A stretch of 64,000 nt of DNA from Methylococcus sp. Mc7. GTDB taxonomy: Bacteria; Pseudomonadota; Gammaproteobacteria; Methylococcales; Methylococcaceae. The position numbers were made by a program, and so were the translations under genes. The notes beneath the pieces were generated by a model, which searched no databases, was not told the DNA's origin, and saw only the letters and a program-made list of their open reading frames with translations. Positions 1 to 64,000 of the stretch are shown here, in pieces (position 1 is the stretch's first letter; each line of letters begins with the position of its first letter). The DNA lies in contig NZ_CP079095.1 of assembly GCF_019285515.1 (NCBI RefSeq), forward strand, positions 1,987,501-2,051,500, given 5' to 3'.

Positions 1-199
1 CATGCGTCAGCTCCAGCGTCAGGGTATAGGGGGACCGCTCGAGCAGGCGGATGTGCAGCGTGGGTTTGCCGTGCACCGATGCCTTCAGAACCGGCCGGAT
101 CTGATCGAGATCCGGCACCAGCGCCACCAGCCGTTCGTAATTCGCCTCGCACAGCTTTGCCAGCCAGTAGGAGCGGTTGCGGGGCAGGAACCGGCTCAC
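1..199 (-). CDS. DUF1249 (YqiB-like) protein, 5' part only
   Basis: The first 66 codons of a minus-strand gene that leaves the window at base 1. It starts with GTG at 199-197, overlapping the queD stop by four bases (GTGA), which implies translational coupling. The visible peptide has the DUF1249 signature: an N-terminal R-SYWLAKLCEANYERL stretch, then VPDL and a strand ending LHIRLLERSPYT. The family's biochemical function is unknown. The assignment rests on recognising this N-terminal pattern; the C-terminus cannot be seen. Confidence 0.7.
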   Translation of the reverse strand, partial: MSRFLPRNRSYWLAKLCEANYERLVALVPDLDQIRPVLKASVHGKPTLHIRLLERSPYTLTLELTH

Positions 200-609
200 G
201 GCTGGCCCTCCTCGCGGTAGCTTGCGCAGGCGCTCGAAGTTTCCCAGAGGGTGACGCTTTCCACCGCGAACCCTTTCAGCTGCAAGTCCCGGTAAATCAT
301 TTCAGCGAGTGCTTCCGCCGTCGGATGCTGCTCGAGCACGAGGACCCGCTCGCCGGCCTGCTGCAGCAAGGGCAGCAAAGGATCGTCCCGGTGCAGCAGC
401 AGGTTGTGGTCGAGCTGGGTATCGATGAAGGCATGGGCGGCGGCCGAGATGTCCGCGAAATCGCAAACCATGCCCTGGGAGTCCAGGTCCGCGGCGGACA
501 CGGTGATGGCCGCCCGAACGCTGTGGCCGTGCAGATGGCGGCACTTGCCGGCATGGTGCATCAGGCGGTGGCCGTAGCAGAAAAAAACCTCTTTGGTGAC
601 GCTGTACAT
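196..609 (-). CDS. queD: 6-carboxytetrahydropterin synthase family protein (QueD/PTPS)
   Basis: A 137-residue member of the 6-pyruvoyl-tetrahydropterin synthase fold. It is expected to convert dihydroneopterin triphosphate to 6-carboxytetrahydropterin for queuosine synthesis in the cytosol. The zinc ligands are visible as His14, His27 and His29 in YGHRL and HLHGH, with the catalytic cysteine at Cys23; the C-terminal WETSSACASY carries the conserved Glu. Length is typical. It sits 6 bp after the PilZ gene and overlaps the DUF1249 gene, so the three probably form one minus-strand transcript. A role in another pterin pathway cannot be excluded because no other queuosine gene is nearby. Confidence 0.85.
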   Translation of the reverse strand: MYSVTKEVFFCYGHRLMHHAGKCRHLHGHSVRAAITVSAADLDSQGMVCDFADISAAAHAFIDTQLDHNLLLHRDDPLLPLLQQAGERVLVLEQHPTAEALAEMIYRDLQLKGFAVESVTLWETSSACASYREEGQP

Positions 610-615
610 GCGGGT

Positions 616-918
616 TTATTCGCTCTTGATTCCCTTGATGGCGCCGGCCACATGGTTGAAACCGGGCTCCGGCGCCGGGGTGCAGCGCACCACTTCGATG
701 TTGGCCGTCAGGGGAGGGGCGAGCCGGTTGTCCGGCTCGATGCGGATTTCCAGGGCGCGGCCCGGCTCGATGATTTCATCGGTCCGGAACAGGATGCCGG
801 AGCCGCTGATGTTGACGCAGACACCGGCGCGTTCCTCGTCCTCTCCCGCGATCCTGTATTTGATCGGATAGCTGACTGGTATGCGTCGAGAGCGGCGTCT
901 CTCGATGAAATCCGGCAT
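616..918 (-). CDS. PilZ domain protein
   Basis: A 100-residue single-domain protein. The N-terminal RRRSRR matches the RxxxR half of the cyclic-di-GMP binding signature, and NISGSG at about residues 37-42 matches the (D/N)xSxxG half. It is therefore a likely c-di-GMP receptor adaptor in the cytoplasm. The partner is unknown. It heads the minus-strand PilZ-queD-DUF1249 run, and its start faces the divergent trpS promoter region. Confidence 0.85.
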   Translation of the reverse strand: MPDFIERRRSRRIPVSYPIKYRIAGEDEERAGVCVNISGSGILFRTDEIIEPGRALEIRIEPDNRLAPPLTANIEVVRCTPAPEPGFNHVAGAIKGIKSE

Positions 919-1091
919 AGGCTCGCCCCCTCATGATTGTCTCGGGGGCGTATTCTAAACGAATGGTGCGCGGTATGGGGGTTTTGAGCCTCGGACGATT
1001 GATTGTGGCGGCGCCGGGGGATTTGTGTCATAGTGCCGCCCGCGCCGGCCGGCGCGCCGTTTCCTGCCGTCTTTTTCACCACTTCGTCCGT

Positions 1092-2108
1092 ATGAGCACC
1101 AAATCAGTCGTCCTGACCGGCATCACCACCACCGGGACTCCCCATCTCGGCAATTACGTCGGTGCCATCCGGCCCGCGATCGAGGCGAGCCGGGACCAGA
1201 GCGTGCAGCCCTATTATTTTCTGGCCGATTATCACGCCTTGATCAAATGTCACGATCCGGAGCGGGTGCGGCAATCGACGCTGGAGATCGCCGCGAGCTG
1301 GCTGGCCCTGGGGCTGGATACCCAGAACGCCGTGTTCTACCGCCAGTCGGACGTTCCGGAAATCGTCGAACTGACCTGGATGCTGACCTGTGTGACCGCC
1401 AAGGGCCTGATGAACCGTGCCCATGCCTACAAGGCCGCGGTGCAGGCCAACCAGGAGGCCGATGAGGCCGATCCCGACAAGGGCGTTACCATGGGACTTT
1501 TCAACTATCCCGTGCTCATGGCGGCGGACATCCTCATGTTCAATGCCCACAAGGTGCCGGTAGGCCGGGACCAGGTGCAGCACATCGAGATGGCCCGTGA
1601 CATCGGCCAGCGCTTCAACCACATCTTCGGCGAGCATTTCGTGCTGCCGGAGGCCGTGGTCAGCGAGGAAACCGCGGTGCTCCAGGGGCTGGACGGCCGC
1701 AAGATGAGCAAGAGCTACGACAACACCATTCCGCTGTTCGCGCCGGAAAAGCAGTTGCGCAAGCTCATCATGAAAATCAAGACCAACTCCCAGCTTCCGG
1801 GCGAACCCAAGGATCCCGCCGGTTGTACGCTGTTCTCGATCTACCAGGCCTTTGCCACCAAGCACGAGGTCGAGGAGGCCAGGCGCTGGTACGCCGAGGG
1901 CATCGGCTGGGGCGAGATGAAGAATAAGCTGTACGAATACTTGAACGATCACCTCGCAACGGCCCGCGAGCGTTACGAAGCGCTGATCCAGGAGCCGGAA
2001 CGGATCGAACAGGAACTCCGGGCCGGTGCGGCCAAGGCGCGGGCCCATGCCGTCCCCTTCATGCAGCGGATCCGGGAATCGGTGGGCATCCGGCCGCTGG
2101 CACGCTGA
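1092..2108 (+). CDS. trpS: tryptophan--tRNA ligase
   Basis: A 338-residue class I aminoacyl-tRNA synthetase that charges tRNA-Trp. The HIGH-type motif is PHLGNY at residues 17-22, and the KMSKS motif is at residues 204-208, followed by YDNTIPLF, which is typical of bacterial TrpS. The ATG at 1092 gives the standard N-terminus MSTKSVVLTG; the reading frame stays open further upstream, but that extension has no family similarity. The RMD1-type gene begins 10 bp after its stop. Confidence 0.97.
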   Translation: MSTKSVVLTGITTTGTPHLGNYVGAIRPAIEASRDQSVQPYYFLADYHALIKCHDPERVRQSTLEIAASWLALGLDTQNAVFYRQSDVPEIVELTWMLTCVTAKGLMNRAHAYKAAVQANQEADEADPDKGVTMGLFNYPVLMAADILMFNAHKVPVGRDQVQHIEMARDIGQRFNHIFGEHFVLPEAVVSEETAVLQGLDGRKMSKSYDNTIPLFAPEKQLRKLIMKIKTNSQLPGEPKDPAGCTLFSIYQAFATKHEVEEARRWYAEGIGWGEMKNKLYEYLNDHLATARERYEALIQEPERIEQELRAGAAKARAHAVPFMQRIRESVGIRPLAR

Positions 2109-2118
2109 TTTTCCCGCC

Positions 2119-2907
2119 ATGGCCGCCGGCACCGAACGGGTGATCCGTACCCGTGCCTGGTTTCTCGGCAGCCGCATCGACTACCGCGAGATCGAACGGG
2201 GCGGAGCGGTCGCGCTGGGGCCCCTGACCCTGGTGGTCGGACGCGAAGGCTACCGGATCACGTTCCGGTTCGGCGTCGTCGTCCTGGTCGGTCTCAGCGC
2301 CGAGCAGGAAGCGGAGGTCCTTCAGGGTCTGCGTCCGACCGTCCACAACCCTTTGCCGGAACCGGAGCTGGAGGAGGTCGACCTCCTGATCCACCCGGAA
2401 CTGCCGGAGCGGCTGGACAGCGAAGGCCGCCTGGTCCTGCGCGAGGCGTCGGTCGCCCGCCTGCAGGTCGTCGCCCACGTGCTGGCCAAGAGCTGCGTCC
2501 TGTCCTACTACGAGCGCAACGTGGCGGAAGAGTTCGACCGCATCGAACAGATCGCCCAGCGCCTGACCCGCGCCGCCGGACCGCCGCGGGGCAAGCGGGA
2601 AATCCTCAACGAAATCGGCAAGGCCCTCTCCATCATGGGGCGCATGGTGGGACGGGTCGAGGTCGCTGAAAAGCCGGAGATCGTCTGGGACGATCCCCAG
2701 CTCGACCAGCTTTACGAGCGACTGGCGACCGAATACGAGCTGCGCGACCGGGACCGGGCGCTGTCGCGCAAGCTCGAACTCATCTCGCGTACCGCGGAGA
2801 CCTATCTGGACCTGGTAAACCACCGCCAGGCGTTGCGGGTCGAGTGGTACATCGTCATCCTGATCTTCGTGGAGATTGCGCTGAGCTTGTACGAAAAGCT
2901 GAGCTGA
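2119..2907 (+). CDS. RMD1/DUF155 family membrane-anchored protein
   Basis: A 262-residue protein of the DUF155 (RMD1/sif2) family. Family features are the N-terminal LGPLTLVVGREGYRITFRFG region, a central helix-rich stretch rich in charged residues, and one C-terminal membrane span (WYIVILIFVEIALSLYEKLS). Eukaryotic relatives act in mitochondrial organisation; the bacterial role is unknown. It follows trpS by 10 bp and may be cotranscribed with it. Confidence 0.8.
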   Translation: MAAGTERVIRTRAWFLGSRIDYREIERGGAVALGPLTLVVGREGYRITFRFGVVVLVGLSAEQEAEVLQGLRPTVHNPLPEPELEEVDLLIHPELPERLDSEGRLVLREASVARLQVVAHVLAKSCVLSYYERNVAEEFDRIEQIAQRLTRAAGPPRGKREILNEIGKALSIMGRMVGRVEVAEKPEIVWDDPQLDQLYERLATEYELRDRDRALSRKLELISRTAETYLDLVNHRQALRVEWYIVILIFVEIALSLYEKLS

Positions 2908-2947
2908 CCGGATCAGCCGGCCTTCCCGCAGAGACAAAGCAGACAAA

Positions 2948-2970
2948 GGGGTCAGGTCTTTCCTTTTGCC
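2948..2970 (+). repeat. left inverted repeat of RAYT-type unit
   Basis: The GGGGTCAGGTCTT-type end is followed by TCCTTTTGCC. It is the inverse of the sequence at 3428-3449, matching at about 20 of 22 positions. The stop of the transposase remnant lies inside this repeat. This motif class is known to flank REP-associated tyrosine transposase genes. Confidence 0.7.
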
Positions 2971-3404
2971 TCATATTGTTTTTTCAGGATGCGACTGACC
3001 CGGGAGTAGTGCAGCCCGAAATGGTCGCCGATTTCCTTCAAACTGTACCCACCGCTGGCGTAGGCGAGGTACGAGTCCTTCTGCACGATGATCGCTTTGT
3101 AACGGCCCTGAAAAACATGCCCGACACAGCCGTGCCGACGATTGAAGCGTTGTGTGTAGACTCCGTTCAACTGCCGCATGCCTCTGGAGAGATTGCCATC
3201 CGGGGTTTCGACCAGGAGGTGATAGTGATTGTCCATCAAACAGTAAGCATGCACCGCCCAGTTGAAGTTCTGGACCACCTCGGACAGCACGTCCAGAAAT
3301 AAAGGCCTGTCTTCCTCGGCCAGGAAAATCGCCTCGCGCCCGTCGCCGCGGGACGTTACGTGGTACAGGCCACCGGCAAACTCGATTCGTAAAGGTCTGG
3401 ACAT
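2952..3404 (-). pseudogene. REP-associated tyrosine transposase (Y1 family), internally deleted
   Basis: A 150-residue remnant of a Y1 (IS200-like) transposase. The N-terminus MSRPLRIEFAGGLYHVTSRG, the HUH-type motif NHYHLLVET and the Tyr-bearing GVYTQRFNRRHG with VFQGRYK are all intact. Immediately after KDSYLA the sequence jumps to YASGGYSLKEIGDHFGLHYSRVSRIL, the C-terminal helix-turn-helix. The intervening segment (normally an LCRYVVLNPVRA-type helix and linker) is missing, so an in-frame internal deletion is inferred. It lies between inverted GGGGTCAGGTCTT repeats. Activity is doubtful. Confidence 0.75.
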
Positions 3405-3427
3405 ACAGCAAGGCTATTGTGCAGCAT

Positions 3428-3476
3428 GGCAAAAGACAAGACCTGACCCGGTGGTTAAAAGACAAGACCTGACCCC
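3428..3476 (+). repeat. right inverted repeats of RAYT-type unit (two direct copies)
   Basis: Two direct copies of AAAAGACAAGACCTGACCC, at 3431-3449 and 3457-3475, are separated by 7 bp. Both are inverted relative to the left repeat at 2948-2970. Together they bound the deleted transposase gene and end where the integrase remnant begins. Confidence 0.7.
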
Positions 3477-3524
3477 GTGGTTACGAGACTGCAGGAGACC
3501 GTGCCGCTACGCTCACCCACGCCG

Positions 3525-4098
3525 ATGAACCGGCCAACCCCGGCAGGCGCAGCGTCCCGTGCGGAGAGCCCGACCCCACGTGATGCGCCACGTCTTCAGG
3601 AGGCACCACGCCCGCCGATTCTGTCCTCGGGGGCGGCGGGCGAAAGTGATTCGAAATCAACGGGAGCCAACTGGGTATGGGTTTACGAGAAATTGTATTC
3701 GGCCATCAAGGTGCGGCACTACTCCAGCAAGACACTACAGGCCTATAAAATATGGATACAGCAATTCCAGACCTATACCCGCAGCAAGGACGCACGCCTG
3801 GTGTCCGTGGAAGATGTCAAGGGATTTTTGAGTTTTCTGGCGATTGACAGGCATGTCGCGGCTTCCAGCCAGAACCAGGCATTCAATGCCTTGCTATTTC
3901 TGTTCAGACATGTGCTGGAGAAGGATTTTGGCAGGGTCGAAGGGGTGGTGGTGAGGGCCAAGCGCCGGCCTTACATTCCGGTCGTGCTGTCGCGCCAAGA
4001 AGTGGATCAAGTGATTCGCCACCTTGAGTATCACCTGTCCGTGCATGATGGGAAAGGGCAGAAGGACCGGACCGTGCCTTTGCCAGAACTAATGTTGT
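3525..4098 (+). pseudogene. integron-type tyrosine recombinase (IntI-like), deleted and truncated
   Basis: The N-terminal SAM-like core-binding domain is intact (WVWVYEKLYSAIKVRHYSS, TLQAYKIWIQQF, VKGFLSFLAIDRHVAASSQNQAFNALLFLFRHVL), followed by the IntI-like linker RRPYIPVVLSRQEV. The catalytic domain then jumps from RHLEYH to DGKGQKDRTVPLPE, losing the first catalytic Arg region. It stops before the HxxR and Tyr motifs, where the sequence switches to a pqiC fragment. It cannot be a working recombinase. No attC-like cassette array is visible beside it. Confidence 0.75.
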
Positions 4099-4105
4099 CT
4101 GATCC

Positions 4106-4294
4106 CGTTTTCACGATGTGCGCTGGTCGGTGTCCAGCAGCGACGGCAAGACCGAGCTCCTGGTCCGCGAATCCCGCTACGCGGAGCCTGCCGCCGGGAC
4201 GGACTACCGCGCGACCGTGGCCGCCATGAGCCGGGCGCTGGCCCGGTTCAGCAGAGACGTGGCCGAAGCGGTAAGGGGTCTGAGCCGAGGCTGA
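4106..4294 (+). pseudogene. C-terminal fragment of a PqiC-type (ABC transport auxiliary) lipoprotein
   Basis: An open frame of 62 residues without a start codon, entered directly after the integrase fragment. It reads RFHDVRWSVSSSDGK, then LLVRESRYAEPAAGTDY, then ATVAAMSRALARFSRDVAEAV. This is the characteristic end of PqiC/DUF330 proteins, outer-membrane lipoprotein partners of MCE lipid transporters. No pqiA or pqiB lies nearby, so a recombination event probably joined this tail to the integrase. A strong hairpin follows its stop. Confidence 0.7.
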
Positions 4295-4332
4295 TCACGC
4301 AAGCCGGACCCGACCGGGTCCGGAGCCACGCC

Positions 4333-4371
4333 GAGGAGACGCACCGCCCGGCAGCGGTGCGTCTCCTGCTT
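4333..4371. terminator. strong hairpin terminator between convergent genes
   Basis: A perfect 13-bp stem (GGAGACGCACCGC at 4335-4347 with its complement at 4354-4366) and a 6-base loop. It lies between the pqiC fragment stop and the stop of the convergent minus-strand gene, so it could serve both strands. There is only a weak T run. Confidence 0.7.
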
Positions 4372-4378
4372 CGCGGGA

Positions 4379-5782
4379 TTACCTGAAGGAAGCTTCGAGG
4401 ATTTTCTGTTTCTGGAACACCGTCGGGTTTTCTTCCGCATCGGTGCCCAGGTCCGCATCGTCGAAGGCGAACACGTAGAAGTTGTTCGGATTGGCGACGC
4501 CGTTGGGGTGATTGGAGTCGGTGACGCTGGGCAGGAAGTCGTTGTCGTTGGCGACGAACAGCGTGTGCCGCTTCCGGCCGTCGATCGTGACATCCGGGCC
4601 GAACGCGATGCCTTCGATCTTGGACGGGACGTCGTAGGCGCTGATGCCGGCGTTGACTAGGGCCGCCTTGAAGTCCAGGAACAGGGTCTTGGGGACCGCG
4701 TAGGCGGACAGGTTGCCGCTTATCCCGCTCACTTCGGCGGCGCCGGCGAGGTCGATCTTGAACAGCTTCTTGACCTTGGCGGCGCTGTCGTCGCCCAATC
4801 CCTTGCCGTCGCGTTCGTCCACCAGGAATTCATGATCGTTGATCGCGAGGATCTCGCTGACGCCCGAGCCTTCCGTCAGCAGGTAAGCGTATTCGTGGGT
4901 CATGCCGGTCGCGATGCTGACGGTGACGATGCGGACGCTGTTCTTCTTGTCCTGCGCCAGGTTGGTCTGCATGACGCCCACCAGGGTCTTGCCGTCCGGC
5001 GTGATGGCCAGGCCTTCCATGCCCTTGTTGGCGACGCGGCCGACCGCGTTGCCGGCGATCTCGTCGCTCCCCTTCGGGCTCAGGTTCGTGGCGGCGAAGT
5101 GGTCCGGCAGCGTGAACGACTTGATCCGCTTGCCCGTGAAACGGTCGAACTGGTAGACGTACGGGCCGTATTCGTCGGAGACGAACACGCTGCGGCCGTC
5201 ATTGGAGAGCCGGATGCCTTCCGGGTCCAGCCTGCCGTTGTCGGGGTTGGTCGAAGGGGCGGCGGCGTCGAAATTGTCCGAACGGCCGCTGAAATAGAAG
5301 CTGCGTCTGCCGTTCAAGGCCGGCGCGCCGCTTCCCAGGGTGTGCGTGCCGTCGGTGCCGAGGGCGCCGGTTCCGTAGACGAGCGGCGTGGCACTGTGGA
5401 AGAGGGTGGTCGAGAGCAGCACGGGTTTCAGGGTGAAGGGGAGGCTCGATTCCCCGTTGTTGCGCTTGAGCTGGAAATGGAAGGTCTGGAAACGGGGGAT
5501 GTACGAGGCGGTGTCGTCCACCAGCGGGTTGTAGGGCGTGGCGTTCGAGCCGCGGTCGGGCAGCGCGAGGAACATGGAGCCGCCGGCCCAGGCCAGTCCG
5601 GAGCCGAGGCCGCCGAGGATGTTGCCGCTGACGCCGTTTTCCAACGGGGCGTGGGTTCTGGCGGCCCGGTCGGAGGACGCCGGATCGGCGGTGCCGATCG
5701 CGATGAGGTCTACGCCGGCATGGCAGGCGCTCGCGGCGAACAGGGCCGCGGCGAGGGTCGACAACTGCGTTTTCTTGGTCAT
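4379..5782 (-). CDS. secreted esterase-like activity of phytase family protein
   Basis: A 467-residue protein with a clear Sec signal peptide (MTKKTQLSTLAAALFAASACHA). The mature part has the phytase-like beta-propeller pattern: ALPDRGSNATPYNP, DPEGIRLSNDGRSVFVSDEYGPYVYQFD, NKGMEGLAITPDGKTLVGVMQ and a late FVANDNDFLP. Members are periplasmic or extracellular calcium-dependent phosphoesterase-like proteins; the substrate here is unknown. It is monocistronic and convergent with the pqiC remnant. Confidence 0.8.
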   Translation of the reverse strand: MTKKTQLSTLAAALFAASACHAGVDLIAIGTADPASSDRAARTHAPLENGVSGNILGGLGSGLAWAGGSMFLALPDRGSNATPYNPLVDDTASYIPRFQTFHFQLKRNNGESSLPFTLKPVLLSTTLFHSATPLVYGTGALGTDGTHTLGSGAPALNGRRSFYFSGRSDNFDAAAPSTNPDNGRLDPEGIRLSNDGRSVFVSDEYGPYVYQFDRFTGKRIKSFTLPDHFAATNLSPKGSDEIAGNAVGRVANKGMEGLAITPDGKTLVGVMQTNLAQDKKNSVRIVTVSIATGMTHEYAYLLTEGSGVSEILAINDHEFLVDERDGKGLGDDSAAKVKKLFKIDLAGAAEVSGISGNLSAYAVPKTLFLDFKAALVNAGISAYDVPSKIEGIAFGPDVTIDGRKRHTLFVANDNDFLPSVTDSNHPNGVANPNNFYVFAFDDADLGTDAEENPTVFQKQKILEASFR

Positions 5783-5893
5783 GGGGTGGTCACCTTGGGT
5801 GGAGGAAACCGGAAAAACTAGCAGCCGACTGTTACATGCTGATTGCGGGAGGATGAAAAATGCTTTCTTGCAGCGATAACAATGCGATGTGCG

Positions 5894-7087
5894 TTATTCC
5901 ACCTGCGCGAATTCATCCGAAAGCTCGACGTAATGCGGTTTGCCGAGTATCTCTTTGGCGTATTCGACGGCCAGGATGGACTCCATGTCTTCCCGGCTCA
6001 GTGAGCCGAGGTAGCGCCCGTCGCGAAACAACGCCTGCACGTCGCCGTCGGCGAGCAGCCCCACTTCCTCGCAGCGCTTCCGCAATCCAGCGAGATAGTC
6101 CTGCGCGATCCGTTTCAGGCGCGGCTGCGGTATGCGCGACACTTCGCGGAAGCTCCGGGCCAGCGCCGCGGTGTCGTCGGTGCGCGGATGCTCTGCGATC
6201 CGCTTGAACACCTCGCCGAAGCGCCGGAGGCCACTGAAGATGTGCTGGCTGTTGACCACGTTGATACCGGCCCAGCCCGCCCGTATCCATTTGAACACCC
6301 CGAAGCGCGTTTTCGGGGAGGCGCCGCCGGTCTCGAGGTAGAACGCTACCGATTGCGAGCCGTACATATAGGTGCTGGCCCAGCCGAGCCCCATGCGGTT
6401 CAGGCCGGTCTGGTCGGTGTAGAGGTAGTCCCAGTTGTCGTCCGGTCCCACGATGATGCCCTTGCGCCCGACCCTGGACTCTCCGGTCTGGCTGGAGAGG
6501 CTGACCAGGAGCTTGCGCCCGCGCACCCCGGTCAAGATGAGTGTGCGGTACAGGTCGTATTCGTAATAGGCGCCGGAGTGGCTGTCCGGCGAATTGACCA
6601 GATGTTCCATCCCGGTGACCACGACCGGTGTGTCCGGGGCGGCCGGCTGGGTCCAGAATTCGGGTAGCTTCTGTCCGGGTGCGTCGACCGCGGTCCAGCG
6701 TTCGGTGCGAACGGTGGACGGAGCGGTGAACACCGAAGGGATGTCGTTGCTGTAAGTGAGGCGGAGCAGGTGGTCCAGGCTGCGCTGGAGGTCCGACTCG
6801 TAGTAGGCCGACGCGGCGCCGTCGCGTTCCCCGGCGCGGTAGAGCCTGGCTTCGTCCTTCGGGCTTTCGACGAAATCGAGGAGCCGGCCGATGCGGGCGG
6901 TATCGAACCGGTGGGGATCGAGCCGGTTCTTGCCGACGAAATCCAGCAGATAGGCGAGTTCGTTGTCGATCGCTGCCGGCAGCCCGGATTCGCGCGTCGC
7001 ATCTCCGGCGCGAACCGTGAGCGGCAGCAGCAGGAAGATGACCAAAAGGAGGGGGCTTCGCCCCGGCTCGAACAGGGAAGGATGCAA
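5894..7087 (-). CDS. conserved exported protein of unknown function
   Basis: A 397-residue protein I do not recognise. It has a hydrophobic N-terminal segment with a likely cleavage site (SPLLLVIFLLLPLTVRA-GD). The mature part is soluble and aromatic-rich (WDYLYTDQTGLNRMGLGWASTYMYGSQSVAFYLE; INVVNSQHIFSGLRRFGEVF). No metal site or catalytic triad is obvious. It is divergent from the M14 carboxypeptidase gene at 7210. A periplasmic location is inferred. Confidence 0.6.
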   Translation of the reverse strand: MHPSLFEPGRSPLLLVIFLLLPLTVRAGDATRESGLPAAIDNELAYLLDFVGKNRLDPHRFDTARIGRLLDFVESPKDEARLYRAGERDGAASAYYESDLQRSLDHLLRLTYSNDIPSVFTAPSTVRTERWTAVDAPGQKLPEFWTQPAAPDTPVVVTGMEHLVNSPDSHSGAYYEYDLYRTLILTGVRGRKLLVSLSSQTGESRVGRKGIIVGPDDNWDYLYTDQTGLNRMGLGWASTYMYGSQSVAFYLETGGASPKTRFGVFKWIRAGWAGINVVNSQHIFSGLRRFGEVFKRIAEHPRTDDTAALARSFREVSRIPQPRLKRIAQDYLAGLRKRCEEVGLLADGDVQALFRDGRYLGSLSREDMESILAVEYAKEILGKPHYVELSDEFAQVE

Positions 7088-7209
7088 GGTTGTGGGGAGC
7101 AGGGTCGTTGCGGGATGCCGATTCTAACGTCAGCCGCTCCGGCATGCCATGAAGCCCGATCCAGCCATCCGGTTGACCCCCGCCTCCGGACGGCTACAAT
7201 GCCCGCGCC

Positions 7210-8301
7210 ATGATCGCATCCCACGAGCACCTCTTCCGGGCCGAAAACGAGTCCCAGCCGCTTACGCGCAACCTGCTACGCGGCTTGCCGGAGCTGCGCG
7301 AGATCCTGCTGCTGGTGGAGCATCTGAAGGAGTTCCCCGAACTCGGCCGGGTGGAAACCCTGGCGCGGCTGCGGCACGGCGAAGACAGCTTTCCGCTGCT
7401 TGCGATAAGTTTCGGTCCCGCCGACCCGGCCGCGCCGGTGCTGGCGCTGTTCGGCGGCGTGCACGGCCTCGAGCGCATCGGCACCCGCGTGGTGATCGCC
7501 TATCTGCGCACCATCCTGGAACTCGCCCGCTGGGACGAGGTAACCCGGGAGATGCTGCGGAAGACCCGGCTCTTGATGGTGCCGCTGGTGAACCCGGTCG
7601 GGATGTATTTGAAGCGCCGCTCCAATGGCGAGTTCGTGGACCTCATGCGCAACGCGCCGGTGCAGGCGGAGGGCCTTTCGCCCTGGCATCTGTTCGCGGG
7701 GCAAAGGCTGTCTCCGAGTCTGCCCTGGTATCAAGGCGCCGCCGATGCGCCGATGCAGGCCGAAGCGCAGGCATTGTGCGATTTCGTGCGGCGGGAAATC
7801 TTTCCGGCGCGCATCGCCCTGAGCGTGGACGTCCACTCCGGCTATGGCCGGGTCGACCGGCTCTGGTTTCCCTATGCGAAGACGCGGGAGCCGTTTCCGA
7901 ATTTGCCGGAAGCGGTGGCGCTCAAGCACTTGCTCGACCGCAGCCATCCCAACCATGTCTATTGCATGGAGCCGCAGTCTCGCCAGTACCTCGCACACGG
8001 GGATCTGTGGGATTACCTGTACGACTGCTACCGGGAAGAGCAGCCGGGCGGGCAGTTTATCCCCTTCACGCTGGAACTGGGCTCCTGGGCCTGGATCCGG
8101 AAGAACTGGAGCCAGTTGTTCTCCATCCTGGGCGTGTTCAATCCGCGCATGCCGCACCGCGTGCGCCGCACCTTGCGCCGCCACCTGTTCCTGTTCGACC
8201 TGCTCTACCGTGCCGTGCGTTCGCCGGACCCGTGGACCAGGCTGGACAACGGGGAGCGCCACCGGCTGATGCAGCAGGGCCTGGACTTCTGGTATGTCTG
8301 A
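7210..8301 (+). CDS. M14-family zinc carboxypeptidase-like protein
   Basis: A 363-residue protein with M14 metallocarboxypeptidase signatures. GGVHGLERIG supplies the HxxE zinc ligands, NPVGM and DLMRNAP lie in the substrate pocket, DVHSGYG gives the third zinc His, and FTLELGSW holds the catalytic Glu. There is no signal peptide, so it is probably cytoplasmic. It overlaps the downstream hydrolase gene by 8 bp, indicating an operon. Substrate unknown; peptidoglycan peptides or modified peptides are possible. Confidence 0.8.
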   Translation: MIASHEHLFRAENESQPLTRNLLRGLPELREILLLVEHLKEFPELGRVETLARLRHGEDSFPLLAISFGPADPAAPVLALFGGVHGLERIGTRVVIAYLRTILELARWDEVTREMLRKTRLLMVPLVNPVGMYLKRRSNGEFVDLMRNAPVQAEGLSPWHLFAGQRLSPSLPWYQGAADAPMQAEAQALCDFVRREIFPARIALSVDVHSGYGRVDRLWFPYAKTREPFPNLPEAVALKHLLDRSHPNHVYCMEPQSRQYLAHGDLWDYLYDCYREEQPGGQFIPFTLELGSWAWIRKNWSQLFSILGVFNPRMPHRVRRTLRRHLFLFDLLYRAVRSPDPWTRLDNGERHRLMQQGLDFWYV

Positions 8302-9085
8302 GGGACCCGGTCCGGCGGAATGGGTGTTCCTCCGCGGCCTGGTCCGGGAAAGCGCGCACTGGGACGGGTTTCCGCAAACGTTCGCCCGCGCCGTGCCGGG
8401 TGCACGCGTGCGTACGGTCGACCTGCCCGGCAACGGCCGGCACTGGCGTCTCGACAGCCCGCTTTCCATCCGGGAGACGATGGAGTTCGCCCGCGCCGAA
8501 CTCGGAACCAGTGCCGGCATGCCGCGCTATCTCCTTGCCCTGTCCCTCGGGGCGATGGTCGCCCTCGAATGGATCGCGCGCCATCCCCGTGAAATCGCCG
8601 GCGCCGTGCTGATCAACACCAGCCTGAGCAGCTTGAGCCCGCTGCACCGTCGCCTGAGCTGGCGCGCCTGGCCGGAGGTCGTCGGCGCCCTGCTGACAGC
8701 CGACATCGCCGACAGAGAGCGGGCGATACTCCGCCTCACCAGCCGTTTCGCCGCGGACGATCCGTCCCGCGTCCAGGCGCGTGTCGACGCCTACCGGGAG
8801 CATCCGATCCGCCGGGCCAACGTATTCCGGCAGCTCTGGGCCGCGGCCAGCTACCGCCCGCCTGCGGAAGCGCCCGCCGTCCCCGTGCTGCTGCTCGGCA
8901 GCCGGGGCGACCGGCTGGTCGGCCCGGAATGTTCAGAAGCCATCGCGCGGCACTGGGGTTTGCCGCTGAAAATGCATCCGGACGCGGGGCACGATTTGCC
9001 GCTGGATGACCCGGCCTGGACGATCGAAGCCGTTTTGGCCTGGCTGGAGACCGGGCCGCAAGGGCGATCGGCTTCGTGCGGCTGA
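8294..9085 (+). CDS. alpha/beta hydrolase
   Basis: A 263-residue alpha/beta-hydrolase. Visible elements are an oxyanion-region LRGLVRESAHW near the N-terminus, the nucleophile elbow LALSLGAMVALEW (Ser in A-x-S-x-G, a variant first position), an Asp in GSRGDRLV and the His in DAGHDLPLDDP. Spacing fits the fold. It is translationally coupled to the M14 gene by an 8-bp overlap. BioH-like or lipase-like activity is possible but cannot be assigned. Confidence 0.8.
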   Translation: MSEGPGPAEWVFLRGLVRESAHWDGFPQTFARAVPGARVRTVDLPGNGRHWRLDSPLSIRETMEFARAELGTSAGMPRYLLALSLGAMVALEWIARHPREIAGAVLINTSLSSLSPLHRRLSWRAWPEVVGALLTADIADRERAILRLTSRFAADDPSRVQARVDAYREHPIRRANVFRQLWAAASYRPPAEAPAVPVLLLGSRGDRLVGPECSEAIARHWGLPLKMHPDAGHDLPLDDPAWTIEAVLAWLETGPQGRSASCG

Positions 9086-9172
9086 TTTCCGCTGCCAACG
9101 GCTAAGAACCTGTCTTGAAAAATTATTCAAGCAAAGTCAATCAGTTGAAATCAGGAAAATTCTCCGCTCAGG

Positions 9173-9200
9173 TAGGGTGGATAAGCGTAGCGCATCCACC
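9173..9200 (+). repeat. REP-like palindromic repeat (solo copy)
   Basis: This palindrome (TAGGGTGGATAAGCG followed by AGCGCATCCACC) matches the copies at 29729, 30333 and 30390 around a RAYT gene 20 kb away, apart from one base (T for A in the centre). It is a dispersed REP-type element. Confidence 0.75.
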
Positions 9201-9205
9201 TCCGC

Positions 9206-9289
9206 GCCGACTCGAAGAGCAGCGAAGCTGACTCGAAGGGCGGCGAAGCCGACTCGAAGAGCGGCGGAGCTGACTCGAAGAGCAGCGGA
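9206..9289 (+). repeat. four tandem 21-bp repeats
   Basis: Four head-to-tail units of GC(C/T)GACTCGAAG(A/G)GC(A/G)GCG(A/G)A start at 9206, 9227, 9248 and 9269. The 21-bp period keeps one frame open as a TRRAAEL-like heptad, but no start or neighbouring coding pattern supports a gene. It directly follows the REP-like palindrome. Confidence 0.85.
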
Positions 9290-9354
9290 GCTGAATTTGG
9301 CGGATGCGCTGCCGCTTATCCGCCCTTGTATCTTGTTTTGCGTGGTGGTTAGCT

Positions 9355-9536
9355 CCCATCACTTGAGGCGAAGTGATCTTGAATCCGCCCTTAAGGATCA
9401 ACCTTGTTTCGTAGATCAAGCCCTTCGCCTCGCTTCTTACGCCAGTCCAGACACTGAACGGTAGCCAAGGGTTCGACCCTGAATGAACAAGGCCAGTGGG
9501 CGGAGTTGGCTCCTATTTTTCAAAAAATTCAGTCCT
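9355..9536 (+). ncRNA. candidate IS110 bridge RNA region (left end)
   Basis: This is the non-coding stretch just upstream of the IS110 transposase. It contains a 6-bp hairpin (TCACTT/AAGTGA, 9359-9376), a following GATC...GGATC helix and a 5-bp AGGGT/ACCCT hairpin at 9468-9480. IS110-group elements are known to encode a structured bridge RNA in the left non-coding end. Both boundaries and the assignment are inference; the element ends were not identified. Confidence 0.3.
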
Positions 9537-10526
9537 ATGTTTTTCATCGGTATAGACGTTTCTAAATCCAAACTCGATTGCAGCCTCCTCTTGGATGCGG
9601 CCAGCAGCAGTAAGCGCAAAACTAAGTCGGTCGCCAATTCGAAAGCCGGTGTGGCAGACCTGCTCGTGTGGGTCGCCAAGCAGGGCGTTACCCTCTGCGA
9701 CCTGCATGCCATCTTGGAGGGTACCGGCGCCTATCACGAAACCGCCGCCTTCTCCTTACACCATGCAGGCGTCACGGTCTCCATCGTCAATCCAGCTCAA
9801 GTCAGAGACTTTGCACGCGGCTTGGCAGTGCGCACCAAAACCGACAGCGTCGATAGCTGGGTGCTGGCCCGATACGGGGCCTTGGTCCATCCCAAACCCT
9901 GGACACCCCCCACTCCCGAAGCGCGCACTTTACAAGCCTTGCTGTCCCGACGCGAAGCCATCGCTCAAGACTTGCAGCGCGAGCGTAACCGCCTCGAAAA
10001 GGCTGATGCCACCGATACCCCCGCCTTGATTCGGCAATCTCTTCTGGAATCGATCCACTTCCTCAGCCAGCAACTCGACAAGCTGCAACACGACATCAAC
10101 GACCACATTGACTGTCATCCCGGCCTGAAACGCGATCTGGATCTGCTCCAAAGCATTCCGGCCGTCGGGCCGCAAGTCGGAACTCAACTCCTGGCGATCC
10201 TGCACCGCCAGACCTTTCAGTCGGCAGAACAGCTCGCGGCCTATCTCGGCCTCGTCCCCGTGGAACGCCAATCCGGCTCCTCCATCCTCGGCCGGCCTCG
10301 TTTATCCAAGGCCGGTCCACCGCGGGTCCGGGCCGTCCTCTATATGGCCGCCATCGTCGCCTCTCGACACAACCCCCACGTCAAAGCCCTCTACGAGCGG
10401 CTACTGGCCCGCGGCAAAAGCAAAATGGCCGCCCTTGGCGCTGCCATGCGTAAACTCGTACACTTGTGTTTTGGTGTCCTAAAAACCAGAACACCCTATC
10501 AACCCAATTATGTCGTTCCAGCTTGA
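9537..10526 (+). CDS. IS110-family transposase
   Basis: A 329-residue DEDD/RuvC-like recombinase. It begins MFFIGIDVSKSKLD (catalytic Asp7), has EGTGAYHE and RTKTDSVDSWVLARYG in the N-terminal domain, and a complete C-terminal Transposase_20 domain (LLQSIPAVGPQVGTQLLAIL; AAYLGLVPVERQSGSSILGRPRLSKAGPPRVRAVLYMAA), where the serine motif acts. Length is normal and there are no frame breaks, so it may be active. The ATG at 9537 gives the canonical start; the upstream extension is the probable RNA-coding end. Terminal repeats are not expected for this group. Confidence 0.93.
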   Translation: MFFIGIDVSKSKLDCSLLLDAASSSKRKTKSVANSKAGVADLLVWVAKQGVTLCDLHAILEGTGAYHETAAFSLHHAGVTVSIVNPAQVRDFARGLAVRTKTDSVDSWVLARYGALVHPKPWTPPTPEARTLQALLSRREAIAQDLQRERNRLEKADATDTPALIRQSLLESIHFLSQQLDKLQHDINDHIDCHPGLKRDLDLLQSIPAVGPQVGTQLLAILHRQTFQSAEQLAAYLGLVPVERQSGSSILGRPRLSKAGPPRVRAVLYMAAIVASRHNPHVKALYERLLARGKSKMAALGAAMRKLVHLCFGVLKTRTPYQPNYVVPA

Positions 10527-10747
10527 CCGGAAAGACGGTATCTACGATCCTCCATTTTCTTTTTCAAGGCAGACTCGAAGGCTGGTCGAGTCTCGGCGCC
10601 GATCCGTCAGGCGGCGGTCATTTTTCGGTCACGGCGGCAGTAGCCCTTCGCCGCATTCCATGGTCCGCGCACCGGCCATAGCCGCGGATCGGGCGGCCGG
10701 TGCCGACCGGCCCGGCTCCTTTCCCCCGGCGTCCCGCATCCGTTGCC

Positions 10748-11116
10748 TCATCCGGCAGTTCTCTGCGGAAACGAAATCTCCAATACCACACACCCGGCGT
10801 CGGTGCGGAACGGCCCATGGATTTCGCCCGGCGGGCGGCTGGCGTAGTGGCCGGTTTCCAGCCACAGGTCGAAGGCCTGATCGTACAGCCTTCCTGAGAC
10901 GATGAAGATTTCCTCCGGATAGTCGTGGCTCTTGCCGCCCAGCGCGCCGGTGTCCGCGCCGGGGAAGAAACGGGTCAGCCGTGTGTATTCGCCGGTCGTC
11001 TCGTCCAGGCTCAGGGTCAGGTGCTCGGCCATGCCTTCCAGACCGGGCACGGCCGTCCAGCCGGCGCCGGCGGATTGGGTCAGGGGATTCCAATAGCGTA
11101 TGGTCGATTTTGGCAT
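10748..11116 (-). CDS. cupin-domain (ChrR-like) protein
   Basis: A 122-residue single cupin. Recognisable are the first motif region TRLTRFFPGADTG...HDYPEEIFIVSGRLYDQ and the second region GHYASRPPGEIHGPFRTDAGC, typical of ChrR/anti-sigma-type cupins with His/Glu metal ligands. The chosen ATG (11116) begins MPKSTIRYWNP; longer starts upstream are low-complexity. It precedes no obvious partner; the AraC gene lies upstream on the same strand with a 124-bp gap. Function unknown. Confidence 0.75.
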   Translation of the reverse strand: MPKSTIRYWNPLTQSAGAGWTAVPGLEGMAEHLTLSLDETTGEYTRLTRFFPGADTGALGGKSHDYPEEIFIVSGRLYDQAFDLWLETGHYASRPPGEIHGPFRTDAGCVVLEISFPQRTAG

Positions 11117-11240
11117 GGGGCGATTCCATGGAGGCGATGAGCCGGGACGCGTGGCGCGTTCCGCCGGCGTCCGGACCGCTGCCCCGCAGTCTCCAACCGC
11201 TCTCCGGCAAGGGGCGGGGGCGTTTCCGGTGAGCAATGGT

Positions 11241-12134
11241 TTAACGGGCTATCACCAGGCGGGAATTGGACGGATCGGACTGTTCCGGCTCCGCGGATTT
11301 GCCCGTATCGCCGCCGCGGGGTATGGGAAACAGCGTTTCCGGCGAAGCGCCGAATATGTCCTGGCACTCCCGGATGAGGTGGCTTTGGTCACAATAGCCC
11401 GCCACATGGGCGATTTCGGTCCAGGACGAGAGTTTGTTGTGCAGGTACACCGCGTCGCGCAGGCGCAGCACGCGTGCGTATTTCTTGGGGGTCGTGCCGA
11501 CGGCGTTCTGGAAGCGCCGCACCAGCGTGCGTTCGCCCAAATCGAGGTCGCGCGCCAGTTTCTTGATCGGCAGTGCGCCGCTGGTCCTCGCCAGGGCGAG
11601 GCAGGCGGCCCGCGCCAACTCGTCCACACAAGGGTTGCGCAGCCGGGCCAGCAGGAAATTTTCCACGCATTGCGCGCGGCCCTTGGGGGAATTCAGGCGG
11701 AACAGGCGGTCCTCCAGTTCACGGACCGCCGCCGGCGGAAACAGATCGCAGCAGTCCGCCCGGATTTCCGCCACGGCGCCCACCGCATCCCCCAGGAAGG
11801 CGTTCAGTCCCCACGGCGTCAGGCGCACGGTCACCCCCGTCATCACTCCCTGGCTTTCGAGGTCGAAGCGGTATGTCTGAAAGCCCGACACACCGCTCAG
11901 CGTCGTGTAGGTCCGGTGCCTGTGCGTTGCCCGGATGGGATGATCGCCGCACAGAAAGCAGATATAGGTCGCCGTGTCGGGCAGTACGGTGCACGCCCCC
12001 AGCTCCGGCTTCATGAGGTCGTCGTGGACCCATAGCGCCGATACGAACGGCGCGAGCAGGGGCGATGGCGGAAACGAATACAGCTCGCTCACGGGCGCGG
12101 GCACGGCCCGCGGACGTCGTGAGCCCGAGCACAA
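11241..12134 (-). CDS. AraC-family transcriptional regulator
   Basis: A 297-residue protein. The N-terminal ~170 residues form a sensor-type domain (SPLLAPFVSALWVHDD; TVLPDTATYICFLCGDHP; GVTVRLTPWGLNAFLG). The C-terminal AraC double helix-turn-helix is clear (IKKLARDLDLGERTLVRRFQNAVGTTPKKYARVLRLRDAV; EIAHVAGYCDQSHLIRECQDIFG). The ligand is unknown. The nearest same-strand gene is the cupin, a possible target. Confidence 0.88.
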   Translation of the reverse strand: MCSGSRRPRAVPAPVSELYSFPPSPLLAPFVSALWVHDDLMKPELGACTVLPDTATYICFLCGDHPIRATHRHRTYTTLSGVSGFQTYRFDLESQGVMTGVTVRLTPWGLNAFLGDAVGAVAEIRADCCDLFPPAAVRELEDRLFRLNSPKGRAQCVENFLLARLRNPCVDELARAACLALARTSGALPIKKLARDLDLGERTLVRRFQNAVGTTPKKYARVLRLRDAVYLHNKLSSWTEIAHVAGYCDQSHLIRECQDIFGASPETLFPIPRGGDTGKSAEPEQSDPSNSRLVIAR

Positions 12135-12425
12135 GGAATCGATCTCATCTTGTAATTATGTAACAAGATTAGCCGATTGATGAGTATTTCATTATGGTCA
12201 TGCGCGCCCAGTCTGCAGCAGTCAGGCGCCTCCGGGGGCAAGGCCGGTTGAGTGAGGGGCATGCCGCGTGACCGATTTCTCCAATTCCCTTCTCATCGCC
12301 GAACGTTAGAGTTCCGCCCTTTTTTACTTCATCCATCCGGATTACGCGGTTTCGTGCCCTTATCGGTCCGCTCGAAGCGTTGTCTGTTTTTTTGATCCCC
12401 TCTTTACAGCATGAGAGCCATATCC

Positions 12426-13130
12426 ATGAGGAAAGCCTTTTTCGCATTCTCCATCGGCATCGCCGGACCATCCATCGCGCTGGCCGATTTCCCGTTGGAG
12501 TCCCTGATCAGGGGCGCCGCCAACGAAGTCGTGCGCTCGGTCGCCGACGATTCTCCCCAGCGGAGCGGCGGTACGGCAGCGGCCGGTACGGCGCAGGCGG
12601 CGCCATCATCTGCGTCCTCCAGCCGCACCGCTCCGAAAGCCGGCTGTCCCAGGACGCGCGCGACGCCGTTGCCGCCGCTCGGCCCGCGCCCGGCCAGCTA
12701 TGAGCCGGCGGTGCTGTGGCCGGAAGAGAGCGCGTGCGACTACTACAAATTCAGCGATCTGAAATTCGACGTGGCGCGTGCCCAGAAAAAGGCCTTTGAG
12801 GATGCCAGCAAGGTGCCCTGTTCGGATTGCGAGGGCGGCTACTCCTTTGACGCCTGGGCGCATTTCTTTCTGGTGAAAGGGGGCAACAGCCACGAAAAGT
12901 TCACACCGATGCTGATCGCTCTCGAACCGGGCCAGAGCCTGAGTTGGAAAGGCGCCCGCTACTCCGGCACGGTCCAGGCGACCGGTGACCATCCGATCGG
13001 CCCTTATCCGTGCCGCCAGTATCACTGGACCTTGAAGAGCGGCAAGGAAATCGTGGCGGAGCGCGAAGGTCTCTACTGCGAAGTGAAGGGCGAGTATGCG
13101 GCCTCGGCGTCGTGGCGGGAGGTTCTGTAG
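12426..13130 (+). CDS. exported protein of unknown function
   Basis: A 234-residue protein with a signal peptide (MRKAFFAFSIGIAGPSIALA-DF). The start at 12426 is preferred because a GAGAG lies about 8 bases upstream and the signal peptide then starts cleanly; an in-frame ATG at 12411 is the alternative. The mature part has a Ser/Ala/Gly-rich linker, then a domain with several cysteines (SACDYYKF, VPCSDCEGGYSFDAWAHFF, YPCRQYHW, LYCEVKGEY). I do not recognise the family. A hairpin terminator follows 14 bp after the stop. Confidence 0.6.
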   Translation: MRKAFFAFSIGIAGPSIALADFPLESLIRGAANEVVRSVADDSPQRSGGTAAAGTAQAAPSSASSSRTAPKAGCPRTRATPLPPLGPRPASYEPAVLWPEESACDYYKFSDLKFDVARAQKKAFEDASKVPCSDCEGGYSFDAWAHFFLVKGGNSHEKFTPMLIALEPGQSLSWKGARYSGTVQATGDHPIGPYPCRQYHWTLKSGKEIVAEREGLYCEVKGEYAASASWREVL

Positions 13131-13144
13131 ACGTCTTCGGTCCT

Positions 13145-13175
13145 GCCATCCGACCCGACCGGATGGCGCGCTTTT
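13145..13175 (+). terminator. probable intrinsic terminator
   Basis: An 8-bp stem (GCCATCCG at 13145-13152 with CGGATGGC at 13160-13167) followed by GCGCTTTT, 14 bp after the stop of the exported-protein gene. Confidence 0.6.
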
Positions 13176-13301
13176 CGACGCTGCGCACGGCCGGGGGTGT
13201 GAGCTCGCGCCCATTCGGCGTAGGCTATTTCGGTGGCCGTTCCTGAGTCGTCAGCAAATGGTCATGTTTCGGTCACCGTTTGGCGAGGCGGGAGGAGCGC
13301 C

Positions 13302-13808
13302 GTGGACACATATGGCAATCGGGAGATGTACGATCTGGCGGGGCGCCTGGGCGAGTTGCTGGGAGGCGAAGGCCGCCGTCTGGTCACGGCCGAATCCTGC
13401 ACCGGAGGCTGGATCGCCCAGTGCGTGACGTCCATCCCCGGCAGCTCGCGCTGGTTCGAGCGCGGCTTCGTGACTTACAGCAACGAATCCAAGCAGGAGC
13501 TGCTCGGCGTGCCGGCCGAGGTGATCGCCACGCACGGCGCGGTGAGTGCGGAGACCGTGGCGGCCATGGCCGGCGGGGCGCTGGCCCACAGCCGGGCCGA
13601 CTGCGCGGTGGCGGTCAGCGGCATCGCCGGCCCCGAGGGTGGTACTCCGGACAAGCCGGTGGGCACGGTATGGCTGGCTTGGCAGTTGAAAGGCGCGGCA
13701 CCCGTCACGCGGCGTTTCCGGTTCGAGGGCGACCGGGAGGCGGTGCGCCGGCACGCCGTGATGGCGGCCCTGGAAGGATTGATCGATGTCTGTGCCGGCG
13801 CCGCCTGA
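13302..13808 (+). CDS. pncC: nicotinamide-nucleotide amidohydrolase (CinA C-terminal family)
   Basis: A 168-residue CinA_C domain protein that deamidates NMN to nicotinic acid mononucleotide in NAD salvage. Diagnostic segments are LVTAESCTGGWIAQCVTSIPGSSRWFERGFVTYSNESK, AVAVSGIAGPEGGTPDKPVGTVWLAW and the final RRHAVMAALEGL. The GTG at 13302 is chosen because a strong GGAGGAG lies 4-5 bases upstream and gives family length. It overlaps thpR by 23 bp and sits just upstream of recA, a common gammaproteobacterial order. Confidence 0.88.
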   Translation: MDTYGNREMYDLAGRLGELLGGEGRRLVTAESCTGGWIAQCVTSIPGSSRWFERGFVTYSNESKQELLGVPAEVIATHGAVSAETVAAMAGGALAHSRADCAVAVSGIAGPEGGTPDKPVGTVWLAWQLKGAAPVTRRFRFEGDREAVRRHAVMAALEGLIDVCAGAA

Positions 13809-14361
13809 ACCGCCGCCGCTGCGCCTGTTTTTCGCGCTCTGGCCGGACGCCGGCGTTCGCGAGACCTTAGGCAAACTGCTCCGGTCTTTGCGCCGAACGG
13901 TCCGGGGGCGCTGGGTGGAGCCGGATAAGCTCCATCTCACCCTGGCATTCCTGGGGGCTGTGCCGCCCGGACGTCTGCCGGAGCTGGCCGCGATGGTCCA
14001 GTGTTTGGACCCGCCGAGGTTCGATCTGGTGCTGGACCGGCTGGAATGCTGGCGGCACAACCGGGTACTGTGCCTGGGAGCGAGCGTGACGCCTCCGCTT
14101 CTGCTCGAGCTGGTCCGGGTCCTGAATTCGAAGCTGAGCCAGGCGGGCTTTCCGGTCGAGCAGCGTCCCTTCCGCGCGCATCTGACGCTGGCGCGCAAGG
14201 CCGAGGCCGATTGGTCCGCCATGCCGTTGAAAGCGCCTGTGATCTGGCCCGTGGAGTGCGTCACCCTCGTCGAATCGCGCCCTTCCAGTGCCGGTTCGGT
14301 CTATCTCGTACATGCCGAAAAGCGGCTGCGGACTATGCCCGAAATGGCCGCTATGAAATAA
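13786..14361 (+). CDS. thpR: RNA 2',3'-cyclic phosphodiesterase (LigT family)
   Basis: A 191-residue 2H phosphoesterase. The two catalytic HxT/S motifs are HLTLAFLG near residue 47 and HLTLARK near residue 127. The N-terminal [10 protein letters not shown] is typical. It opens RNA 2',3'-cyclic phosphates to 2'-phosphates. Its start lies inside pncC (23-bp overlap), and the recA start follows 33 bp after its stop, so cotranscription into recA is possible. Confidence 0.9.
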
Positions 14362-14393
14362 TGTTGGTTTCCACTTTCGACGCAGTAACCCGG

Positions 14394-15433
<1,040 letters not shown>

Positions 15434-15437
<4 letters not shown>

Positions 15438-15904
15438 ACGAAACCCGAGACACGCTCGAAACCGCGCGCGCGGTTTGCCTGCGGCTGCTGGCGCGGCGCG
15501 AGCACAGCCGGCTCGAACTTAAACGCAAGCTCGCCGCCCGCGGTTTTGACTCCCCGACGATAGAAACCGTTCTGGCCGAATGCTCGGACCAGGGGTGGCA
15601 GAGCGACGACCGCTTCGCCGAAAGCTTCGTCCGTGCCCGTAAGGCGAGAGGGTACGGCGTCAACCGGATTCGGCAGGAGCTGCGCCAGCACGGCGTCGAT
15701 GCGGACCTTGCGGATTCGCCGGACTGGATGACCGACATGGATCGTGTCTACACAAAAAAATATCGCGGAAAGCTTGCGATGACGACACCGCAGGAGCGGG
15801 CGTCGCGGGCGAGATTTCTCGCGCAACGTGGTTTCACCTCCTCCCAGATCCAGGATTTTTTCAAGCGTCTGGGAGCGGCCGGCGAATACCCGGACATCGA
15901 TTGA
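15434..15904 (+). CDS. recX: regulatory protein RecX, non-ATG start
   Basis: A frame of 156 residues with the RecX three-helix repeats: [57 protein letters not shown] and [23 protein letters not shown]. RecX binds RecA filaments and limits their activity. No ATG, GTG or TTG occurs in frame before the first conserved helix, so translation probably begins at CTG 15434, overlapping the recA stop (CTGA), or a start further in would truncate the domain. It ends 19 bp before alaS. Confidence 0.85.
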
Positions 15905-15923
15905 AGACCTTGGTAAACCGAGC

Positions 15924-18527
<2,604 letters not shown>

Positions 18528-18561
18528 CCTCTTAAGGATTCGAACGTAACAGACATCGATC

Positions 18562-19791
18562 ATGGCTCTATTTGTACACAAGTACGGCGGCACCTCGGTC
18601 GGCTCGCCGGAGCGCATCAAGAACGTGGCGAAGAACGTCATCCAGGCGCGCAGCCGGGGCGACGACATCATCGTCGTGGTGTCGGCAATGAGCGGCGAGA
18701 CCAACCGGCTGGTGGCGCTGGCGCATGAAATGCACGAAAGGCCCAGCACCCGTGAAATGGATGTTCTGCTGTCCACCGGCGAGCAGATCACGATCGCGCT
18801 GCTGAGCATGGCGCTGGAGGCGGCAGGGTGCCCGGCTTGTTCCTACACCGGCGGGCAGGTGCGGATACTCACCGACGATGCGCATACCAAGGCGCGCATC
18901 CTCGATATCGATACCGACCGTATCCGCGGCGATCTCGCGGCGGGACGGGTGGTCGTGGTGGCAGGCTTTCAGGGGATCACCGAGGCAGGCGACATCACGA
19001 CCCTGGGCCGGGGCGGGTCCGATACCACCGCGGTCGCCCTGGCCGCCGCGCTCAAGGCGGACGAATGCCTGATTTATACTGACGTGGACGGCGTCTACAC
19101 CACCGATCCGAGGATCGAACCGAAGGCGCGCCGGCTGGACCGCATCACTTTCGAGGAAATGCTCGAAATGGCGAGCCTGGGGTCCAAGGTGTTGCAGATC
19201 CGTTCGGTCGAATTTGCCGGCAAGTACAACGTCCCCCTGAGGGTCTTGTCCAGTTTCGCGGCCGGTCCCGGCACATTGATTACCTACGAGGAAGCGAGTG
19301 TGGAAAAACCTTTGATCTCCGGTATCGCCTTCAATCGCAACGAAGCGAAACTGACCGTCAAGGGGGTGCCGGACAAACCGGGCGTGGCATACCAGATCCT
19401 GGGGCCCGTCGCCCATGCCAACATCGAGGTGGACATGATCGTCCAGAACGTCGCGGAGGATGCGACGACCGATTTCACTTTCACCGTGCATCGCAACGAT
19501 TACCGCAAGGCGCTCGACATCCTGCAGGCGAGTTGCACCGCCCTGGGCGCGCGCGAAGTGGCGGGAGACGACAAGATCGTGAAAGTTTCGCTGGTGGGTG
19601 TGGGGATGCGCTCGCATGCAGGGATTGCCGCCCAGATGTTCGAAGCCCTGGCGCGGGAGGGCATCAACATCCGGATGATCTCGACCTCCGAAATCAAGAT
19701 TTCCATCGTCGTGGACGAAAAGTACCTCGAGCTTGCGGTGCGGACCCTGCACGAGGCATTCAATCTCGATCGCGAGCCGGACGTGGTTTGA
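18562..19791 (+). CDS. lysC: aspartate kinase
   Basis: A 409-residue monofunctional aspartokinase, the first step to lysine, threonine, methionine and diaminopimelate. The N-terminus VHKYGGTSVGSPERIKNVA and the aspartate-binding TLGRGGSDTTAVALAAAL are intact. Two C-terminal ACT domains (SGIAFNRNEAKLTVKGVPDKPGVAYQI; KVSLVGVGMRSHAGIAAQMFEALAREGINIRMISTSEIKIS) indicate feedback control by lysine and/or threonine. It lies 34 bp after alaS and upstream of csrA. Confidence 0.97.
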   Translation: MALFVHKYGGTSVGSPERIKNVAKNVIQARSRGDDIIVVVSAMSGETNRLVALAHEMHERPSTREMDVLLSTGEQITIALLSMALEAAGCPACSYTGGQVRILTDDAHTKARILDIDTDRIRGDLAAGRVVVVAGFQGITEAGDITTLGRGGSDTTAVALAAALKADECLIYTDVDGVYTTDPRIEPKARRLDRITFEEMLEMASLGSKVLQIRSVEFAGKYNVPLRVLSSFAAGPGTLITYEEASVEKPLISGIAFNRNEAKLTVKGVPDKPGVAYQILGPVAHANIEVDMIVQNVAEDATTDFTFTVHRNDYRKALDILQASCTALGAREVAGDDKIVKVSLVGVGMRSHAGIAAQMFEALAREGINIRMISTSEIKISIVVDEKYLELAVRTLHEAFNLDREPDVV

Positions 19792-19941
19792 GCACCGAAT
19801 CAGCCGAGCCTTTATCCTTTGGCCGAAAACTGCTAAGATTCCCCATCTGGTAGATTGATCGCGCCTGATCGGTGGGGGTTGGCAGCGCGGCCGCTACGGC
19901 TCTTGTCAACTTGGTGTGGGCAATGGACAAAGGAAGGGTTT

Positions 19942-20136
19942 ATGCTGATTTTGACTCGTAGAGTGGGTGAAACCCTGATGATTGGTGATGAAGTGACCGT
20001 CACTGTTTTGGGTGTGAAGGGAAATCAAGTGCGCATCGGAGTCAATGCGCCCAAGGACGTGTCCGTTCATCGCGAAGAGATTTACGAAAGAATCAAGAAA
20101 GAGCAGCAGGCAGGCCCTGAGCACGACAGCGATTGA
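19942..20136 (+). CDS. csrA: carbon storage regulator CsrA
   Basis: A 64-residue RNA-binding homodimer that recognises GGA in mRNA leaders and controls translation or stability. The sequence starts [33 protein letters not shown] and has the [10 protein letters not shown] end. An AAGGAAGG ribosome site lies 8 bases upstream. It sits in the usual place between lysC and tRNA-Ser. Mutually pairing small RNAs were not seen in the window. Confidence 0.97.
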
Positions 20137-20156
20137 TTCCTTCCCCCCGTTTTTCT

Positions 20157-20249
20157 GGAGAGATGGCCGAGAGGCTGAAGGCGCTCCCCTGCTAAGGGAG
20201 TATGCGGTCAAAAGCTGCATCGAGGGTTCGAATCCCTCTCTCTCCGCCA
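20157..20249 (+). tRNA. tRNA-Ser (GCT anticodon)
   Basis: A 93-nt class II tRNA including encoded CCA (20247-20249). The acceptor stem is GGAGAGA with TCTCTCC, discriminator G. The anticodon arm CTCCC-CTGCTAA-GGGAG gives anticodon GCT (reads AGC/AGU). A long variable arm precedes the GGTTCGAATCC T-arm. It lies 20 bp after csrA and is followed by a terminator. Confidence 0.97.
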
Positions 20250-20258
20250 TTTCAGGAT

Positions 20259-20290
20259 AAACCCGGTGCCGGATGGTGTCCGGGTTTTTT
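20259..20290 (+). terminator. intrinsic terminator after tRNA-Ser
   Basis: An 8-bp stem AAACCCGG (20259-20266) with CCGGGTTT (20280-20287), a 13-base loop and a T run of six, 9 bp after the tRNA end. Confidence 0.85.
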
Positions 20291-20401
20291 CTTTCCCGCC
20301 CTTGTATTTTGCAGCGGGTCAAGAGGGGCAGGGCTTCACAATTTCTCAGGATCGCATACAATACGCACTTTTCTCCGTACGGTTTGACTAGAGGCAAAGG
20401 C

Positions 20402-20656
20402 ATGGTAAGCATTCGGTTGGCGCGCGGCGGCGCAAAAAAGCGTCCTTTTTATCACGTGGTGGTTGCGGAGAGCCGCAGCAAGCGGGATGGCCGTTACATC
20501 GAGCGCGTGGGGTTCTTCAATCCGATTGCACGGGGCCAGGAAGAGCGGCTGCGGCTGGATGAAGGCCGCATCGAATACTGGATCGGCACCGGCGCCAAGG
20601 CTTCGGATCGCGTGGTTTCGCTGATCAAGGAATTCAAGAAGCAGCAACAGGTTTGA
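20402..20656 (+). CDS. rpsP: 30S ribosomal protein S16
   Basis: An 84-residue S16: [31 protein letters not shown] and ERVGFFNP are diagnostic. It heads the rpsP-rimM-trmD-rplS operon. Its stop shares a base with the rimM ATG. Confidence 0.98.
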
Positions 20657-21174
20657 TGCCGGGGAACTCCGGCAGCGACCCGACCGTCGTGGTGGGCCGG
20701 GTTTCCGGTGCCTTCGGCGTGAGAGGCTGGGTCAAGGCGGTTTCCTTCACCGATCCTCCCGTCAATTTGGTCGGTTACCGCCCTTGGACATTGCGGCGGG
20801 GCGATGCCGAGCACCGGGTCGACGTGCTGGAAGGCCGTGAACATGGCAGTGCGGTGGTCGTGCGCCTGCAAGGCGTCGATACGCGCGAACAGGCCGAGGC
20901 CCTGAAAGGCTTCGAGGTGACCGTCCTTCGGAGCCAGTTGCCTCCGCCGGCGCCGGGGGAGTATTACCGCGTCGATCTGATCGGCCTGAGGGTGATCAAC
21001 CTGGAAGGGGCCGAGTTGGGCGAAGTCGTCGATGTGATGGAAACCGGTGCCAACGATGTGCTCGTGGTGCGGGGCGACCGCGAGCGGCTGGTGCCGTTCG
21101 TGCTGGGCGAATTCGTCAAGTCCGTGAATCTGGCCGAGTCGCGGATGGTGGTCGACTGGGACCCCGAGTTCTGA
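20656..21174 (+). CDS. rimM: ribosome maturation factor RimM
   Basis: A 172-residue 16S rRNA processing factor that binds S19 during 30S assembly. The N-terminal RimM domain ([25 protein letters not shown]) and C-terminal PRC-barrel ([37 protein letters not shown]) are complete. The ATG at 20656 overlaps the rpsP stop by one base (TGATG). Confidence 0.96.
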
Positions 21175-21190
21175 AGCGTCGGGTGCCTGC

Positions 21191-21946
21191 ATGCGTTTCG
21201 ACATCGTGACCCTGTTCCCGGAGATGGTCCGGGACGCGGCGCGGTACGGCGTCACTGGGCGGGCGCTCGCCGCCGGCAAGGTCTCCTTGGAGGTCTGGAA
21301 TCCGCGGGATTTCACCAGCGACCGCCATCGCACCGTCGACGACCGACCTTACGGCGGCGGCCCCGGCATGGTGATGAAGGTGGAGCCACTGCGGGATGCC
21401 ATCCATGCGGCGAAGGAACAGGCGCCGCCGGGTGCGCGGGTCGTACTCATGAGCCCGCAGGGCAGCAGGCTCGATCAGGCGGCGGTACGCAGTTTCGCGA
21501 CGGTGCCGGGTCTGATCCTGGTGGCCGCGCGCTATGAAGGCGTGGACGAGCGCCTGATCGAGACCGAGATCGATGAAGAATGGTCGATCGGCGATTACGT
21601 GCTGAGCGGCGGTGAGCTGCCGGCCCTGGTCGTATTCGACGCGGTGGTGCGCCTCCTGCCGGGCGTGCTGGGCGACGCGGAATCGGCGGAGCAGGATTCT
21701 CACACCGAGGGGCTGCTGGATCATCCGCATTACACCCGGCCGGAGCGGGTGGCGGGGCGGGACGTTCCCGCGGTGTTGCAGAGCGGCAACCATGCCGCGA
21801 TCGGGCGCTGGCGCCTGAAGCAGGCGCTGGGGAAGACATGGCTCAAGCGGCCGGATTTGCTGGCCTGCCGGGTGATGACTCCGGAGCAGATGGCGCTCCT
21901 GGACGAATTCAAGCGGGAATTTGAAACTCAAAAGAACAGAGGTTAG
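21191..21946 (+). CDS. trmD: tRNA (guanine-N1)-methyltransferase
   Basis: A 251-residue SPOUT methyltransferase that makes m1G37 in tRNAs. The trefoil-knot motifs are visible: [14 protein letters not shown] near the N-terminus, [12 protein letters not shown] and [29 protein letters not shown]. Length matches the family. It lies 16 bp after rimM and 4 bp before rplS. Confidence 0.97.
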
Positions 21947-21950
21947 TTTC

Positions 21951-22295
21951 ATGAACATCATTCAACAGCTCGAATCCGAATGGATGAGCGGCAAGACCAT
22001 TCCGGCGTTCGGCCCCGGCGATACCGTCGTGGTGCAGGTGAAGGTGAAGGAAGGCAACCGCGAGCGTCTGCAGGCCTTCGAAGGCGTGGTCATCGCCAAG
22101 CGCAACCGTGGCTACAATTCCGCTTTCACTGTGCGCAAGGTCTCCCACGGCGAAGGCGTGGAGCGCGTGTTCCAGACCTACAGTCCGCAGGTCGAGGAAA
22201 TCCAGGTCAAGCGGCGCGGCGACGTGCGGCGCGCGAAGCTGTACTACCTGCGTGACCGTGCCGGCAAGGCGGCCCGCATCAAGGAAAAGATCTGA
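21951..22295 (+). CDS. rplS: 50S ribosomal protein L19
   Basis: A 114-residue L19 ([52 protein letters not shown]). It is the last gene of the rpsP operon, with an AGAGG ribosome site and a strong terminator 45 bp downstream. Confidence 0.98.
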
Positions 22296-22339
22296 CGGAT
22301 CGCGGGTCGTTTGCGCAGCTCGATCGGTCACTGAGAATG

Positions 22340-22367
22340 AAGGGCGGTTTTTCCGCCCTTTGTTTTT
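22340..22367 (+). terminator. intrinsic terminator of the rpsP-rplS operon
   Basis: An 8-bp perfect stem AAGGGCGG/CCGCCCTT with a T5 loop, followed by TGTTTTT. Confidence 0.9.
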
Positions 22368-22379
22368 GATGGGGAGACG

Positions 22380-23309
22380 GTGAACGAGGCTCTGCCCGAT
22401 GCCGGGGAAATCCGCGAGGCCGACCGTTTGATGATCCGGCGCTTCGTCGAGTCGCTCTGGGTGGAAGAGGGTTTGAGCCACAACACCCTCAAGGCCTACG
22501 GAAGCGATCTCAGCCTCTTCGCGGTCTGGCTGGCGAGGAACCGGCGCCCGGAGCTGGCTGCGCTGACCGGGGAAGACGTCGAGGCCTATCTGGGCTGGCG
22601 GCACAGCCGGAAAAGCACGAGCCGGACCTCTGCGCGCGTGCTTTCCTCCATCCGGCATTTCTGCGCCTACCGGCTGCGGCGGGGTGAAACCGCCAGCGAT
22701 CCCTGCGCCTTGATAGATGCGCCGAAGCTGGGCCGGTCCCTGCCCAACACGCTGACGGAATCGGAGGTGGAAGCCCTGCTGGCCGCGCCGGATGTCGACG
22801 CTCCGCTGGGCTTCCGCGACCGGGCCATGCTGGAAATGCTCTATGCCACCGGTTTGCGCGTCACCGAGCTGGTTGGTTTGAGCTTCGGCCAGATCAGCCT
22901 GCGCCAGGGGGTGGTCCGGGTCAGCGGCAAGGGAGACAAGGACCGGCTGGTGCCCGTCGGCGAGGAGGCCCTGGACTGGCTGGAGCGCTATCTCGACAAG
23001 GTGCGGCCGGCCACCCTGAAGGGCAGGCAGAGCGATTTCCTGTTCGTCACCGACCGCGGCGGCCCGATGACGCGTCAGGCCTTCTGGCATCTCATCAAGC
23101 GCTACGCCGTGCAGGCCGGGATTTCCAAGCCGTTGTCACCGCATACCCTGCGCCACGCCTTCGCCACCCATCTGCTGAACCACGGCGCGGATCTCCGCGT
23201 CGTGCAGATGCTGCTCGGACACAGCGATCTGTCGACCACCCAGATCTATACCCATGTCGCCCAGGAGCGGCTCAAGGAATTGCATACCCGCTTTCATCCG
23301 CGGGGCTAA
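22380..23309 (+). CDS. xerD: site-specific tyrosine recombinase XerD
   Basis: A 309-residue recombinase that resolves chromosome dimers at dif with XerC. The N-terminal core-binding domain (FVESLWVEEGLSHNTLKAYGSDLSLF) and the catalytic residues are present: Arg in YATGLRVTELVGL, Lys in VSGKGDKDRLVPV, HxxR in SPHTLRHAFATHLL, and His/Tyr in LLGHSDLSTTQIYTHV. The start is GTG at 22380. The motif set and position suit XerD rather than XerC. Confidence 0.93.
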   Translation: MNEALPDAGEIREADRLMIRRFVESLWVEEGLSHNTLKAYGSDLSLFAVWLARNRRPELAALTGEDVEAYLGWRHSRKSTSRTSARVLSSIRHFCAYRLRRGETASDPCALIDAPKLGRSLPNTLTESEVEALLAAPDVDAPLGFRDRAMLEMLYATGLRVTELVGLSFGQISLRQGVVRVSGKGDKDRLVPVGEEALDWLERYLDKVRPATLKGRQSDFLFVTDRGGPMTRQAFWHLIKRYAVQAGISKPLSPHTLRHAFATHLLNHGADLRVVQMLLGHSDLSTTQIYTHVAQERLKELHTRFHPRG

Positions 23310-23367
23310 CGATCATGGCGAGCAGTCGCTTTCATCATCCAGGGCGGCTGGTCGCCATGATCGTTCC

Positions 23368-23404
23368 CCTCACCCGGGCCCTCTCCCGCTTGCGGGAGAG
23401 GGGG
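23368..23404. repeat. dispersed GC-rich hairpin repeat
   Basis: CCCTCACCC-type lead followed by CCTCTCCCGC-TT-GCGGGAGAGG, a near-perfect 11-bp hairpin at 23379-23402. Related sequence occurs at 49701-49780. It lies between xerD and lpxA and may act as a terminator for xerD. Confidence 0.6.
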
Positions 23405-23453
23405 ACAAGGAAACGCTTCGCGTTGTTTCACGTTCAAAGAGGAAAGCAAGAGA

Positions 23454-24236
23454 ATGCCCAGCATCCATCCCACCGCCTGTGTCGCGCCGACGGCCAAGCT
23501 CGGCGCCGACGTCTCCGTCGGCCCTTTCGCCGCCATCGAGGACCATGTCGAGATCGGTGACGGCTGCCGGATCGGCGCGCACGCCGTGATTCATTCCTAT
23601 GTCCGGATGGGGCGGGCGAACGTGGTCCATCCCCATGCCGTGCTCGGCGGCCTGCCGCAGGACCTGGGCTTCGATCCTGCTACGGAAACTTATGTCGAGC
23701 TTGGTGACGGCAATGTGCTGCGCGAAGGCGTGACGGTCAGCCGCGCCACCAAGGCGGGCGGCTCGACCCGGTTGGGATCGAACAACTACCTCATGAACAA
23801 CACCCACGTCGGCCACGATTGCGTGCTGGGCGACCACAACATCCTGGCCAGCGGCGCCACGCTGGGCGGCCACTGCCGGGTGGACGACCGGGTATTCTTC
23901 GGCGGCGGGGTGATGGTGCACCAGTTCTGCCGGATCGGGACCCTCGCGATGCTGCAGGGGCTGGCCGGCATCAACAAGGACGTGATTCCCTACACCATGG
24001 TCGGCGGCCGTCCCGGCAAGCACTATCGTCTCAATCTGGTCGGCATGCGCCGCGCCGGCATCGACAGCGACCGGCTCAAGGCCGTCTCGGCCGCTTTCCG
24101 CCGCCTGCGGATCCGCGCCGCGCTCGACGGCCTGCCCGACACGCCGGAACTGGCCTATCTCCGCGCCTGGTGCGGCGCGGGCTCCAAGCGCGGCACCCTC
24201 GCTTTCTTCGAGCTGGAATCGCGCGATCCGGAATAA
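23454..24236 (+). CDS. lpxA: acyl-ACP--UDP-sugar O/N-acyltransferase LpxA
   Basis: A 260-residue left-handed beta-helix acyltransferase, the first step of lipid A synthesis. Hexapeptide repeats run through the N-terminal two thirds (IHPTACVAPTAKLGADVSVGPFAAI). The catalytic His is His121 in THVGHDC, matching E. coli His125. The C-terminal part GMRRAGIDSDRLKAVSAAFRRL is the helical domain. Its neighbours, an oxidoreductase and aminotransferase, suggest the acceptor may be UDP-GlcNAc3N, giving an amide-linked acyl chain; this is an inference from context. Confidence 0.95.
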   Translation: MPSIHPTACVAPTAKLGADVSVGPFAAIEDHVEIGDGCRIGAHAVIHSYVRMGRANVVHPHAVLGGLPQDLGFDPATETYVELGDGNVLREGVTVSRATKAGGSTRLGSNNYLMNNTHVGHDCVLGDHNILASGATLGGHCRVDDRVFFGGGVMVHQFCRIGTLAMLQGLAGINKDVIPYTMVGGRPGKHYRLNLVGMRRAGIDSDRLKAVSAAFRRLRIRAALDGLPDTPELAYLRAWCGAGSKRGTLAFFELESRDPE

Positions 24237-24261
24237 TCCAGAAAAACCCAAGGTTGCTCCC

Positions 24262-25197
24262 ATGAATCCTTTGAAATGCGCCGTGATCGGCGTGGGCTAT
24301 CTCGGCAAGTTCCACGCGGAAAAATATGCCGCCCTGCCGGGCTGCGAACTGGTCGCCGTGGTCGATGCCGATCCCCTGACCGCTGCGGAGATCGGCGACC
24401 GCCTGGGCGTCGAAGGTCTGACCGACTACCGGGCCCTCCTGGGCAAGGTGGATGCGGTCAGCATCGTGGTGCCGACCAGCCTGCACCACCGTGTCGCCCG
24501 CGATTTTCTCGAAGGAGGGGCTCACGTGCTGGTGGAGAAACCCATCACCGTGACGGTGGAGGAGGCCGACGAGCTGATCCGGATCGCCAAGGAGAAGCAG
24601 CGCGTGCTGATGGTCGGCCATCTGGAGCGCTTCAACGCCGCCGTGTTGGGGCTGGACCTGGACCACCACAAGCCGCTGTTCATCGAATCGCACCGGCTGG
24701 CGCCGTTCAAGCCCCGCGCCAACGACGTCAGCGTGGTGCTGGACCTGATGATCCACGACATCGACATCATCCTCGACATGGTCGATTCCGAGGTCGAGCG
24801 GATCGACGCCAAGGGCGTGGCCGTGCTCACCGGCGACATCGACATCGCCAACGCCCGGCTCCAGTTCACGAGCGGCTGCGTCGCCAACGTCACCGCCAGC
24901 CGGGTGAGCCTGAAGGTCGAGCGCAAGATGCGCCTGTTCATACCCAACGCCTATGTCTCGGTCGATTTCCAGAACCGCGTGCTGGCCCGCCACTGCAAGG
25001 GCGAGGGCGAGATGTTCCCCGGCGTACCGGAAATCCTCAGCGAGGAGTCGGTGTTCGAGAACGGCGACGCTCTGATGGAGGAGATCCGCCATTTCCTCGA
25101 TTGCATCCGCGAGAATCGCGAGCCGCTGGTGTCCGGATCGGCGGGCCGCCGCGCCCTGGCGACGGCCATCGAAATCACGAATTTGCTGAAAGCTTAA
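24262..25197 (+). CDS. gnnA: Gfo/Idh/MocA oxidoreductase, probable UDP-GlcNAc 3-dehydrogenase
   Basis: A 311-residue NAD-dependent sugar dehydrogenase. The Rossmann motif CAVIGVGYLGKFHAEKY is at the N-terminus, EKPITVTVEEADELI is the Gfo/Idh catalytic-site region, and DLMIHDIDIILDMV holds the conserved D-x-x-x-H. Located between lpxA and lpxB beside a sugar aminotransferase, it matches GnnA, which oxidises the 3-OH of UDP-GlcNAc. The gene name is assigned from context and family. Confidence 0.8.
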   Translation: MNPLKCAVIGVGYLGKFHAEKYAALPGCELVAVVDADPLTAAEIGDRLGVEGLTDYRALLGKVDAVSIVVPTSLHHRVARDFLEGGAHVLVEKPITVTVEEADELIRIAKEKQRVLMVGHLERFNAAVLGLDLDHHKPLFIESHRLAPFKPRANDVSVVLDLMIHDIDIILDMVDSEVERIDAKGVAVLTGDIDIANARLQFTSGCVANVTASRVSLKVERKMRLFIPNAYVSVDFQNRVLARHCKGEGEMFPGVPEILSEESVFENGDALMEEIRHFLDCIRENREPLVSGSAGRRALATAIEITNLLKA

Positions 25198-25217
25198 AAA
25201 TCTAGGAGTTGTACCGC

Positions 25218-26318
25218 ATGATCCCCATGGTTGACCTCAAGACCCAGTACGCCCGCCTGAAGCCGGAAATCGACAAGGGCCTGGCGGATGCGCTGGAATC
25301 CTGCGCCTTCGTGCTGGGGCCGAACGTGCAGGCCTTCGAGAAGGAGGCTGCCGGCTACCTGGGCGTGAAGCATGCCATCGGGGTGGCCTCGGGCACCGAC
25401 GCCCTCCACCTGGCCCTGCTCGCCGCCGGCATCGGCGAGGGCGACGAGGTCATCACCTCGCCCTTCACCTTCATCGCGACGGCGGAGGCGATCCGCTACG
25501 TCGGCGCCAAGCCGGTGTTCGTCGACATCGACGCCAGGACCTTCAATCTCTGCCCCGCGGCTGTCGAAGCCGCGGTGACGGCCAGGACCCGCGCCATCAT
25601 GCCGGTGCATCTGTTCGGCCAGCCGGCCGACATGCCGAGGCTCCAGGCCGTCGCCGACCGTCATGGGCTGAAGATCGTCGAAGACTGCGCGCAGTCCTTC
25701 GGCGCCACCGTCGGCGGCCGCCAGACCGGCAGTTTAGGGCTAAGCTCCGGCTTCAGCTTCTTCCCCAGCAAGAACCTGGGCTGCTACGGTGACGGCGGCC
25801 TGGTAACGACCGACTCGGACGAGGTGGCGGAACAGGTCAAGATGCTGCGCAACCACGGCTCGAAGGTGCGCTACTACCACGACGTGATCGGCTACAACAG
25901 CCGGCTCGACGAGCTGCAGGCCGTGGTGCTGCGGGTCAAGCTCAAATACATCGACGAATTCAACGCCAACCGCCGCCGCGCCGCCCATCTGTATTCGGAA
26001 CTGATGGCCGACATCGCCGAAGTGCCTTACGAGGACGGCATCGGCACGCACGTCTACCACCAGTACACCCTGCTGAGCGACCGCCGCGACGCCATCCTGG
26101 AAGCGCTGCAGAAAGCCGGCATCGGCTGCGCGATCTACTACCCCGTGCCGCTGCACCGGCAGAACGTGTTTGCGCAGGACTATGCCGACGTCAGCCTGCC
26201 CGTATGCGAGGCGGTGGCGGCGCGCTGCGTTTCGCTGCCGATCTTCCCCGAGCTGGCGGAAGCGGATATCCGCAAGATCGCGGACGTGGTGCGCCAGGCG
26301 GTGAATGGCAATGGCTGA
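25218..26318 (+). CDS. gnnB: DegT/DnrJ/EryC1 aminotransferase, probable UDP-3-keto-GlcNAc aminotransferase
   Basis: A 366-residue PLP-dependent sugar aminotransferase. The PLP-lysine segment is SSGFSFFPSKNLGCYGDGG; GVASGTDALHLALLAAGIGEGDEVITSPFTFIATAEAI and EDCAQSFGA are typical. The ATG at 25218 is preferred since AGGAG lies 9 bases upstream; a TTG at 25209 would leave no spacing. It overlaps lpxB by 14 bp. With the preceding dehydrogenase it would make UDP-GlcNAc3N (GnnB role). Confidence 0.82.
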   Translation: MIPMVDLKTQYARLKPEIDKGLADALESCAFVLGPNVQAFEKEAAGYLGVKHAIGVASGTDALHLALLAAGIGEGDEVITSPFTFIATAEAIRYVGAKPVFVDIDARTFNLCPAAVEAAVTARTRAIMPVHLFGQPADMPRLQAVADRHGLKIVEDCAQSFGATVGGRQTGSLGLSSGFSFFPSKNLGCYGDGGLVTTDSDEVAEQVKMLRNHGSKVRYYHDVIGYNSRLDELQAVVLRVKLKYIDEFNANRRRAAHLYSELMADIAEVPYEDGIGTHVYHQYTLLSDRRDAILEALQKAGIGCAIYYPVPLHRQNVFAQDYADVSLPVCEAVAARCVSLPIFPELAEADIRKIADVVRQAVNGNG

Positions 26319-27459
26319 GCGTGCGCCGCTGGTGATGCTGGTCGCCGGGGAAGCTTCCGGCGACCAGCATGCCGCCGCGATGTTCCGCGAACTCCGGAGC
26401 CTGATTCCGCAAGTTCGCGGCATCGGCATGGGCGGCTCCGCCATGCGCGAGGCCGGGATCGACATCCGGGTCGACTCTACCGGCCTCGGTGTCATCGGGC
26501 TGGCCGACGCACGCCACTACGGCGAGATCCGGCGAGCCCTCGAGGCCATGAAGAATCTGGCCCGCACCGAGCGGCCCGATCTGCTGATCTGCGTCGACTA
26601 CAAGGAGTTCAATTTCCGCCTGGCGCGGGCCGCCAAGGCCGCCGGTATCAAGGTGCTGTTCTACGTCAGCCCGCAGGTCTGGGCCTGGCGTCCGGGCCGG
26701 GTCAAGGACTACGGCCGGGCGATCGACCACATGGCCGTGATCTTTCCGTTCGAAGTGCCCTTCTACGAGCGGCACGGCATTCCGGTGACCTATGTCGGTC
26801 ATCCCCTGGCCGGGAAGATCGCGCTGGTCGCCGATGTCGGGCGGACGCGGCGGGAGCTGGGGTTGGACGAATCCGGCCCATGGGTCGGCCTGCTGCCGGG
26901 CAGCCGGGGCAATGAAATCCGCCGGCTGCTGCCGATGCTGCTGCAGACCGCGGCGCGAATCGCCGGGGAGCGGCCGGACGCCCGTTTTGTGCTGATCCAG
27001 GCGCCTTCGGTCGCCGACGCGCTGTTGGCCGCCGAACTGGAGGCGGCACCGGTGCCGGTCCGGGTCGTCAAGGACCGCCGACACGATGCCTTGGGCTGCT
27101 GCGACGCCGTCATCACCACCTCGGGTACCGCGACCCTCGAAGTGGCCCTGCTCGGCGTGCCCATGGCCATCGTCTACAAGCTGGCGCCGCTGAGTTATTG
27201 GCTCGGCAGGCTGCTGGTGACGATTCCTTTCATCGGTCTGCCGAACATCCTGGCGGGGCGCAAGATCGTGCAGGAGTTTATCCAGCACGAAGCCAACGCG
27301 GAAGCGGTCGGCACCGAGGCTCTCCGGATTCTAAATGAACCCGGTTATGCCTTGCGGATCAGGGGCGATCTGGCCGAGGTTCAGCGGACCTTGGGCGAGG
27401 GCGGCGGTTCACGGCGTCTGGCCGAGCTGGCGGAGACACTGCTAGGCGCTCCGCGCTAG
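26305..27459 (+). CDS. lpxB: lipid-A-disaccharide synthase
   Basis: A 384-residue GT19 glycosyltransferase joining UDP-diacyl sugar and lipid X. Diagnostic segments are MLVAGEASGDQHAAAMFREL, LLICVDYKEFNFRLARAAKAAGIKVLFYVSPQVWAWRPGR, HPLAGKIA, GLLPGSRGNEIRRLLPMLL and TSGTATLEVALLGVPMAIVYKL. It overlaps the aminotransferase, so the four lipid A genes form one operon. A second ATG two codons on is equally possible. Confidence 0.96.
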   Translation: MAMAERAPLVMLVAGEASGDQHAAAMFRELRSLIPQVRGIGMGGSAMREAGIDIRVDSTGLGVIGLADARHYGEIRRALEAMKNLARTERPDLLICVDYKEFNFRLARAAKAAGIKVLFYVSPQVWAWRPGRVKDYGRAIDHMAVIFPFEVPFYERHGIPVTYVGHPLAGKIALVADVGRTRRELGLDESGPWVGLLPGSRGNEIRRLLPMLLQTAARIAGERPDARFVLIQAPSVADALLAAELEAAPVPVRVVKDRRHDALGCCDAVITTSGTATLEVALLGVPMAIVYKLAPLSYWLGRLLVTIPFIGLPNILAGRKIVQEFIQHEANAEAVGTEALRILNEPGYALRIRGDLAEVQRTLGEGGGSRRLAELAETLLGAPR

Positions 27460-27532
27460 CGGCGCATTTGTTTCCCGGTGCTTGCGGGGGTATTCTCGCA
27501 GACCGTTTTTTCACTCAACCCGAAACGAACCC

Positions 27533-28033
27533 ATGAGCCGTGCATTCGTCAAGGAAACCGACGGCGAGGAGCTGGACGACGGTGCGCCGGAGCGCCCCGT
27601 CAGCCCGCATCCGAACTACGTAACGCCGGTGGGGCTGGCCCAACTCCAGGCCAAGGTCGCCGAACTCTCGGCCGAAAGACAGCGCCTGCAGGGCGACGAG
27701 TCGGTCGGCGCGAAACAGCAGCTCCGCCACGTCGAGCGCGAACTGCGCTATTACGACGAGCGGGTCGTCAGCGCCATCCCGGTCGATCCCGCGACTCAGT
27801 CTGGCGACCGGGTCCATTTCGGGGCGGCGGTGGATCTGGAGGACGAGGCCGGCGATGCCCTGCGCTACACCATCGTCGGCGAAGACGAGGCGGACGCGGC
27901 GCACGGCAAGATCAGCTGGGTGTCGCCTCTGGCCAAGGCGCTGCTGAACGCCGAAGCCGGTGACACGGTCACCTGGAAACGTCCGGCCGGCGACAAGGAA
28001 CTCCATATTCTTGCCATCCATCCGGCCGGGTAA
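27533..28033 (+). CDS. greB: GreB-type transcription elongation factor
   Basis: A 166-residue GreA/GreB protein. An N-terminal coiled coil (GLAQLQAKVAELSAERQRLQGDES) precedes the FKBP-like C-terminal domain (GDRVHFGAAVDLEDEAGDALRYTIVGEDEADAAHGKISWVSPLAKALLNAEAGDTV). It rescues backtracked RNA polymerase by stimulating transcript cleavage. The start MSRAFVKE and the NYVTPVG segment favour GreB over GreA. Confidence 0.88.
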   Translation: MSRAFVKETDGEELDDGAPERPVSPHPNYVTPVGLAQLQAKVAELSAERQRLQGDESVGAKQQLRHVERELRYYDERVVSAIPVDPATQSGDRVHFGAAVDLEDEAGDALRYTIVGEDEADAAHGKISWVSPLAKALLNAEAGDTVTWKRPAGDKELHILAIHPAG

Positions 28034-28042
28034 GGGCTCTTC

Positions 28043-28777
28043 GTGCATCGCTTGCCTCCCTACCGCCTCCGCCGCAGCGCCCGCGCCAAGTATCTGCGGC
28101 TGCTGATCCGTCCCGAAGGCATCGAGGTGGTGGCGCCCGACGGGTTGCCCGAATCCACCGTGCAGGCTTTCGTACGCCAGCACAGCGGCTGGGCCCAGGC
28201 GAAGTTGGCGGAAATGCAGGCGCGGCTGGCGAAGTTACGGCAGGGCCAAGCCGAGCGCTTTCCGGCCGAAGGCGGCAGCCTGCCGCTGGAGGGCCGGGAA
28301 ACACCGCTGTTCATCGAGGAAACCGGCGGCAGCCGGATCCGGGTCTCGCTGGAAGATCAAGGCTTGCGCCTCATTCTTCCTCGGGTCTGTGCCGCAGAGC
28401 GGGACCGTTACGTGCGAGAAGCCTTGTTCGGCTGGATGAAGCGAAGGCTGCCGGCCCGGGTAGCTGAACTGGTGCAACACCATGGTCCGATGCACGGGCT
28501 CTATCCCCGCCAGTTGCGAATCAAGAGCATGCGCACTCGCTGGGGCAGCTGCGGCCCGGCGAACGACGTCAATCTCAATTGGCTGCTGGGGCTCGCACCG
28601 CCTTCGGTATTGGAGTACGTCGTGGTGCACGAGCTCTGCCACATCCGTCACCGCAACCATTCGAGCGATTTCTGGGCGCTGGTGGCGGCGCATTTGCCCG
28701 CTTGGAAACAGGAACGCCTATGGCTCAAGGCCCACGGCGGCGGCCTGATCCAGCGCTTCGATCCGGCGTTCCCGTGA
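28043..28777 (+). CDS. YgjP-type (DUF45, M48-like) metallopeptidase
   Basis: A 244-residue protein of the YgjP/DUF45 family. The zinc motif is in VVHELCHIRHRNHSSDFWALV (HExxH variant with H-E-L-C-H and a downstream His). RTRWGSCGPANDVNLNWLLGLAPPSVLEYV is the family block. The start is a GTG at 28043; the N-terminus reads HRLPPYRLRRSARAKYLRLLI. No signal peptide. It shares one base with the next gene (TGATG), indicating coupling. Substrate unknown. Confidence 0.82.
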   Translation: MHRLPPYRLRRSARAKYLRLLIRPEGIEVVAPDGLPESTVQAFVRQHSGWAQAKLAEMQARLAKLRQGQAERFPAEGGSLPLEGRETPLFIEETGGSRIRVSLEDQGLRLILPRVCAAERDRYVREALFGWMKRRLPARVAELVQHHGPMHGLYPRQLRIKSMRTRWGSCGPANDVNLNWLLGLAPPSVLEYVVVHELCHIRHRNHSSDFWALVAAHLPAWKQERLWLKAHGGGLIQRFDPAFP

Positions 28778-29265
28778 TGGCCGTCCGCTGGCGCAGGGTG
28801 CTGGGGTGGGGTGCGATCGTCGCCCTGTTCTTCGCCGTGCAAGGGATTCTCAACCGTGACATGGCTTCCGGGCCCGCTCCCGCCATCGAGGGCCGCTTCC
28901 TGGACGGTTCCCCCGTTTCGCTGGACAGCTTGCGCGGCCGGCCCGCGCTCGTCTACTTCTGGGCAAGCTGGTGCCCGATCTGCGGCGCGATGGAAGACAA
29001 GATCGGAAGCCTCGCCCGCGACCACGCGGTCCTCACCGTCGCGTACCAGTCCGGGGACACGGCGGAGGTCGCGCGTCATGTCGCGGAGCGGCGCCTGGAC
29101 TGGCGGATCGTACCCGATCCGGATGGCGTCGTAGGCGCAGGTTACGGTATCCGCGGCGTGCCGGCGTTCTTCGTCCTCGCCCCGGACGGCACGATCCGTT
29201 CCCGCAGCGTGGGTTTCACACCGGAGTGGATGCTGCGTCTGCGGCTATGGCTCGCGGCGGGTTAA
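28777..29265 (+). CDS. membrane-anchored thioredoxin-like protein (TlpA/ScsD type)
   Basis: A 162-residue protein with one N-terminal membrane anchor (LGWGAIVALFFAVQGIL) and a periplasmic thioredoxin fold. The redox motif is WASWCPICGAMEDKIG, and the cis-Pro loop is GIRGVPAFFVLAPDG. WCPxC with this layout resembles ScsD-type suppressors of copper sensitivity. The ATG overlaps the previous stop. Confidence 0.82.
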   Translation: MAVRWRRVLGWGAIVALFFAVQGILNRDMASGPAPAIEGRFLDGSPVSLDSLRGRPALVYFWASWCPICGAMEDKIGSLARDHAVLTVAYQSGDTAEVARHVAERRLDWRIVPDPDGVVGAGYGIRGVPAFFVLAPDGTIRSRSVGFTPEWMLRLRLWLAAG

Positions 29266-29320
29266 GCGCCGCAGTTCGGCGAAATCGCACTTTCAGTTGG
29301 CAAAGGGGCCTTCGAATCAG

Positions 29321-29716
29321 ATGGCTGATGAGGCCGTGAAGGAACTCGCGGAGACAATCGAAAAGCCGCCCTACCTGTGGAACGAATCCCAGCTCTGGAA
29401 CGCCTACGCCGCGCTGGAAAAATCCAAGGTCAGAGGCGCCTCTGGCCGCCGCATCCTCACCGACCTCGTCTCGCTGGTCAGATTTGCCATCCACCAGGAC
29501 AACGAACTCATCCCCTTCCCCGAGCGCGTCAACGCCAACTTCAAGGCGTGGCTGGAAATGATCTGCGACCACATCGCCGCAAATCTGGGCATCGAGCCGG
29601 ATGACTTCGAGTACGCGCCGTTCCCGCAACATGGCGGCCTCGGCAAGCTGCATCAGCTGTTCGGCGATAAGTTGAACTCGATCATTGAAGAATTGAACGA
29701 GACGTTGGCTGCATGA
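29321..29716 (+). pseudogene. C-terminal remnant of type I restriction subunit HsdR
   Basis: A 131-residue fragment matching the EcoEI-type HsdR C-terminal domain: LWNAYAALEKSKVRGASGRRILTDLVSLVRFAIHQDNELIPFPERVNANF, then WLEMICDHIAANLGIEPDDFEYAPF and GGLGKLHQLFGDKLNSIIEELNETLAA. The helicase and nuclease parts are absent, and a linker between ANFKA and WLEMI appears deleted. No hsdM or hsdS is nearby. A remnant of a lost restriction system. Confidence 0.8.
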
Positions 29717-29728
29717 GACAGCCGAAGG

Positions 29729-29756
29729 TAGGGTGGATAAGCGAAGCGCATCCACC
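29729..29756 (+). repeat. REP-like palindrome upstream of RAYT
   Basis: TAGGGTGGATAAGCGAAGCG followed by CATCCACC; GGTGGAT and ATCCACC form the stem. Identical to 30390-30417 and the inverse of 30333-30360. Confidence 0.8.
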
Positions 29757-29768
29757 AGACAAACACCG

Positions 29769-30287
29769 ATGAGCAACTACCGAAGAGCCAAAATCGCCGG
29801 AGGAATCTTCTTCTTCACCGTGGTCACGCACGACAGAACTCCGTATTTCGCCGATGAGTCTGCCATCCAAATCCTGCGGGCCGCATTTGCGAAGGTGAAA
29901 ACCGCCCGTCCCTTCGATATCGAGGCCATCGTCGTCATGCCGGATCACCTCCATTGCATCTGGCGCCTGCCGACAGGAGATGACGACTATTCCGGACGTT
30001 GGAGGGAGATCAAGAAAATCGCATCGCGGCAGTTAGACCCGGTCACCAATCTCCGCAACGAACGCCCGGTATGGCAGCGCCGATTCTGGGAACATGCCAT
30101 CCGTGACGAAGAAGATTGGAGCCGGCACATGGATTACGTCCATTACAACCCCGTCAAACATGGTCTGGCTCGACGGCCGATCGATTGGCCCTGGTCCAAT
30201 TTCAAGAAGGCGGTGGCGAAAGGCTGGTATGAACCGGCGTGGGGCAGTGACGAGCCGGCACACATTGCGGGTTTGGAATTGGAATGA
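29769..30287 (+). CDS. rayT: REP-associated tyrosine transposase (RAYT)
   Basis: A 172-residue Y1-family transposase that is apparently intact. VVMPDHLHCIWRLP carries the HUH metal motif, and WSRHMDYVHYNPVKHGLARRPIDWPWSNFKKAV is the characteristic C-terminal block with the tyrosine region. RAYTs are thought to mobilise or maintain REP palindromes; here matching palindromes lie 13 bp upstream and 46-130 bp downstream. It is located between an hsdR remnant and a toxin-antitoxin pair. Confidence 0.9.
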   Translation: MSNYRRAKIAGGIFFFTVVTHDRTPYFADESAIQILRAAFAKVKTARPFDIEAIVVMPDHLHCIWRLPTGDDDYSGRWREIKKIASRQLDPVTNLRNERPVWQRRFWEHAIRDEEDWSRHMDYVHYNPVKHGLARRPIDWPWSNFKKAVAKGWYEPAWGSDEPAHIAGLELE

Positions 30288-30332
30288 TGGGGATGAGGGA
30301 GCATCGCCGGATTTCATGAATCGATGGGGTTG

Positions 30333-30360
30333 GGTGGATGCGCTTCGCTTATCCACCCTA
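30333..30360 (-). repeat. REP-like palindrome downstream of RAYT (inverted)
   Basis: The exact inverse of the element at 29729-29756. With the copy at 30390 it forms a head-to-head pair 29 bp apart, a typical BIME-like arrangement. Confidence 0.8.
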
Positions 30361-30389
30361 CCAACGCTGTTTTTATCAACGTCCCATCG

Positions 30390-30417
30390 TAGGGTGGATA
30401 AGCGAAGCGCATCCACC
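30390..30417 (+). repeat. REP-like palindrome downstream of RAYT (direct)
   Basis: Identical to 29729-29756. A degenerate further copy may start near 30448 (GTGGATAAGCC with GCAGCCAC). Confidence 0.8.
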
Positions 30418-30538
30418 AACTCTGGCGGGTGACCCTACCGGCGTTAGAGTGGATAAGCCAGCGCAGCCACACGTATGCTGCTTGATAGATGCCATGTTCG
30501 GTGCTTGAATGGGTATCCAATTCGGTACAGGAGCCTCA

Positions 30539-30811
30539 ATGAACGCCATCCCCGCCCAGGAAATCAAGCGCCGCGGCATGGCCGCCGTGGACGAAGCCCT
30601 GGCCCATGGCCCCGTGCACATCATCAAGAACAACCGCCCGCAATACGTGGTGCTGACGGAAGAGAGCTACCAGGAACTGCTCGAAGCCCAGGAAGAAGCT
30701 GCTCTAGCCCGCATCAAGGCCTCGCTGGAGGACGCCAAGGCCGGCCGCGTCACGCGGCATGACAACGTCGAAGCCCTCATGCAACGCCTGGACAGCGAAC
30801 CCGCCGCATGA
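30539..30811 (+). CDS. Phd/YefM-type antitoxin
   Basis: A 90-residue protein with the prevent-host-death pattern: MNAIPAQEIKRRGMAAVDEAL, VHIIKNNRPQYVVLTEESYQELLEAQEEA. The N-terminal half binds DNA and autoregulates; the C-terminal helix would neutralise the toxin. CAGGAG lies 5-6 bases before the ATG at 30539. It overlaps the toxin gene by 4 bp. Confidence 0.85.
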   Translation: MNAIPAQEIKRRGMAAVDEALAHGPVHIIKNNRPQYVVLTEESYQELLEAQEEAALARIKASLEDAKAGRVTRHDNVEALMQRLDSEPAA

Positions 30812-31098
30812 CATGGACTCTCGCCACCACGGCCTTCTTCGAACGGCGCGCGAGGAAGTTTCTGACCAAACATCCTGACCTCCGGGCTCGCTTCATCGAA
30901 ACATTGGAAAAACTGCGCGCGGACCCTTTCGAACCCAGCCTGCGCCTGCATCCCCTCGGCGGTAAGCTACAGGGCCTGCAGGTTGTCAGCCTCACCTACA
31001 GCTACCGCTACCGCTACCGCATCACACTCACCTTGCGAATTACCGAACATCAAATCCTCCTGCTCGACATCGGTAGCCATGACGGGGTGTACGGATGA
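30808..31098 (+). CDS. RelE/YafQ-like mRNA interferase toxin
   Basis: A 96-residue RelE-superfamily toxin (FFERRARKFLTKHPDLRARFIETLEKLRADPFEPSLRLHPLGGKLQGLQVVSLTYSYR; ILLLDIGSHDGVYG). The segment after LTYS reads YRYRYRITLTL because TACCGC is present three times (31003-31020); family members usually have a single YR here, so a 12-bp slippage expansion is inferred. Whether the toxin still works is unclear. Confidence 0.82.
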   Translation: MTWTLATTAFFERRARKFLTKHPDLRARFIETLEKLRADPFEPSLRLHPLGGKLQGLQVVSLTYSYRYRYRITLTLRITEHQILLLDIGSHDGVYG

Positions 31099-31213
31099 GC
31101 GGGGAGCTGAAGGTCGAGGAACTGCGGGCGGATTACGGGAGCAGTTCCGGCTGATCGGCGCGGATCTCGGGGAGGAAGACGATCGGCTGGAATCGGCATT
31201 CGACCGAGTGTGA
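31095..31213 (+). pseudogene. short degenerate ORF after the toxin gene
   Basis: One frame reads MSGELKVEELRADYG from 31095 and stops at 31152; another frame then gives LREQFRLIGADLGEEDDRLESAFDRV and stops at 31213. Together they look like one small frameshifted protein beginning as a LKVEELR...YREQFRLIGADL helix. I do not recognise it. Confidence 0.25.
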
Positions 31214-31333
31214 ACCGTGCGAATGACGTACGGTATGCTGTGCGTGTTCGATCTTACTTGATGCAATCCGAATCCAAAGATGTTTTTCCCACGCAGGCTC
31301 CAACGCCAAGCTCATCCTTGCCACGCATCCCTA

Positions 31334-32005
31334 ATGCGTCCCGTGGCATGGCTTCTCACGGCTGTTCTTTGCGGTGCGGCGTACGCCGACGGGGACGCCG
31401 GAGTGAAGGCCGTCGAGCGGGGCGATTACCCGGCCGCACTGCGGGAATTCAAGCAGGCGGCTGAGCGAGGTGAGCCCGCGGCCCAGGTGAATCTCGGCAA
31501 TCTTTACATGAAGGGGTTGGGCGTCGAGCAGGACTATGCGGCTGCCGAGCGCTGGTACCGCCAGGCCGCCGAGCATGGCGACCCCATCGGGCAGAGCAAG
31601 CTGGGCATCCTCTATTACTACGGTCTCGGCGTGGACAAGAACACCGACGAAGCCGCCCGCTGGTTTGCCAAAGCCGCGGACCAGGGCGAACCCGGCGCGG
31701 CGGCGGTGCTGGGTTCGATGTATGCCGAAGGCGAGGGCGTGATCCGCGACAACGTGAAGGCTTACTACTGGTACACGCTGGCTGCAGACGGCGGTCAGAC
31801 GGATGCGCTGGAGGCGCGCGCCACCCTCGTGGACGAAATGACGCCGGGCGAGATCGGCGAAGCCTTGCAGCGGGTCGGCGAGTGGCGGGAGGCGCAGCTC
31901 AAGGCAGCGAAGCCCTTGGCAGAGGATAAAGCGGACAAGCCTTCCGGCGGGAAAGGAAAAAAGCGCGCCGGAGGTGGCCGCGCTCGCAAGAAATCCTCGA
32001 AATAG
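31334..32005 (+). CDS. secreted Sel1-repeat protein
   Basis: A 223-residue protein with a signal peptide (MRPVAWLLTAVLCGAAYA) and three Sel1-like (TPR-type) repeats: AQVNLGNLYMKGLGVEQDYAAAERWYRQAA, GQSKLGILYYYGLGVDKNTDEAARWFAKAA and AAVLGSMYAEGEGVIRDNVKAYYWYTLAA. The C-terminus is a Lys/Arg-rich tail. Sel1 proteins act as periplasmic protein-interaction scaffolds; the partner is unknown. The start at 31334 gives the clean signal peptide. Confidence 0.85.
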   Translation: MRPVAWLLTAVLCGAAYADGDAGVKAVERGDYPAALREFKQAAERGEPAAQVNLGNLYMKGLGVEQDYAAAERWYRQAAEHGDPIGQSKLGILYYYGLGVDKNTDEAARWFAKAADQGEPGAAAVLGSMYAEGEGVIRDNVKAYYWYTLAADGGQTDALEARATLVDEMTPGEIGEALQRVGEWREAQLKAAKPLAEDKADKPSGGKGKKRAGGGRARKKSSK

Positions 32006-32075
32006 CGGGTAAACTTTCCGATAAAGCGCCGTGTCAGGAGCGTAATCCGGGATCGACCATGCCCAGTCTTCTCTC

Positions 32076-32792
32076 ATGAAGGAACCTGTTCGCGGCAAAT
32101 CTCCTCCGCGGCGTGTCACGCCGGGTCACCTTCTCGGCTTCGGCCGCGGGCCGCACTATTACGTCTATCTGCTGGCCACTTTGATCGTGCTCCTCATCAT
32201 CAGCGCCGTGACGGAACGGCTGGTGGTCCGGATCGTGGAGCAGCTGATCATGATCGGTACCCTCATTTCCGGAACCCTGGCCACCGGCAGGACGCCCATC
32301 CAGATCGCGCTTACGGTTACTGCAGCCTTCGTCATGTTCGTGGCCGGCTGGGCCCGCCTGTTCGTGCCCGAAACCTACTGGCTCACGGTCATCTGGCTGA
32401 TATTCAGCTTCCTGTTTTTCTCCCGCGTCACACTCGCGCTGGCCTGGGACATCTTCTCCAGCCGGGCGCATGTTTCCGCCAGCCTGCTGTACGGCGCCGT
32501 CAGCGTCTATCTGCTCATGGGATTCACCTTCGCCAACGCCCATTTCCTGCTGGAGACCGTCGCGCCGGGCTCCTACCAGTGCGGCGCGCCGCAGTGTCAT
32601 CAGGATCCGGTATCGCCCGCCTATCTGTATTTCAGCTTCGTCACGCTTGCGACCGTGGGCTACGGCGACATCGTCCCCTTGAGCCGGGTGGCGGGCATGC
32701 TGGCCTACATGGAGGCGATCGCCGGCCAGATGTACGTGGCGATCCTGGTGGCCCGGCTGGTCGGCATGCAATTGTCCCAATCCAGAGATTAA
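32076..32792 (+). CDS. two-pore-type potassium channel-like membrane protein
   Basis: A 238-residue protein with several membrane spans (YYVYLLATLIVLLIISAV; LIMIGTLISGTLA; ALTVTAAFVMFVAGWA; WLIFSFLFFS; LLYGAVSVYLLMGFTFANAHFLL). The potassium-selectivity filter TLATVGYGDIVP is followed by a final helix. There is no cytosolic RCK domain. A potassium leak channel role is inferred. Confidence 0.83.
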   Translation: MKEPVRGKSPPRRVTPGHLLGFGRGPHYYVYLLATLIVLLIISAVTERLVVRIVEQLIMIGTLISGTLATGRTPIQIALTVTAAFVMFVAGWARLFVPETYWLTVIWLIFSFLFFSRVTLALAWDIFSSRAHVSASLLYGAVSVYLLMGFTFANAHFLLETVAPGSYQCGAPQCHQDPVSPAYLYFSFVTLATVGYGDIVPLSRVAGMLAYMEAIAGQMYVAILVARLVGMQLSQSRD

Positions 32793-32811
32793 ACGCATCG
32801 GAGGAGAAACC

Positions 32812-33351
32812 GTGCATTCGAATACGAAATGGAGGTGGATGTCGGCAGTGGCTGGCTCGCTCGTTCTTGCGCTGCTTTTGGCTTGCGCCGCGATCCAGGT
32901 GGATACCGGTTTCGACCGGAACGCCGATTTTTCGCGGTACAAGACCTACTTTTGGCTCAGCCGGCCGGCGTCCGGCAACGCGTCGGTGGACCGCAGGATC
33001 GTCGAGCTGATCGACGCCGCATTGCGTTCCAAAGGCTGGCACAGGGTCGCCGAGGGCAAGGGGGACGCCGCTCTGGACGCTGAAGTCCTGACCGAAGAGG
33101 AGGAGCGCAACGATACCTACTACGATGGTTGGGCGCTCAACCAGAATGTCGGTCCCGCCCAAACGGTGGTCACCACCTTCCGGGAAGGGACGCTGATCGT
33201 GAACGTCCTCGATGGGCGGTCGGGGCGTCCCATCTGGCGAGGTGTGGCGCATGAAACCCTCTCCGAGGATCCGGCCGAGAACGAGGCGCTGGCCGGGCAG
33301 GCGATAGCGAAGATGTTCGCGGCCTTTCCGCCGGCACGCGCGCCCCGCTAG
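32812..33351 (+). CDS. DUF4136 lipoprotein
   Basis: A 179-residue protein starting at GTG 32812, with GAGGAG 5 bases upstream. The N-terminus SAVAGSLVLALLLAC is a lipoprotein signal (lipobox LLLAC). The mature domain is DUF4136: VDTGFDRNADFSRYKTYFWL, IVELIDAALRSKGWHRV, GTLIVNVLDGRSGRPIWRGVAHETL and a late EAIAKMF-like end. Probably an outer-membrane or periplasmic lipoprotein of unknown function. Confidence 0.85.
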   Translation: MHSNTKWRWMSAVAGSLVLALLLACAAIQVDTGFDRNADFSRYKTYFWLSRPASGNASVDRRIVELIDAALRSKGWHRVAEGKGDAALDAEVLTEEEERNDTYYDGWALNQNVGPAQTVVTTFREGTLIVNVLDGRSGRPIWRGVAHETLSEDPAENEALAGQAIAKMFAAFPPARAPR

Positions 33352-33809
33352 AACAAGCGCCCGCTCATGGTTTGCGCTCTCACTTCGATGTTGTAGGCTT
33401 ATTCGCGCAGTGTCACTGCGCGGCGTCATTTTCGCGATGGCTGGTTTTGTCGGCAGTTGGCCCGATTTGTCCTTAGGTTGTTCGATTCAAGGAGAAGATG
33501 CGTGGAGCGAAGCTTCGGTTGCCGACTCGATCGATTCCGGATGTGCGCTTTTCCCAGCCTGGGCCGATGCCGAATGTGCGGTGCCTATGCTGCGATCGGT
33601 ATCGATGACCGTCTTGCAGGCACATATGCATTGCAATCTCGACTAACTGGCCACCGGTACCATTTCCCTCGTTGGCACCGCCCAGCGACGGACGAGGTCA
33701 CTGATTCCCTGACTGGGCAGACGCCGGCGCTGGTCTGCGGGATTGGCGGCGGTATCTTTCGGACCGGCGCCATCGGCGCCTTGTCCCACTTCGACAAACG
33801 GAGGACGTG
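33352..33809. other. gene-free stretch
   Basis: No convincing gene. Short open frames exist on the plus strand but have no recognisable family, ribosome site or signal. The last 30 bp carry the GAGGA ribosome site of the next gene. Confidence 0.5.
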
Positions 33810-34643
33810 GTGAAACAGAATCGACGGACACGCCGTCGCGGCGCCCTGGCGCTCGCCGGCCTGCTGATTTGCGCCGGTGGCGGCTGGGCCACCGGGGCCG
33901 ACAAGCCGGCACCCAAGGCCGCCGCCGAAAGCGCGCCGGAAGCGGCGATCGGTGCGCAGGTGGACCAGTTGCTGCGGCAGATGGGGGACTACCTCAAGTC
34001 CGCCAAGGAATTTTCGGTGCACGTGGATGTGTTGTACGACGATCTTCTCGCTTCCGGCCAGAAGATCCAGCTCGCGGCGTCCGACGACATCGCGGTCCGC
34101 CGCCCCGACCGTTTCCGGATCCGGTACCGCACCGACACGGGCGGAAAACGCTTCTGGTACGACGGCAAGACCTCCACCCTGCTGGACGAGGCGCACGGCA
34201 CCTATGCCACCGAGCAGACGCCGGCGGGCATCGACGCCACGCTGGACTATCTGATTTCCCAGCTCGGTTTCACGCCGCCATTGTCGGACCTGCTGTACAG
34301 TGACCCCTATGCCATCCTGAAGCAGCATGCGGTATTCGGTTTCCATGCCGGAATTAGCGAAGTGGGGGGGATGCCGTGCCATCATCTCGCCTTCGTCGGC
34401 AAGAACGTCGACTGGCAGCTCTGGATCGAAGACGGCAAACTGCCGCTGCCACGGAAATTCGTCATCACCTACAAGACGCTTCCCGGCGCGCCGCAGTACA
34501 TGGCGGTGCTGTCCGATTGGGACTTCGCCAGCCATCTGCCGGATTCGGCGTTCAGTGCCGCGCTCCCGCCGAAGGCCGAGCGCATAGGGTTCTTGAAAGC
34601 CGCGGCTTCTGCCAGGAAAGAGCAGGCAAAGAAAACGCCGTGA
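33810..34643 (+). CDS. secreted DUF2092 protein
   Basis: A 277-residue protein with a signal peptide (RGALALAGLLICAGGGWATGA). The DUF2092 pattern is clear: VDQLLRQMGDYLKSAKEFSVHVDVLYDDLLASGQKIQLAASDDIAVRRPDRFRIRY, FWYDGKTSTLLDEAHGTYA, YLISQLGFTPPLSDLLYSDPY and HHLAFVGKNVDWQLWIEDG. The fold is LolA-like, suggesting lipid or lipoprotein handling in the periplasm. Two adjacent GTG codons are possible starts; 33810 leaves better spacing from GAGGA. Followed 20 bp later by the DUF6515 gene. Confidence 0.82.
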   Translation: MKQNRRTRRRGALALAGLLICAGGGWATGADKPAPKAAAESAPEAAIGAQVDQLLRQMGDYLKSAKEFSVHVDVLYDDLLASGQKIQLAASDDIAVRRPDRFRIRYRTDTGGKRFWYDGKTSTLLDEAHGTYATEQTPAGIDATLDYLISQLGFTPPLSDLLYSDPYAILKQHAVFGFHAGISEVGGMPCHHLAFVGKNVDWQLWIEDGKLPLPRKFVITYKTLPGAPQYMAVLSDWDFASHLPDSAFSAALPPKAERIGFLKAAASARKEQAKKTP

Positions 34644-34663
34644 CGCGAGTGGAGGACAAACTG

Positions 34664-35722
34664 ATGAATCGAAATACCGGATTTGAGAACCGTCTGGGCA
34701 TCGCCGTATTGGGATTGCTGCTGGCCGGTGCGGGGCTGCCCCGGATTGCCGGCGCGCATGGCGGATTTGGCGGGGGATTCGGAGGCGGCCATTTCGGCGG
34801 TGGGGAATTCGGCGGCCATGTCGGGGGCGGCGGTTTCGGCCAGCGCGCGGGGGATGACCGCGGTGACGAGGGCCAACGCTACGGCGGGACCGGGATAGGC
34901 GGCGGCAGTTTCGGCGGCGGCGGCTTGGGCAGTGTGCGGGCGTCCGACGGCGCGGACGGCGCCGGCCACGACTGGCGGCAGAGCGCGAACCGCGATTTCG
35001 GGACTGGAGGCCAGGGCTTCCAGCGCCCGGAAGACCGCCAGGAGGCGACGCCGGCCCAGCGTCAACAGGATCGGGACAATGAGGTCAACACGGCTCAGCA
35101 GAATCGCGACAAGGAGATAAACACCGTCCAGCAGAATGCCTACAAGCAGCAGGACGCCATGGCGCAGTACCACTATCAACAAGCGGAGCAGCTCCAGAGG
35201 AACCGCTACGACTATTACGGCGGCGGCAACTACTACGGGCCGGTGTTCATCGGCGGCACCTGGGGCGGCTATTACAGCGGCATGGCGATGATGGGCATGA
35301 TGGAGGGCCTCATGATCGGCGAAATGGTCGCTTCGGTGCCGCGCAACTCGCAGCCCGTCGTGGTCGAGAACAACACCTACTACTACTCGAACGGCGCCTA
35401 TTATCTGCCGCAGGGCTCGGGTTATGTGGTGACGCCTCCGCCGCTGGGGGCGACCGTGACCAGCCTGCCGCCATCCTGCGTCACGGTCTACAGCGGCCAG
35501 CAGCCTTATTCCGACTGCGGCGGGGCGTTCTATACACCGTCCGGCGGCGGCTATACGGTGGTCACGCCGCCCCCCGGCCTGACCGTGAGTTCGCTCCCCG
35601 GCGGCGCGGCGACCCATACCGTCAACGGCGTCAGGTACTACGAGTTCGGCGGGATCTGGTACCGTCCGTTCTACAGCGGCAGCGACGTGGTCTACCAGGT
35701 CGTCAACAGTCCGAATGCCTAA
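34664..35722 (+). CDS. secreted glycine-rich DUF6515-type protein
   Basis: A 352-residue protein with a signal peptide ending RIAGA-HGG. A glycine-rich low-complexity section (about 30-85) is followed by a Gln/Asn/Asp-rich coil (EVNTAQQNRDKEINTVQQN), then repeated C-terminal blocks NTYYYSNGAYYLP, VTPPPLGATVTSLPPSC, GGAFYTPSGGGYTVVTPPPGLTV and VRYYEFGGIWYRPFY. These blocks are the DUF6515 pattern. Surface or periplasmic location inferred. GGAGG lies 8 bases before the ATG. Confidence 0.75.
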   Translation: MNRNTGFENRLGIAVLGLLLAGAGLPRIAGAHGGFGGGFGGGHFGGGEFGGHVGGGGFGQRAGDDRGDEGQRYGGTGIGGGSFGGGGLGSVRASDGADGAGHDWRQSANRDFGTGGQGFQRPEDRQEATPAQRQQDRDNEVNTAQQNRDKEINTVQQNAYKQQDAMAQYHYQQAEQLQRNRYDYYGGGNYYGPVFIGGTWGGYYSGMAMMGMMEGLMIGEMVASVPRNSQPVVVENNTYYYSNGAYYLPQGSGYVVTPPPLGATVTSLPPSCVTVYSGQQPYSDCGGAFYTPSGGGYTVVTPPPGLTVSSLPGGAATHTVNGVRYYEFGGIWYRPFYSGSDVVYQVVNSPNA

Positions 35723-35750
35723 AAGCCCCCTCATTTTGAGGAGAGCCGCG

Positions 35751-36545
35751 GTGAGGATCTCGAACAGGGAAAAGGGGCGCGGCCGGATGCCGTCATTTCG
35801 CAATGGTCACGGCCGCTCCCGTGCTCTGCTGGCAGCCGTGGCCGTGTCGTTTCTCTGCGGCTGCAGCGCGACCAAGCAGGCAAGGGAGGTCGAACGTTCC
35901 GGATTCCTGGGAAGCTATTCCAGCCTGCGCAAGGGCAACGGCGACGAGCCCCTGCTGATGTACGCCGATCCGGCCGCCGACTGTCGGAAGTACACGAAAG
36001 TGATGATCGATCCGGTGACGCTATGGGCGAAACCGGGCGATTCCTGGCTGCAGAAGCTCGAGCCCAAGGACCGCGACATGCTGCGCAAGCTCGGTACCGA
36101 TACCGTGCAGGACGTCATGAACAAGGCCCGGTTCGAGGTCGTGACCCAGCCGGGACCGGATGTGATGCGGGTGCGCATGGCGCTGACCGAGGCCGACAAG
36201 GCCAACGTGCTGCTGAAAGAGGGTGCCGTCCTGGCGCCTTATGTCACCGCGCCCGCCGCGCTTTACTCGGAAACCACGGGCCAGGCCTTGTTCACGGGAG
36301 ACGCGGCGTTCGAGCTGGAGCTCCTGGATTCCCGGACCGGCCAGCGCCTGTATGCCGCCGCGGACAAGCGGGTCGGCAAGCTCGACGTCCGCGATTTCCA
36401 CGAATGGGATGACGTGAAAGAGGCGTTCAAGTCCTGGGGCGAGCGGGGAGCGCGGCGGCTGGTGAACTGCCGGACGACGGGCTCGTTCGCCTCCAGCCCC
36501 AAGGAGCAGAGCTTTGAGGAAAAGATCGACAACAATGTGCCTTGA
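35751..36545 (+). CDS. DUF3313 lipoprotein
   Basis: A 264-residue protein. The GTG at 35751 follows GAGGAG by 7 bases and is preferred; ATG 35787 is an alternative. The lipobox is FLCGC. DUF3313 blocks are SGFLGSYSSLRKGNGDEPLLMYADPAADCRKYTKVMIDPVTLW, RVRMALTEADKANVLL and AAFELELLDSRTGQRLYAAADKR. It closes the three-gene secreted cluster that starts at 33810. Confidence 0.82.
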   Translation: MRISNREKGRGRMPSFRNGHGRSRALLAAVAVSFLCGCSATKQAREVERSGFLGSYSSLRKGNGDEPLLMYADPAADCRKYTKVMIDPVTLWAKPGDSWLQKLEPKDRDMLRKLGTDTVQDVMNKARFEVVTQPGPDVMRVRMALTEADKANVLLKEGAVLAPYVTAPAALYSETTGQALFTGDAAFELELLDSRTGQRLYAAADKRVGKLDVRDFHEWDDVKEAFKSWGERGARRLVNCRTTGSFASSPKEQSFEEKIDNNVP

Positions 36546-36828
36546 GCCTGGCACAGGAACCATGGTGAGCGGGCTTCTGCCGGGGGCGAAGCGCGGAAAC
36601 CGGAGCTTATTCCGGTTCAATAGACAAGGTTCAGGGACGTCTCCCCCAACGCTGTGAACTTGTAACCGTTCAGTTTCCTGGGAGCGCGGGCGTCCCGCCC
36701 CCTGAAAATGCGGCCAAGACGGCCGCGATCCCGGCAAAAAAAGCGGGGGGTATGAACGGGTGCGTGAACCTGGGTGTATCGGAACTCTTTCCGGTTCGTT
36801 CCTTCACCCTGCTCCTGGAGTTGCATCG

Positions 36829-38034
36829 ATGCCAGGCTTTCGGTTGGAGATGATTCTTTCCAGGAGCGCCAATCGCTTGGGTCTTTGCGCTTCGCAGCCG
36901 AATATTCCCTTTCGTTACCCCGAGGGCAAGTACGAGAGGGGGGAGTTAGCATATATCCATGATATCCCGGTGCTCGCCGTCGAGGGCCTTCCACGGGAGA
37001 TCGGTGAGCAGGTTGCCGTTCTTGCCCTACTACCGGCTCAAATTCTATTGGGCTATCCGATGGATGTCCTCAGGCGGCGCCTTCCCATCGGGGACAAGCT
37101 GAGACAAAAAGTCTTCGAAAAACTCGTTCAAAAAGGAAGGTTGTTACTTGTCAACTTTCCTGAGCATCATCGTGCAGAATTTGAAGCCCTTGCCAATTTC
37201 AACATGGACCGCGACCCTCTGTTGGCAGCGAACACCATGTTTGACCTCAAAAATGTGGGGCTGCGCGAGTTATTCGGCTGCTCCAGTCTGATTGTGAATG
37301 CCGAACATACCGCAACCGGCAAGCCCTTGTTCGGACGAAATCTCGATTTTTTTTCCTGCGGCTACCTCCATGCATACAGCCTGGTAACTGTCTACCGGCA
37401 AAAGGACAAGAAGGCATTTGTATGCATAGGGTTCCCAGGATTCATCGGCTGTATTTCTGGCATGAACGACGCAGGTTTGTGCCTTGCTAGTCACGATGTT
37501 TTCACCCCTACACCGGATCGGAAATTCAATCCCAATGGGACGCCATTTGCTTTATGTTATCGTAGGCTGCTCGAGGAATGCTGCAGTGTGGATGAAGCAA
37601 TCGAATTGCTGAAGAAGATGGAACGTACCACAAGCACGCTCTTGGTTCTTTGTGATAAGGAGGGCGGTGCTACGTTGGAATTGACGCCAGATAACGTTAT
37701 CAGGCGATCTATGGTTAACGGCTTCTGTACCTGTACTAACCACTTTACATCGAAACAGCTTTCTGCAAAGAAGCAGGACAATGTTTATAGAACTCTCGAT
37801 CGGCAAGAGAAACTCCAGAACATCGCGCCGGGCGAAAAACTTGGGATTAAAGAAATGCAACAACGGCTTCATTCGGTTAATCAAGGTGACTTGACAATTC
37901 AGACCATGATATTTGAACCGGAGCACCTAAAAATTCATTTGGCGATTGGCGATGGTCCTTCCTCAAGGCATGAGATGAAGACCCTGGATTTTGGGTTGCC
38001 AGCAAGCGGAAGAAAAGGACCGCTGAGTCGATAA
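36829..38034 (+). CDS. C45/AAT-type (choloylglycine hydrolase-like) N-terminal nucleophile hydrolase
   Basis: A 401-residue Ntn-hydrolase of the acyl-CoA:6-aminopenicillanate acyltransferase/C45 type. The likely nucleophile is the Cys in LFGCSSLIV; LFGRNLDFFSCGY, FVCIGFPGFIGCISGMNDAGLCLASH and MVNGFCTCTNHF are family blocks. GGAG lies 8 bases before ATG 36829. The gene is visibly richer in A+T and in codons such as AAA, TTT and GAA than its GC-rich neighbours, a sign of transfer. Substrate unknown. Confidence 0.78.
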   Translation: MPGFRLEMILSRSANRLGLCASQPNIPFRYPEGKYERGELAYIHDIPVLAVEGLPREIGEQVAVLALLPAQILLGYPMDVLRRRLPIGDKLRQKVFEKLVQKGRLLLVNFPEHHRAEFEALANFNMDRDPLLAANTMFDLKNVGLRELFGCSSLIVNAEHTATGKPLFGRNLDFFSCGYLHAYSLVTVYRQKDKKAFVCIGFPGFIGCISGMNDAGLCLASHDVFTPTPDRKFNPNGTPFALCYRRLLEECCSVDEAIELLKKMERTTSTLLVLCDKEGGATLELTPDNVIRRSMVNGFCTCTNHFTSKQLSAKKQDNVYRTLDRQEKLQNIAPGEKLGIKEMQQRLHSVNQGDLTIQTMIFEPEHLKIHLAIGDGPSSRHEMKTLDFGLPASGRKGPLSR

Positions 38035-38210
38035 ATGGGTTGCCGCTCAGTGGTAAGCCCCAGCCTCGCCGCGGGTAATTTAACCCAGCGGAGCGGCACG
38101 CGCGGACAGTGAAAGTCAAGCAGAAGGTCTGAGTTGTTTCCGAACGCTGGCCTGCGTCAAGAACCTCGCCCCGGATTCGGGGCTATGTCTCCCTGGCCGC
38201 AAGAGAGGCC

Positions 38211-38430
38211 GTGAACGTGGTCGGCGCGATCGTGGGCGATGCCGGCAAAGGCGTTGCGATCGGCGCGGAGGGCGGCGGCGTGCTCAGCGCCGCGAAGCGC
38301 CGCCGCCAGCAGCAGGCCGAACAGAAAGCCCAGGCTCGGCAAGCCCAGACCCGGTCCCCGCAGTTCGGCGACTATCTGCGAGCCCATGGCGGGCGCCTGC
38401 CTGAAGGGGTGGGATTACCGCGTCGAATGA
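38211..38430 (+). pseudogene. frameshifted glycine-zipper family protein
   Basis: The first frame reads VVGAIVGDAGKGVAIGAEGGGVLSAAKRRRQQQAEQKAQARQAQ, a glycine-zipper segment with the usual basic/Gln tail. The expected C-terminal signature appears in another frame as AGACLKGWDYRVE with a stop at 38428-38430. A frameshift between about 38340 and 38390 splits the gene. The upstream signal peptide is not visible. Confidence 0.5.
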
Positions 38431-38458
38431 TTCGCCGGGCGGAGAGCATGTGTCGTGA

Positions 38459-39880
38459 GTGGCATGCATGCTGCTTGCGGCATTCGGCATGAACGCCTTA
38501 CTTTTCCCCGTCTTTGTTTCGGCTCGCCGCCTGTGCGGCAATTTCTCCATCCGTCTGCCGCAGCGGCTGCTGTTCGTGGCTGCGGCCAGCGCCCTGCTCG
38601 GAGGCTGTGCCTTCACGCCTCCGCCGCGGGAGGCGCCTCCGAGTCCGCCGCCGCTTCCGGTCGCGGTCGAGAAACACCAGTTCAGCGTGGCCGGAGACGA
38701 AAGCGTGGTCGGCCAGCTTGCATCGGTCGAGACCCGCGACGGCGACACGCTGTCGGACATCGCCCGCCATTACGGCCTGGGATTTCAGGAGCTTACCACA
38801 GCCAATCCGGGCGTCGACCCGTGGGTGCCGGAGGCCGGCCGCCGCTTGGTGCTGCCCTTGCAGTTCACTCTGCCGGACGCGCCGCGTAAAGGCATGGTCG
38901 TCAATTTGGCGACGATGCGCCTGTACCATTTTCCGCCGAAGGCTGCGGAAGGCGCCGTGTCCACCTATCCGGTAGGCATCGGCAAGGAAGGACGTTCGAC
39001 GCCCACCGGCTACATGACCGTGGTCCGCAAGACCGAGTTTCCGACCTGGTATCCCACCGAGAACATCCGCAAGGATCATGCGTTGAAGGGCGACCCGCTG
39101 CCGGCGGCGGTGTCGCCCGGCCCCGACAACCCGCTGGGCGATTTTGCGATGTATCTCAGCCGGCCGCAGTACCTGATCCACGGTACCAACAAGCCTTACA
39201 GCATCGGGTTCCGCGCCAGCAACGGCTGCATCCGGCTGTACCCCGAAGACATCGCCGCCGTGTTCCCCCAAGTGAAGACGGGGGCCGCCGTGCGCATCGT
39301 CAACCAGCCGTATCTGGTGGGCCGCAAGGGAGGCCAGGTCTACCTGGAGGCGCATGAGCCCTACGAGGAGCTGAACCAGGCGCGGCTGAAAGCCGAGCTG
39401 ACCGCCAGGCTGAAGCGTCTGGAAAAAAAGGAAGGCATCGCGCTGGACTGGCCCAAGGTGGAGCAGGTTCTTTCCGAGGCTCGGGGCATTCCCGTGCCGA
39501 TCCAGGCGAATTCACCGGCGGCGTCGGCCGTAGTGGCCCAGGCGACCGAGCTGCGGCGGCCCGCCGCCTGGTTCGGCCGGCCGGAGCTTCCCGCCGAGGA
39601 TGCGGGCGGCTGGCTGGTGAAGGCGGCGGCGACGCGGGAAGAGCTGAGTGCCCGCCGCGTCGCCGCGGTGCTCAACCACCAGGGACCGCCGATCCCCGCG
39701 CGGGCGGTAAAGGCCGGCGACGGCTTCGAGGTGCTGGCGGGGCCGTTCAAGGACGGCAAGGCCGCCAAAACGGCGGCGAAGCGTTTGAAGATCGACCTGG
39801 AACTCGACGCCGAAGTACGTCCGCCCACCGATTCGATGCGTGTCGCGGGGGCGAAGCCTCCGGCGCAGGCCGGCCGGTGA
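38459..39880 (+). CDS. L,D-transpeptidase lipoprotein with LysM and SPOR-like ends
   Basis: A protein of up to 473 residues (GTG 38459; ATG 38489 also possible). The hydrophobic segment RLLFVAAASALLGGC is a lipobox. A LysM-like motif follows (VETRDGDTLSDIARHYGLGFQELTTANPGVDPWVPEAGRRLVLP), then the YkuD catalytic domain with YLIHGTNKPYSIGFRASNGCIRLYPEDI (His and Cys). The C-terminal ~70 residues resemble a SPOR repeat. It would cross-link peptidoglycan or attach proteins to it in the periplasm, like ErfK/YbiS. Confidence 0.9.
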   Translation: MACMLLAAFGMNALLFPVFVSARRLCGNFSIRLPQRLLFVAAASALLGGCAFTPPPREAPPSPPPLPVAVEKHQFSVAGDESVVGQLASVETRDGDTLSDIARHYGLGFQELTTANPGVDPWVPEAGRRLVLPLQFTLPDAPRKGMVVNLATMRLYHFPPKAAEGAVSTYPVGIGKEGRSTPTGYMTVVRKTEFPTWYPTENIRKDHALKGDPLPAAVSPGPDNPLGDFAMYLSRPQYLIHGTNKPYSIGFRASNGCIRLYPEDIAAVFPQVKTGAAVRIVNQPYLVGRKGGQVYLEAHEPYEELNQARLKAELTARLKRLEKKEGIALDWPKVEQVLSEARGIPVPIQANSPAASAVVAQATELRRPAAWFGRPELPAEDAGGWLVKAAATREELSARRVAAVLNHQGPPIPARAVKAGDGFEVLAGPFKDGKAAKTAAKRLKIDLELDAEVRPPTDSMRVAGAKPPAQAGR

Positions 39881-39887
39881 GGCCGAG

Positions 39888-40514
39888 TCACAGGGGCATG
39901 CCGGCGTGCTTGAGCGCCTCTTCCCAGACCTTGTCCGGCTCCTCGGAGAAGATGAGGGAAGTGTCGGCCGGTGCGAGCAGCCAGTCGCCGCGGGCGATCT
40001 CTCCGTCGAGCTGGCCGGGCGACCAGCCGGCATAGCCGAACAGCATACGCACCTGCCGGGGGCCGCGGCCGCGCGCGAGGGCTTCCAGGACATCCGGCCC
40101 GGTTGACAGGGACAGCCCCTTCTTCAGCGCGCGCGTGCTGGCGCCGGCGTAATCGTCCGAATGGAGTACGAAGCCCTGGCCGACTCCCACCGGGCCGCCC
40201 AGATACAGTTTGATTTCGCGCTGCTCTTTGGAAGACAGTCCGAAGGCTTCCAGCAGCTTCGCCAGCGGACCCGCCCCGGCGAGGCGGTTGACGATGAGGC
40301 CCATGGCCCCTCCCTCGCTGTGGCTCACGACGTAGATGACGCTGTGCGCGAAGATGTTCGCCGGCATCTTCGGATGCGCGACCAGAAATTGGCCGGAGGT
40401 ATCGAAGTGCCCCTTGGGGATTTCCGGGGGACGCACATAAGCCGACGCGGCGGAGCCGAGCGCCAGCGCGGTCGACAGGATGAGGAACGTCAGTAAGGAA
40501 TGGCGGGACGGCAT
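39888..40514 (-). CDS. YqgE/AlgH (DUF179) family protein with a signal peptide
   Basis: A 208-residue protein. The DUF179 core is clear (QFLVAHPKMPANIFAHSVIYVVSHSEGGAMGLIVNRL; LYLGGPVGVGQGFVLHSDDY; RMLFGYAGWSPGQLDGEIARGDWLLAPAD). Unlike typical cytosolic YqgE, it begins with a Sec signal (MPSRHSLLTFLILSTALALGSAASA). An exported variant is inferred. A start 18 bp upstream is also open. Function unknown. Confidence 0.85.
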   Translation of the reverse strand: MPSRHSLLTFLILSTALALGSAASAYVRPPEIPKGHFDTSGQFLVAHPKMPANIFAHSVIYVVSHSEGGAMGLIVNRLAGAGPLAKLLEAFGLSSKEQREIKLYLGGPVGVGQGFVLHSDDYAGASTRALKKGLSLSTGPDVLEALARGRGPRQVRMLFGYAGWSPGQLDGEIARGDWLLAPADTSLIFSEEPDKVWEEALKHAGMPL

Positions 40515-40545
40515 GGCCGGAGTGTATCCCACGCCGCTCCGGGAA

Positions 40546-40863
40546 TCACTTGCGCTTTCTTCCGGGGAAGTCTTCCGGGTGGTGGATGCGGTAGAGGTCG
40601 TAGGGCAGGGCCAGGGTGTCGAAGACGGCGCCCACGGGCAGGTCCAGCACGAACGCGGGGAACAGCAGCACGTGCATCCAGCCGGGATAGGGCAGTTTGC
40701 CGTTGATGGCCGCGTCGATGTCCTTCACCCCTTGCTGGGCGCCGGGGTAGACGGTCCAGCCCTTCCTGGGCAATACGTCGTTGCGGGCACGGATACTGGC
40801 GCACCCGCTTGCCAAGGTGGCGATCAGGACCAGGGTGACGGCTAGGCCGCGCTTCGTGTTCAT
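40546..40863 (-). CDS. YceK/YidQ-family lipoprotein
   Basis: A 105-residue lipoprotein: signal MNTKRGLAVTLVLIATLASGC (lipobox LASGC), then the family blocks VYPGAQQGVKDIDA and FPAFVLDLPVGAVFDTLALPYDLYR. It lies 128 bp downstream of ccmI on the same strand. Confidence 0.83.
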   Translation of the reverse strand: MNTKRGLAVTLVLIATLASGCASIRARNDVLPRKGWTVYPGAQQGVKDIDAAINGKLPYPGWMHVLLFPAFVLDLPVGAVFDTLALPYDLYRIHHPEDFPGRKRK

Positions 40864-40991
40864 GTTGTTGTTCTCTCCCGGCAACGATGTCGGAAAATGC
40901 GATGACGGCATGCAAGACGGGGGGCGGGTGAACCGACCTCCGCCGTAGCCGTCAATATAGCCTATCGGCGGCGCTTGTGCTGCCGTTGCCG

Positions 40992-42212
40992 TCAGTTCAC
41001 GACCTGGCCGATTTCCACCGAATAGCTGCCGCCATCCTGCGCCTCCACCGCGGAGGTCAGCCCCTGCAGGTCGCCCGGGGAGGGCATGGCGTTGCCGGTC
41101 TTGGAGACGCGGGCGCCGATGACGATGCGCGGGAAGGACGACAACTTCATACCGGGCGCCATCGCCATGCCGTCGTTCAGGGTGATTTCGGCCGGCAGGT
41201 CGCTGACCTTCTTGCGGCTGATGGCCAGGGGCATGGGCGGGCCTTCCGCCGCGCGGGCGAAGACGAATACGACGTCGTTGGGGCCCGCCTGTCCTTTCAG
41301 TTTGTCGTCGAGGCTGACTTTCACCCGGATGCTCTTGCCTGTTTCGGTGGCTGCGGGAACCGTGTCCGCCGTCTTGGCCTGGGGCGGGGCCGTGCCCTCC
41401 AGCTCGGCGATATAGCCGTCCAGTTGCCGGGTCTGCTCGCCGTCCGCGGGCAGCAGCGATCGGAGCTTCTTCCAGTATTCCAGGGCCTTGGCTTTGTCCT
41501 CCCGTTCCACCGCGGCGAGGCCGGCCAGCCAGAGGCTGTGCATGTGATCCGGATTGCGCTGGAGGACGCCGGCAATGATTTCGGTGGGCTTGCCCACGAG
41601 GCTGCCCTGGTTCGCCTCGCCCAGCGCCTGGGCATACAGCGCCTCCACATCGGGATTGCCGGGCGCCAGCTTCAGCGCGAACTCGTAGGCCTGCACCGCC
41701 TTGTCCATCTGCTGGACGGCCAGGAGCGACCGGCCGAGCAGGAGCCAGCCGTCCAGATCGTTGGGCTGCTGCTGGAGGCGCTTGGAGAGCTGCTCGATCC
41801 TGGCCTGCAAATCCCCCGCGGCCATGTCCGGCTCGGCGGCGGCCACGGTGGCCGGGTGGGCGATCAGGTCCATCCGGCCCAGCCCCCCGTACAGCGCCAG
41901 AATCGCCAGCGGCAAGGCCGTCAGCACGACGATGAGAGCGGTCTTCCCTGCCTCCGGCGCCTGCCGGGGGAGCTTGGTCTCGGCGGCGGCGAGGTCGGCC
42001 AGGAGATCGCGGTCGAATTCGTCGCCGAACCGTTCCGCCGCCTTGTCGTCGCCCGTCTCGGCCGCGAGTTCTTCCCGCTTCTGCCGGTTGATCAGCCAGT
42101 TGAGCTTCGCGCGGTCGACGCCGGGGGCGGATTTCCGCCCCAGCAGGGCGGGAAGGAAAAAGCCGTAGCCGGCCAGCAGCAGGGCCGCCGCCAGCACCCA
42201 AAACGATGTCAT
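40992..42212 (-). CDS. ccmI: cytochrome c biogenesis protein CcmI
   Basis: A 406-residue protein. An N-terminal membrane segment (FWVLAAALLLAGYGFFLPALLG), a cytoplasmic loop and a second span (KTALIVVLTALPLAILALYGGL) precede periplasmic TPRs (LDGWLLLGRSLLAVQQMDKAVQAYEFALKLAP). The C-terminal region holds the apocytochrome-binding part. It is the apocytochrome c chaperone of the heme ligation complex with CcmF and CcmH. It follows ccmH by 4 bp. Confidence 0.93.
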   Translation of the reverse strand: MTSFWVLAAALLLAGYGFFLPALLGRKSAPGVDRAKLNWLINRQKREELAAETGDDKAAERFGDEFDRDLLADLAAAETKLPRQAPEAGKTALIVVLTALPLAILALYGGLGRMDLIAHPATVAAAEPDMAAGDLQARIEQLSKRLQQQPNDLDGWLLLGRSLLAVQQMDKAVQAYEFALKLAPGNPDVEALYAQALGEANQGSLVGKPTEIIAGVLQRNPDHMHSLWLAGLAAVEREDKAKALEYWKKLRSLLPADGEQTRQLDGYIAELEGTAPPQAKTADTVPAATETGKSIRVKVSLDDKLKGQAGPNDVVFVFARAAEGPPMPLAISRKKVSDLPAEITLNDGMAMAPGMKLSSFPRIVIGARVSKTGNAMPSPGDLQGLTSAVEAQDGGSYSVEIGQVVN

Positions 42213-42216
42213 GTGA

Positions 42217-42678
42217 TTACCCCTGGAATCGGTCTTTCAACTGCTGGAGGCGCCGGCGCTCTTCCGCGGAAAGCGCTTCTTCCGGCCGGACCGGGTCGGC
42301 GCGCCGCTTGGCCTGCTTCCACAGGAAGACGGCGCCGCCGGCCAGCAGCAGGAACGGCCCGAGCCAGAGCAGCAGCGTGACGCTCTTGAACGGCGGGCGG
42401 TAGAGCACGAAGTCGCCGTAGCGGTCGGTCAGGAACTGCACGGCTTCCTCGCTCGACTTGCCGCTCTGGATGATGTTGTAGACCTCCGTGCGCAGGTCCT
42501 TGGCCAGTTCGGCGTCCGATTCGGCCAGCGACTGGTTCTGGCAGACCAGGCAGCGCACGTCCTTGATGAGCGTTTCGTAGCGCTCCTGTTTGGCGGGATC
42601 GTCGAACTGGCGGACTTCCATGGCGTCCGCGGCGGGAATGGCCAGGAGGCCGCACAGGCAAAGAATCAGTCGTTTCAT
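42217..42678 (-). CDS. ccmH: cytochrome c biogenesis protein CcmH
   Basis: A 153-residue thiol oxidoreductase. After the signal peptide (LILCLCGLLAIPAADA) the redox motif is RCLVCQNQSLAESDAELAKDLR, with the family block VQFLTDRYGDFVLYRPPF and a C-terminal membrane span (LLLWLGPFLLLAGGAVFLW). It keeps apocytochrome CXXCH thiols reduced. Overlaps ccmG by 4 bp. Confidence 0.95.
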   Translation of the reverse strand: MKRLILCLCGLLAIPAADAMEVRQFDDPAKQERYETLIKDVRCLVCQNQSLAESDAELAKDLRTEVYNIIQSGKSSEEAVQFLTDRYGDFVLYRPPFKSVTLLLWLGPFLLLAGGAVFLWKQAKRRADPVRPEEALSAEERRRLQQLKDRFQG

Positions 42679-43217
42679 GCGGCGCCCTGCAATTCGCGGA
42701 TCAGCGGCAGTATCTTGTTTTCGAGGTCTTCGGGAGTCACCGGACCGGTCTGCTTGTAGCGGATCACGCCGTGCTTGTCGACCAGGAAGGTTTCCGGCAC
42801 GCCGTAGACGCCCCACTCGATGCCCATCTTGCCGTCCTCGTCGAAAGCACTGGCCCGGTAAGGATCGCCGAAGCGCTTCAGCCAGGCCAGGGCGTCGTCG
42901 CGGGTGTCCTTATAGTTGAGGCCGTAGATCGGGACGATGCCGCGCTTGGCGAAGTCCACCAGCACCGGATGTTCCTGGCGGCAGGAGACGCACCAGGACG
43001 CCCAGACGTTGAGCAGGAACACCTGGCCCTTGAGTTGGTCCAGGCTCAGGGTGCGGTCGGCCGCGGCCACCTCGGGCAGCGAGAACGCCGGGGCCGGCTT
43101 GCCGATGAGGGGGGAAGGCACTTCGCGCGGGTCCAGGGTCAGACCCACGCCCAGGAGGACGACCAGCAGGACGAAAATGACGAGAGGAATGGCGAAACGC
43201 ATGCGTGATGTCACCAT
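42675..43217 (-). CDS. ccmG: thiol:disulfide interchange protein CcmG (DsbE)
   Basis: A 180-residue membrane-anchored thioredoxin. The anchor is IPLVIFVLLVVLLGVGLTL; the redox motif is NVWASWCVSCRQEHPVLVD, with the CcmG block YGLNYKDTRDDALAWLKRFGDPY and cis-Pro loop YGVPETFLVD. It lies 19 bp after ccmF. Confidence 0.95.
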   Translation of the reverse strand: MVTSRMRFAIPLVIFVLLVVLLGVGLTLDPREVPSPLIGKPAPAFSLPEVAAADRTLSLDQLKGQVFLLNVWASWCVSCRQEHPVLVDFAKRGIVPIYGLNYKDTRDDALAWLKRFGDPYRASAFDEDGKMGIEWGVYGVPETFLVDKHGVIRYKQTGPVTPEDLENKILPLIRELQGAA

Positions 43218-43236
43218 GGGTTGCGTTCGAAGGGTA

Positions 43237-45210
43237 TCAGGTTGCGCGGGCCGCGGCGCGTTCGGGAACGGCGCGGGCTTCGCGCAGCGGCAGCCGGTAG
43301 CGCCGGTCGCCGACGGACAGGAGGCCTCCTGCGATCATGAACAGGCCGCCGGCCCAGATCCAGCGGATGAACGGCTTGACGTAAAGCCGCACGCTCCAGG
43401 CGGTCTTGTCCAGCGGTTCGCCGAGGGCGACGTAGAGATCGCGGGACAGGCCGGCGTCGATGGCCGCTTCGGTCATCATGTTGCGCTGGACCTTGTAGTT
43501 CCGCTTCTCGGGCCTGAGTTCCAGGCTCTCGCCGTCCCGCTCCACCCGGAACGTGGCTCGCTGGGCCGAGAAGTTGGGGCCCTGCACGGTCTCCGTGCCG
43601 AGGAAGTGGAAGGTGTAGCCGGACAGCGTCACGCTGTCGCCGGGCGCCATGCGCACCAGCTTTTCCTGGCTCAGGCGGTCGGACAGCACGGCGCCGACCA
43701 GGAACACCGCGACGCCGAGATGCGCGGCGGTCATCCCGTACACGCTGGGCGACTGGGCGCGCAGCCCTTCGAGCCAGCCGTCGCGCAGCCGGACCCGCGT
43801 CCATAGGCTCAGGCAGGCGCTGGCGGCCAGCCAGAACGCGCAGCCCAGCCCGGCCATCATCTTGAAATCGGCCTCGTCCCAGGCCAGGGCGGCGAGCGCG
43901 ATGCCGGCCGCGAAGCTCGCCGGGAACAGGTAGCGGACACGGTGAAGGATTCGGCCGATGGGGCTCTCCCGCCAGGCGAACATCGGGCCGATGCCGGCGA
44001 GCAGGAAGATCGGCGCCATCAGCGGAGCGAACACCGTGCCGAAATACGGCGGGCCGACCGAAATCTTACCCAGCTTCAGCGCATCCAGGATCAGCGGGTA
44101 GAGGGTGCCGAGCAGGATGCTGCCCGAGGCGGTCACCAGCAGGATGTTGTTGAGCAGCAGCAGGTTTTCCTTGGACACCAGGCTATAGCGCGCCACATCG
44201 CGGACGGCCGGCGCCTTCAGGGTGTACACCAGCAGCGAACCGCCCACCACGATCGCCAGCAGGATCAGGATGAACAGGCCGCGGGTCGGGTCGGAGGCGA
44301 AGGCGTGCACGGACGTCAGCACGCCGGAGCGGACCAGGAAGGTACCCAGCAGGCTCAGGGAAAAGGCGAAGATCGCCAGCAGCACGGTCCAGGCCTTGAA
44401 GGCGCCGCGCTTTTCGGTGACCGCCAGCGAGTGGATCAGCGCGGTGGCGACCAGCCAGGGCATGAAGGAGGCGTTTTCCACCGGATCCCAGAACCACCAG
44501 CCGCCCCAGCCCAGTTCGTAATAGGCCCACCAGGAACCGAGGGTGATGCCGCCGGTCAGGAACAGCCAGGCCACCAGGGTCCAGGGCCGCGACCAGCGCG
44601 CCCAGGCCGAGTCCAGCGAGCCGCCGAGCAGGGCGGCGATGGCGAAGGCGAAAGCCACGCTGAGGCCCACGTAGCCCATGTACAGCATGGGCGGATGCAC
44701 CGTCATGCCGAAATCCTGCAGCAGCGGATTCAGGTCGTTGCCGTCGGGTGGCACCGGCACCAGCCGCTCGAACGGGTTCGAGGTGAACAGGATGAACAAC
44801 AGGATGCCGACGCTCACCAACCCCATGACGCCGAGCACACGGGCCAGGAAGTCTTCCGACAGGCTGCGGCTGAACATCGTCACCGCCGCCGTCCAAAGCC
44901 CGAGAATCGTGGCCCACAGCAGCATCGAGCCCTCATGCGAGCCCCATACCGCGGCGATGCGATAGTACAGCGGCAAGGCCGAGTTCGAGTTGCGCGCGAC
45001 GTACTCCACCGAAAAGTCGTTGTTGACGAAGCAGGCCGTCAGGGCGCCAAAGGCGGCCAGCAGAAACAGGAACTGCGCGCGTCCGGCGGGTTTCGCGACG
45101 CTCATCCAGATGCCCACTCCCTGGGAGGCGCCGATCAGCGGAAAGGTGCCCTGCAGCAAGGCCATCAGCAGGGCCATGATCAGGGCGATGTGGCCGAGTT
45201 CGGCGATCAT
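43237..45210 (-). CDS. ccmF: heme lyase CcmF
   Basis: A 657-residue polytopic membrane protein that attaches heme to apocytochrome c with CcmH and CcmI. The WWD motif is WWAYYELGWGGWWFWDPVENASFMPWL. Conserved histidines occur in WGSHEGSMLLW and MTVHPPMLYMGY. It overlaps ccmE by 4 bp. No truncation. Confidence 0.96.
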   Translation of the reverse strand: MIAELGHIALIMALLMALLQGTFPLIGASQGVGIWMSVAKPAGRAQFLFLLAAFGALTACFVNNDFSVEYVARNSNSALPLYYRIAAVWGSHEGSMLLWATILGLWTAAVTMFSRSLSEDFLARVLGVMGLVSVGILLFILFTSNPFERLVPVPPDGNDLNPLLQDFGMTVHPPMLYMGYVGLSVAFAFAIAALLGGSLDSAWARWSRPWTLVAWLFLTGGITLGSWWAYYELGWGGWWFWDPVENASFMPWLVATALIHSLAVTEKRGAFKAWTVLLAIFAFSLSLLGTFLVRSGVLTSVHAFASDPTRGLFILILLAIVVGGSLLVYTLKAPAVRDVARYSLVSKENLLLLNNILLVTASGSILLGTLYPLILDALKLGKISVGPPYFGTVFAPLMAPIFLLAGIGPMFAWRESPIGRILHRVRYLFPASFAAGIALAALAWDEADFKMMAGLGCAFWLAASACLSLWTRVRLRDGWLEGLRAQSPSVYGMTAAHLGVAVFLVGAVLSDRLSQEKLVRMAPGDSVTLSGYTFHFLGTETVQGPNFSAQRATFRVERDGESLELRPEKRNYKVQRNMMTEAAIDAGLSRDLYVALGEPLDKTAWSVRLYVKPFIRWIWAGGLFMIAGGLLSVGDRRYRLPLREARAVPERAAARAT

Positions 45211-45668
45211 TTCTTCTGGTACTCCGAGTAGTCGGCCGGGAGCTGGCCGTTCTTCTTCAGTGATTCGGCGACTTCGGGCGGCATGTAGTTCTCGTCGTGC
45301 TTGGCCAGCACCTCGGTCGCCTGGAAAGTGCCGGCATCGTCGACCTGGCCCACGGCGATGATGCCCTGGCCCTCCCGGAACAGGTCGGGAAGGATGCCGG
45401 TATAGAGCACCGGTACCGCGCTCGGGCCGTCGGAGACCTCGAAGCGCACGGTCAGGCTGTCCGGTTCGCGCTTCACGCTGTCCTTGACCACCAGCCCGCC
45501 GATGCGGAACGGATAGCCCTTCGGCGCTTCACCGGAGGCGACCTGGGAAGGCGTATAGAAATAAAGGAGGTTCTTCTGGAAAGCCGTGAGGGCGAAGAAG
45601 GCGGCGATGGATACGCCAGCCACCATGAGTGCCACCCACATCATGCGTCTCTGGCGCGGCGTCATCAT
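45207..45668 (-). CDS. ccmE: heme chaperone CcmE
   Basis: A 153-residue periplasmic heme chaperone with one N-terminal anchor (MMWVALMVAGVSIAAFFALTAF). The covalent heme site is the His in AKHDENYMPPEV. FRIGGLVVKDSVKREPDSLTVRFEVSD and YTGILPDLFREGQGIIAVG are family blocks. Coupled to ccmD and ccmF by 4-bp overlaps. Confidence 0.96.
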   Translation of the reverse strand: MMTPRQRRMMWVALMVAGVSIAAFFALTAFQKNLLYFYTPSQVASGEAPKGYPFRIGGLVVKDSVKREPDSLTVRFEVSDGPSAVPVLYTGILPDLFREGQGIIAVGQVDDAGTFQATEVLAKHDENYMPPEVAESLKKNGQLPADYSEYQKK

Positions 45669-45832
45669 GGGCGGGGCTCCTGCTTCAACTGGCGGCGAAG
45701 GCTTTTCAGCATTTCGTTTTTCCGGCGCAGCGGAGCGATCAGGTTGAAGGCGAGCACGGCGAAACACAGGCCGTAGGAAGTCCATACGTAGACGGCATAG
45801 CCGCCCATATGGAAGAACTCTTGGAAATTCAT
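45665..45832 (-). CDS. ccmD: heme exporter accessory protein CcmD
   Basis: A 55-residue protein with one membrane span (YAVYVWTSYGLCFAVLAFNLIAPL) and a basic tail, as in CcmD, which releases holo-CcmE from CcmABC. The ATG at 45832 starts MNFQEFFHMGGYA; a longer in-frame start adds 15 residues. It is the first gene of this cluster; ccmABC, normally just upstream, are not here. Confidence 0.9.
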   Translation of the reverse strand: MNFQEFFHMGGYAVYVWTSYGLCFAVLAFNLIAPLRRKNEMLKSLRRQLKQEPRP

Positions 45833-46354
45833 GCGCTTGAGGAAAGCCTCGGATGGAGGGGTGATTAGGATCGACACGATATGTTACGGCAATGGCGAGT
45901 TTACCGGCTACAGGAGAAATGAAACGGCGGAGGATGGCGTCGTTCCTTATCCCGCGCGGCCGGGAGTCATGCAGTCGATGGACCGTCCAACAATAAAGCA
46001 CAAATCGCGCCGCGAGGTGAGTCGGGTAGTCTCTTTTTGTTTTGCGCCGGTGGTGTCACCGCCGCATCGGGATCGAGCGGACAGGCGCGACGGTTTCCAA
46101 TGTGTGTGATCTGCCATGAGCGCCGCGGCAAATGCCGCATCCTTCGAGCTCCACCCTCGCCCCGCCTCGTCGGCGATCCCGTGCGCGAAATGACTCATAC
46201 GGTTCGCGAAATCGCGTGATCGGCGATACCGGTGCTGGCGTTCCTCATTGTTTTGGCTTGGTTTTTCTTCTGGCTCGATTGTTGCCTCTTCTCGTTTCGG
46301 CCGCGCCGTCTTTCCCACGGCGCCGCGCACGACAACAAGAATCCTGGAGGAACC
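45833..46354. other. divergent intergenic region of ccm and cytochrome genes
   Basis: About 520 bp without a convincing gene. The last 92 bp (from about 46263) match the leader of the second cytochrome at 56739-56830 almost exactly and include a sigma-54-type promoter. A short frame ending at 46219 contains a chance CVICH but has no other support. Confidence 0.6.
46271..46285 (+). promoter_or_regulatory. sigma-54-type (-24/-12) promoter of multiheme cytochrome 1
   Basis: TGGCTCGATTGTTGC has GG and GC separated by exactly 10 bases and matches TGGCAC-N5-TTGC at 9 of 10 specified positions. It lies about 70 bp before the ATG. The same sequence precedes the second cytochrome at the equivalent distance. 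Activator sites were not identified. Confidence 0.55.
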
Positions 46355-49300
46355 ATGAATACCCTTCGCCCTGCTACGGAGACGCGTCCCGCCCGGCGCC
46401 TCCTCCTCGGAGTCCCGCTGCTCGCCCTGGCCGTGCTGCTGGCGCCGCAAGCGGTCTCGGCCGCGGCCAAGATCAAGATTGCCAAAGCGGCCTGGTCGGA
46501 AAAAGCCGGCGCATTGACGATCACCGGCAAAGCCAAGGGCGGAACCGGCGCCGTCGAGATCTACGACATCAATGGCCGCCGCCTGGGCAACGGCCAGGGC
46601 GGCAGTTTCGCGGTGACGCTGAACCGCCAGGACTTGGCGGGCATCCCTTGCGCGGTGCGGGTGCAATCCGGCGACACCGAGGTCATCAAGCCGGTGAAGG
46701 GTGCGCCCAAATCCTGCGCTGGCATGCCTGTCTGCAGCATCGTCAGCCCGGGCGACGGCACGGTCCTTCAGATGGGCGTGGAAACCCATTTCGAAGCCAA
46801 AGCCACGGCGAAAGCCCCGGCCGCCTTGCCGTTCAAATACGAGTGGGATTTCGGCGGCGGCGCCATGGGCTTCCCGTCCGGCACCCTGGCCCAGTCCGGT
46901 TCGGTCGGCGAACACGTGGCCTTCGTCCGCGATCACGGCGTTTATCGGGTCCGCTTCGTGGCGACCGACGCCCTGGGGCGCCGATGCGAGGATTCGATAG
47001 CCGTCAGCGTCGGCCAGGCGCCGGCCGCCCCGCCGGCGGCGGCGTCCCTCGCGGCGGCCTCGGTGCGGGCAGCCCCCAAGTTTGGCAGCGAGCTGGAGGG
47101 CAAGGCCGGCGACGTCGTGGTCCTTCCCTTCGCCCACAGCGCGGCCATGGGGCAGGGCGTGATGAACCTGGATGCGGGCAACCCCTGGCCCGGTTTTTTT
47201 CACTTGAACGCCATCGCGTATACCAAGGCGCGCCAGCCCTTGAACGTGGAAGCCGACGCCTTCGAGCTGTTCTATTCCGCCGCGGTGAATCCCGCCGATC
47301 CGGTGGGGGCGGATTCCATCAACACCACCAGCCGGAATTACCCGGTGGATGCCTCGTTCCGTGACGCCCAGATCAGGAAGACCGACATGTGGGAGGCTCA
47401 GGAAGGCTGGGAGACCACGGCGGGCTACGAGCCGTTCTGGCAGGTCGACGAGAGCACGCCGACGGTTTCGCCCTTGTGGAAGGAGCCGCCCACCATCACC
47501 AAGATATTGAACGCGGCCTTTCCCGACATGTGGGGACAGGGGGCCGATTGGACCTGGTACCTGGCCCGCAATTCGGTGCCGGACGAAGGCTATCTCACCG
47601 GCAAGTTCGAGACCCGGATGACCGGCGACCCTGCCGACAAGGACAATTTCAAGGGCGGCCTGATGCCGGGCAAGGACAATCCCTACCAAGCCAATACACC
47701 GCAGGCGTTCCCGACCCGGGAGGCGGATACCCAGGCTTTCCTGGCGCTGGGAATACCTTTGACCGACATGGACGACCAGGGCCGGGTCAATCCCTTCCCG
47801 GTGATGCGGGTGGAAGCCAGGAGCAAGTCCACCGGACAGACCGCCGCGGCCGCGGACGTCGCGTTCAATACCGCCAAGGACGTACGCTGCAGCGAATGTC
47901 ACGTCTATGGCGGCATCGGCGCCGATCCCACCGTGAAACGCTATCTGCGCCCGCAGAAGAAGGACGCCCAGGGCAATCCGATGTTCGACGGCTATGGCAA
48001 CAAGGTATTGCTGGCTGGAGAGAAGAATACCCGCGTCGAGTATTTTCCCGACTACATGAATTCCAATCCCAAGACTCTGGAAGAAAAGGAGAAGGAAGCC
48101 TTCTGGAATACCTATGCGATCCATCCCTTCATGGAGTTGCAGGACCGCACCGGCGCACTTCTGGACGATTGGGATCCCGACGGCGATGGCATCGCCGGCG
48201 AAGGAGACCATCACCCCTGGGAGAACGGCTTGCGCTACATCAAGCAGTTCAAGGCGCCCGAACCCTGCCAATGGTGCCATCAGTCCGCCTATCTGAACGA
48301 ATGCGGCTATGCCACCACCAACTGGGACGGCCTGGAATACGGCCCCTCGGAGCACCGCTTCCACGGCCGTATCCAGGTGGACGGGCAGGGCAAGGTGATC
48401 CGCGACGCTGAGGGCCGGCCGCTGATGTGGGACGACCAGGGGACGGGCAAGACCAACCCCAACTCGCTGTTCCCGGTCGTGGACAAGCAGGGCAACAAGG
48501 TTCCGATGGAGCAGAACTGCCTGAAGTGTCACGTGGGCGCCAGCCAGAAGGGCTATCACGACCCCATGTACAGCGCCGGCATCCAGTGCGCGGACTGCCA
48601 CGGCGACATGCTGGCCGTGGGCGACGTCTTCCCCAAGAAAGCCCAGGGGGATCAGCCGAGGAACGCCAAGGGCGAACTGGTCGATCCCGACAAGCTCGAC
48701 GAGCAGGGCAATCCGACGCCTGTGCATCGGGTCGACTATCTCGACCAGCCGAACTGCGGATCCTGCCATACCGGCAACGGAAACGAACCCGTGCGCAAGC
48801 TGGCCTACGATCCTGCCGACCCCGCGGCCACGCCGTTGTTGCCGGAGAATCCGCGGTTCGCCGTCAACAGCGCGAAGATCGCGTTCAATTATGTCGACTG
48901 GGACATGAACCGGGTGGACAAGAGCTACGATCTGCCCTTGTTCCGTAAGAGCCTGGACACCCACGGGAAGGTCCCTTGCGCGGCCTGCCATGGCTCCACC
49001 CATGCGATCTGGCCGATCAAGGAGCCCGGCGCCAACGAGAACGTGACCTCCCTCCAGTTGCAGGGCCATACCGGCCCCATCCTGGAATGCAACGTCTGCC
49101 ACACGGCGGATTCCTTCGCCAAGCTGGAGGACCTGGACGGCGGTCAGTACAGCGGCGACGCCAAACCCGGCATCCTGGGCGGGCCGCACAACACCCACCC
49201 GATCGACGACCCGTACTGGTGGAAGCAGGCCGATGGTGACGTCGCCAACAGCGACGGCAGTAACTACGGTGGCTGGCACAACAACTACGCCAAGCTGCCC

Positions 49301-49531
49301 GGAGCCAACGGCGAAGACCAGTGCGCGGCCTGCCACGGCAGCGACCACAAGGGCACCCGTCTGTCCAAGACGCCGGTGGACCGGGTGTTCGACTTCCGCG
49401 GCTTCGACGGCAAGAAGCTGAAGAAGGCCGGGTTCAAGGCCAAGGTCGTCAAGGTGGCCGCCGGCACGCCGATCGGCTGCGACACCTGCCATAGCCTGGA
49501 GACCAGCTTCAAGGGGGCGCCGGGGCATTAA
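46355..49531 (+). CDS. secreted nonaheme cytochrome c (paralogue 1)
   Basis: A 1058-residue protein with a signal peptide ending QAVSA-AA. Residues ~37-120 form a beta-rich module (KIKIAKAAWSEKAGALTITGKAKG), followed by a PKD-like domain (PFKYEWDFGGG; YRVRFVATDALGRRC) and a large middle region. Nine CXXCH heme sites begin at residues 512, 638, 722, 745, 801, 875, 912, 990 and 1042. Expected outside the cytoplasmic membrane as an electron carrier or redox enzyme; I recall copper-responsive surface cytochromes of this size in M. capsulatus. GGAGG lies 4 bases before the ATG. It is divergent from ccmD. The exact electron donor and acceptor are unknown. Confidence 0.88.
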   Translation: MNTLRPATETRPARRLLLGVPLLALAVLLAPQAVSAAAKIKIAKAAWSEKAGALTITGKAKGGTGAVEIYDINGRRLGNGQGGSFAVTLNRQDLAGIPCAVRVQSGDTEVIKPVKGAPKSCAGMPVCSIVSPGDGTVLQMGVETHFEAKATAKAPAALPFKYEWDFGGGAMGFPSGTLAQSGSVGEHVAFVRDHGVYRVRFVATDALGRRCEDSIAVSVGQAPAAPPAAASLAAASVRAAPKFGSELEGKAGDVVVLPFAHSAAMGQGVMNLDAGNPWPGFFHLNAIAYTKARQPLNVEADAFELFYSAAVNPADPVGADSINTTSRNYPVDASFRDAQIRKTDMWEAQEGWETTAGYEPFWQVDESTPTVSPLWKEPPTITKILNAAFPDMWGQGADWTWYLARNSVPDEGYLTGKFETRMTGDPADKDNFKGGLMPGKDNPYQANTPQAFPTREADTQAFLALGIPLTDMDDQGRVNPFPVMRVEARSKSTGQTAAAADVAFNTAKDVRCSECHVYGGIGADPTVKRYLRPQKKDAQGNPMFDGYGNKVLLAGEKNTRVEYFPDYMNSNPKTLEEKEKEAFWNTYAIHPFMELQDRTGALLDDWDPDGDGIAGEGDHHPWENGLRYIKQFKAPEPCQWCHQSAYLNECGYATTNWDGLEYGPSEHRFHGRIQVDGQGKVIRDAEGRPLMWDDQGTGKTNPNSLFPVVDKQGNKVPMEQNCLKCHVGASQKGYHDPMYSAGIQCADCHGDMLAVGDVFPKKAQGDQPRNAKGELVDPDKLDEQGNPTPVHRVDYLDQPNCGSCHTGNGNEPVRKLAYDPADPAATPLLPENPRFAVNSAKIAFNYVDWDMNRVDKSYDLPLFRKSLDTHGKVPCAACHGSTHAIWPIKEPGANENVTSLQLQGHTGPILECNVCHTADSFAKLEDLDGGQYSGDAKPGILGGPHNTHPIDDPYWWKQADGDVANSDGSNYGGWHNNYAKLPGANGEDQCAACHGSDHKGTRLSKTPVDRVFDFRGFDGKKLKKAGFKAKVVKVAAGTPIGCDTCHSLETSFKGAPGH

Positions 49532-49561
49532 AATCCACCGGCGATTCGATTCCAGGTCAAT

Positions 49562-49589
49562 AGCGGGGCAGTGATGCCCCGCTTGTCTT
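49562..49589 (+). terminator. intrinsic terminator after cytochrome 1
   Basis: GCGGGGCA/TGCCCCGC stem with GTGA loop, followed by TTGTCTT, 31 bp after the stop. The terminator after cytochrome 2 uses the same stem sequence. Confidence 0.75.
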
Positions 49590-49700
49590 GCGGACCTCTC
49601 CCATCCTTCGTTGCGATTCGCGAGACGGAACAGCCGGCAATCCTAGAACAAGCAGTTGGATGAGTGTGAGCAATTTCAAACCCAAGTCCACCGTGGTTGC

Positions 49701-49780
49701 ACCCTCACCCCTACCCCTCCCCCAGTGGGAGAGGGGTTCTGCTCCCTTCTCCCCGCGGGAGAAGGGCCAGGGATGAGGGT
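49701..49780. repeat. GC-rich composite hairpin repeat
   Basis: Two hairpins (CCCCTCCCCC-AGT-GGGAGAGGGG and CCCTTCTCCC-CGC-GGGAGAAGGG) are nested in outer CCCTCA/TGAGGG arms. It is related to the repeat at 23368. The rest of 49532-49848 holds only the terminator above and no gene. Confidence 0.65.
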
Positions 49781-49848
49781 TAGCGGCCTTTCATACTCCC
49801 CGCAACTGCTGGATTTAGGACTACAGGTTTTTGTAGCACGACCCGGCC

Positions 49849-50145
49849 TCAGTTCGGCGCGAGCCGCTTTCTTGTCCAATTGGGATCGCGGCGACAATCC
49901 AATACCGCCATGACCAGGACGGTTTCCTCGATGAGCCGATAATAGACGGCAAACGGAAATCGCTTGGCAATGAGCCTGTGATAGCCGAACACGATGCGAT
50001 GCATGCCCCCGTAAAAAACCAGGGAGTCGATATCCGCATAGAGCGAGTCGAGAAAGTACGGTCCCAGACCCGGCGAACGCCCCTCGTAGAAGCGATACCC
50101 TTCTTCGAGATCGCTTGCGGCAGCGGCGAGGATTTTTACTTGCAC
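49849..50145 (-). CDS. ParE/RelE-type toxin
   Basis: A 98-residue toxin-like protein: VKILAAAASDLEEGYRFYEGRSPGLGPYFLDSLYADIDSL, HRIVFGYHRLIAKRFPFAVYYRLIEETVLVMAVLDCRRDP. This is the ParE/RelE pattern. The GTG at 50145 is chosen because it overlaps the antitoxin end by 10 bp; longer starts are inside the antitoxin gene. Confidence 0.85.
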   Translation of the reverse strand: MQVKILAAAASDLEEGYRFYEGRSPGLGPYFLDSLYADIDSLVFYGGMHRIVFGYHRLIAKRFPFAVYYRLIEETVLVMAVLDCRRDPNWTRKRLAPN

Positions 50146-50363
50146 GCGACGTTTCGGCGGATTCTTTCCTTGGCCTCTTCCCAATCGGACACGCCCATTG
50201 TCCCCCCGGCCAAAGCCGCTTCACGATCCCGCAGGATGGGCTCATGCCAATGGGGGGAATCGAAGGACGGGTCTTCTTGAGTCAGATCCGCCCAGAGGCG
50301 TTCCATGAGTTCGAGTTTTTGCGCGTGGGTAAGTCGCGATAAAGAGAATTCCGGGGCTTCCAT
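50136..50363 (-). CDS. addiction-module antitoxin (RHH/TIGR02574-like)
   Basis: A 75-residue acidic protein: LSRLTHAQKLELMERLWADLTQEDP, PHWHEPILRDREAALAGGTMGVSDWEEAKERIRRNV. It matches the small 'putative addiction module component' proteins paired with ParE-like toxins. The ATG at 50363 starts MEAPEFSL. Confidence 0.82.
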   Translation of the reverse strand: MEAPEFSLSRLTHAQKLELMERLWADLTQEDPSFDSPHWHEPILRDREAALAGGTMGVSDWEEAKERIRRNVACK

Positions 50364-50681
50364 CGCTCTAGCGGTCGCCAATAAAAGAAACGGACAGGAA
50401 TACAGTCTTGCATGGGGAGGCCGGATTCTCAACCGCCTCCCCGCTTTCCAGCCGGACCTGCGGAAAGTGGAGATTCGGCAAATCCCGGAGGTGGCCGGCG
50501 AGATGCCATACGGACCGCCGGGCGTTGCTCACCGCCAACGTTGTGTATTCTCAACCCCCCTGAGCGGTACTCAGCCAAGGAGGATAGTCCCTCCGGGCTA
50601 TCGGTCCCTCCCCACGGCGGGTTTGCGGGGTACCCAGGTTTCGATCCGGGAAGCGGCCTGTGTCATCCGTTTGGGGCGGGC
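50364..50681. other. gene-free stretch between antitoxin and haloperoxidase genes
   Basis: No gene is supported. A perfect 8-bp inverted repeat GGGGAGGC/GCCTCCCC occurs at 50414-50442 and could terminate the haloperoxidase transcript read on the minus strand. Confidence 0.5.
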
Positions 50682-53297
50682 CTACCGGTCTGCCGCCCCG
50701 CCGAAATATTCCATCGCCCTGGCTAAGGCGCCGCGCCCGACCTGTTGACCTATCCTGCGTCCGGCGAAGTCATCGGCCTCGACGTGGATGCCGCCCCACA
50801 GCCTGGACTGGCCGGCCTGGTCGGCGGCGTCGAAGTAGCTGGCCCATTGCAGCCGCAGGTCGACGGAAGGTCCGCGCTCGTGGATGAGATAGTCGTCTTT
50901 TCGTGCGGTGAACTCCATCAGTCCGCCTGGAAAGTAGGGGCTGCCGGTGAGCGCCGCCAGCACTTCGGCAGCCGCCCGGCTGAAGGTGCTGTGGCCCGAA
51001 ATGTAGCCGGGGAAGGCGGGTGTGACGAAAGTCCTGCGCTGATAAGGAACCCAGGCGGTGCCCAGGCCCCAGCGCACCCCGCTGACCTGGGTTTGAGGAT
51101 CGGCCGGGCTGCCCGGCCATGACAGCAGCGCGACGTCGCCGATCCTGCCGCCGGCTTCGGCGGAGACCAGTTCCGCATGGCGTCCGCCCGGAGCCGCGGT
51201 TTCCGGGGTGACGAGTTCGACCAGGCCGGGCTTGAGCGGCAGTCCCCGCGGGCTGTAGGAGGGCAGGGACGGGTCGGACGACTGACCGTTCCTGGCCATA
51301 TAGCGGATCATCGTGATCGGGCGCACGCCGTCGTATTTCCGCTTGCTGCCCCAGCAAGCGATGGCCGCGTCGTGAAGCGCGCCGTTGAGGGCGAAATAGG
51401 TCTTCACGTCCCATTCCAGCGGGGCCAGTTCCGGGCCGCCGCCGCCGATACGGCGTTGGAAGCCGGGCGAGTCGGCAACGGCGTTGGCGATGGTGTTCCA
51501 GTGGCCGGGCGGGGTCTCCGAATGCGGTCCGTCCGCCCAGAATTCGGCGACCACCCGCCCGAAATCGCCGCGCGGGACGACCTGCGGCGGGTAGGGCTGG
51601 CCGGTCGCCGGATTGACGGGATGGCCGGTTCCCTCGTTCGAGCCGAGCGGGTTGTTGCCCAGGGATGCGGGCGAGACGTCCATCGTCGCCCCGTCGTCCG
51701 CCGCCAGTTGGCTGGCCAGCTCGATCACGCGGAGCGCCTGCGCCTTGTATTCCGCGTCTCCCTCGCCGCCGAGCCGCGGCGGCGGGCCGGGATCGTAAAG
51801 CGCTTCCGCCGTGGCGATATCCGGGAGAGCGAAGGGGATCACTCCGCCCCATTGCGATCCGATGAACGTCTGGACCTTGCCGGGCAACGGAATTCCGTTC
51901 TGGGAAACGGTCTTGTCCAGGGCGAGCGGCTGCCAGCGATTGGGATCGAGGTGGTAGCCGGGGTCCGAGGGATCGGTGAGGTCTATCCCCGGCAGCTTCA
52001 CGACCAGGGGTTTGTTCACCGGCGTATAGGTGGGGTCCTGGTAGTTGGCGGCTTCGCCGGCGCCGTCCCGGTCGCCGAAGGCGAGCACCGCCGCGGCGAT
52101 CCGGTTTCCGACCGAAGCAGGCGTGTTTCCGGTGGTGTCGGTGAGGCCGGGGTCCAGGCCCAGCCGGGCCATGCGGGAACCGAAGCGGGCCTGCGAAGCC
52201 GCAGAGCCCAGGGCGAGTTTTTCCGAGTAGCGCCGGGACAGGACCCGGTAGGCCGCGTAGCTGATGGCAATCCTGCGGTCATGCTCGATGTCCGCCGACG
52301 CCGGATGTTCAGCCGTGAGATAGGGCTTCGACCCGCCGCCATAGGCCGTCCAGGCGTCGTACATCGCGAGCGAGAGATGGAAAAGGTTGCGTGCGTGGAC
52401 GCCGGGACGGGGATTGTCCAGCCGGATGGCATCCAGGATTTCCTCGTTCCATTGCCGCGCGACCGACCAATGACGCTGCGGACGGCTGTCGCAATAGGGG
52501 GCCGCAAAATAGTTGCCGCGCTTGCGGCAGTCGGCGGAGAGGCGGTCGGCCCGGTTGACCGCGGTGCAAGCGCTGCAATGCGCCTGGGCGACCAGACAGG
52601 CGCCGGGTTCCCCGCCGGGCAGGCTGGCGCAGAGGCCGGGAAAAGCGGTGCGTCCGGCGATCCCTTCACAGCGGCGGGCAATGCGGCTCTCGGCTTTTCG
52701 TTCCGTGTCCCGCAGGCGCGGAGAGTCGACGCCGATGCAGGCTTCCAGATCGGCCGCCGTACTCGCTTGGTTCCCCTTCAGGCGTTTTCGGACGCAGCGG
52801 TGATATTCGGCCAGTTCGGTCCTGACGAAGGTGGCGAAAGACTGCGCGAGCGTCAGTTGGCAGCGCGCCGTGGCGCGGTCTCCGCCGCCCGAATCCAGCA
52901 CGTCGGCAAGCTCGGCGCCGAACAGGGCGGTCATCTCGGATGCCTCGGAAAATGCGGCGTTGACGTCCTCCGGATTCGCCGGACCGAATGCCGGCGTCTC
53001 GCCGCATTCCCGTGCCGCGGCGGCGAGGGTTGCGTCGCGGGCGTGCTCGATGTCGGGATTCCGGGCGGCAAGGCAGGCGCCGATTCCGTCCGCCGCGAGT
53101 TTTCCCCGTACCGAGGCTTTGACGCAATGGAGCGCGGCGCGGGCCGCCGCGCTGGCCACGCCGGCCCCGGCTTTCTGGAGTGCCGCGATGCAGCGCTGCT
53201 GGGCGGCCGCCGGAGGCGCGTCCGCGGCAGTCGCCGTGTTTCCGGCCAATAACAAAAGGATGAAGATGAGTGCTGCGGGGGAAGTAAAGGGATGCAT
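50682..53297 (-). CDS. secreted vanadium-dependent haloperoxidase-like protein (PAP2 fold)
   Basis: An 871-residue protein with a signal peptide (FTSPAALIFILLLLAGNTATA). Residues ~25-270 are an unusual Cys-containing helical region (CSACTAVNRADRLSADCRKR). The C-terminal half has the vanadate/PAP2 site: KRKYDGVRPITMIRY, GYISGHSTFSRAAAEVL and SRLWGGIHVEADD supply Lys/Arg, Ser-Gly-His and Arg...His. It would oxidise halides with peroxide, or act as a phosphatase. Typical vanadium haloperoxidases of this type are 450-650 residues, so the N-terminal extension is extra. It is monocistronic. Confidence 0.85.
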   Translation of the reverse strand: MHPFTSPAALIFILLLLAGNTATAADAPPAAAQQRCIAALQKAGAGVASAAARAALHCVKASVRGKLAADGIGACLAARNPDIEHARDATLAAAARECGETPAFGPANPEDVNAAFSEASEMTALFGAELADVLDSGGGDRATARCQLTLAQSFATFVRTELAEYHRCVRKRLKGNQASTAADLEACIGVDSPRLRDTERKAESRIARRCEGIAGRTAFPGLCASLPGGEPGACLVAQAHCSACTAVNRADRLSADCRKRGNYFAAPYCDSRPQRHWSVARQWNEEILDAIRLDNPRPGVHARNLFHLSLAMYDAWTAYGGGSKPYLTAEHPASADIEHDRRIAISYAAYRVLSRRYSEKLALGSAASQARFGSRMARLGLDPGLTDTTGNTPASVGNRIAAAVLAFGDRDGAGEAANYQDPTYTPVNKPLVVKLPGIDLTDPSDPGYHLDPNRWQPLALDKTVSQNGIPLPGKVQTFIGSQWGGVIPFALPDIATAEALYDPGPPPRLGGEGDAEYKAQALRVIELASQLAADDGATMDVSPASLGNNPLGSNEGTGHPVNPATGQPYPPQVVPRGDFGRVVAEFWADGPHSETPPGHWNTIANAVADSPGFQRRIGGGGPELAPLEWDVKTYFALNGALHDAAIACWGSKRKYDGVRPITMIRYMARNGQSSDPSLPSYSPRGLPLKPGLVELVTPETAAPGGRHAELVSAEAGGRIGDVALLSWPGSPADPQTQVSGVRWGLGTAWVPYQRRTFVTPAFPGYISGHSTFSRAAAEVLAALTGSPYFPGGLMEFTARKDDYLIHERGPSVDLRLQWASYFDAADQAGQSRLWGGIHVEADDFAGRRIGQQVGRGALARAMEYFGGAADR

Positions 53298-53532
53298 GGG
53301 GACGGTCGGAGGAAGGCGGGGACAGGGCCGTTCAACGTACTTCCCGCCAAGCAGGGACTGTGCCGAGCGTTGATGCGTCGGCGAGTATGGCGCGTCCTCA
53401 CGCTCCGACCGTCGTCGAGGAGCCGGTGAGGTTGTGTTTGGATTGAAATCCGGGCGAGGGATTTCGAGCGATGTGGCATGTCACGCAAGTCGTGCGTGAA
53501 ATTGCCGGCCCCCATGTCGTTCCGGTATTCGA

Positions 53533-54132
53533 TCAGCCCGTTCCCTGTTCCCCTTCACCCTGCTGGCCCGCCGTGGACGCCCAAAGATCGGCCAGGGAGA
53601 ACGCCAGTTCGGCGAAAGGCGGAGCGCGCACCTCGTCGGCTTCCTGCCAGGCGCCTTCCAGCAGCCAATGGCCGTCGTGGAGGCGGAAGACCTCCAGCGT
53701 GTGCAGATCCGGCTCGACCAGCCACAGCCATTGCACGGCTTGTCCGGCGTAGATCGGCATCTTGACCACGCGGTCGATGCGCGCCGTGCCGGGGGAGAGC
53801 ACCTCGCACACCCAATCCGGCGCCAGGGTGAAATAGGCCTCGTCGGGCAAGGCCGGCATCCGCTCGCGCCGCCAGCCGGCCAGGTCGGGCACCAGGATGT
53901 GCGGTCCCAGATGCAATTCGGGTTCGAACAATATCCACCACCCGCCGGGACCGCCACGCCCCTGATGATAGGGTGGAACGATTTCACCGGTCAGAATGGA
54001 GGTGGCCTGCGCGTGTCTAGGCGCGGGGCGGGGCTGGGTGACGAGCTGGCCGTTCAGGATTTCACCGATGACGTGCTCGGGCAGATCGAACAGGTCGCGG
54101 TATTCGGCCAGGCGTTCGGCGGGGCGGCTCAT
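53533..54132 (-). CDS. Uma2-family (DUF820) putative endonuclease, copy A
   Basis: A 199-residue PD-(D/E)XK-fold protein: ILNGQLVTQPRPAPRHA, HILVPDLAGWRRERMP, FTLAPDWVCEVLSPGTARIDRVVKMPIYA carry the Asp, Glu and Lys of the predicted active site. It is the most diverged of four tandem copies; differences cluster in the middle. Its C-terminus runs past LADLWA for 14 extra residues because the repeat boundary falls there. The start MSRPAERLAEY (54132) has GGAAG 6-7 bases upstream. Role unknown. Confidence 0.82.
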   Translation of the reverse strand: MSRPAERLAEYRDLFDLPEHVIGEILNGQLVTQPRPAPRHAQATSILTGEIVPPYHQGRGGPGGWWILFEPELHLGPHILVPDLAGWRRERMPALPDEAYFTLAPDWVCEVLSPGTARIDRVVKMPIYAGQAVQWLWLVEPDLHTLEVFRLHDGHWLLEGAWQEADEVRAPPFAELAFSLADLWASTAGQQGEGEQGTG

Positions 54133-54207
54133 GGAAAGACTTCCGGGTTGGGCGACGCCGTCCATCATGGCGATTTTCCGCCGCCCGGTCTACCTCATCG
54201 CCATCGT

Positions 54208-54765
54208 CTAAGCCCAAAGATCGGCCAGGGAGAAAACCAGTTCGGCGAAAGGCAGAGCGCGCACCTCATCGGCTTCCTGCCAGGCGCCTTCCAGCAGCCA
54301 ATGGCCGTCGTGGAGGCGGAAGACCTCCAGCGTGTGCAGATCCGGCTCGACCAGCCACAGCCATTGCACGGCTTGTCCGGCGTAGATCGGCATCTTGACC
54401 ACGCGGTCGATGCGCGCCGTGCCGGGGGAGAGCACCTCGCACACCCAATCCGGCGCCAGGGTGAAATAGGCCTCGTCGGGCAAGGCCGGCATCCGCTCGC
54501 GTCGCCAGCCGGCCAGGTCGGGCACCAGGATGTGCGGTCCCAGATGCATTTCGGGTTCGTCGAGGATCCACCAGCCGCCGGGACCACCGCGGCCTTGGTC
54601 ATAAGGTCCGATCAGTTCACCGCCGACGATCGACGATGCGCGGGCGTGTTTCGGCGCGGGGCGGGGTTGTGTAATGACTTGGCCGTTCAGGATTTCGCCG
54701 ATGACGTGCTCGGGTAGGTCGAACAGGTCGCGGTATTCGGCCAGGCGTTCGGCGGGGCGGCTCAT
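54208..54765 (-). CDS. Uma2-family putative endonuclease, copy B
   Basis: A 185-residue copy ending LADLWA. The active-site residues (PDLAGWRRE; CEVLSPGT...DRVVKMPIY) are conserved. It differs from copy A mainly between residues 35 and 75 (VITQPRPAPKHARASSIVGGELIGPYDQG). Identical in protein sequence to copy C. Confidence 0.82.
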   Translation of the reverse strand: MSRPAERLAEYRDLFDLPEHVIGEILNGQVITQPRPAPKHARASSIVGGELIGPYDQGRGGPGGWWILDEPEMHLGPHILVPDLAGWRRERMPALPDEAYFTLAPDWVCEVLSPGTARIDRVVKMPIYAGQAVQWLWLVEPDLHTLEVFRLHDGHWLLEGAWQEADEVRALPFAELVFSLADLWA

Positions 54766-54840
54766 GGAAAGACTTCCGGGCTGGGCGACGCCGTCCATCA
54801 TGGCGATTTTCCGCCGCCCGGTCTACCTCATCGCCATCGT

Positions 54841-55398
54841 CTAAGCCCAAAGATCGGCCAGGGAGAAAACCAGTTCGGCGAAAGGCAGAGCGCGCACCTC
54901 ATCGGCTTCCTGCCAGGCGCCTTCCAGCAGCCAATGGCCGTCGTGGAGGCGGAAGACCTCCAGCGTGTGCAGATCCGGCTCGACCAGCCACAGCCATTGC
55001 ACGGCTTGTCCGGCGTAGATCGGCATCTTGACCACGCGGTCGATGCGCGCCGTGCCGGGGGAGAGCACCTCGCACACCCAATCCGGCGCCAGGGTGAAAT
55101 AGGCCTCGTCGGGCAAGGCCGGCATCCGCTCGCGTCGCCAGCCGGCCAGGTCGGGCACCAGGATGTGCGGTCCCAGATGCATTTCGGGTTCGTCGAGGAT
55201 CCACCAGCCGCCGGGACCACCGCGGCCTTGGTCATAAGGTCCGATCAGTTCACCGCCGACGATCGACGATGCGCGGGCGTGTTTCGGCGCGGGGCGGGGT
55301 TGTGTAATGACTTGGCCGTTCAGGATTTCGCCGATGACGTGCTCGGGTAGGTCGAACAGGTCGCGGTATTCGGCCAGGCGTTCGGCGGGGCGGCTCAT
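54841..55398 (-). CDS. Uma2-family putative endonuclease, copy C
   Basis: A 185-residue copy whose protein is identical to copy B. Same start context, same 39-bp spacer beyond the MMDG codons. Recent duplication or gene conversion is inferred. Confidence 0.82.
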   Translation of the reverse strand: MSRPAERLAEYRDLFDLPEHVIGEILNGQVITQPRPAPKHARASSIVGGELIGPYDQGRGGPGGWWILDEPEMHLGPHILVPDLAGWRRERMPALPDEAYFTLAPDWVCEVLSPGTARIDRVVKMPIYAGQAVQWLWLVEPDLHTLEVFRLHDGHWLLEGAWQEADEVRALPFAELVFSLADLWA

Positions 55399-55473
55399 GG
55401 AAAGACTTCCGGGCTGGGCGACGCCGTCCATCATGGCGATTTTCCGCCGCCCGGTCTACCTCATCGCCATCGT

Positions 55474-56031
55474 CTAAGCCCAAAGATCGGCCAGGGAGAA
55501 AACCAGTTCGGCGAAAGGCAGAGCGCGCACCTCATCGGCTTCCTGCCAGGCGCCTTCCAGCAGCCAATGGCCGTCGTGGAGGCGGAAGACCTCCAGCGTG
55601 TGCAGATCCGGCTCGACCAGCCACAGCCATTGCACGGCTTGTCCGGCGTAGATCGGCATCTTGACCACGCGGTCGATGCGCGCCGTGCCGGGGGAGAGCA
55701 CCTCGCACACCCAATCCGGCGCCAGGGTGAAATAGGCCTCGTCGGGCAAGGCCGGCATCCGCTCGCGTCGCCAGCCGGCCAGGTCGGGCACCAGGATGTG
55801 CGGTCCCAGATGCATTTCGGGTTCGTCGAGGATCCACCAGCCGCCGGGACCACCGCGGCCTTGGTCATAAGGTCCGATCAGTTCACCGCCGACGATCGAC
55901 GATGCGCGGGCGTGTTTCGGCGCGGGGCGGGGTTGTGTAATGACTTGGCCGTTCAGGATTTCGCCGATGACGTGCTCGGGTAGGTCGAACAGGTCGCGGT
56001 ATTCGGCCAGGCGTTCGGCGGGGCGGCTCAT
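55474..56031 (-). CDS. Uma2-family putative endonuclease, copy D
   Basis: A 185-residue copy identical to B and C from MSRPAERLAEY to LADLWA. The upstream bases differ (TCCTCCC instead of TCTTTCC before the ATG), marking the outer end of the repeat array. As the promoter-proximal copy it may carry the array's native promoter. Confidence 0.82.
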   Translation of the reverse strand: MSRPAERLAEYRDLFDLPEHVIGEILNGQVITQPRPAPKHARASSIVGGELIGPYDQGRGGPGGWWILDEPEMHLGPHILVPDLAGWRRERMPALPDEAYFTLAPDWVCEVLSPGTARIDRVVKMPIYAGQAVQWLWLVEPDLHTLEVFRLHDGHWLLEGAWQEADEVRALPFAELVFSLADLWA

Positions 56032-56431
56032 GGGAGGACTTCCGGGTTGGGCGACGCCGTCCATCATGGCGATTTTCCGCCGCCGGGTCCACATCCGGCA
56101 TGGCTGGGCGAGCAACTTCCAGTGCCGTCGGGATGCCCGCGGTTTCTGCCATCCGGCGTGTCAAATGACTTAGTACCCCCGTGAAAACCCGGAGCGGCAA
56201 TTTTTCCGGGCTGACCAAGGCTATATCTATCAGAGGGTTAGGTGTTGGCCCGATCTCTGCTTTATCAGGGGACTCGTCCTGCGCGGCAGCGCGGGACAGT
56301 TCGCCATCGGTAGATCGTGCAAACCATTGCGGATCCGGCGCGCCGACCATGGATATGCATGCAGGCAATATGGGGCAAGCCGCTTAGGGGCGCTTCGGCG
56401 CCCCGTTTTTTTGTCCGGTCGAAACGCATGA
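56032..56431. other. gene-free stretch with a terminator
   Basis: Between Uma2 copy D and the remnant at 56432. A 68-codon plus-strand frame (56181-56387, ending MDMHAGNMGQAA) stops exactly at the terminator hairpin below, so a small gene or gene tail is possible but unproven. Confidence 0.35.
56386..56412 (+). terminator. strong intrinsic terminator
   Basis: GGGGCGC-TTCG-GCGCCCC (56387-56404), a tetraloop hairpin followed by G and seven T. It ends whatever plus-strand transcript precedes it. Confidence 0.85.
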
Positions 56432-56626
56432 TCCCAGGCGCCAGCTCAAACGGCACAAGAGTTCAGGGTGATCGACGTGATAAACGTGCCCCAGTACACC
56501 TACCTCGAAGTGAAGCAGGACAGCCGATCCCAGTGGATCGCCGGGCCGTCCGTGGAAGTCAGGAAAGGCGACGTCGTCCGCTTCGACGGTGGCGTGGAGA
56601 TGAAGGATTTCCACCTTTACGCTTAG
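56432..56626 (+). pseudogene. NrfJ-like C-terminal fragment
   Basis: An open frame without a clear start (GTG at 56468 possible). It reads VIDVINVPQYTYLEVKQ, WIAGPSVEVRKGDVVRF and MKDFHLYA. The pattern resembles small periplasmic NrfJ-type proteins found beside multiheme cytochromes (V-x-D-V-I-D-V-P-x-Y-T-Y-L; K-G-D; M-K-N-F-H), but the ending that normally follows is missing. Low confidence. Confidence 0.35.
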
Positions 56627-56746
56627 TAATTGGGCAAGCCGGTCCTGCTCCCGGCTATTGCGTGATATCCCGCTTAGTTGTGGGCAATCACACGGATTGT
56701 ATCGGCGGTAAATTCTTATCAGATTGTTTTAATCGGGATTTTTTTC

Positions 56747-56761
56747 TGGCTCGATTGTTGC
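56747..56761 (+). promoter_or_regulatory. sigma-54-type promoter of multiheme cytochrome 2
   Basis: The same TGGCTCGATTGTTGC as at 46271, at the same distance (about 70 bp) from the ATG. Conservation alone is weak evidence because the whole leader is duplicated. Confidence 0.5.
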
Positions 56762-56830
56762 CCCTTCTCGTTTCGGCCGCGCCGTCTTTCCCACGGCGCC
56801 TCGCACGACAACAAGAATCCTGGAGGAACC

Positions 56831-57715
56831 ATGAATACCCTTCGCCCTGCTACGGAGACGCGTCCCGCCCGGCGCCTCCTCCTCGGAGTCCCGCTGCTCG
56901 CCCTGGCCGTGCTGCTGGCGCCGCAAGCGGTCTCGGCCGCGGCCAAGATCAAGATTGCCAAAGCGGCCTGGTCGGAAAAGGCCGGCACGCTGACGATCAC
57001 CGGCAAAGCCAAGGGCGGAACCGGCGCCGTCGAGATCTACGACATCAATGGCCGCCGCCTGGGCAGCGGCCAGGGCGGCAGTTTCGCGGTGACGCTGAAC
57101 CGCCAGGACCTGGCGGGCATCCCTTGCGCGGTGCGGGTGCAATCCGGCGACACCGAGGTCATCAAGCCGGTGAAGGGCGCGCCCAAGTCCTGCGCTGGCG
57201 CTCCCGCCTGCGGCATCGTCAGCCCGGGCGACGGCACGGTCCTTCAGATGGGCGTGGAAACCCATTTCGAAGCCACCGCCACGGCCAAGGACCCGGCCGC
57301 CTTGCCGTTCAAATACGAGTGGGATTTCGGCGGCGGCGCCATGGGCGAACTCATCGCCGGCAGCTATCCGCCCGCCTACAAGCGGCCGGATGCCCTGTCC
57401 ACCAGGGTCCAGTTCGTCCGCAACGACAGCCGTTACCGGGTGAGGTTCGTCGCCACCGACGCCAAAGGGCGGCGCTGCGAGGACAGCGTCGAGGTGATGG
57501 TGGGTAATCCGCCATCGGGGCTGCCGTCCAAGGTGTCCGAGCAGCCGCCGCCGGCGCTGGGCGGCGAGCTGGATGGCGCGGCGGGCGACGTGGTGGTGCT
57601 GCCGTTCGAGGAATGGACGTTCCAGAACTCCAGCGACATGCGCTATAACCCCAACGGCTACAGCTCCTTCTCGCCTACCGTTAACAACGTGCGGGCCTAC
57701 GCCTTCAGGAAAGAC
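56831..57715 (+). pseudogene. multiheme cytochrome c paralogue 2, 5' part (interrupted by IS66)
   Basis: 295 codons: signal peptide and N-terminal modules nearly identical to paralogue 1 up to GGGAMG (57346), then a diverged PKD-like part (YRVRFVATDAKGRRCEDSVEVMVG). The frame reaches AYAFRKD at 57715, where the IS66 element begins. All heme sites lie in the 3' part, so this fragment alone would be a heme-free secreted protein. Confidence 0.88.
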
Positions 57716-57794
57716 GTAAGCGTCCGGCCGAGCGCATTCTTTCGCGGCCTTAGCGCGCGAGGCACAGTATCGCCGGATTCCTACAGAGGAGGAT

Positions 57795-58097
57795 ATGGCG
57801 ATGACGAGGCAAGAGCGTGAAGTTTTTTGGCTGGGGCTGTTGGAACAGCAGGCGGCGAGCGGATTGTCGGCGCGGGCTTGGTGCGTTCAAAAGGCGATTG
57901 GCTATGCGACGTTCATGTACTGGCGCCGGCGCTTGGTGCAGCGGACTAAGGCGGCGCCGCTGACACTGATCCGCGTGATCGAGGAGGACGCGGTCAGTGA
58001 CGGTTTGTGGCTGTTGGTGGGCGGTGCACGCATCGAGGTGAAGGGCGGGTTCGATGCCGCCTTGCTGAAGCAGGTCGTGGCGGCATTGGTGTCGTGA
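57795..58097 (+). CDS. tnpA: IS66 accessory protein TnpA
   Basis: A 100-residue IS66 OrfA-type protein (FWLGLLEQQAASGLSARAWCVQKAIGYATFMYWRRRL), a helix-turn-helix-like small protein needed for IS66 transposition. Its stop overlaps the tnpB start (TGATG arrangement, 1 bp). Confidence 0.88.
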   Translation: MAMTRQEREVFWLGLLEQQAASGLSARAWCVQKAIGYATFMYWRRRLVQRTKAAPLTLIRVIEEDAVSDGLWLLVGGARIEVKGGFDAALLKQVVAALVS

Positions 58098-58438
58098 TGC
58101 TGGCGACGCTGCTGAGTGCGACGACGGTGTATGTGGTTGCCGAACCCTGCGATCTGCGCAAGTCCATCGATGGTTTGGCGCTGGCGGTGGAGAGCAGCCT
58201 GGGGCATTCGCCGTTGTCGGGTTCGGTGTTCGTGTTCTTCAACCGGGGCCGGGACAAGGTGAAGCTGTTGTGGTGGGATCGTCATGGTTTCTGGCTGGCC
58301 TACAAGCGGCTGGAGAAAGGCCGCTTCCGCAATCCGGTTCAGGGGACGATTTCGCGCTCGGACCTGCTGCTGTTGCTGGAAGGCGTGGACTTGTCGGTGG
58401 TGCGTTTGCGGGAGGTTCGGGCCGGCCGGGTCGGGTGA
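58097..58438 (+). CDS. tnpB: IS66 accessory protein TnpB (Orf2)
   Basis: A 113-residue IS66 Orf2 protein: VYVVAEPCDLRKSIDGLALAVESSLGHSPLSGSVFVFFNRGRDKVKLLWWDRHGFWLAYKRLEKGRF is the diagnostic block. Complete. Confidence 0.93.
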   Translation: MLATLLSATTVYVVAEPCDLRKSIDGLALAVESSLGHSPLSGSVFVFFNRGRDKVKLLWWDRHGFWLAYKRLEKGRFRNPVQGTISRSDLLLLLEGVDLSVVRLREVRAGRVG

Positions 58439-58497
58439 TCGAAAAAGTGGCTGAAACCCGCATCAGAGCTGGGCTTTCGGGTGGTCTACCGGGTATC

Positions 58498-60006
58498 ATG
58501 GCAGCCATGAATGCCGCCGCTCTCGCCGAAGAAAATCGTACGCTGAAGGCCACCCTGGCCCAGCGCGAGGCGCGCATCGAACGGCTGGAATTCGACCTGG
58601 CACAGCTGAAGAAGCTGCTGTTCGGCGCTCGCTCCGAGAAGCTCAAAACGCTCCCCGACAGTGAACAACTGCCGCTGTCGGCGGAAGTGCCCGAGGACGC
58701 CCCCGTCGCCAGTCCGGTGGAGTTCAAGACGGTGGTGCAATCGCCGGTCAAGAATCCGCCCAAACGCACCGCGCTGCCGGAGCATCTGCCGCGCGAGATC
58801 GTGGTGTTGCCGCTGTCGGCGGAAGATCGCCGGTGTCCTGAATGCGGCGAAGAGCGGCCGGTGATCGGCTACGAAAGTTCCGAGCGGCTGGACTACCTAC
58901 CGGCCACCCTCAAGGTGGTCGAGACCCGCCGGGAAAAATGCGCCTGTTCCAAGTGCCAGGGGCAGCTGACCACGGTGCCGGCGAAGCCTGAGATTATCGA
59001 AGGGGGCATCCCGCTGCCGGGTCTTCTGGCGCATCTGCTGATGGCCAAATACGGCTATCACCTGCCCCTCTACCGCATCGAGCAAATTTTTGCCCACCAG
59101 GGTGTGCCCATTGCCCGCACCACGTTGTGCGACTGGGTCATCCAGAGCGGCTGGCAACTGAAACCCTTGGCTGAGCGGATGCTGGCGTTGCTCAAGCAGC
59201 AGCCGGTGATCTTCTCGGACGACACCACTGTGGCCGTGCAGGACCGCGGCAAGACGCGGGAGACGCGGTTTTGGGTCTACGCCGGCCACTCCCCGCCGAT
59301 CGTCGTCTACGATCACACCGAAACCCGGGCGGGCAAACATCCCAAGGCCAAACTGGAAGGCTACCGCGGCTACCTGCAGGCGGACGCCTATGCCGGTTAC
59401 GACCAGATCTTCGCCGCAGGCAAGGTCCTGGAAGTGGCCTGCTGGGCGCATGCGCGCCGCAAGTTCTTCGACATCGCCCGCCAAGCGGAGGCTGGCAAGC
59501 GCATCAGCGCCCACGAGGCCTTGGAATTCATCGGCCGGCTCTATGCCATCGAACGGGAAGCCAAGGAACAGCAACTCGACGCCGAAGGCATCCGCAAGCT
59601 GCGGCAGCAACAGGCGCGGCCGATCCTGGCCGAGTTCAAGGCCTGGCTCGAAGACCGGCTGCGCCAGTTAGCGCCCAAGACGCCCACGGCCCAAGCCATC
59701 GGCTATGCCCTCAAGAACTGGCCGGCGCTGGAGCGCTACACCGAAGACGGCCGCCTGGAAATCGACAACAACCGGAGCGAACGGGCCATCCGCCCCCTCA
59801 CCATCGGCCGCAAGAATTGGCTGTTTCTCGGCTCGCCCAAGGGCGGCCAGGTCGCCGCCACGGTGTTCAGCCTGATCCAGACCTGCAAGGAGCTGGGCAT
59901 CAATCCGGAGGCCTATCTGAAGGATGTCCTCACCCGCCTGCCTTCCACCAAGCAGAAGGACATCGACAGCCTGCTACCTCACAATTGCAAGCTGCCCGGG
60001 GCGTAA
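58498..60006 (+). CDS. tnpC: IS66 transposase TnpC
   Basis: A 502-residue DDE transposase. A leucine-zipper N-terminus (AALAEENRTLKATLAQREARIERLEFDLAQLKKLLFG), a zinc-binding region (RRCPECGEERPVIG; KCACSKC) and the catalytic domain (PVIFSDDTTVAVQD; GYLQADAYAGYDQIF; DNNRSERAIRPLTIGRKNWLFLGSPKGG) are all intact. ATG 58498 or 58507 is the likely start. Confidence 0.93.
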   Translation: MAAMNAAALAEENRTLKATLAQREARIERLEFDLAQLKKLLFGARSEKLKTLPDSEQLPLSAEVPEDAPVASPVEFKTVVQSPVKNPPKRTALPEHLPREIVVLPLSAEDRRCPECGEERPVIGYESSERLDYLPATLKVVETRREKCACSKCQGQLTTVPAKPEIIEGGIPLPGLLAHLLMAKYGYHLPLYRIEQIFAHQGVPIARTTLCDWVIQSGWQLKPLAERMLALLKQQPVIFSDDTTVAVQDRGKTRETRFWVYAGHSPPIVVYDHTETRAGKHPKAKLEGYRGYLQADAYAGYDQIFAAGKVLEVACWAHARRKFFDIARQAEAGKRISAHEALEFIGRLYAIEREAKEQQLDAEGIRKLRQQQARPILAEFKAWLEDRLRQLAPKTPTAQAIGYALKNWPALERYTEDGRLEIDNNRSERAIRPLTIGRKNWLFLGSPKGGQVAATVFSLIQTCKELGINPEAYLKDVLTRLPSTKQKDIDSLLPHNCKLPGA

Positions 60007-60075
60007 CGAGCCGCCACCTAACCGTTCGCCACTGAGACCACAAGACCGGGCACCGCCGAACGCTTACGGAAAGAC

Positions 60076-62448
60076 CGGCTGCCGGTGTTTCTCGACGCCG
60101 AGGCGGTGGAGCTTCGCTATTCGGCGGCCTCGAATCCTTCCGATCCGGTCGGCGCGGATTCCATCAATTCCACCAGCTACAACTGGCCCACCACGGCGTC
60201 CCTGCTGGACGCCGCCTTGAAAAAGACCGACGCCTGGGAAATCATCGCCCGTCCGGATGCGCAAAAGGCCGAAGGCTATTTCGCCTGTTCCTGGATGATG
60301 ACCGGTTACTTCGGGGCTTATGGTTGCGGCGACGCCCTGGGGTTGCCGACCCCCGACGAGGGCTACTTCAAGGCGCAAAACCCTGTCCACGCCCACAGCA
60401 CCGCCGTTCCGGACTCGCAGCACAGCGACCCGAACACCGACTTGGGGCACGGCGCTTACATGCCGGGCCGGGAGAACCCCTATTTCGCTAATACCCCGCA
60501 GCCGTTCTCCAAATTCGTTGCCAGCGAAAAGTCCAGGAAGGAGGGTGTGGCGGACAAGCCGGCGGCGTGGTTCGAGGCCAATATGCTGCCCTATACCGAC
60601 ACCGACGACCAGGGCCGGGTCAATCCGTTCTCGCTGGTGCGCGTCGAAGCCGTGGCCAAGGGGAGCAACAGCGTCCTGGCCAAGACGGACGGCGTGGTCA
60701 GCGCTGGGCGCGACTTCCACTGCCGCGAGTGTCACGCCAAGGGCAAGGTCGCCGCCAACCCAAATGCGCCCCACACCCGTGCCGCATTCGCCTCCAGCGC
60801 TTGGGGCAGGTATGCCGTTGAGCGAGACAAGAACAAACCTGGCGCGCGGTACTACGTTCCGGAAGATAAGATCCCGGAGAAACCGCAGTTTTTCGACGTC
60901 GCTGATTTTGACGGCGATCCCAATAGCATCGCCGACCAGGAATATGCGGCGGCGCTCAATTATTCGAGCATGCACCAGTTCTATGACGCGATTGCCTTCC
61001 TCAACGAGATGATGTACTCAATAGGCAAGACCTATGTTTCCGAAGAAGACAAGGCCAATCCCCGTAACATAGCCAAGGATACCCCGCGTCCTTGTTATGG
61101 TTGCCATGCCACCGCCTTGAGGTTCGAACCGTTCCAAAACCCTTGGTGGGACGAGGAAGGCTTCAAGGTCGATGATCCAATCTACTCGCCGAATTACTCC
61201 ATCTCCATGCACCGCTTCCATGCGGAACTCCGGTGGAGCGCGGATAAGACCGACATCGTCCGGGATGGGAAAGGTGCCTTCGCGCGCTGGGATTGGAAGA
61301 CCCTGGGGCCGAACAACTCCACCAAGACCGGCAGTCTGTTCCCGATCTTCGACGACCAGGGTCGGCAGTTGCCGATGGAGCAGAATTGCCTGCGCTGCCA
61401 CGCCGGGCACCGGGAGCAGCTTTACCGCGACCGCATGTTCACCGCGGGCGTGACCTGCTACGACTGCCATGGCGACATGCTGGCGGTAGGTGAGGCTTTC
61501 CCCAAGAACTACCTTCAGAACAAAGCCAAGCTGGGTTCGACCGAGCGTGACGATTACCGGGTGCCCTGGTTCGACGAACCCGACTGCGGCTCCTGCCACA
61601 TCGGTGACGGCAACCGTGGCAAGGGAGGAGTCGACGGCTTCTTCAGCGAGGGCGTGTTGAGGACGGCCTTCGATCCCAATGACTGGTCGGCCACCACCCG
61701 GCCCGTCGACCGCAACAACCCGAACGCCGTGCGTTTCGCGGTGGCGCCGCTGAAAAATTACCAGGCTAGTTTCCCGACGGACTTCTCTTATGCCTTGGAT
61801 CAGACTACCGGAAAATTCCTCAGCAAAACGGTCGATACCAAGGTTGATGCCCCGCTGTACCGCTTCGGCAAGGACCGCCACGGCAATGTCGCCTGCGCGG
61901 CCTGCCACGGCGCGGCGCACGCGGTCTGGCCGAACCGCGATCCGAGTTCGAACGACAACGTCACCGCGCTGCAGCTCCAGGGCCACACCGGCACCATCCT
62001 CGAATGCAATGTCTGCCACACCGCGGATTCGTTCGCCAAGAAGGAGGATCTGGACGGCGGCCAGTACAGCGGCGACGCCAAGGCAGGCATCCTGGGCGGA
62101 CCGCACGACATGCATCCGGTCAACGACCCGTACTGGTGGAAAGGCGCCCAGGGCGACGGAGCCAACAGCGACGGCACCACCTACGGCGGTTGGCACAACG
62201 ACTACGCCAAGCTGCCGGGCATGAAAGGGGAAGACCAGTGCGCGGCCTGCCACGGCAACGACCACAAGGGCACCCGTCTGTCCAAGACGCCGGTGGACCG
62301 GGTGTTCGACTTCCGGGGCTTCAACGCCAAGAAGCTGAAGAAGGCCGGGTTCAAGTCGAAGGTCGTGAAAGTGGCCGCCGGCACGCCGATCGGCTGCGAC
62401 ACCTGCCACAGCCTGGAGACCAGCTTCATCGGGTCGCCCGGACACTGA
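60076..62448 (+). pseudogene. multiheme cytochrome c paralogue 2, 3' part
   Basis: Continues the frame of the 5' part after one target-duplication copy (RKD-RLPVFLDAEAVELRYSAA). The joined protein would be 1085 residues with nine CXXCH sites (CRECH, CYGCH, CLRCH, CYDCH, CGSCH, CAACH, CNVCH, CAACH, CDTCH), the first at joined residue 511 as in paralogue 1. The last ~160 residues are nearly identical to paralogue 1. Alone it lacks a signal peptide. Confidence 0.9.
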
Positions 62449-62928
62449 CGGCGTTTCAAGGAATCGGCGCCAGGGAGGGCGGCGATGGGCGGGGCACAGA
62501 GTGCCCCGCTTTTTTGCTCGTCAGTTTTTCGTGCGGACGTATGCCCAGGGGCCATTCGCTTCCGGACGGTCTGCGTCATTTGACTCACAAAGCATGGGAT
62601 TTCACTCGCGCTCCAGCGGTAGATGCCGCGTGGCGGCCGTTCGATTTACTCGATCTGGCGACCGCCCTCGATTTCCCCAGGCTCCATCCCCCATTCGCTG
62701 ATTATGAAAAAGTGAATCGAAATCAATCGAGTGGTTCTGGCGTGGAGTTCTCGGCGTGAGGATGTCGGGAGGAGACCTCGCCCCATCGAACTGCAGAAAT
62801 ACAGCCGGGTACGGGTCTTGCCTCATGCCCTTGGGTCATCGCAATGGCGCCCCGCGTTTTGCGGGAGCCGCTCCTGCGGGATTGGAAGAATCGAAAACAA
62901 GAAAAGCGCGTCATTAGAGGGTAGGTAA
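62449..62928. other. gene-free stretch before cytochrome 3
   Basis: Holds the terminator at 62489-62515. A weak sigma-54-like match GGGTAC-N5-TTGC lies at 62807-62821. No gene is supported. Confidence 0.5.
62489..62515 (+). terminator. intrinsic terminator after cytochrome 2
   Basis: A 9-bp perfect stem GCGGGGCAC/GTGCCCCGC, AGA loop, then T6, 41 bp after the stop. Confidence 0.92.
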
Positions 62929-64000
62929 ATGAACTCGAAATATCTTCGTAAACCCGGCGGGCCGCTGGGCGTTGCGACAGGTGTCGCGGCGCTGGTGCTC
63001 GCCCTTTGCGGCGGAGGGGCGCAGGCCGCTTCCGTCTCCGGTTCGGCCAAGGTCGATCCCGGGCTGGGCAAGGTGAACGTCAAGGGCAAGGCCGCGGGCC
63101 TTGCGCCAGGCTCGTGGGTTTCGATCTACGATGCCGACAGCAACATGCTTCTTTACACCGCCAAGACCGACGGCAAACGGAAGTTCAAGGTCACACTGCA
63201 GAACGGCGGTGTGCCCTGCCGGCTGCGCCTGGAAACCGGCGACGGCGGCAAGGTCTTGATTCCGGTGGGCGGCGCCGATGCTTCGTGCAAGAAGGCGGCG
63301 GCCTGTTCCATCCAGAGCCCGGCGGGCGACGTGGAAATCAGCGAAGGCCAGTCGGTCGAGTTCGCCGCCGCGGCCAAGGCGAAGAAGAAGGTGACGCTGG
63401 ATTACCTTTGGACCGTGAGCGATGGTTCGGAACCATCCAAGACCTCGAATTTCTCGCATCGGTTCAATCACGCCGGCCAGTACCGGGTGATGCTGAACGT
63501 GGCCGATTCCACCGGCAACCAGTGCGCGGACGACGTGGTCGTCCGGGTGGTGGCGCCGAACGCCAATCCTTATCCCAAGGTTTCCGAGCGGCCGGCGCCC
63601 GCGACCGCCGAAGCATTGAACGCGGCGGACGGAGCCTACGTCGTGATGCCGTTCGAGGAAACCGGCATGCAGGGCGGCAGCCAGGTCACGCTGCCGTACA
63701 ACCCCCTCATTCCCTACAACACGCTGAACGCGCAGGTGTTCAGGAAGGTGAAACAGAAGCCGGCGGTCGTCGATCCCAGCGAGCTCGACGTCTTCTACTC
63801 GGCGGCTTCCAACCCGAAAGACCCGGTGGGGAGCGACTCCATCAACTCGACCAGCCAGAACCGGTTTTCGACCGGGGAATCCGGTGCCAACTGGGATCCC
63901 GCCCAGACCACCGGCAGCCAGACCGTCCTGATCGGCGGCCGCAACTTCGCCGAAGCCACGTTGCGCAAGACCGAGATGTGGGACAAGATCGACCAGCCCA
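62929..64000 (+). CDS. multiheme cytochrome c paralogue 3, 5' part (runs off the window)
   Basis: 357 codons of an open frame cut by the window end. The signal peptide ends GGAQA-AS. The same module order follows: beta module (VSGSAKVDPGLGKVNVKGKAAG), PKD-like domain (LDYLWTVSDGSEPSKTSNF; YRVMLNVADSTGNQCADD) and the shared DVFYSAASNPKDPVGSDSINSTSQN block. Heme sites are expected beyond the window. Its leader differs from paralogues 1 and 2. GAGGGTAGG precedes the ATG. Confidence 0.85.
   Translation, partial: MNSKYLRKPGGPLGVATGVAALVLALCGGGAQAASVSGSAKVDPGLGKVNVKGKAAGLAPGSWVSIYDADSNMLLYTAKTDGKRKFKVTLQNGGVPCRLRLETGDGGKVLIPVGGADASCKKAAACSIQSPAGDVEISEGQSVEFAAAAKAKKKVTLDYLWTVSDGSEPSKTSNFSHRFNHAGQYRVMLNVADSTGNQCADDVVVRVVAPNANPYPKVSERPAPATAEALNAADGAYVVMPFEETGMQGGSQVTLPYNPLIPYNTLNAQVFRKVKQKPAVVDPSELDVFYSAASNPKDPVGSDSINSTSQNRFSTGESGANWDPAQTTGSQTVLIGGRNFAEATLRKTEMWDKIDQP

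Follow-up and report, generated by a model that had tools for sequence, protein, structure and literature searches.

At positions 53533–56031 of the 64-kb window, that is, of the whole stretch of DNA that was analysed, the minus strand carries four intact Uma2 (PF05685) genes in head-to-tail order. The host is a methanotrophic Methylococcus, of the same genus as M. capsulatus Texas; its chromosome is closed (one contig of 4,003,396 bp), and the assembly gives an array copy number of four. The genes, designated copies A (53533–54132), B (54208–54765), C (54841–55398), and D (55474–56031), sit in four tandem direct-repeat units (53572–56103, minus strand) that start at 53572, 54205, 54838, and 55471, with a spacing of 633/633/633. 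A previous sequence-only reading of this DNA had described four intact tandem Uma2 genes, three of them in 633-bp repeats; the intact genes were borne out and the register proved exact, but it includes all four copies. Units B and C are identical over 633/633 bp. Unit D retains the ancestral flank on its upstream side, and it is at this end of the unit that all 14 of its differences from B fall. Unit A differs from B at 52 positions, which are clustered within the gene. The second ATG (MSRPAERL), which is preceded by GGAAG, was taken as the probable start codon since this start is conserved in relatives and the longer upstream reading frame is frameshifted in M. capsulatus Texas. Read from this codon, the 185-residue proteins of B, C, and D are all the same, whereas the sequence-only reading had called those of B and C identical and that of D nearly so. 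Copy A encodes 199 residues and is distinguished from B–D by a replaced internal segment and by a longer C-terminal tail, an ancestral stretch of ~14 residues that was lost by B–D at the repeat junction. Thus, A is indeed diverged internally, as had been claimed, but its 3′ end differs as well.

The two protein types scored 77.3 bits (A) and 74.2 bits against the Pfam Uma2 profile (cut-off, 27), and the putative active site H … PD … EXX … K proposed for Uma2 by Feder and Bujnicki (PMC551604) is present in both A and B (His-40, Pro-82–Asp-83, Glu-110, and Lys-124). The AF2 model (mean pLDDT, 93) has the PD-(D/E)XK fold, as in the solved Uma2 structures 6okh, 3ot2, 9y1l, and 1wdj, to which Foldseek matched it with query-normalised TM scores of 0.66–0.85. 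Nuclease activity is a prediction, both for the array proteins and in the papers considered here. A search of NCBIfam with these proteins gave no match, and a search of PHROGs matched only a family of unknown function.

Several other features surround the array. Copy A is followed immediately, on the same strand, by the gene for an 871-aa protein (50682–53297, minus strand) that has DUF6851 and VCPO second-domain matches and resembles vanadium haloperoxidases, and a likely toxin–antitoxin pair follows at 49849–50432 (minus strand), consisting of an Unstab_antitox match (47.9 bits) and then a ParE-like ORF just under the Pfam cut-off (21 vs 23). On the other side, an IS66-type element adjoins the array (57795–60006, plus strand; TnpB, 58007–58438; transposase, 58270–60006), and a secreted-type ORF (56678–57820) overlaps the start of this element, which may have truncated it. 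A perfect GC-rich stem-loop (56387–56404, plus strand) followed by seven T lies in the conserved flank upstream of copy D and may terminate an unannotated small RNA; Rfam gave no match in 49000–64000. A 21-bp tandem repeat of 4.1 copies is located at 9209–9294. Among the ORFs of at least 80 aa within 53533–56031, only Uma2 genes were recognised, with no antitoxin-like partner.

Exactly one Uma2 copy is present at the syntenic site, with the same flanks, in four sister genomes (G001–G004), indicating that the array represents a local amplification; the expectation that copy number varies was thus upheld, with the variation lying between species. A single-copy state is the simplest ancestor on this distribution, while an old array that collapsed in several lineages may be the alternative. 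The three repeat junctions (A/B, 54187–54208; B/C, 54820–54841; C/D, 55453–55474; all minus strand) have one 22-bp filler sequence in common, which points to one founding duplication followed by unequal crossing-over. A search for the source of the filler, allowing up to 2 mismatches, gave no occurrence elsewhere in the genome. We infer the following order of events: an in situ duplication of one ancestral Uma2 (PD-(D/E)XK-like) nuclease gene in this Methylococcus lineage would have created a single unique junction, and later rounds of unequal crossing-over would have multiplied it. The array might alternatively reflect dosage, with B, C, and D being kept since more protein is useful, an explanation that could apply only to the three identical copies. 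Their intactness, common orientation, 75-bp spacing, and GGAAG ribosome-binding-like site before each gene suit this explanation, but a very recent duplication predicts the identity of B, C, and D equally well and the four sister species have a single copy, and we regard selection for dosage as very unlikely.

The difference between A and the other copies is concentrated in a tract of codons 29–73 of A (53914–54048, minus strand). The exchanged cassette spans the first long helix (αA), immediately past the conserved active-site histidine; αA is a single predicted helix in the AF2 model (residues 37–55, numbering without Met). The cassette proper (residues 41–58, minus strand) is of the Q42/H56 type in A (53959–54012) and of the R42/D56 type in B (54592–54645), C (55225–55278), and D (55858–55911). 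Between A and B, dS was 0.26 in codons 1–31, 1.80 in codons 32–68, and 0.04 downstream, and the corresponding dN values were 0.03, 0.18, and 0.02. Since dN and dS jump together in the block, the signal in A is best read as recombination of an old allele, and the dN/dS ratio of A versus B–D, which the sequence-only reading had put forward as a check, is a misleading test here. The cassette of A matches that of one sister species (G003) and the cassette of B–D matches that of another (G001), whereas the flanks group A with B. In the quartet of A, B, G003, and G001, all 30 informative sites in codons 29–73 placed A with G003 and B with G001; conversely, outside these codons, 12 sites placed A with B and G003 with G001, with 1 conflicting site. 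This clustering was significant in a runs test (p about 1e-5). Judging from these site patterns, the block in A is an exchange of an old allele by recombination and not ordinary divergence.

Two other histories were considered for A. A single continuous history was ruled out by the four-taxon test. Simply faster evolution of the helix was also rejected, because orthologue pairs of the same cassette class displayed no helix excess and because synonymous and amino-acid changes jump together. A third cassette type is common to G002 and G004. At a second Methylococcus Uma2 locus, two types were detected, one in G001 and G003 and the other in G000, G002, and G004, a split that may follow species relationships.

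The generality of this pattern was examined in a survey set of 373 distinct Uma2 genes. Adjacent pairs were included if they were non-identical and less than 20% divergent overall (n = 15, with identical neighbours such as B and C excluded), and a pair was scored as peaking on αA when its most divergent 18-codon window started within H−4 to H+6, where H is the conserved His. Divergence peaked on αA in 12 of the 15 pairs (binomial 4e-12 for uniform placement, a value that is too small since the pairs are not all independent, four being from one genus and two of these four, G027 and G029, being orthologous arrays). The pairs came from Methylococcus, Methylotetracoccus, two Sedimenticola MAGs, a Burkholderiales MAG, and several further genera, and represent several bacterial families. 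The three exceptions were an Acidobacteria MAG pair with the same cassette, one peak at H+16, and one start at H−7. In an earlier set of 14 pairs, the mean nucleotide divergence was 0.37–0.44 at H+0 to H+17 and mostly 0.02–0.12 outside the helix, except for shoulders beside the block. Close single-copy orthologue pairs fell into two modes, having either the same cassette class without a helix excess or a wholly different class, which argues that the helix is not simply fast-evolving. Helix-centred divergence was not found in Nostoc and Planktothrix plasmid orthologues, so we do not claim the pattern for the whole Uma2 family. Two further observations concern the mobility of these segments. Identical helix cassettes (pS 0) are present in L045, L046, and L050 on backbones with a synonymous divergence of 0.30, which suggests recent transfer between species. 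In addition, two Planktothrix plasmid Uma2 alleles (L412 and L411) show no difference until the helix is reached, and their divergence lies mid-gene instead; block exchange may therefore affect other parts of Uma2 as well.

G027 and G029 have syntenic two-gene arrays (93.6% over 1.27 kb). From H+24 to H+98, 7/7 informative sites paired the copies within a genome, whereas about 20 sites from H+1 to H+21 paired the orthologues across species. Orthology was also favoured by the sites that precede the helix and by those at the extreme 3′ end. These groupings indicate that the scaffold 3′ of the helix was converted within each genome, while the helix alleles outlasted the species split. The active homogenisation first suggested for the Methylococcus array is thereby supported, most clearly in these orthologous arrays. 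Recombination keeps the copies alike, and the αA-encoding segment is the exception, being swapped as a block between divergent alleles.

Could these dynamics be mostly neutral or selfish? Duplication and gene conversion would then homogenise the copies, an imported divergent αA would be shielded by its local mismatch, and the array and the identity of B, C, and D would be transient and without benefit. The single copy at the array site in four sister species is compatible with this, as is a cassette dN/dS well below 1, which gives no direct sign of positive selection; moreover, Feder and Bujnicki (PMC551604) saw sporadic duplications in the family and considered that it might be a selfish element. 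However, arrays in unrelated genera have their divergent block at one and the same helix, and helix alleles survive across species as coherent wholes, coupled residues included. We consider a mostly neutral or selfish account unlikely.

The coupled residues lie within the cassette. Among 218 genes of the GGPGGWW subfamily, no two positions of the protein covaried more strongly than residues 42 and 56 (R42–D56; z 11.4). All distinct cassettes with R42 had D56 (69/69), and all those with E42 had R56 (5/5), which is a charge swap. Among closely similar cassettes, residue 56 differed in 70% of cases if residue 42 differed and in 10% if it was the same, and RD and non-RD pairs coexist on several near-identical backbone clusters. 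The 42/56 coupling was absent from the top covarying pairs in the wider non-GGPGGWW set. Since cassettes move as blocks, part of the covariation could be inherited linkage. The two residues are 14 residues apart on one predicted helix, which corresponds to about 21 Å; a contact within one chain is thus unlikely, and the contact probably lies between two copies of the protein. When antiparallel registers were scanned, the best register was the predicted one, although beyond the 42/56 pair the result was not significant (permutation p about 0.15–0.20). A periodicity test for variation on one helical face was likewise not significant (p 0.14).

The genetic evidence is strong. As to function, we tentatively propose, with confidence falling a little short of even, that αA is a homodimer-specificity helix and that the arrays encode mutually insulated predicted nucleases. 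αA would then serve as a self-recognition surface, with two antiparallel αA helices packed about a twofold axis close to residue 49 so that residue 42 faces residue 56 of the other subunit, and pairing partners would change with the cassette. B, C, and D (R42/D56) would constitute one homodimer pool and A (Q42/H56) a separate one, such that the array would yield several mutually insulated nucleases on one scaffold, with a possible role in anti-phage defence or selfish spread. Insulation leaves the identity of B, C, and D unexplained. The broader proposal, in which αA is a short exchangeable self-recognition code found across species, with selection maintaining its diversity, and each array is a library of orthogonal homodimers that have one homogenised scaffold in common, is more doubtful.

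A different role for αA would be to bind something else, such as a phage inhibitor or trigger, a DNA target, or a partner protein, with an arms race or frequency-dependent selection keeping old alleles, the arrays storing several specificities, and the 42/56 coupling having another structural cause. Cassette types common to several species are what balancing selection predicts, and the helix begins at the putative active-site His (PMC551604). The PADLOC profile PDC-S03 matched both A (E 2e-16) and B (E 5e-17), PDC-S03 itself being no more than a candidate for phage defence; the open-licence literature searched yielded no paper that names it. On a Planktothrix agardhii plasmid (L411, 1–2826), a Uma2 gene is located between DUF1156, HsdR-N-terminal-like, and DUF499 genes and has the look of a defence cluster. 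The profile match and this restriction-like context are weak hints of defence. Set against them, no defence neighbours were recognised around the array in this window, and a strict charge coupling between residues ~21 Å apart in one chain does not follow from an external partner alone. We therefore judge an external partner of αA to be rather unlikely. If the proposal of a self-recognition code is correct, it would provide the first specificity rule for a large family of unknown role. Should a self-recognition helix be all that distinguishes the copies, the redundancy of Uma2 would be merely apparent, and the question of whether A pairs with B would open a way to function. The arrays from unrelated genera also offer a clear case of concerted evolution sparing one helix.

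The array itself is ordinary, since Uma2 tandem arrays were reported already in 2005 and 2009. Feder and Bujnicki (2005; PMC551604) defined the family with its migrated catalytic Lys, noted tandem duplications, including a four-gene Uma2 array in Crocosphaera watsonii WH8501, and proposed a selfish role; they also put the family at more than 2% of Gloeobacter genes. The Methylococcus array (Uma2/COG4636/DUF820) belongs to the same family as the Crocosphaera array and has the same H and PD-EXX-K residues and tandem arrangement, while the parts of that paper considered here contain no mention of helix-cassette exchange, of cassettes shared across species, or of 42/56 coupling. Makarova et al. 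(2009; PMC2701414) described cassettes of adjacent COG4636 paralogues, rarely with an antitoxin, as possible solo toxins. Both cases are runs of adjacent Uma2 paralogues; no antitoxin-like partner was recognised in the Methylococcus array, and the relevant sections of that paper contain no analysis of the differences between paralogues. Neither paper, in the parts that deal with Uma2, gives a known function or a reason for the many near-copies per genome. No report of helix-cassette exchange or of 42/56 coupling in Uma2 was found in the open-licence literature. In the HsdS subunits of type I restriction systems, a conserved scaffold carries exchangeable blocks that set specificity. The Uma2 array works in a similar way, combining a conserved scaffold with exchangeable blocks. 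Unlike HsdS, to which it is not homologous, it has a single helix swapped in a small nuclease, and this helix may set dimer rather than DNA specificity.
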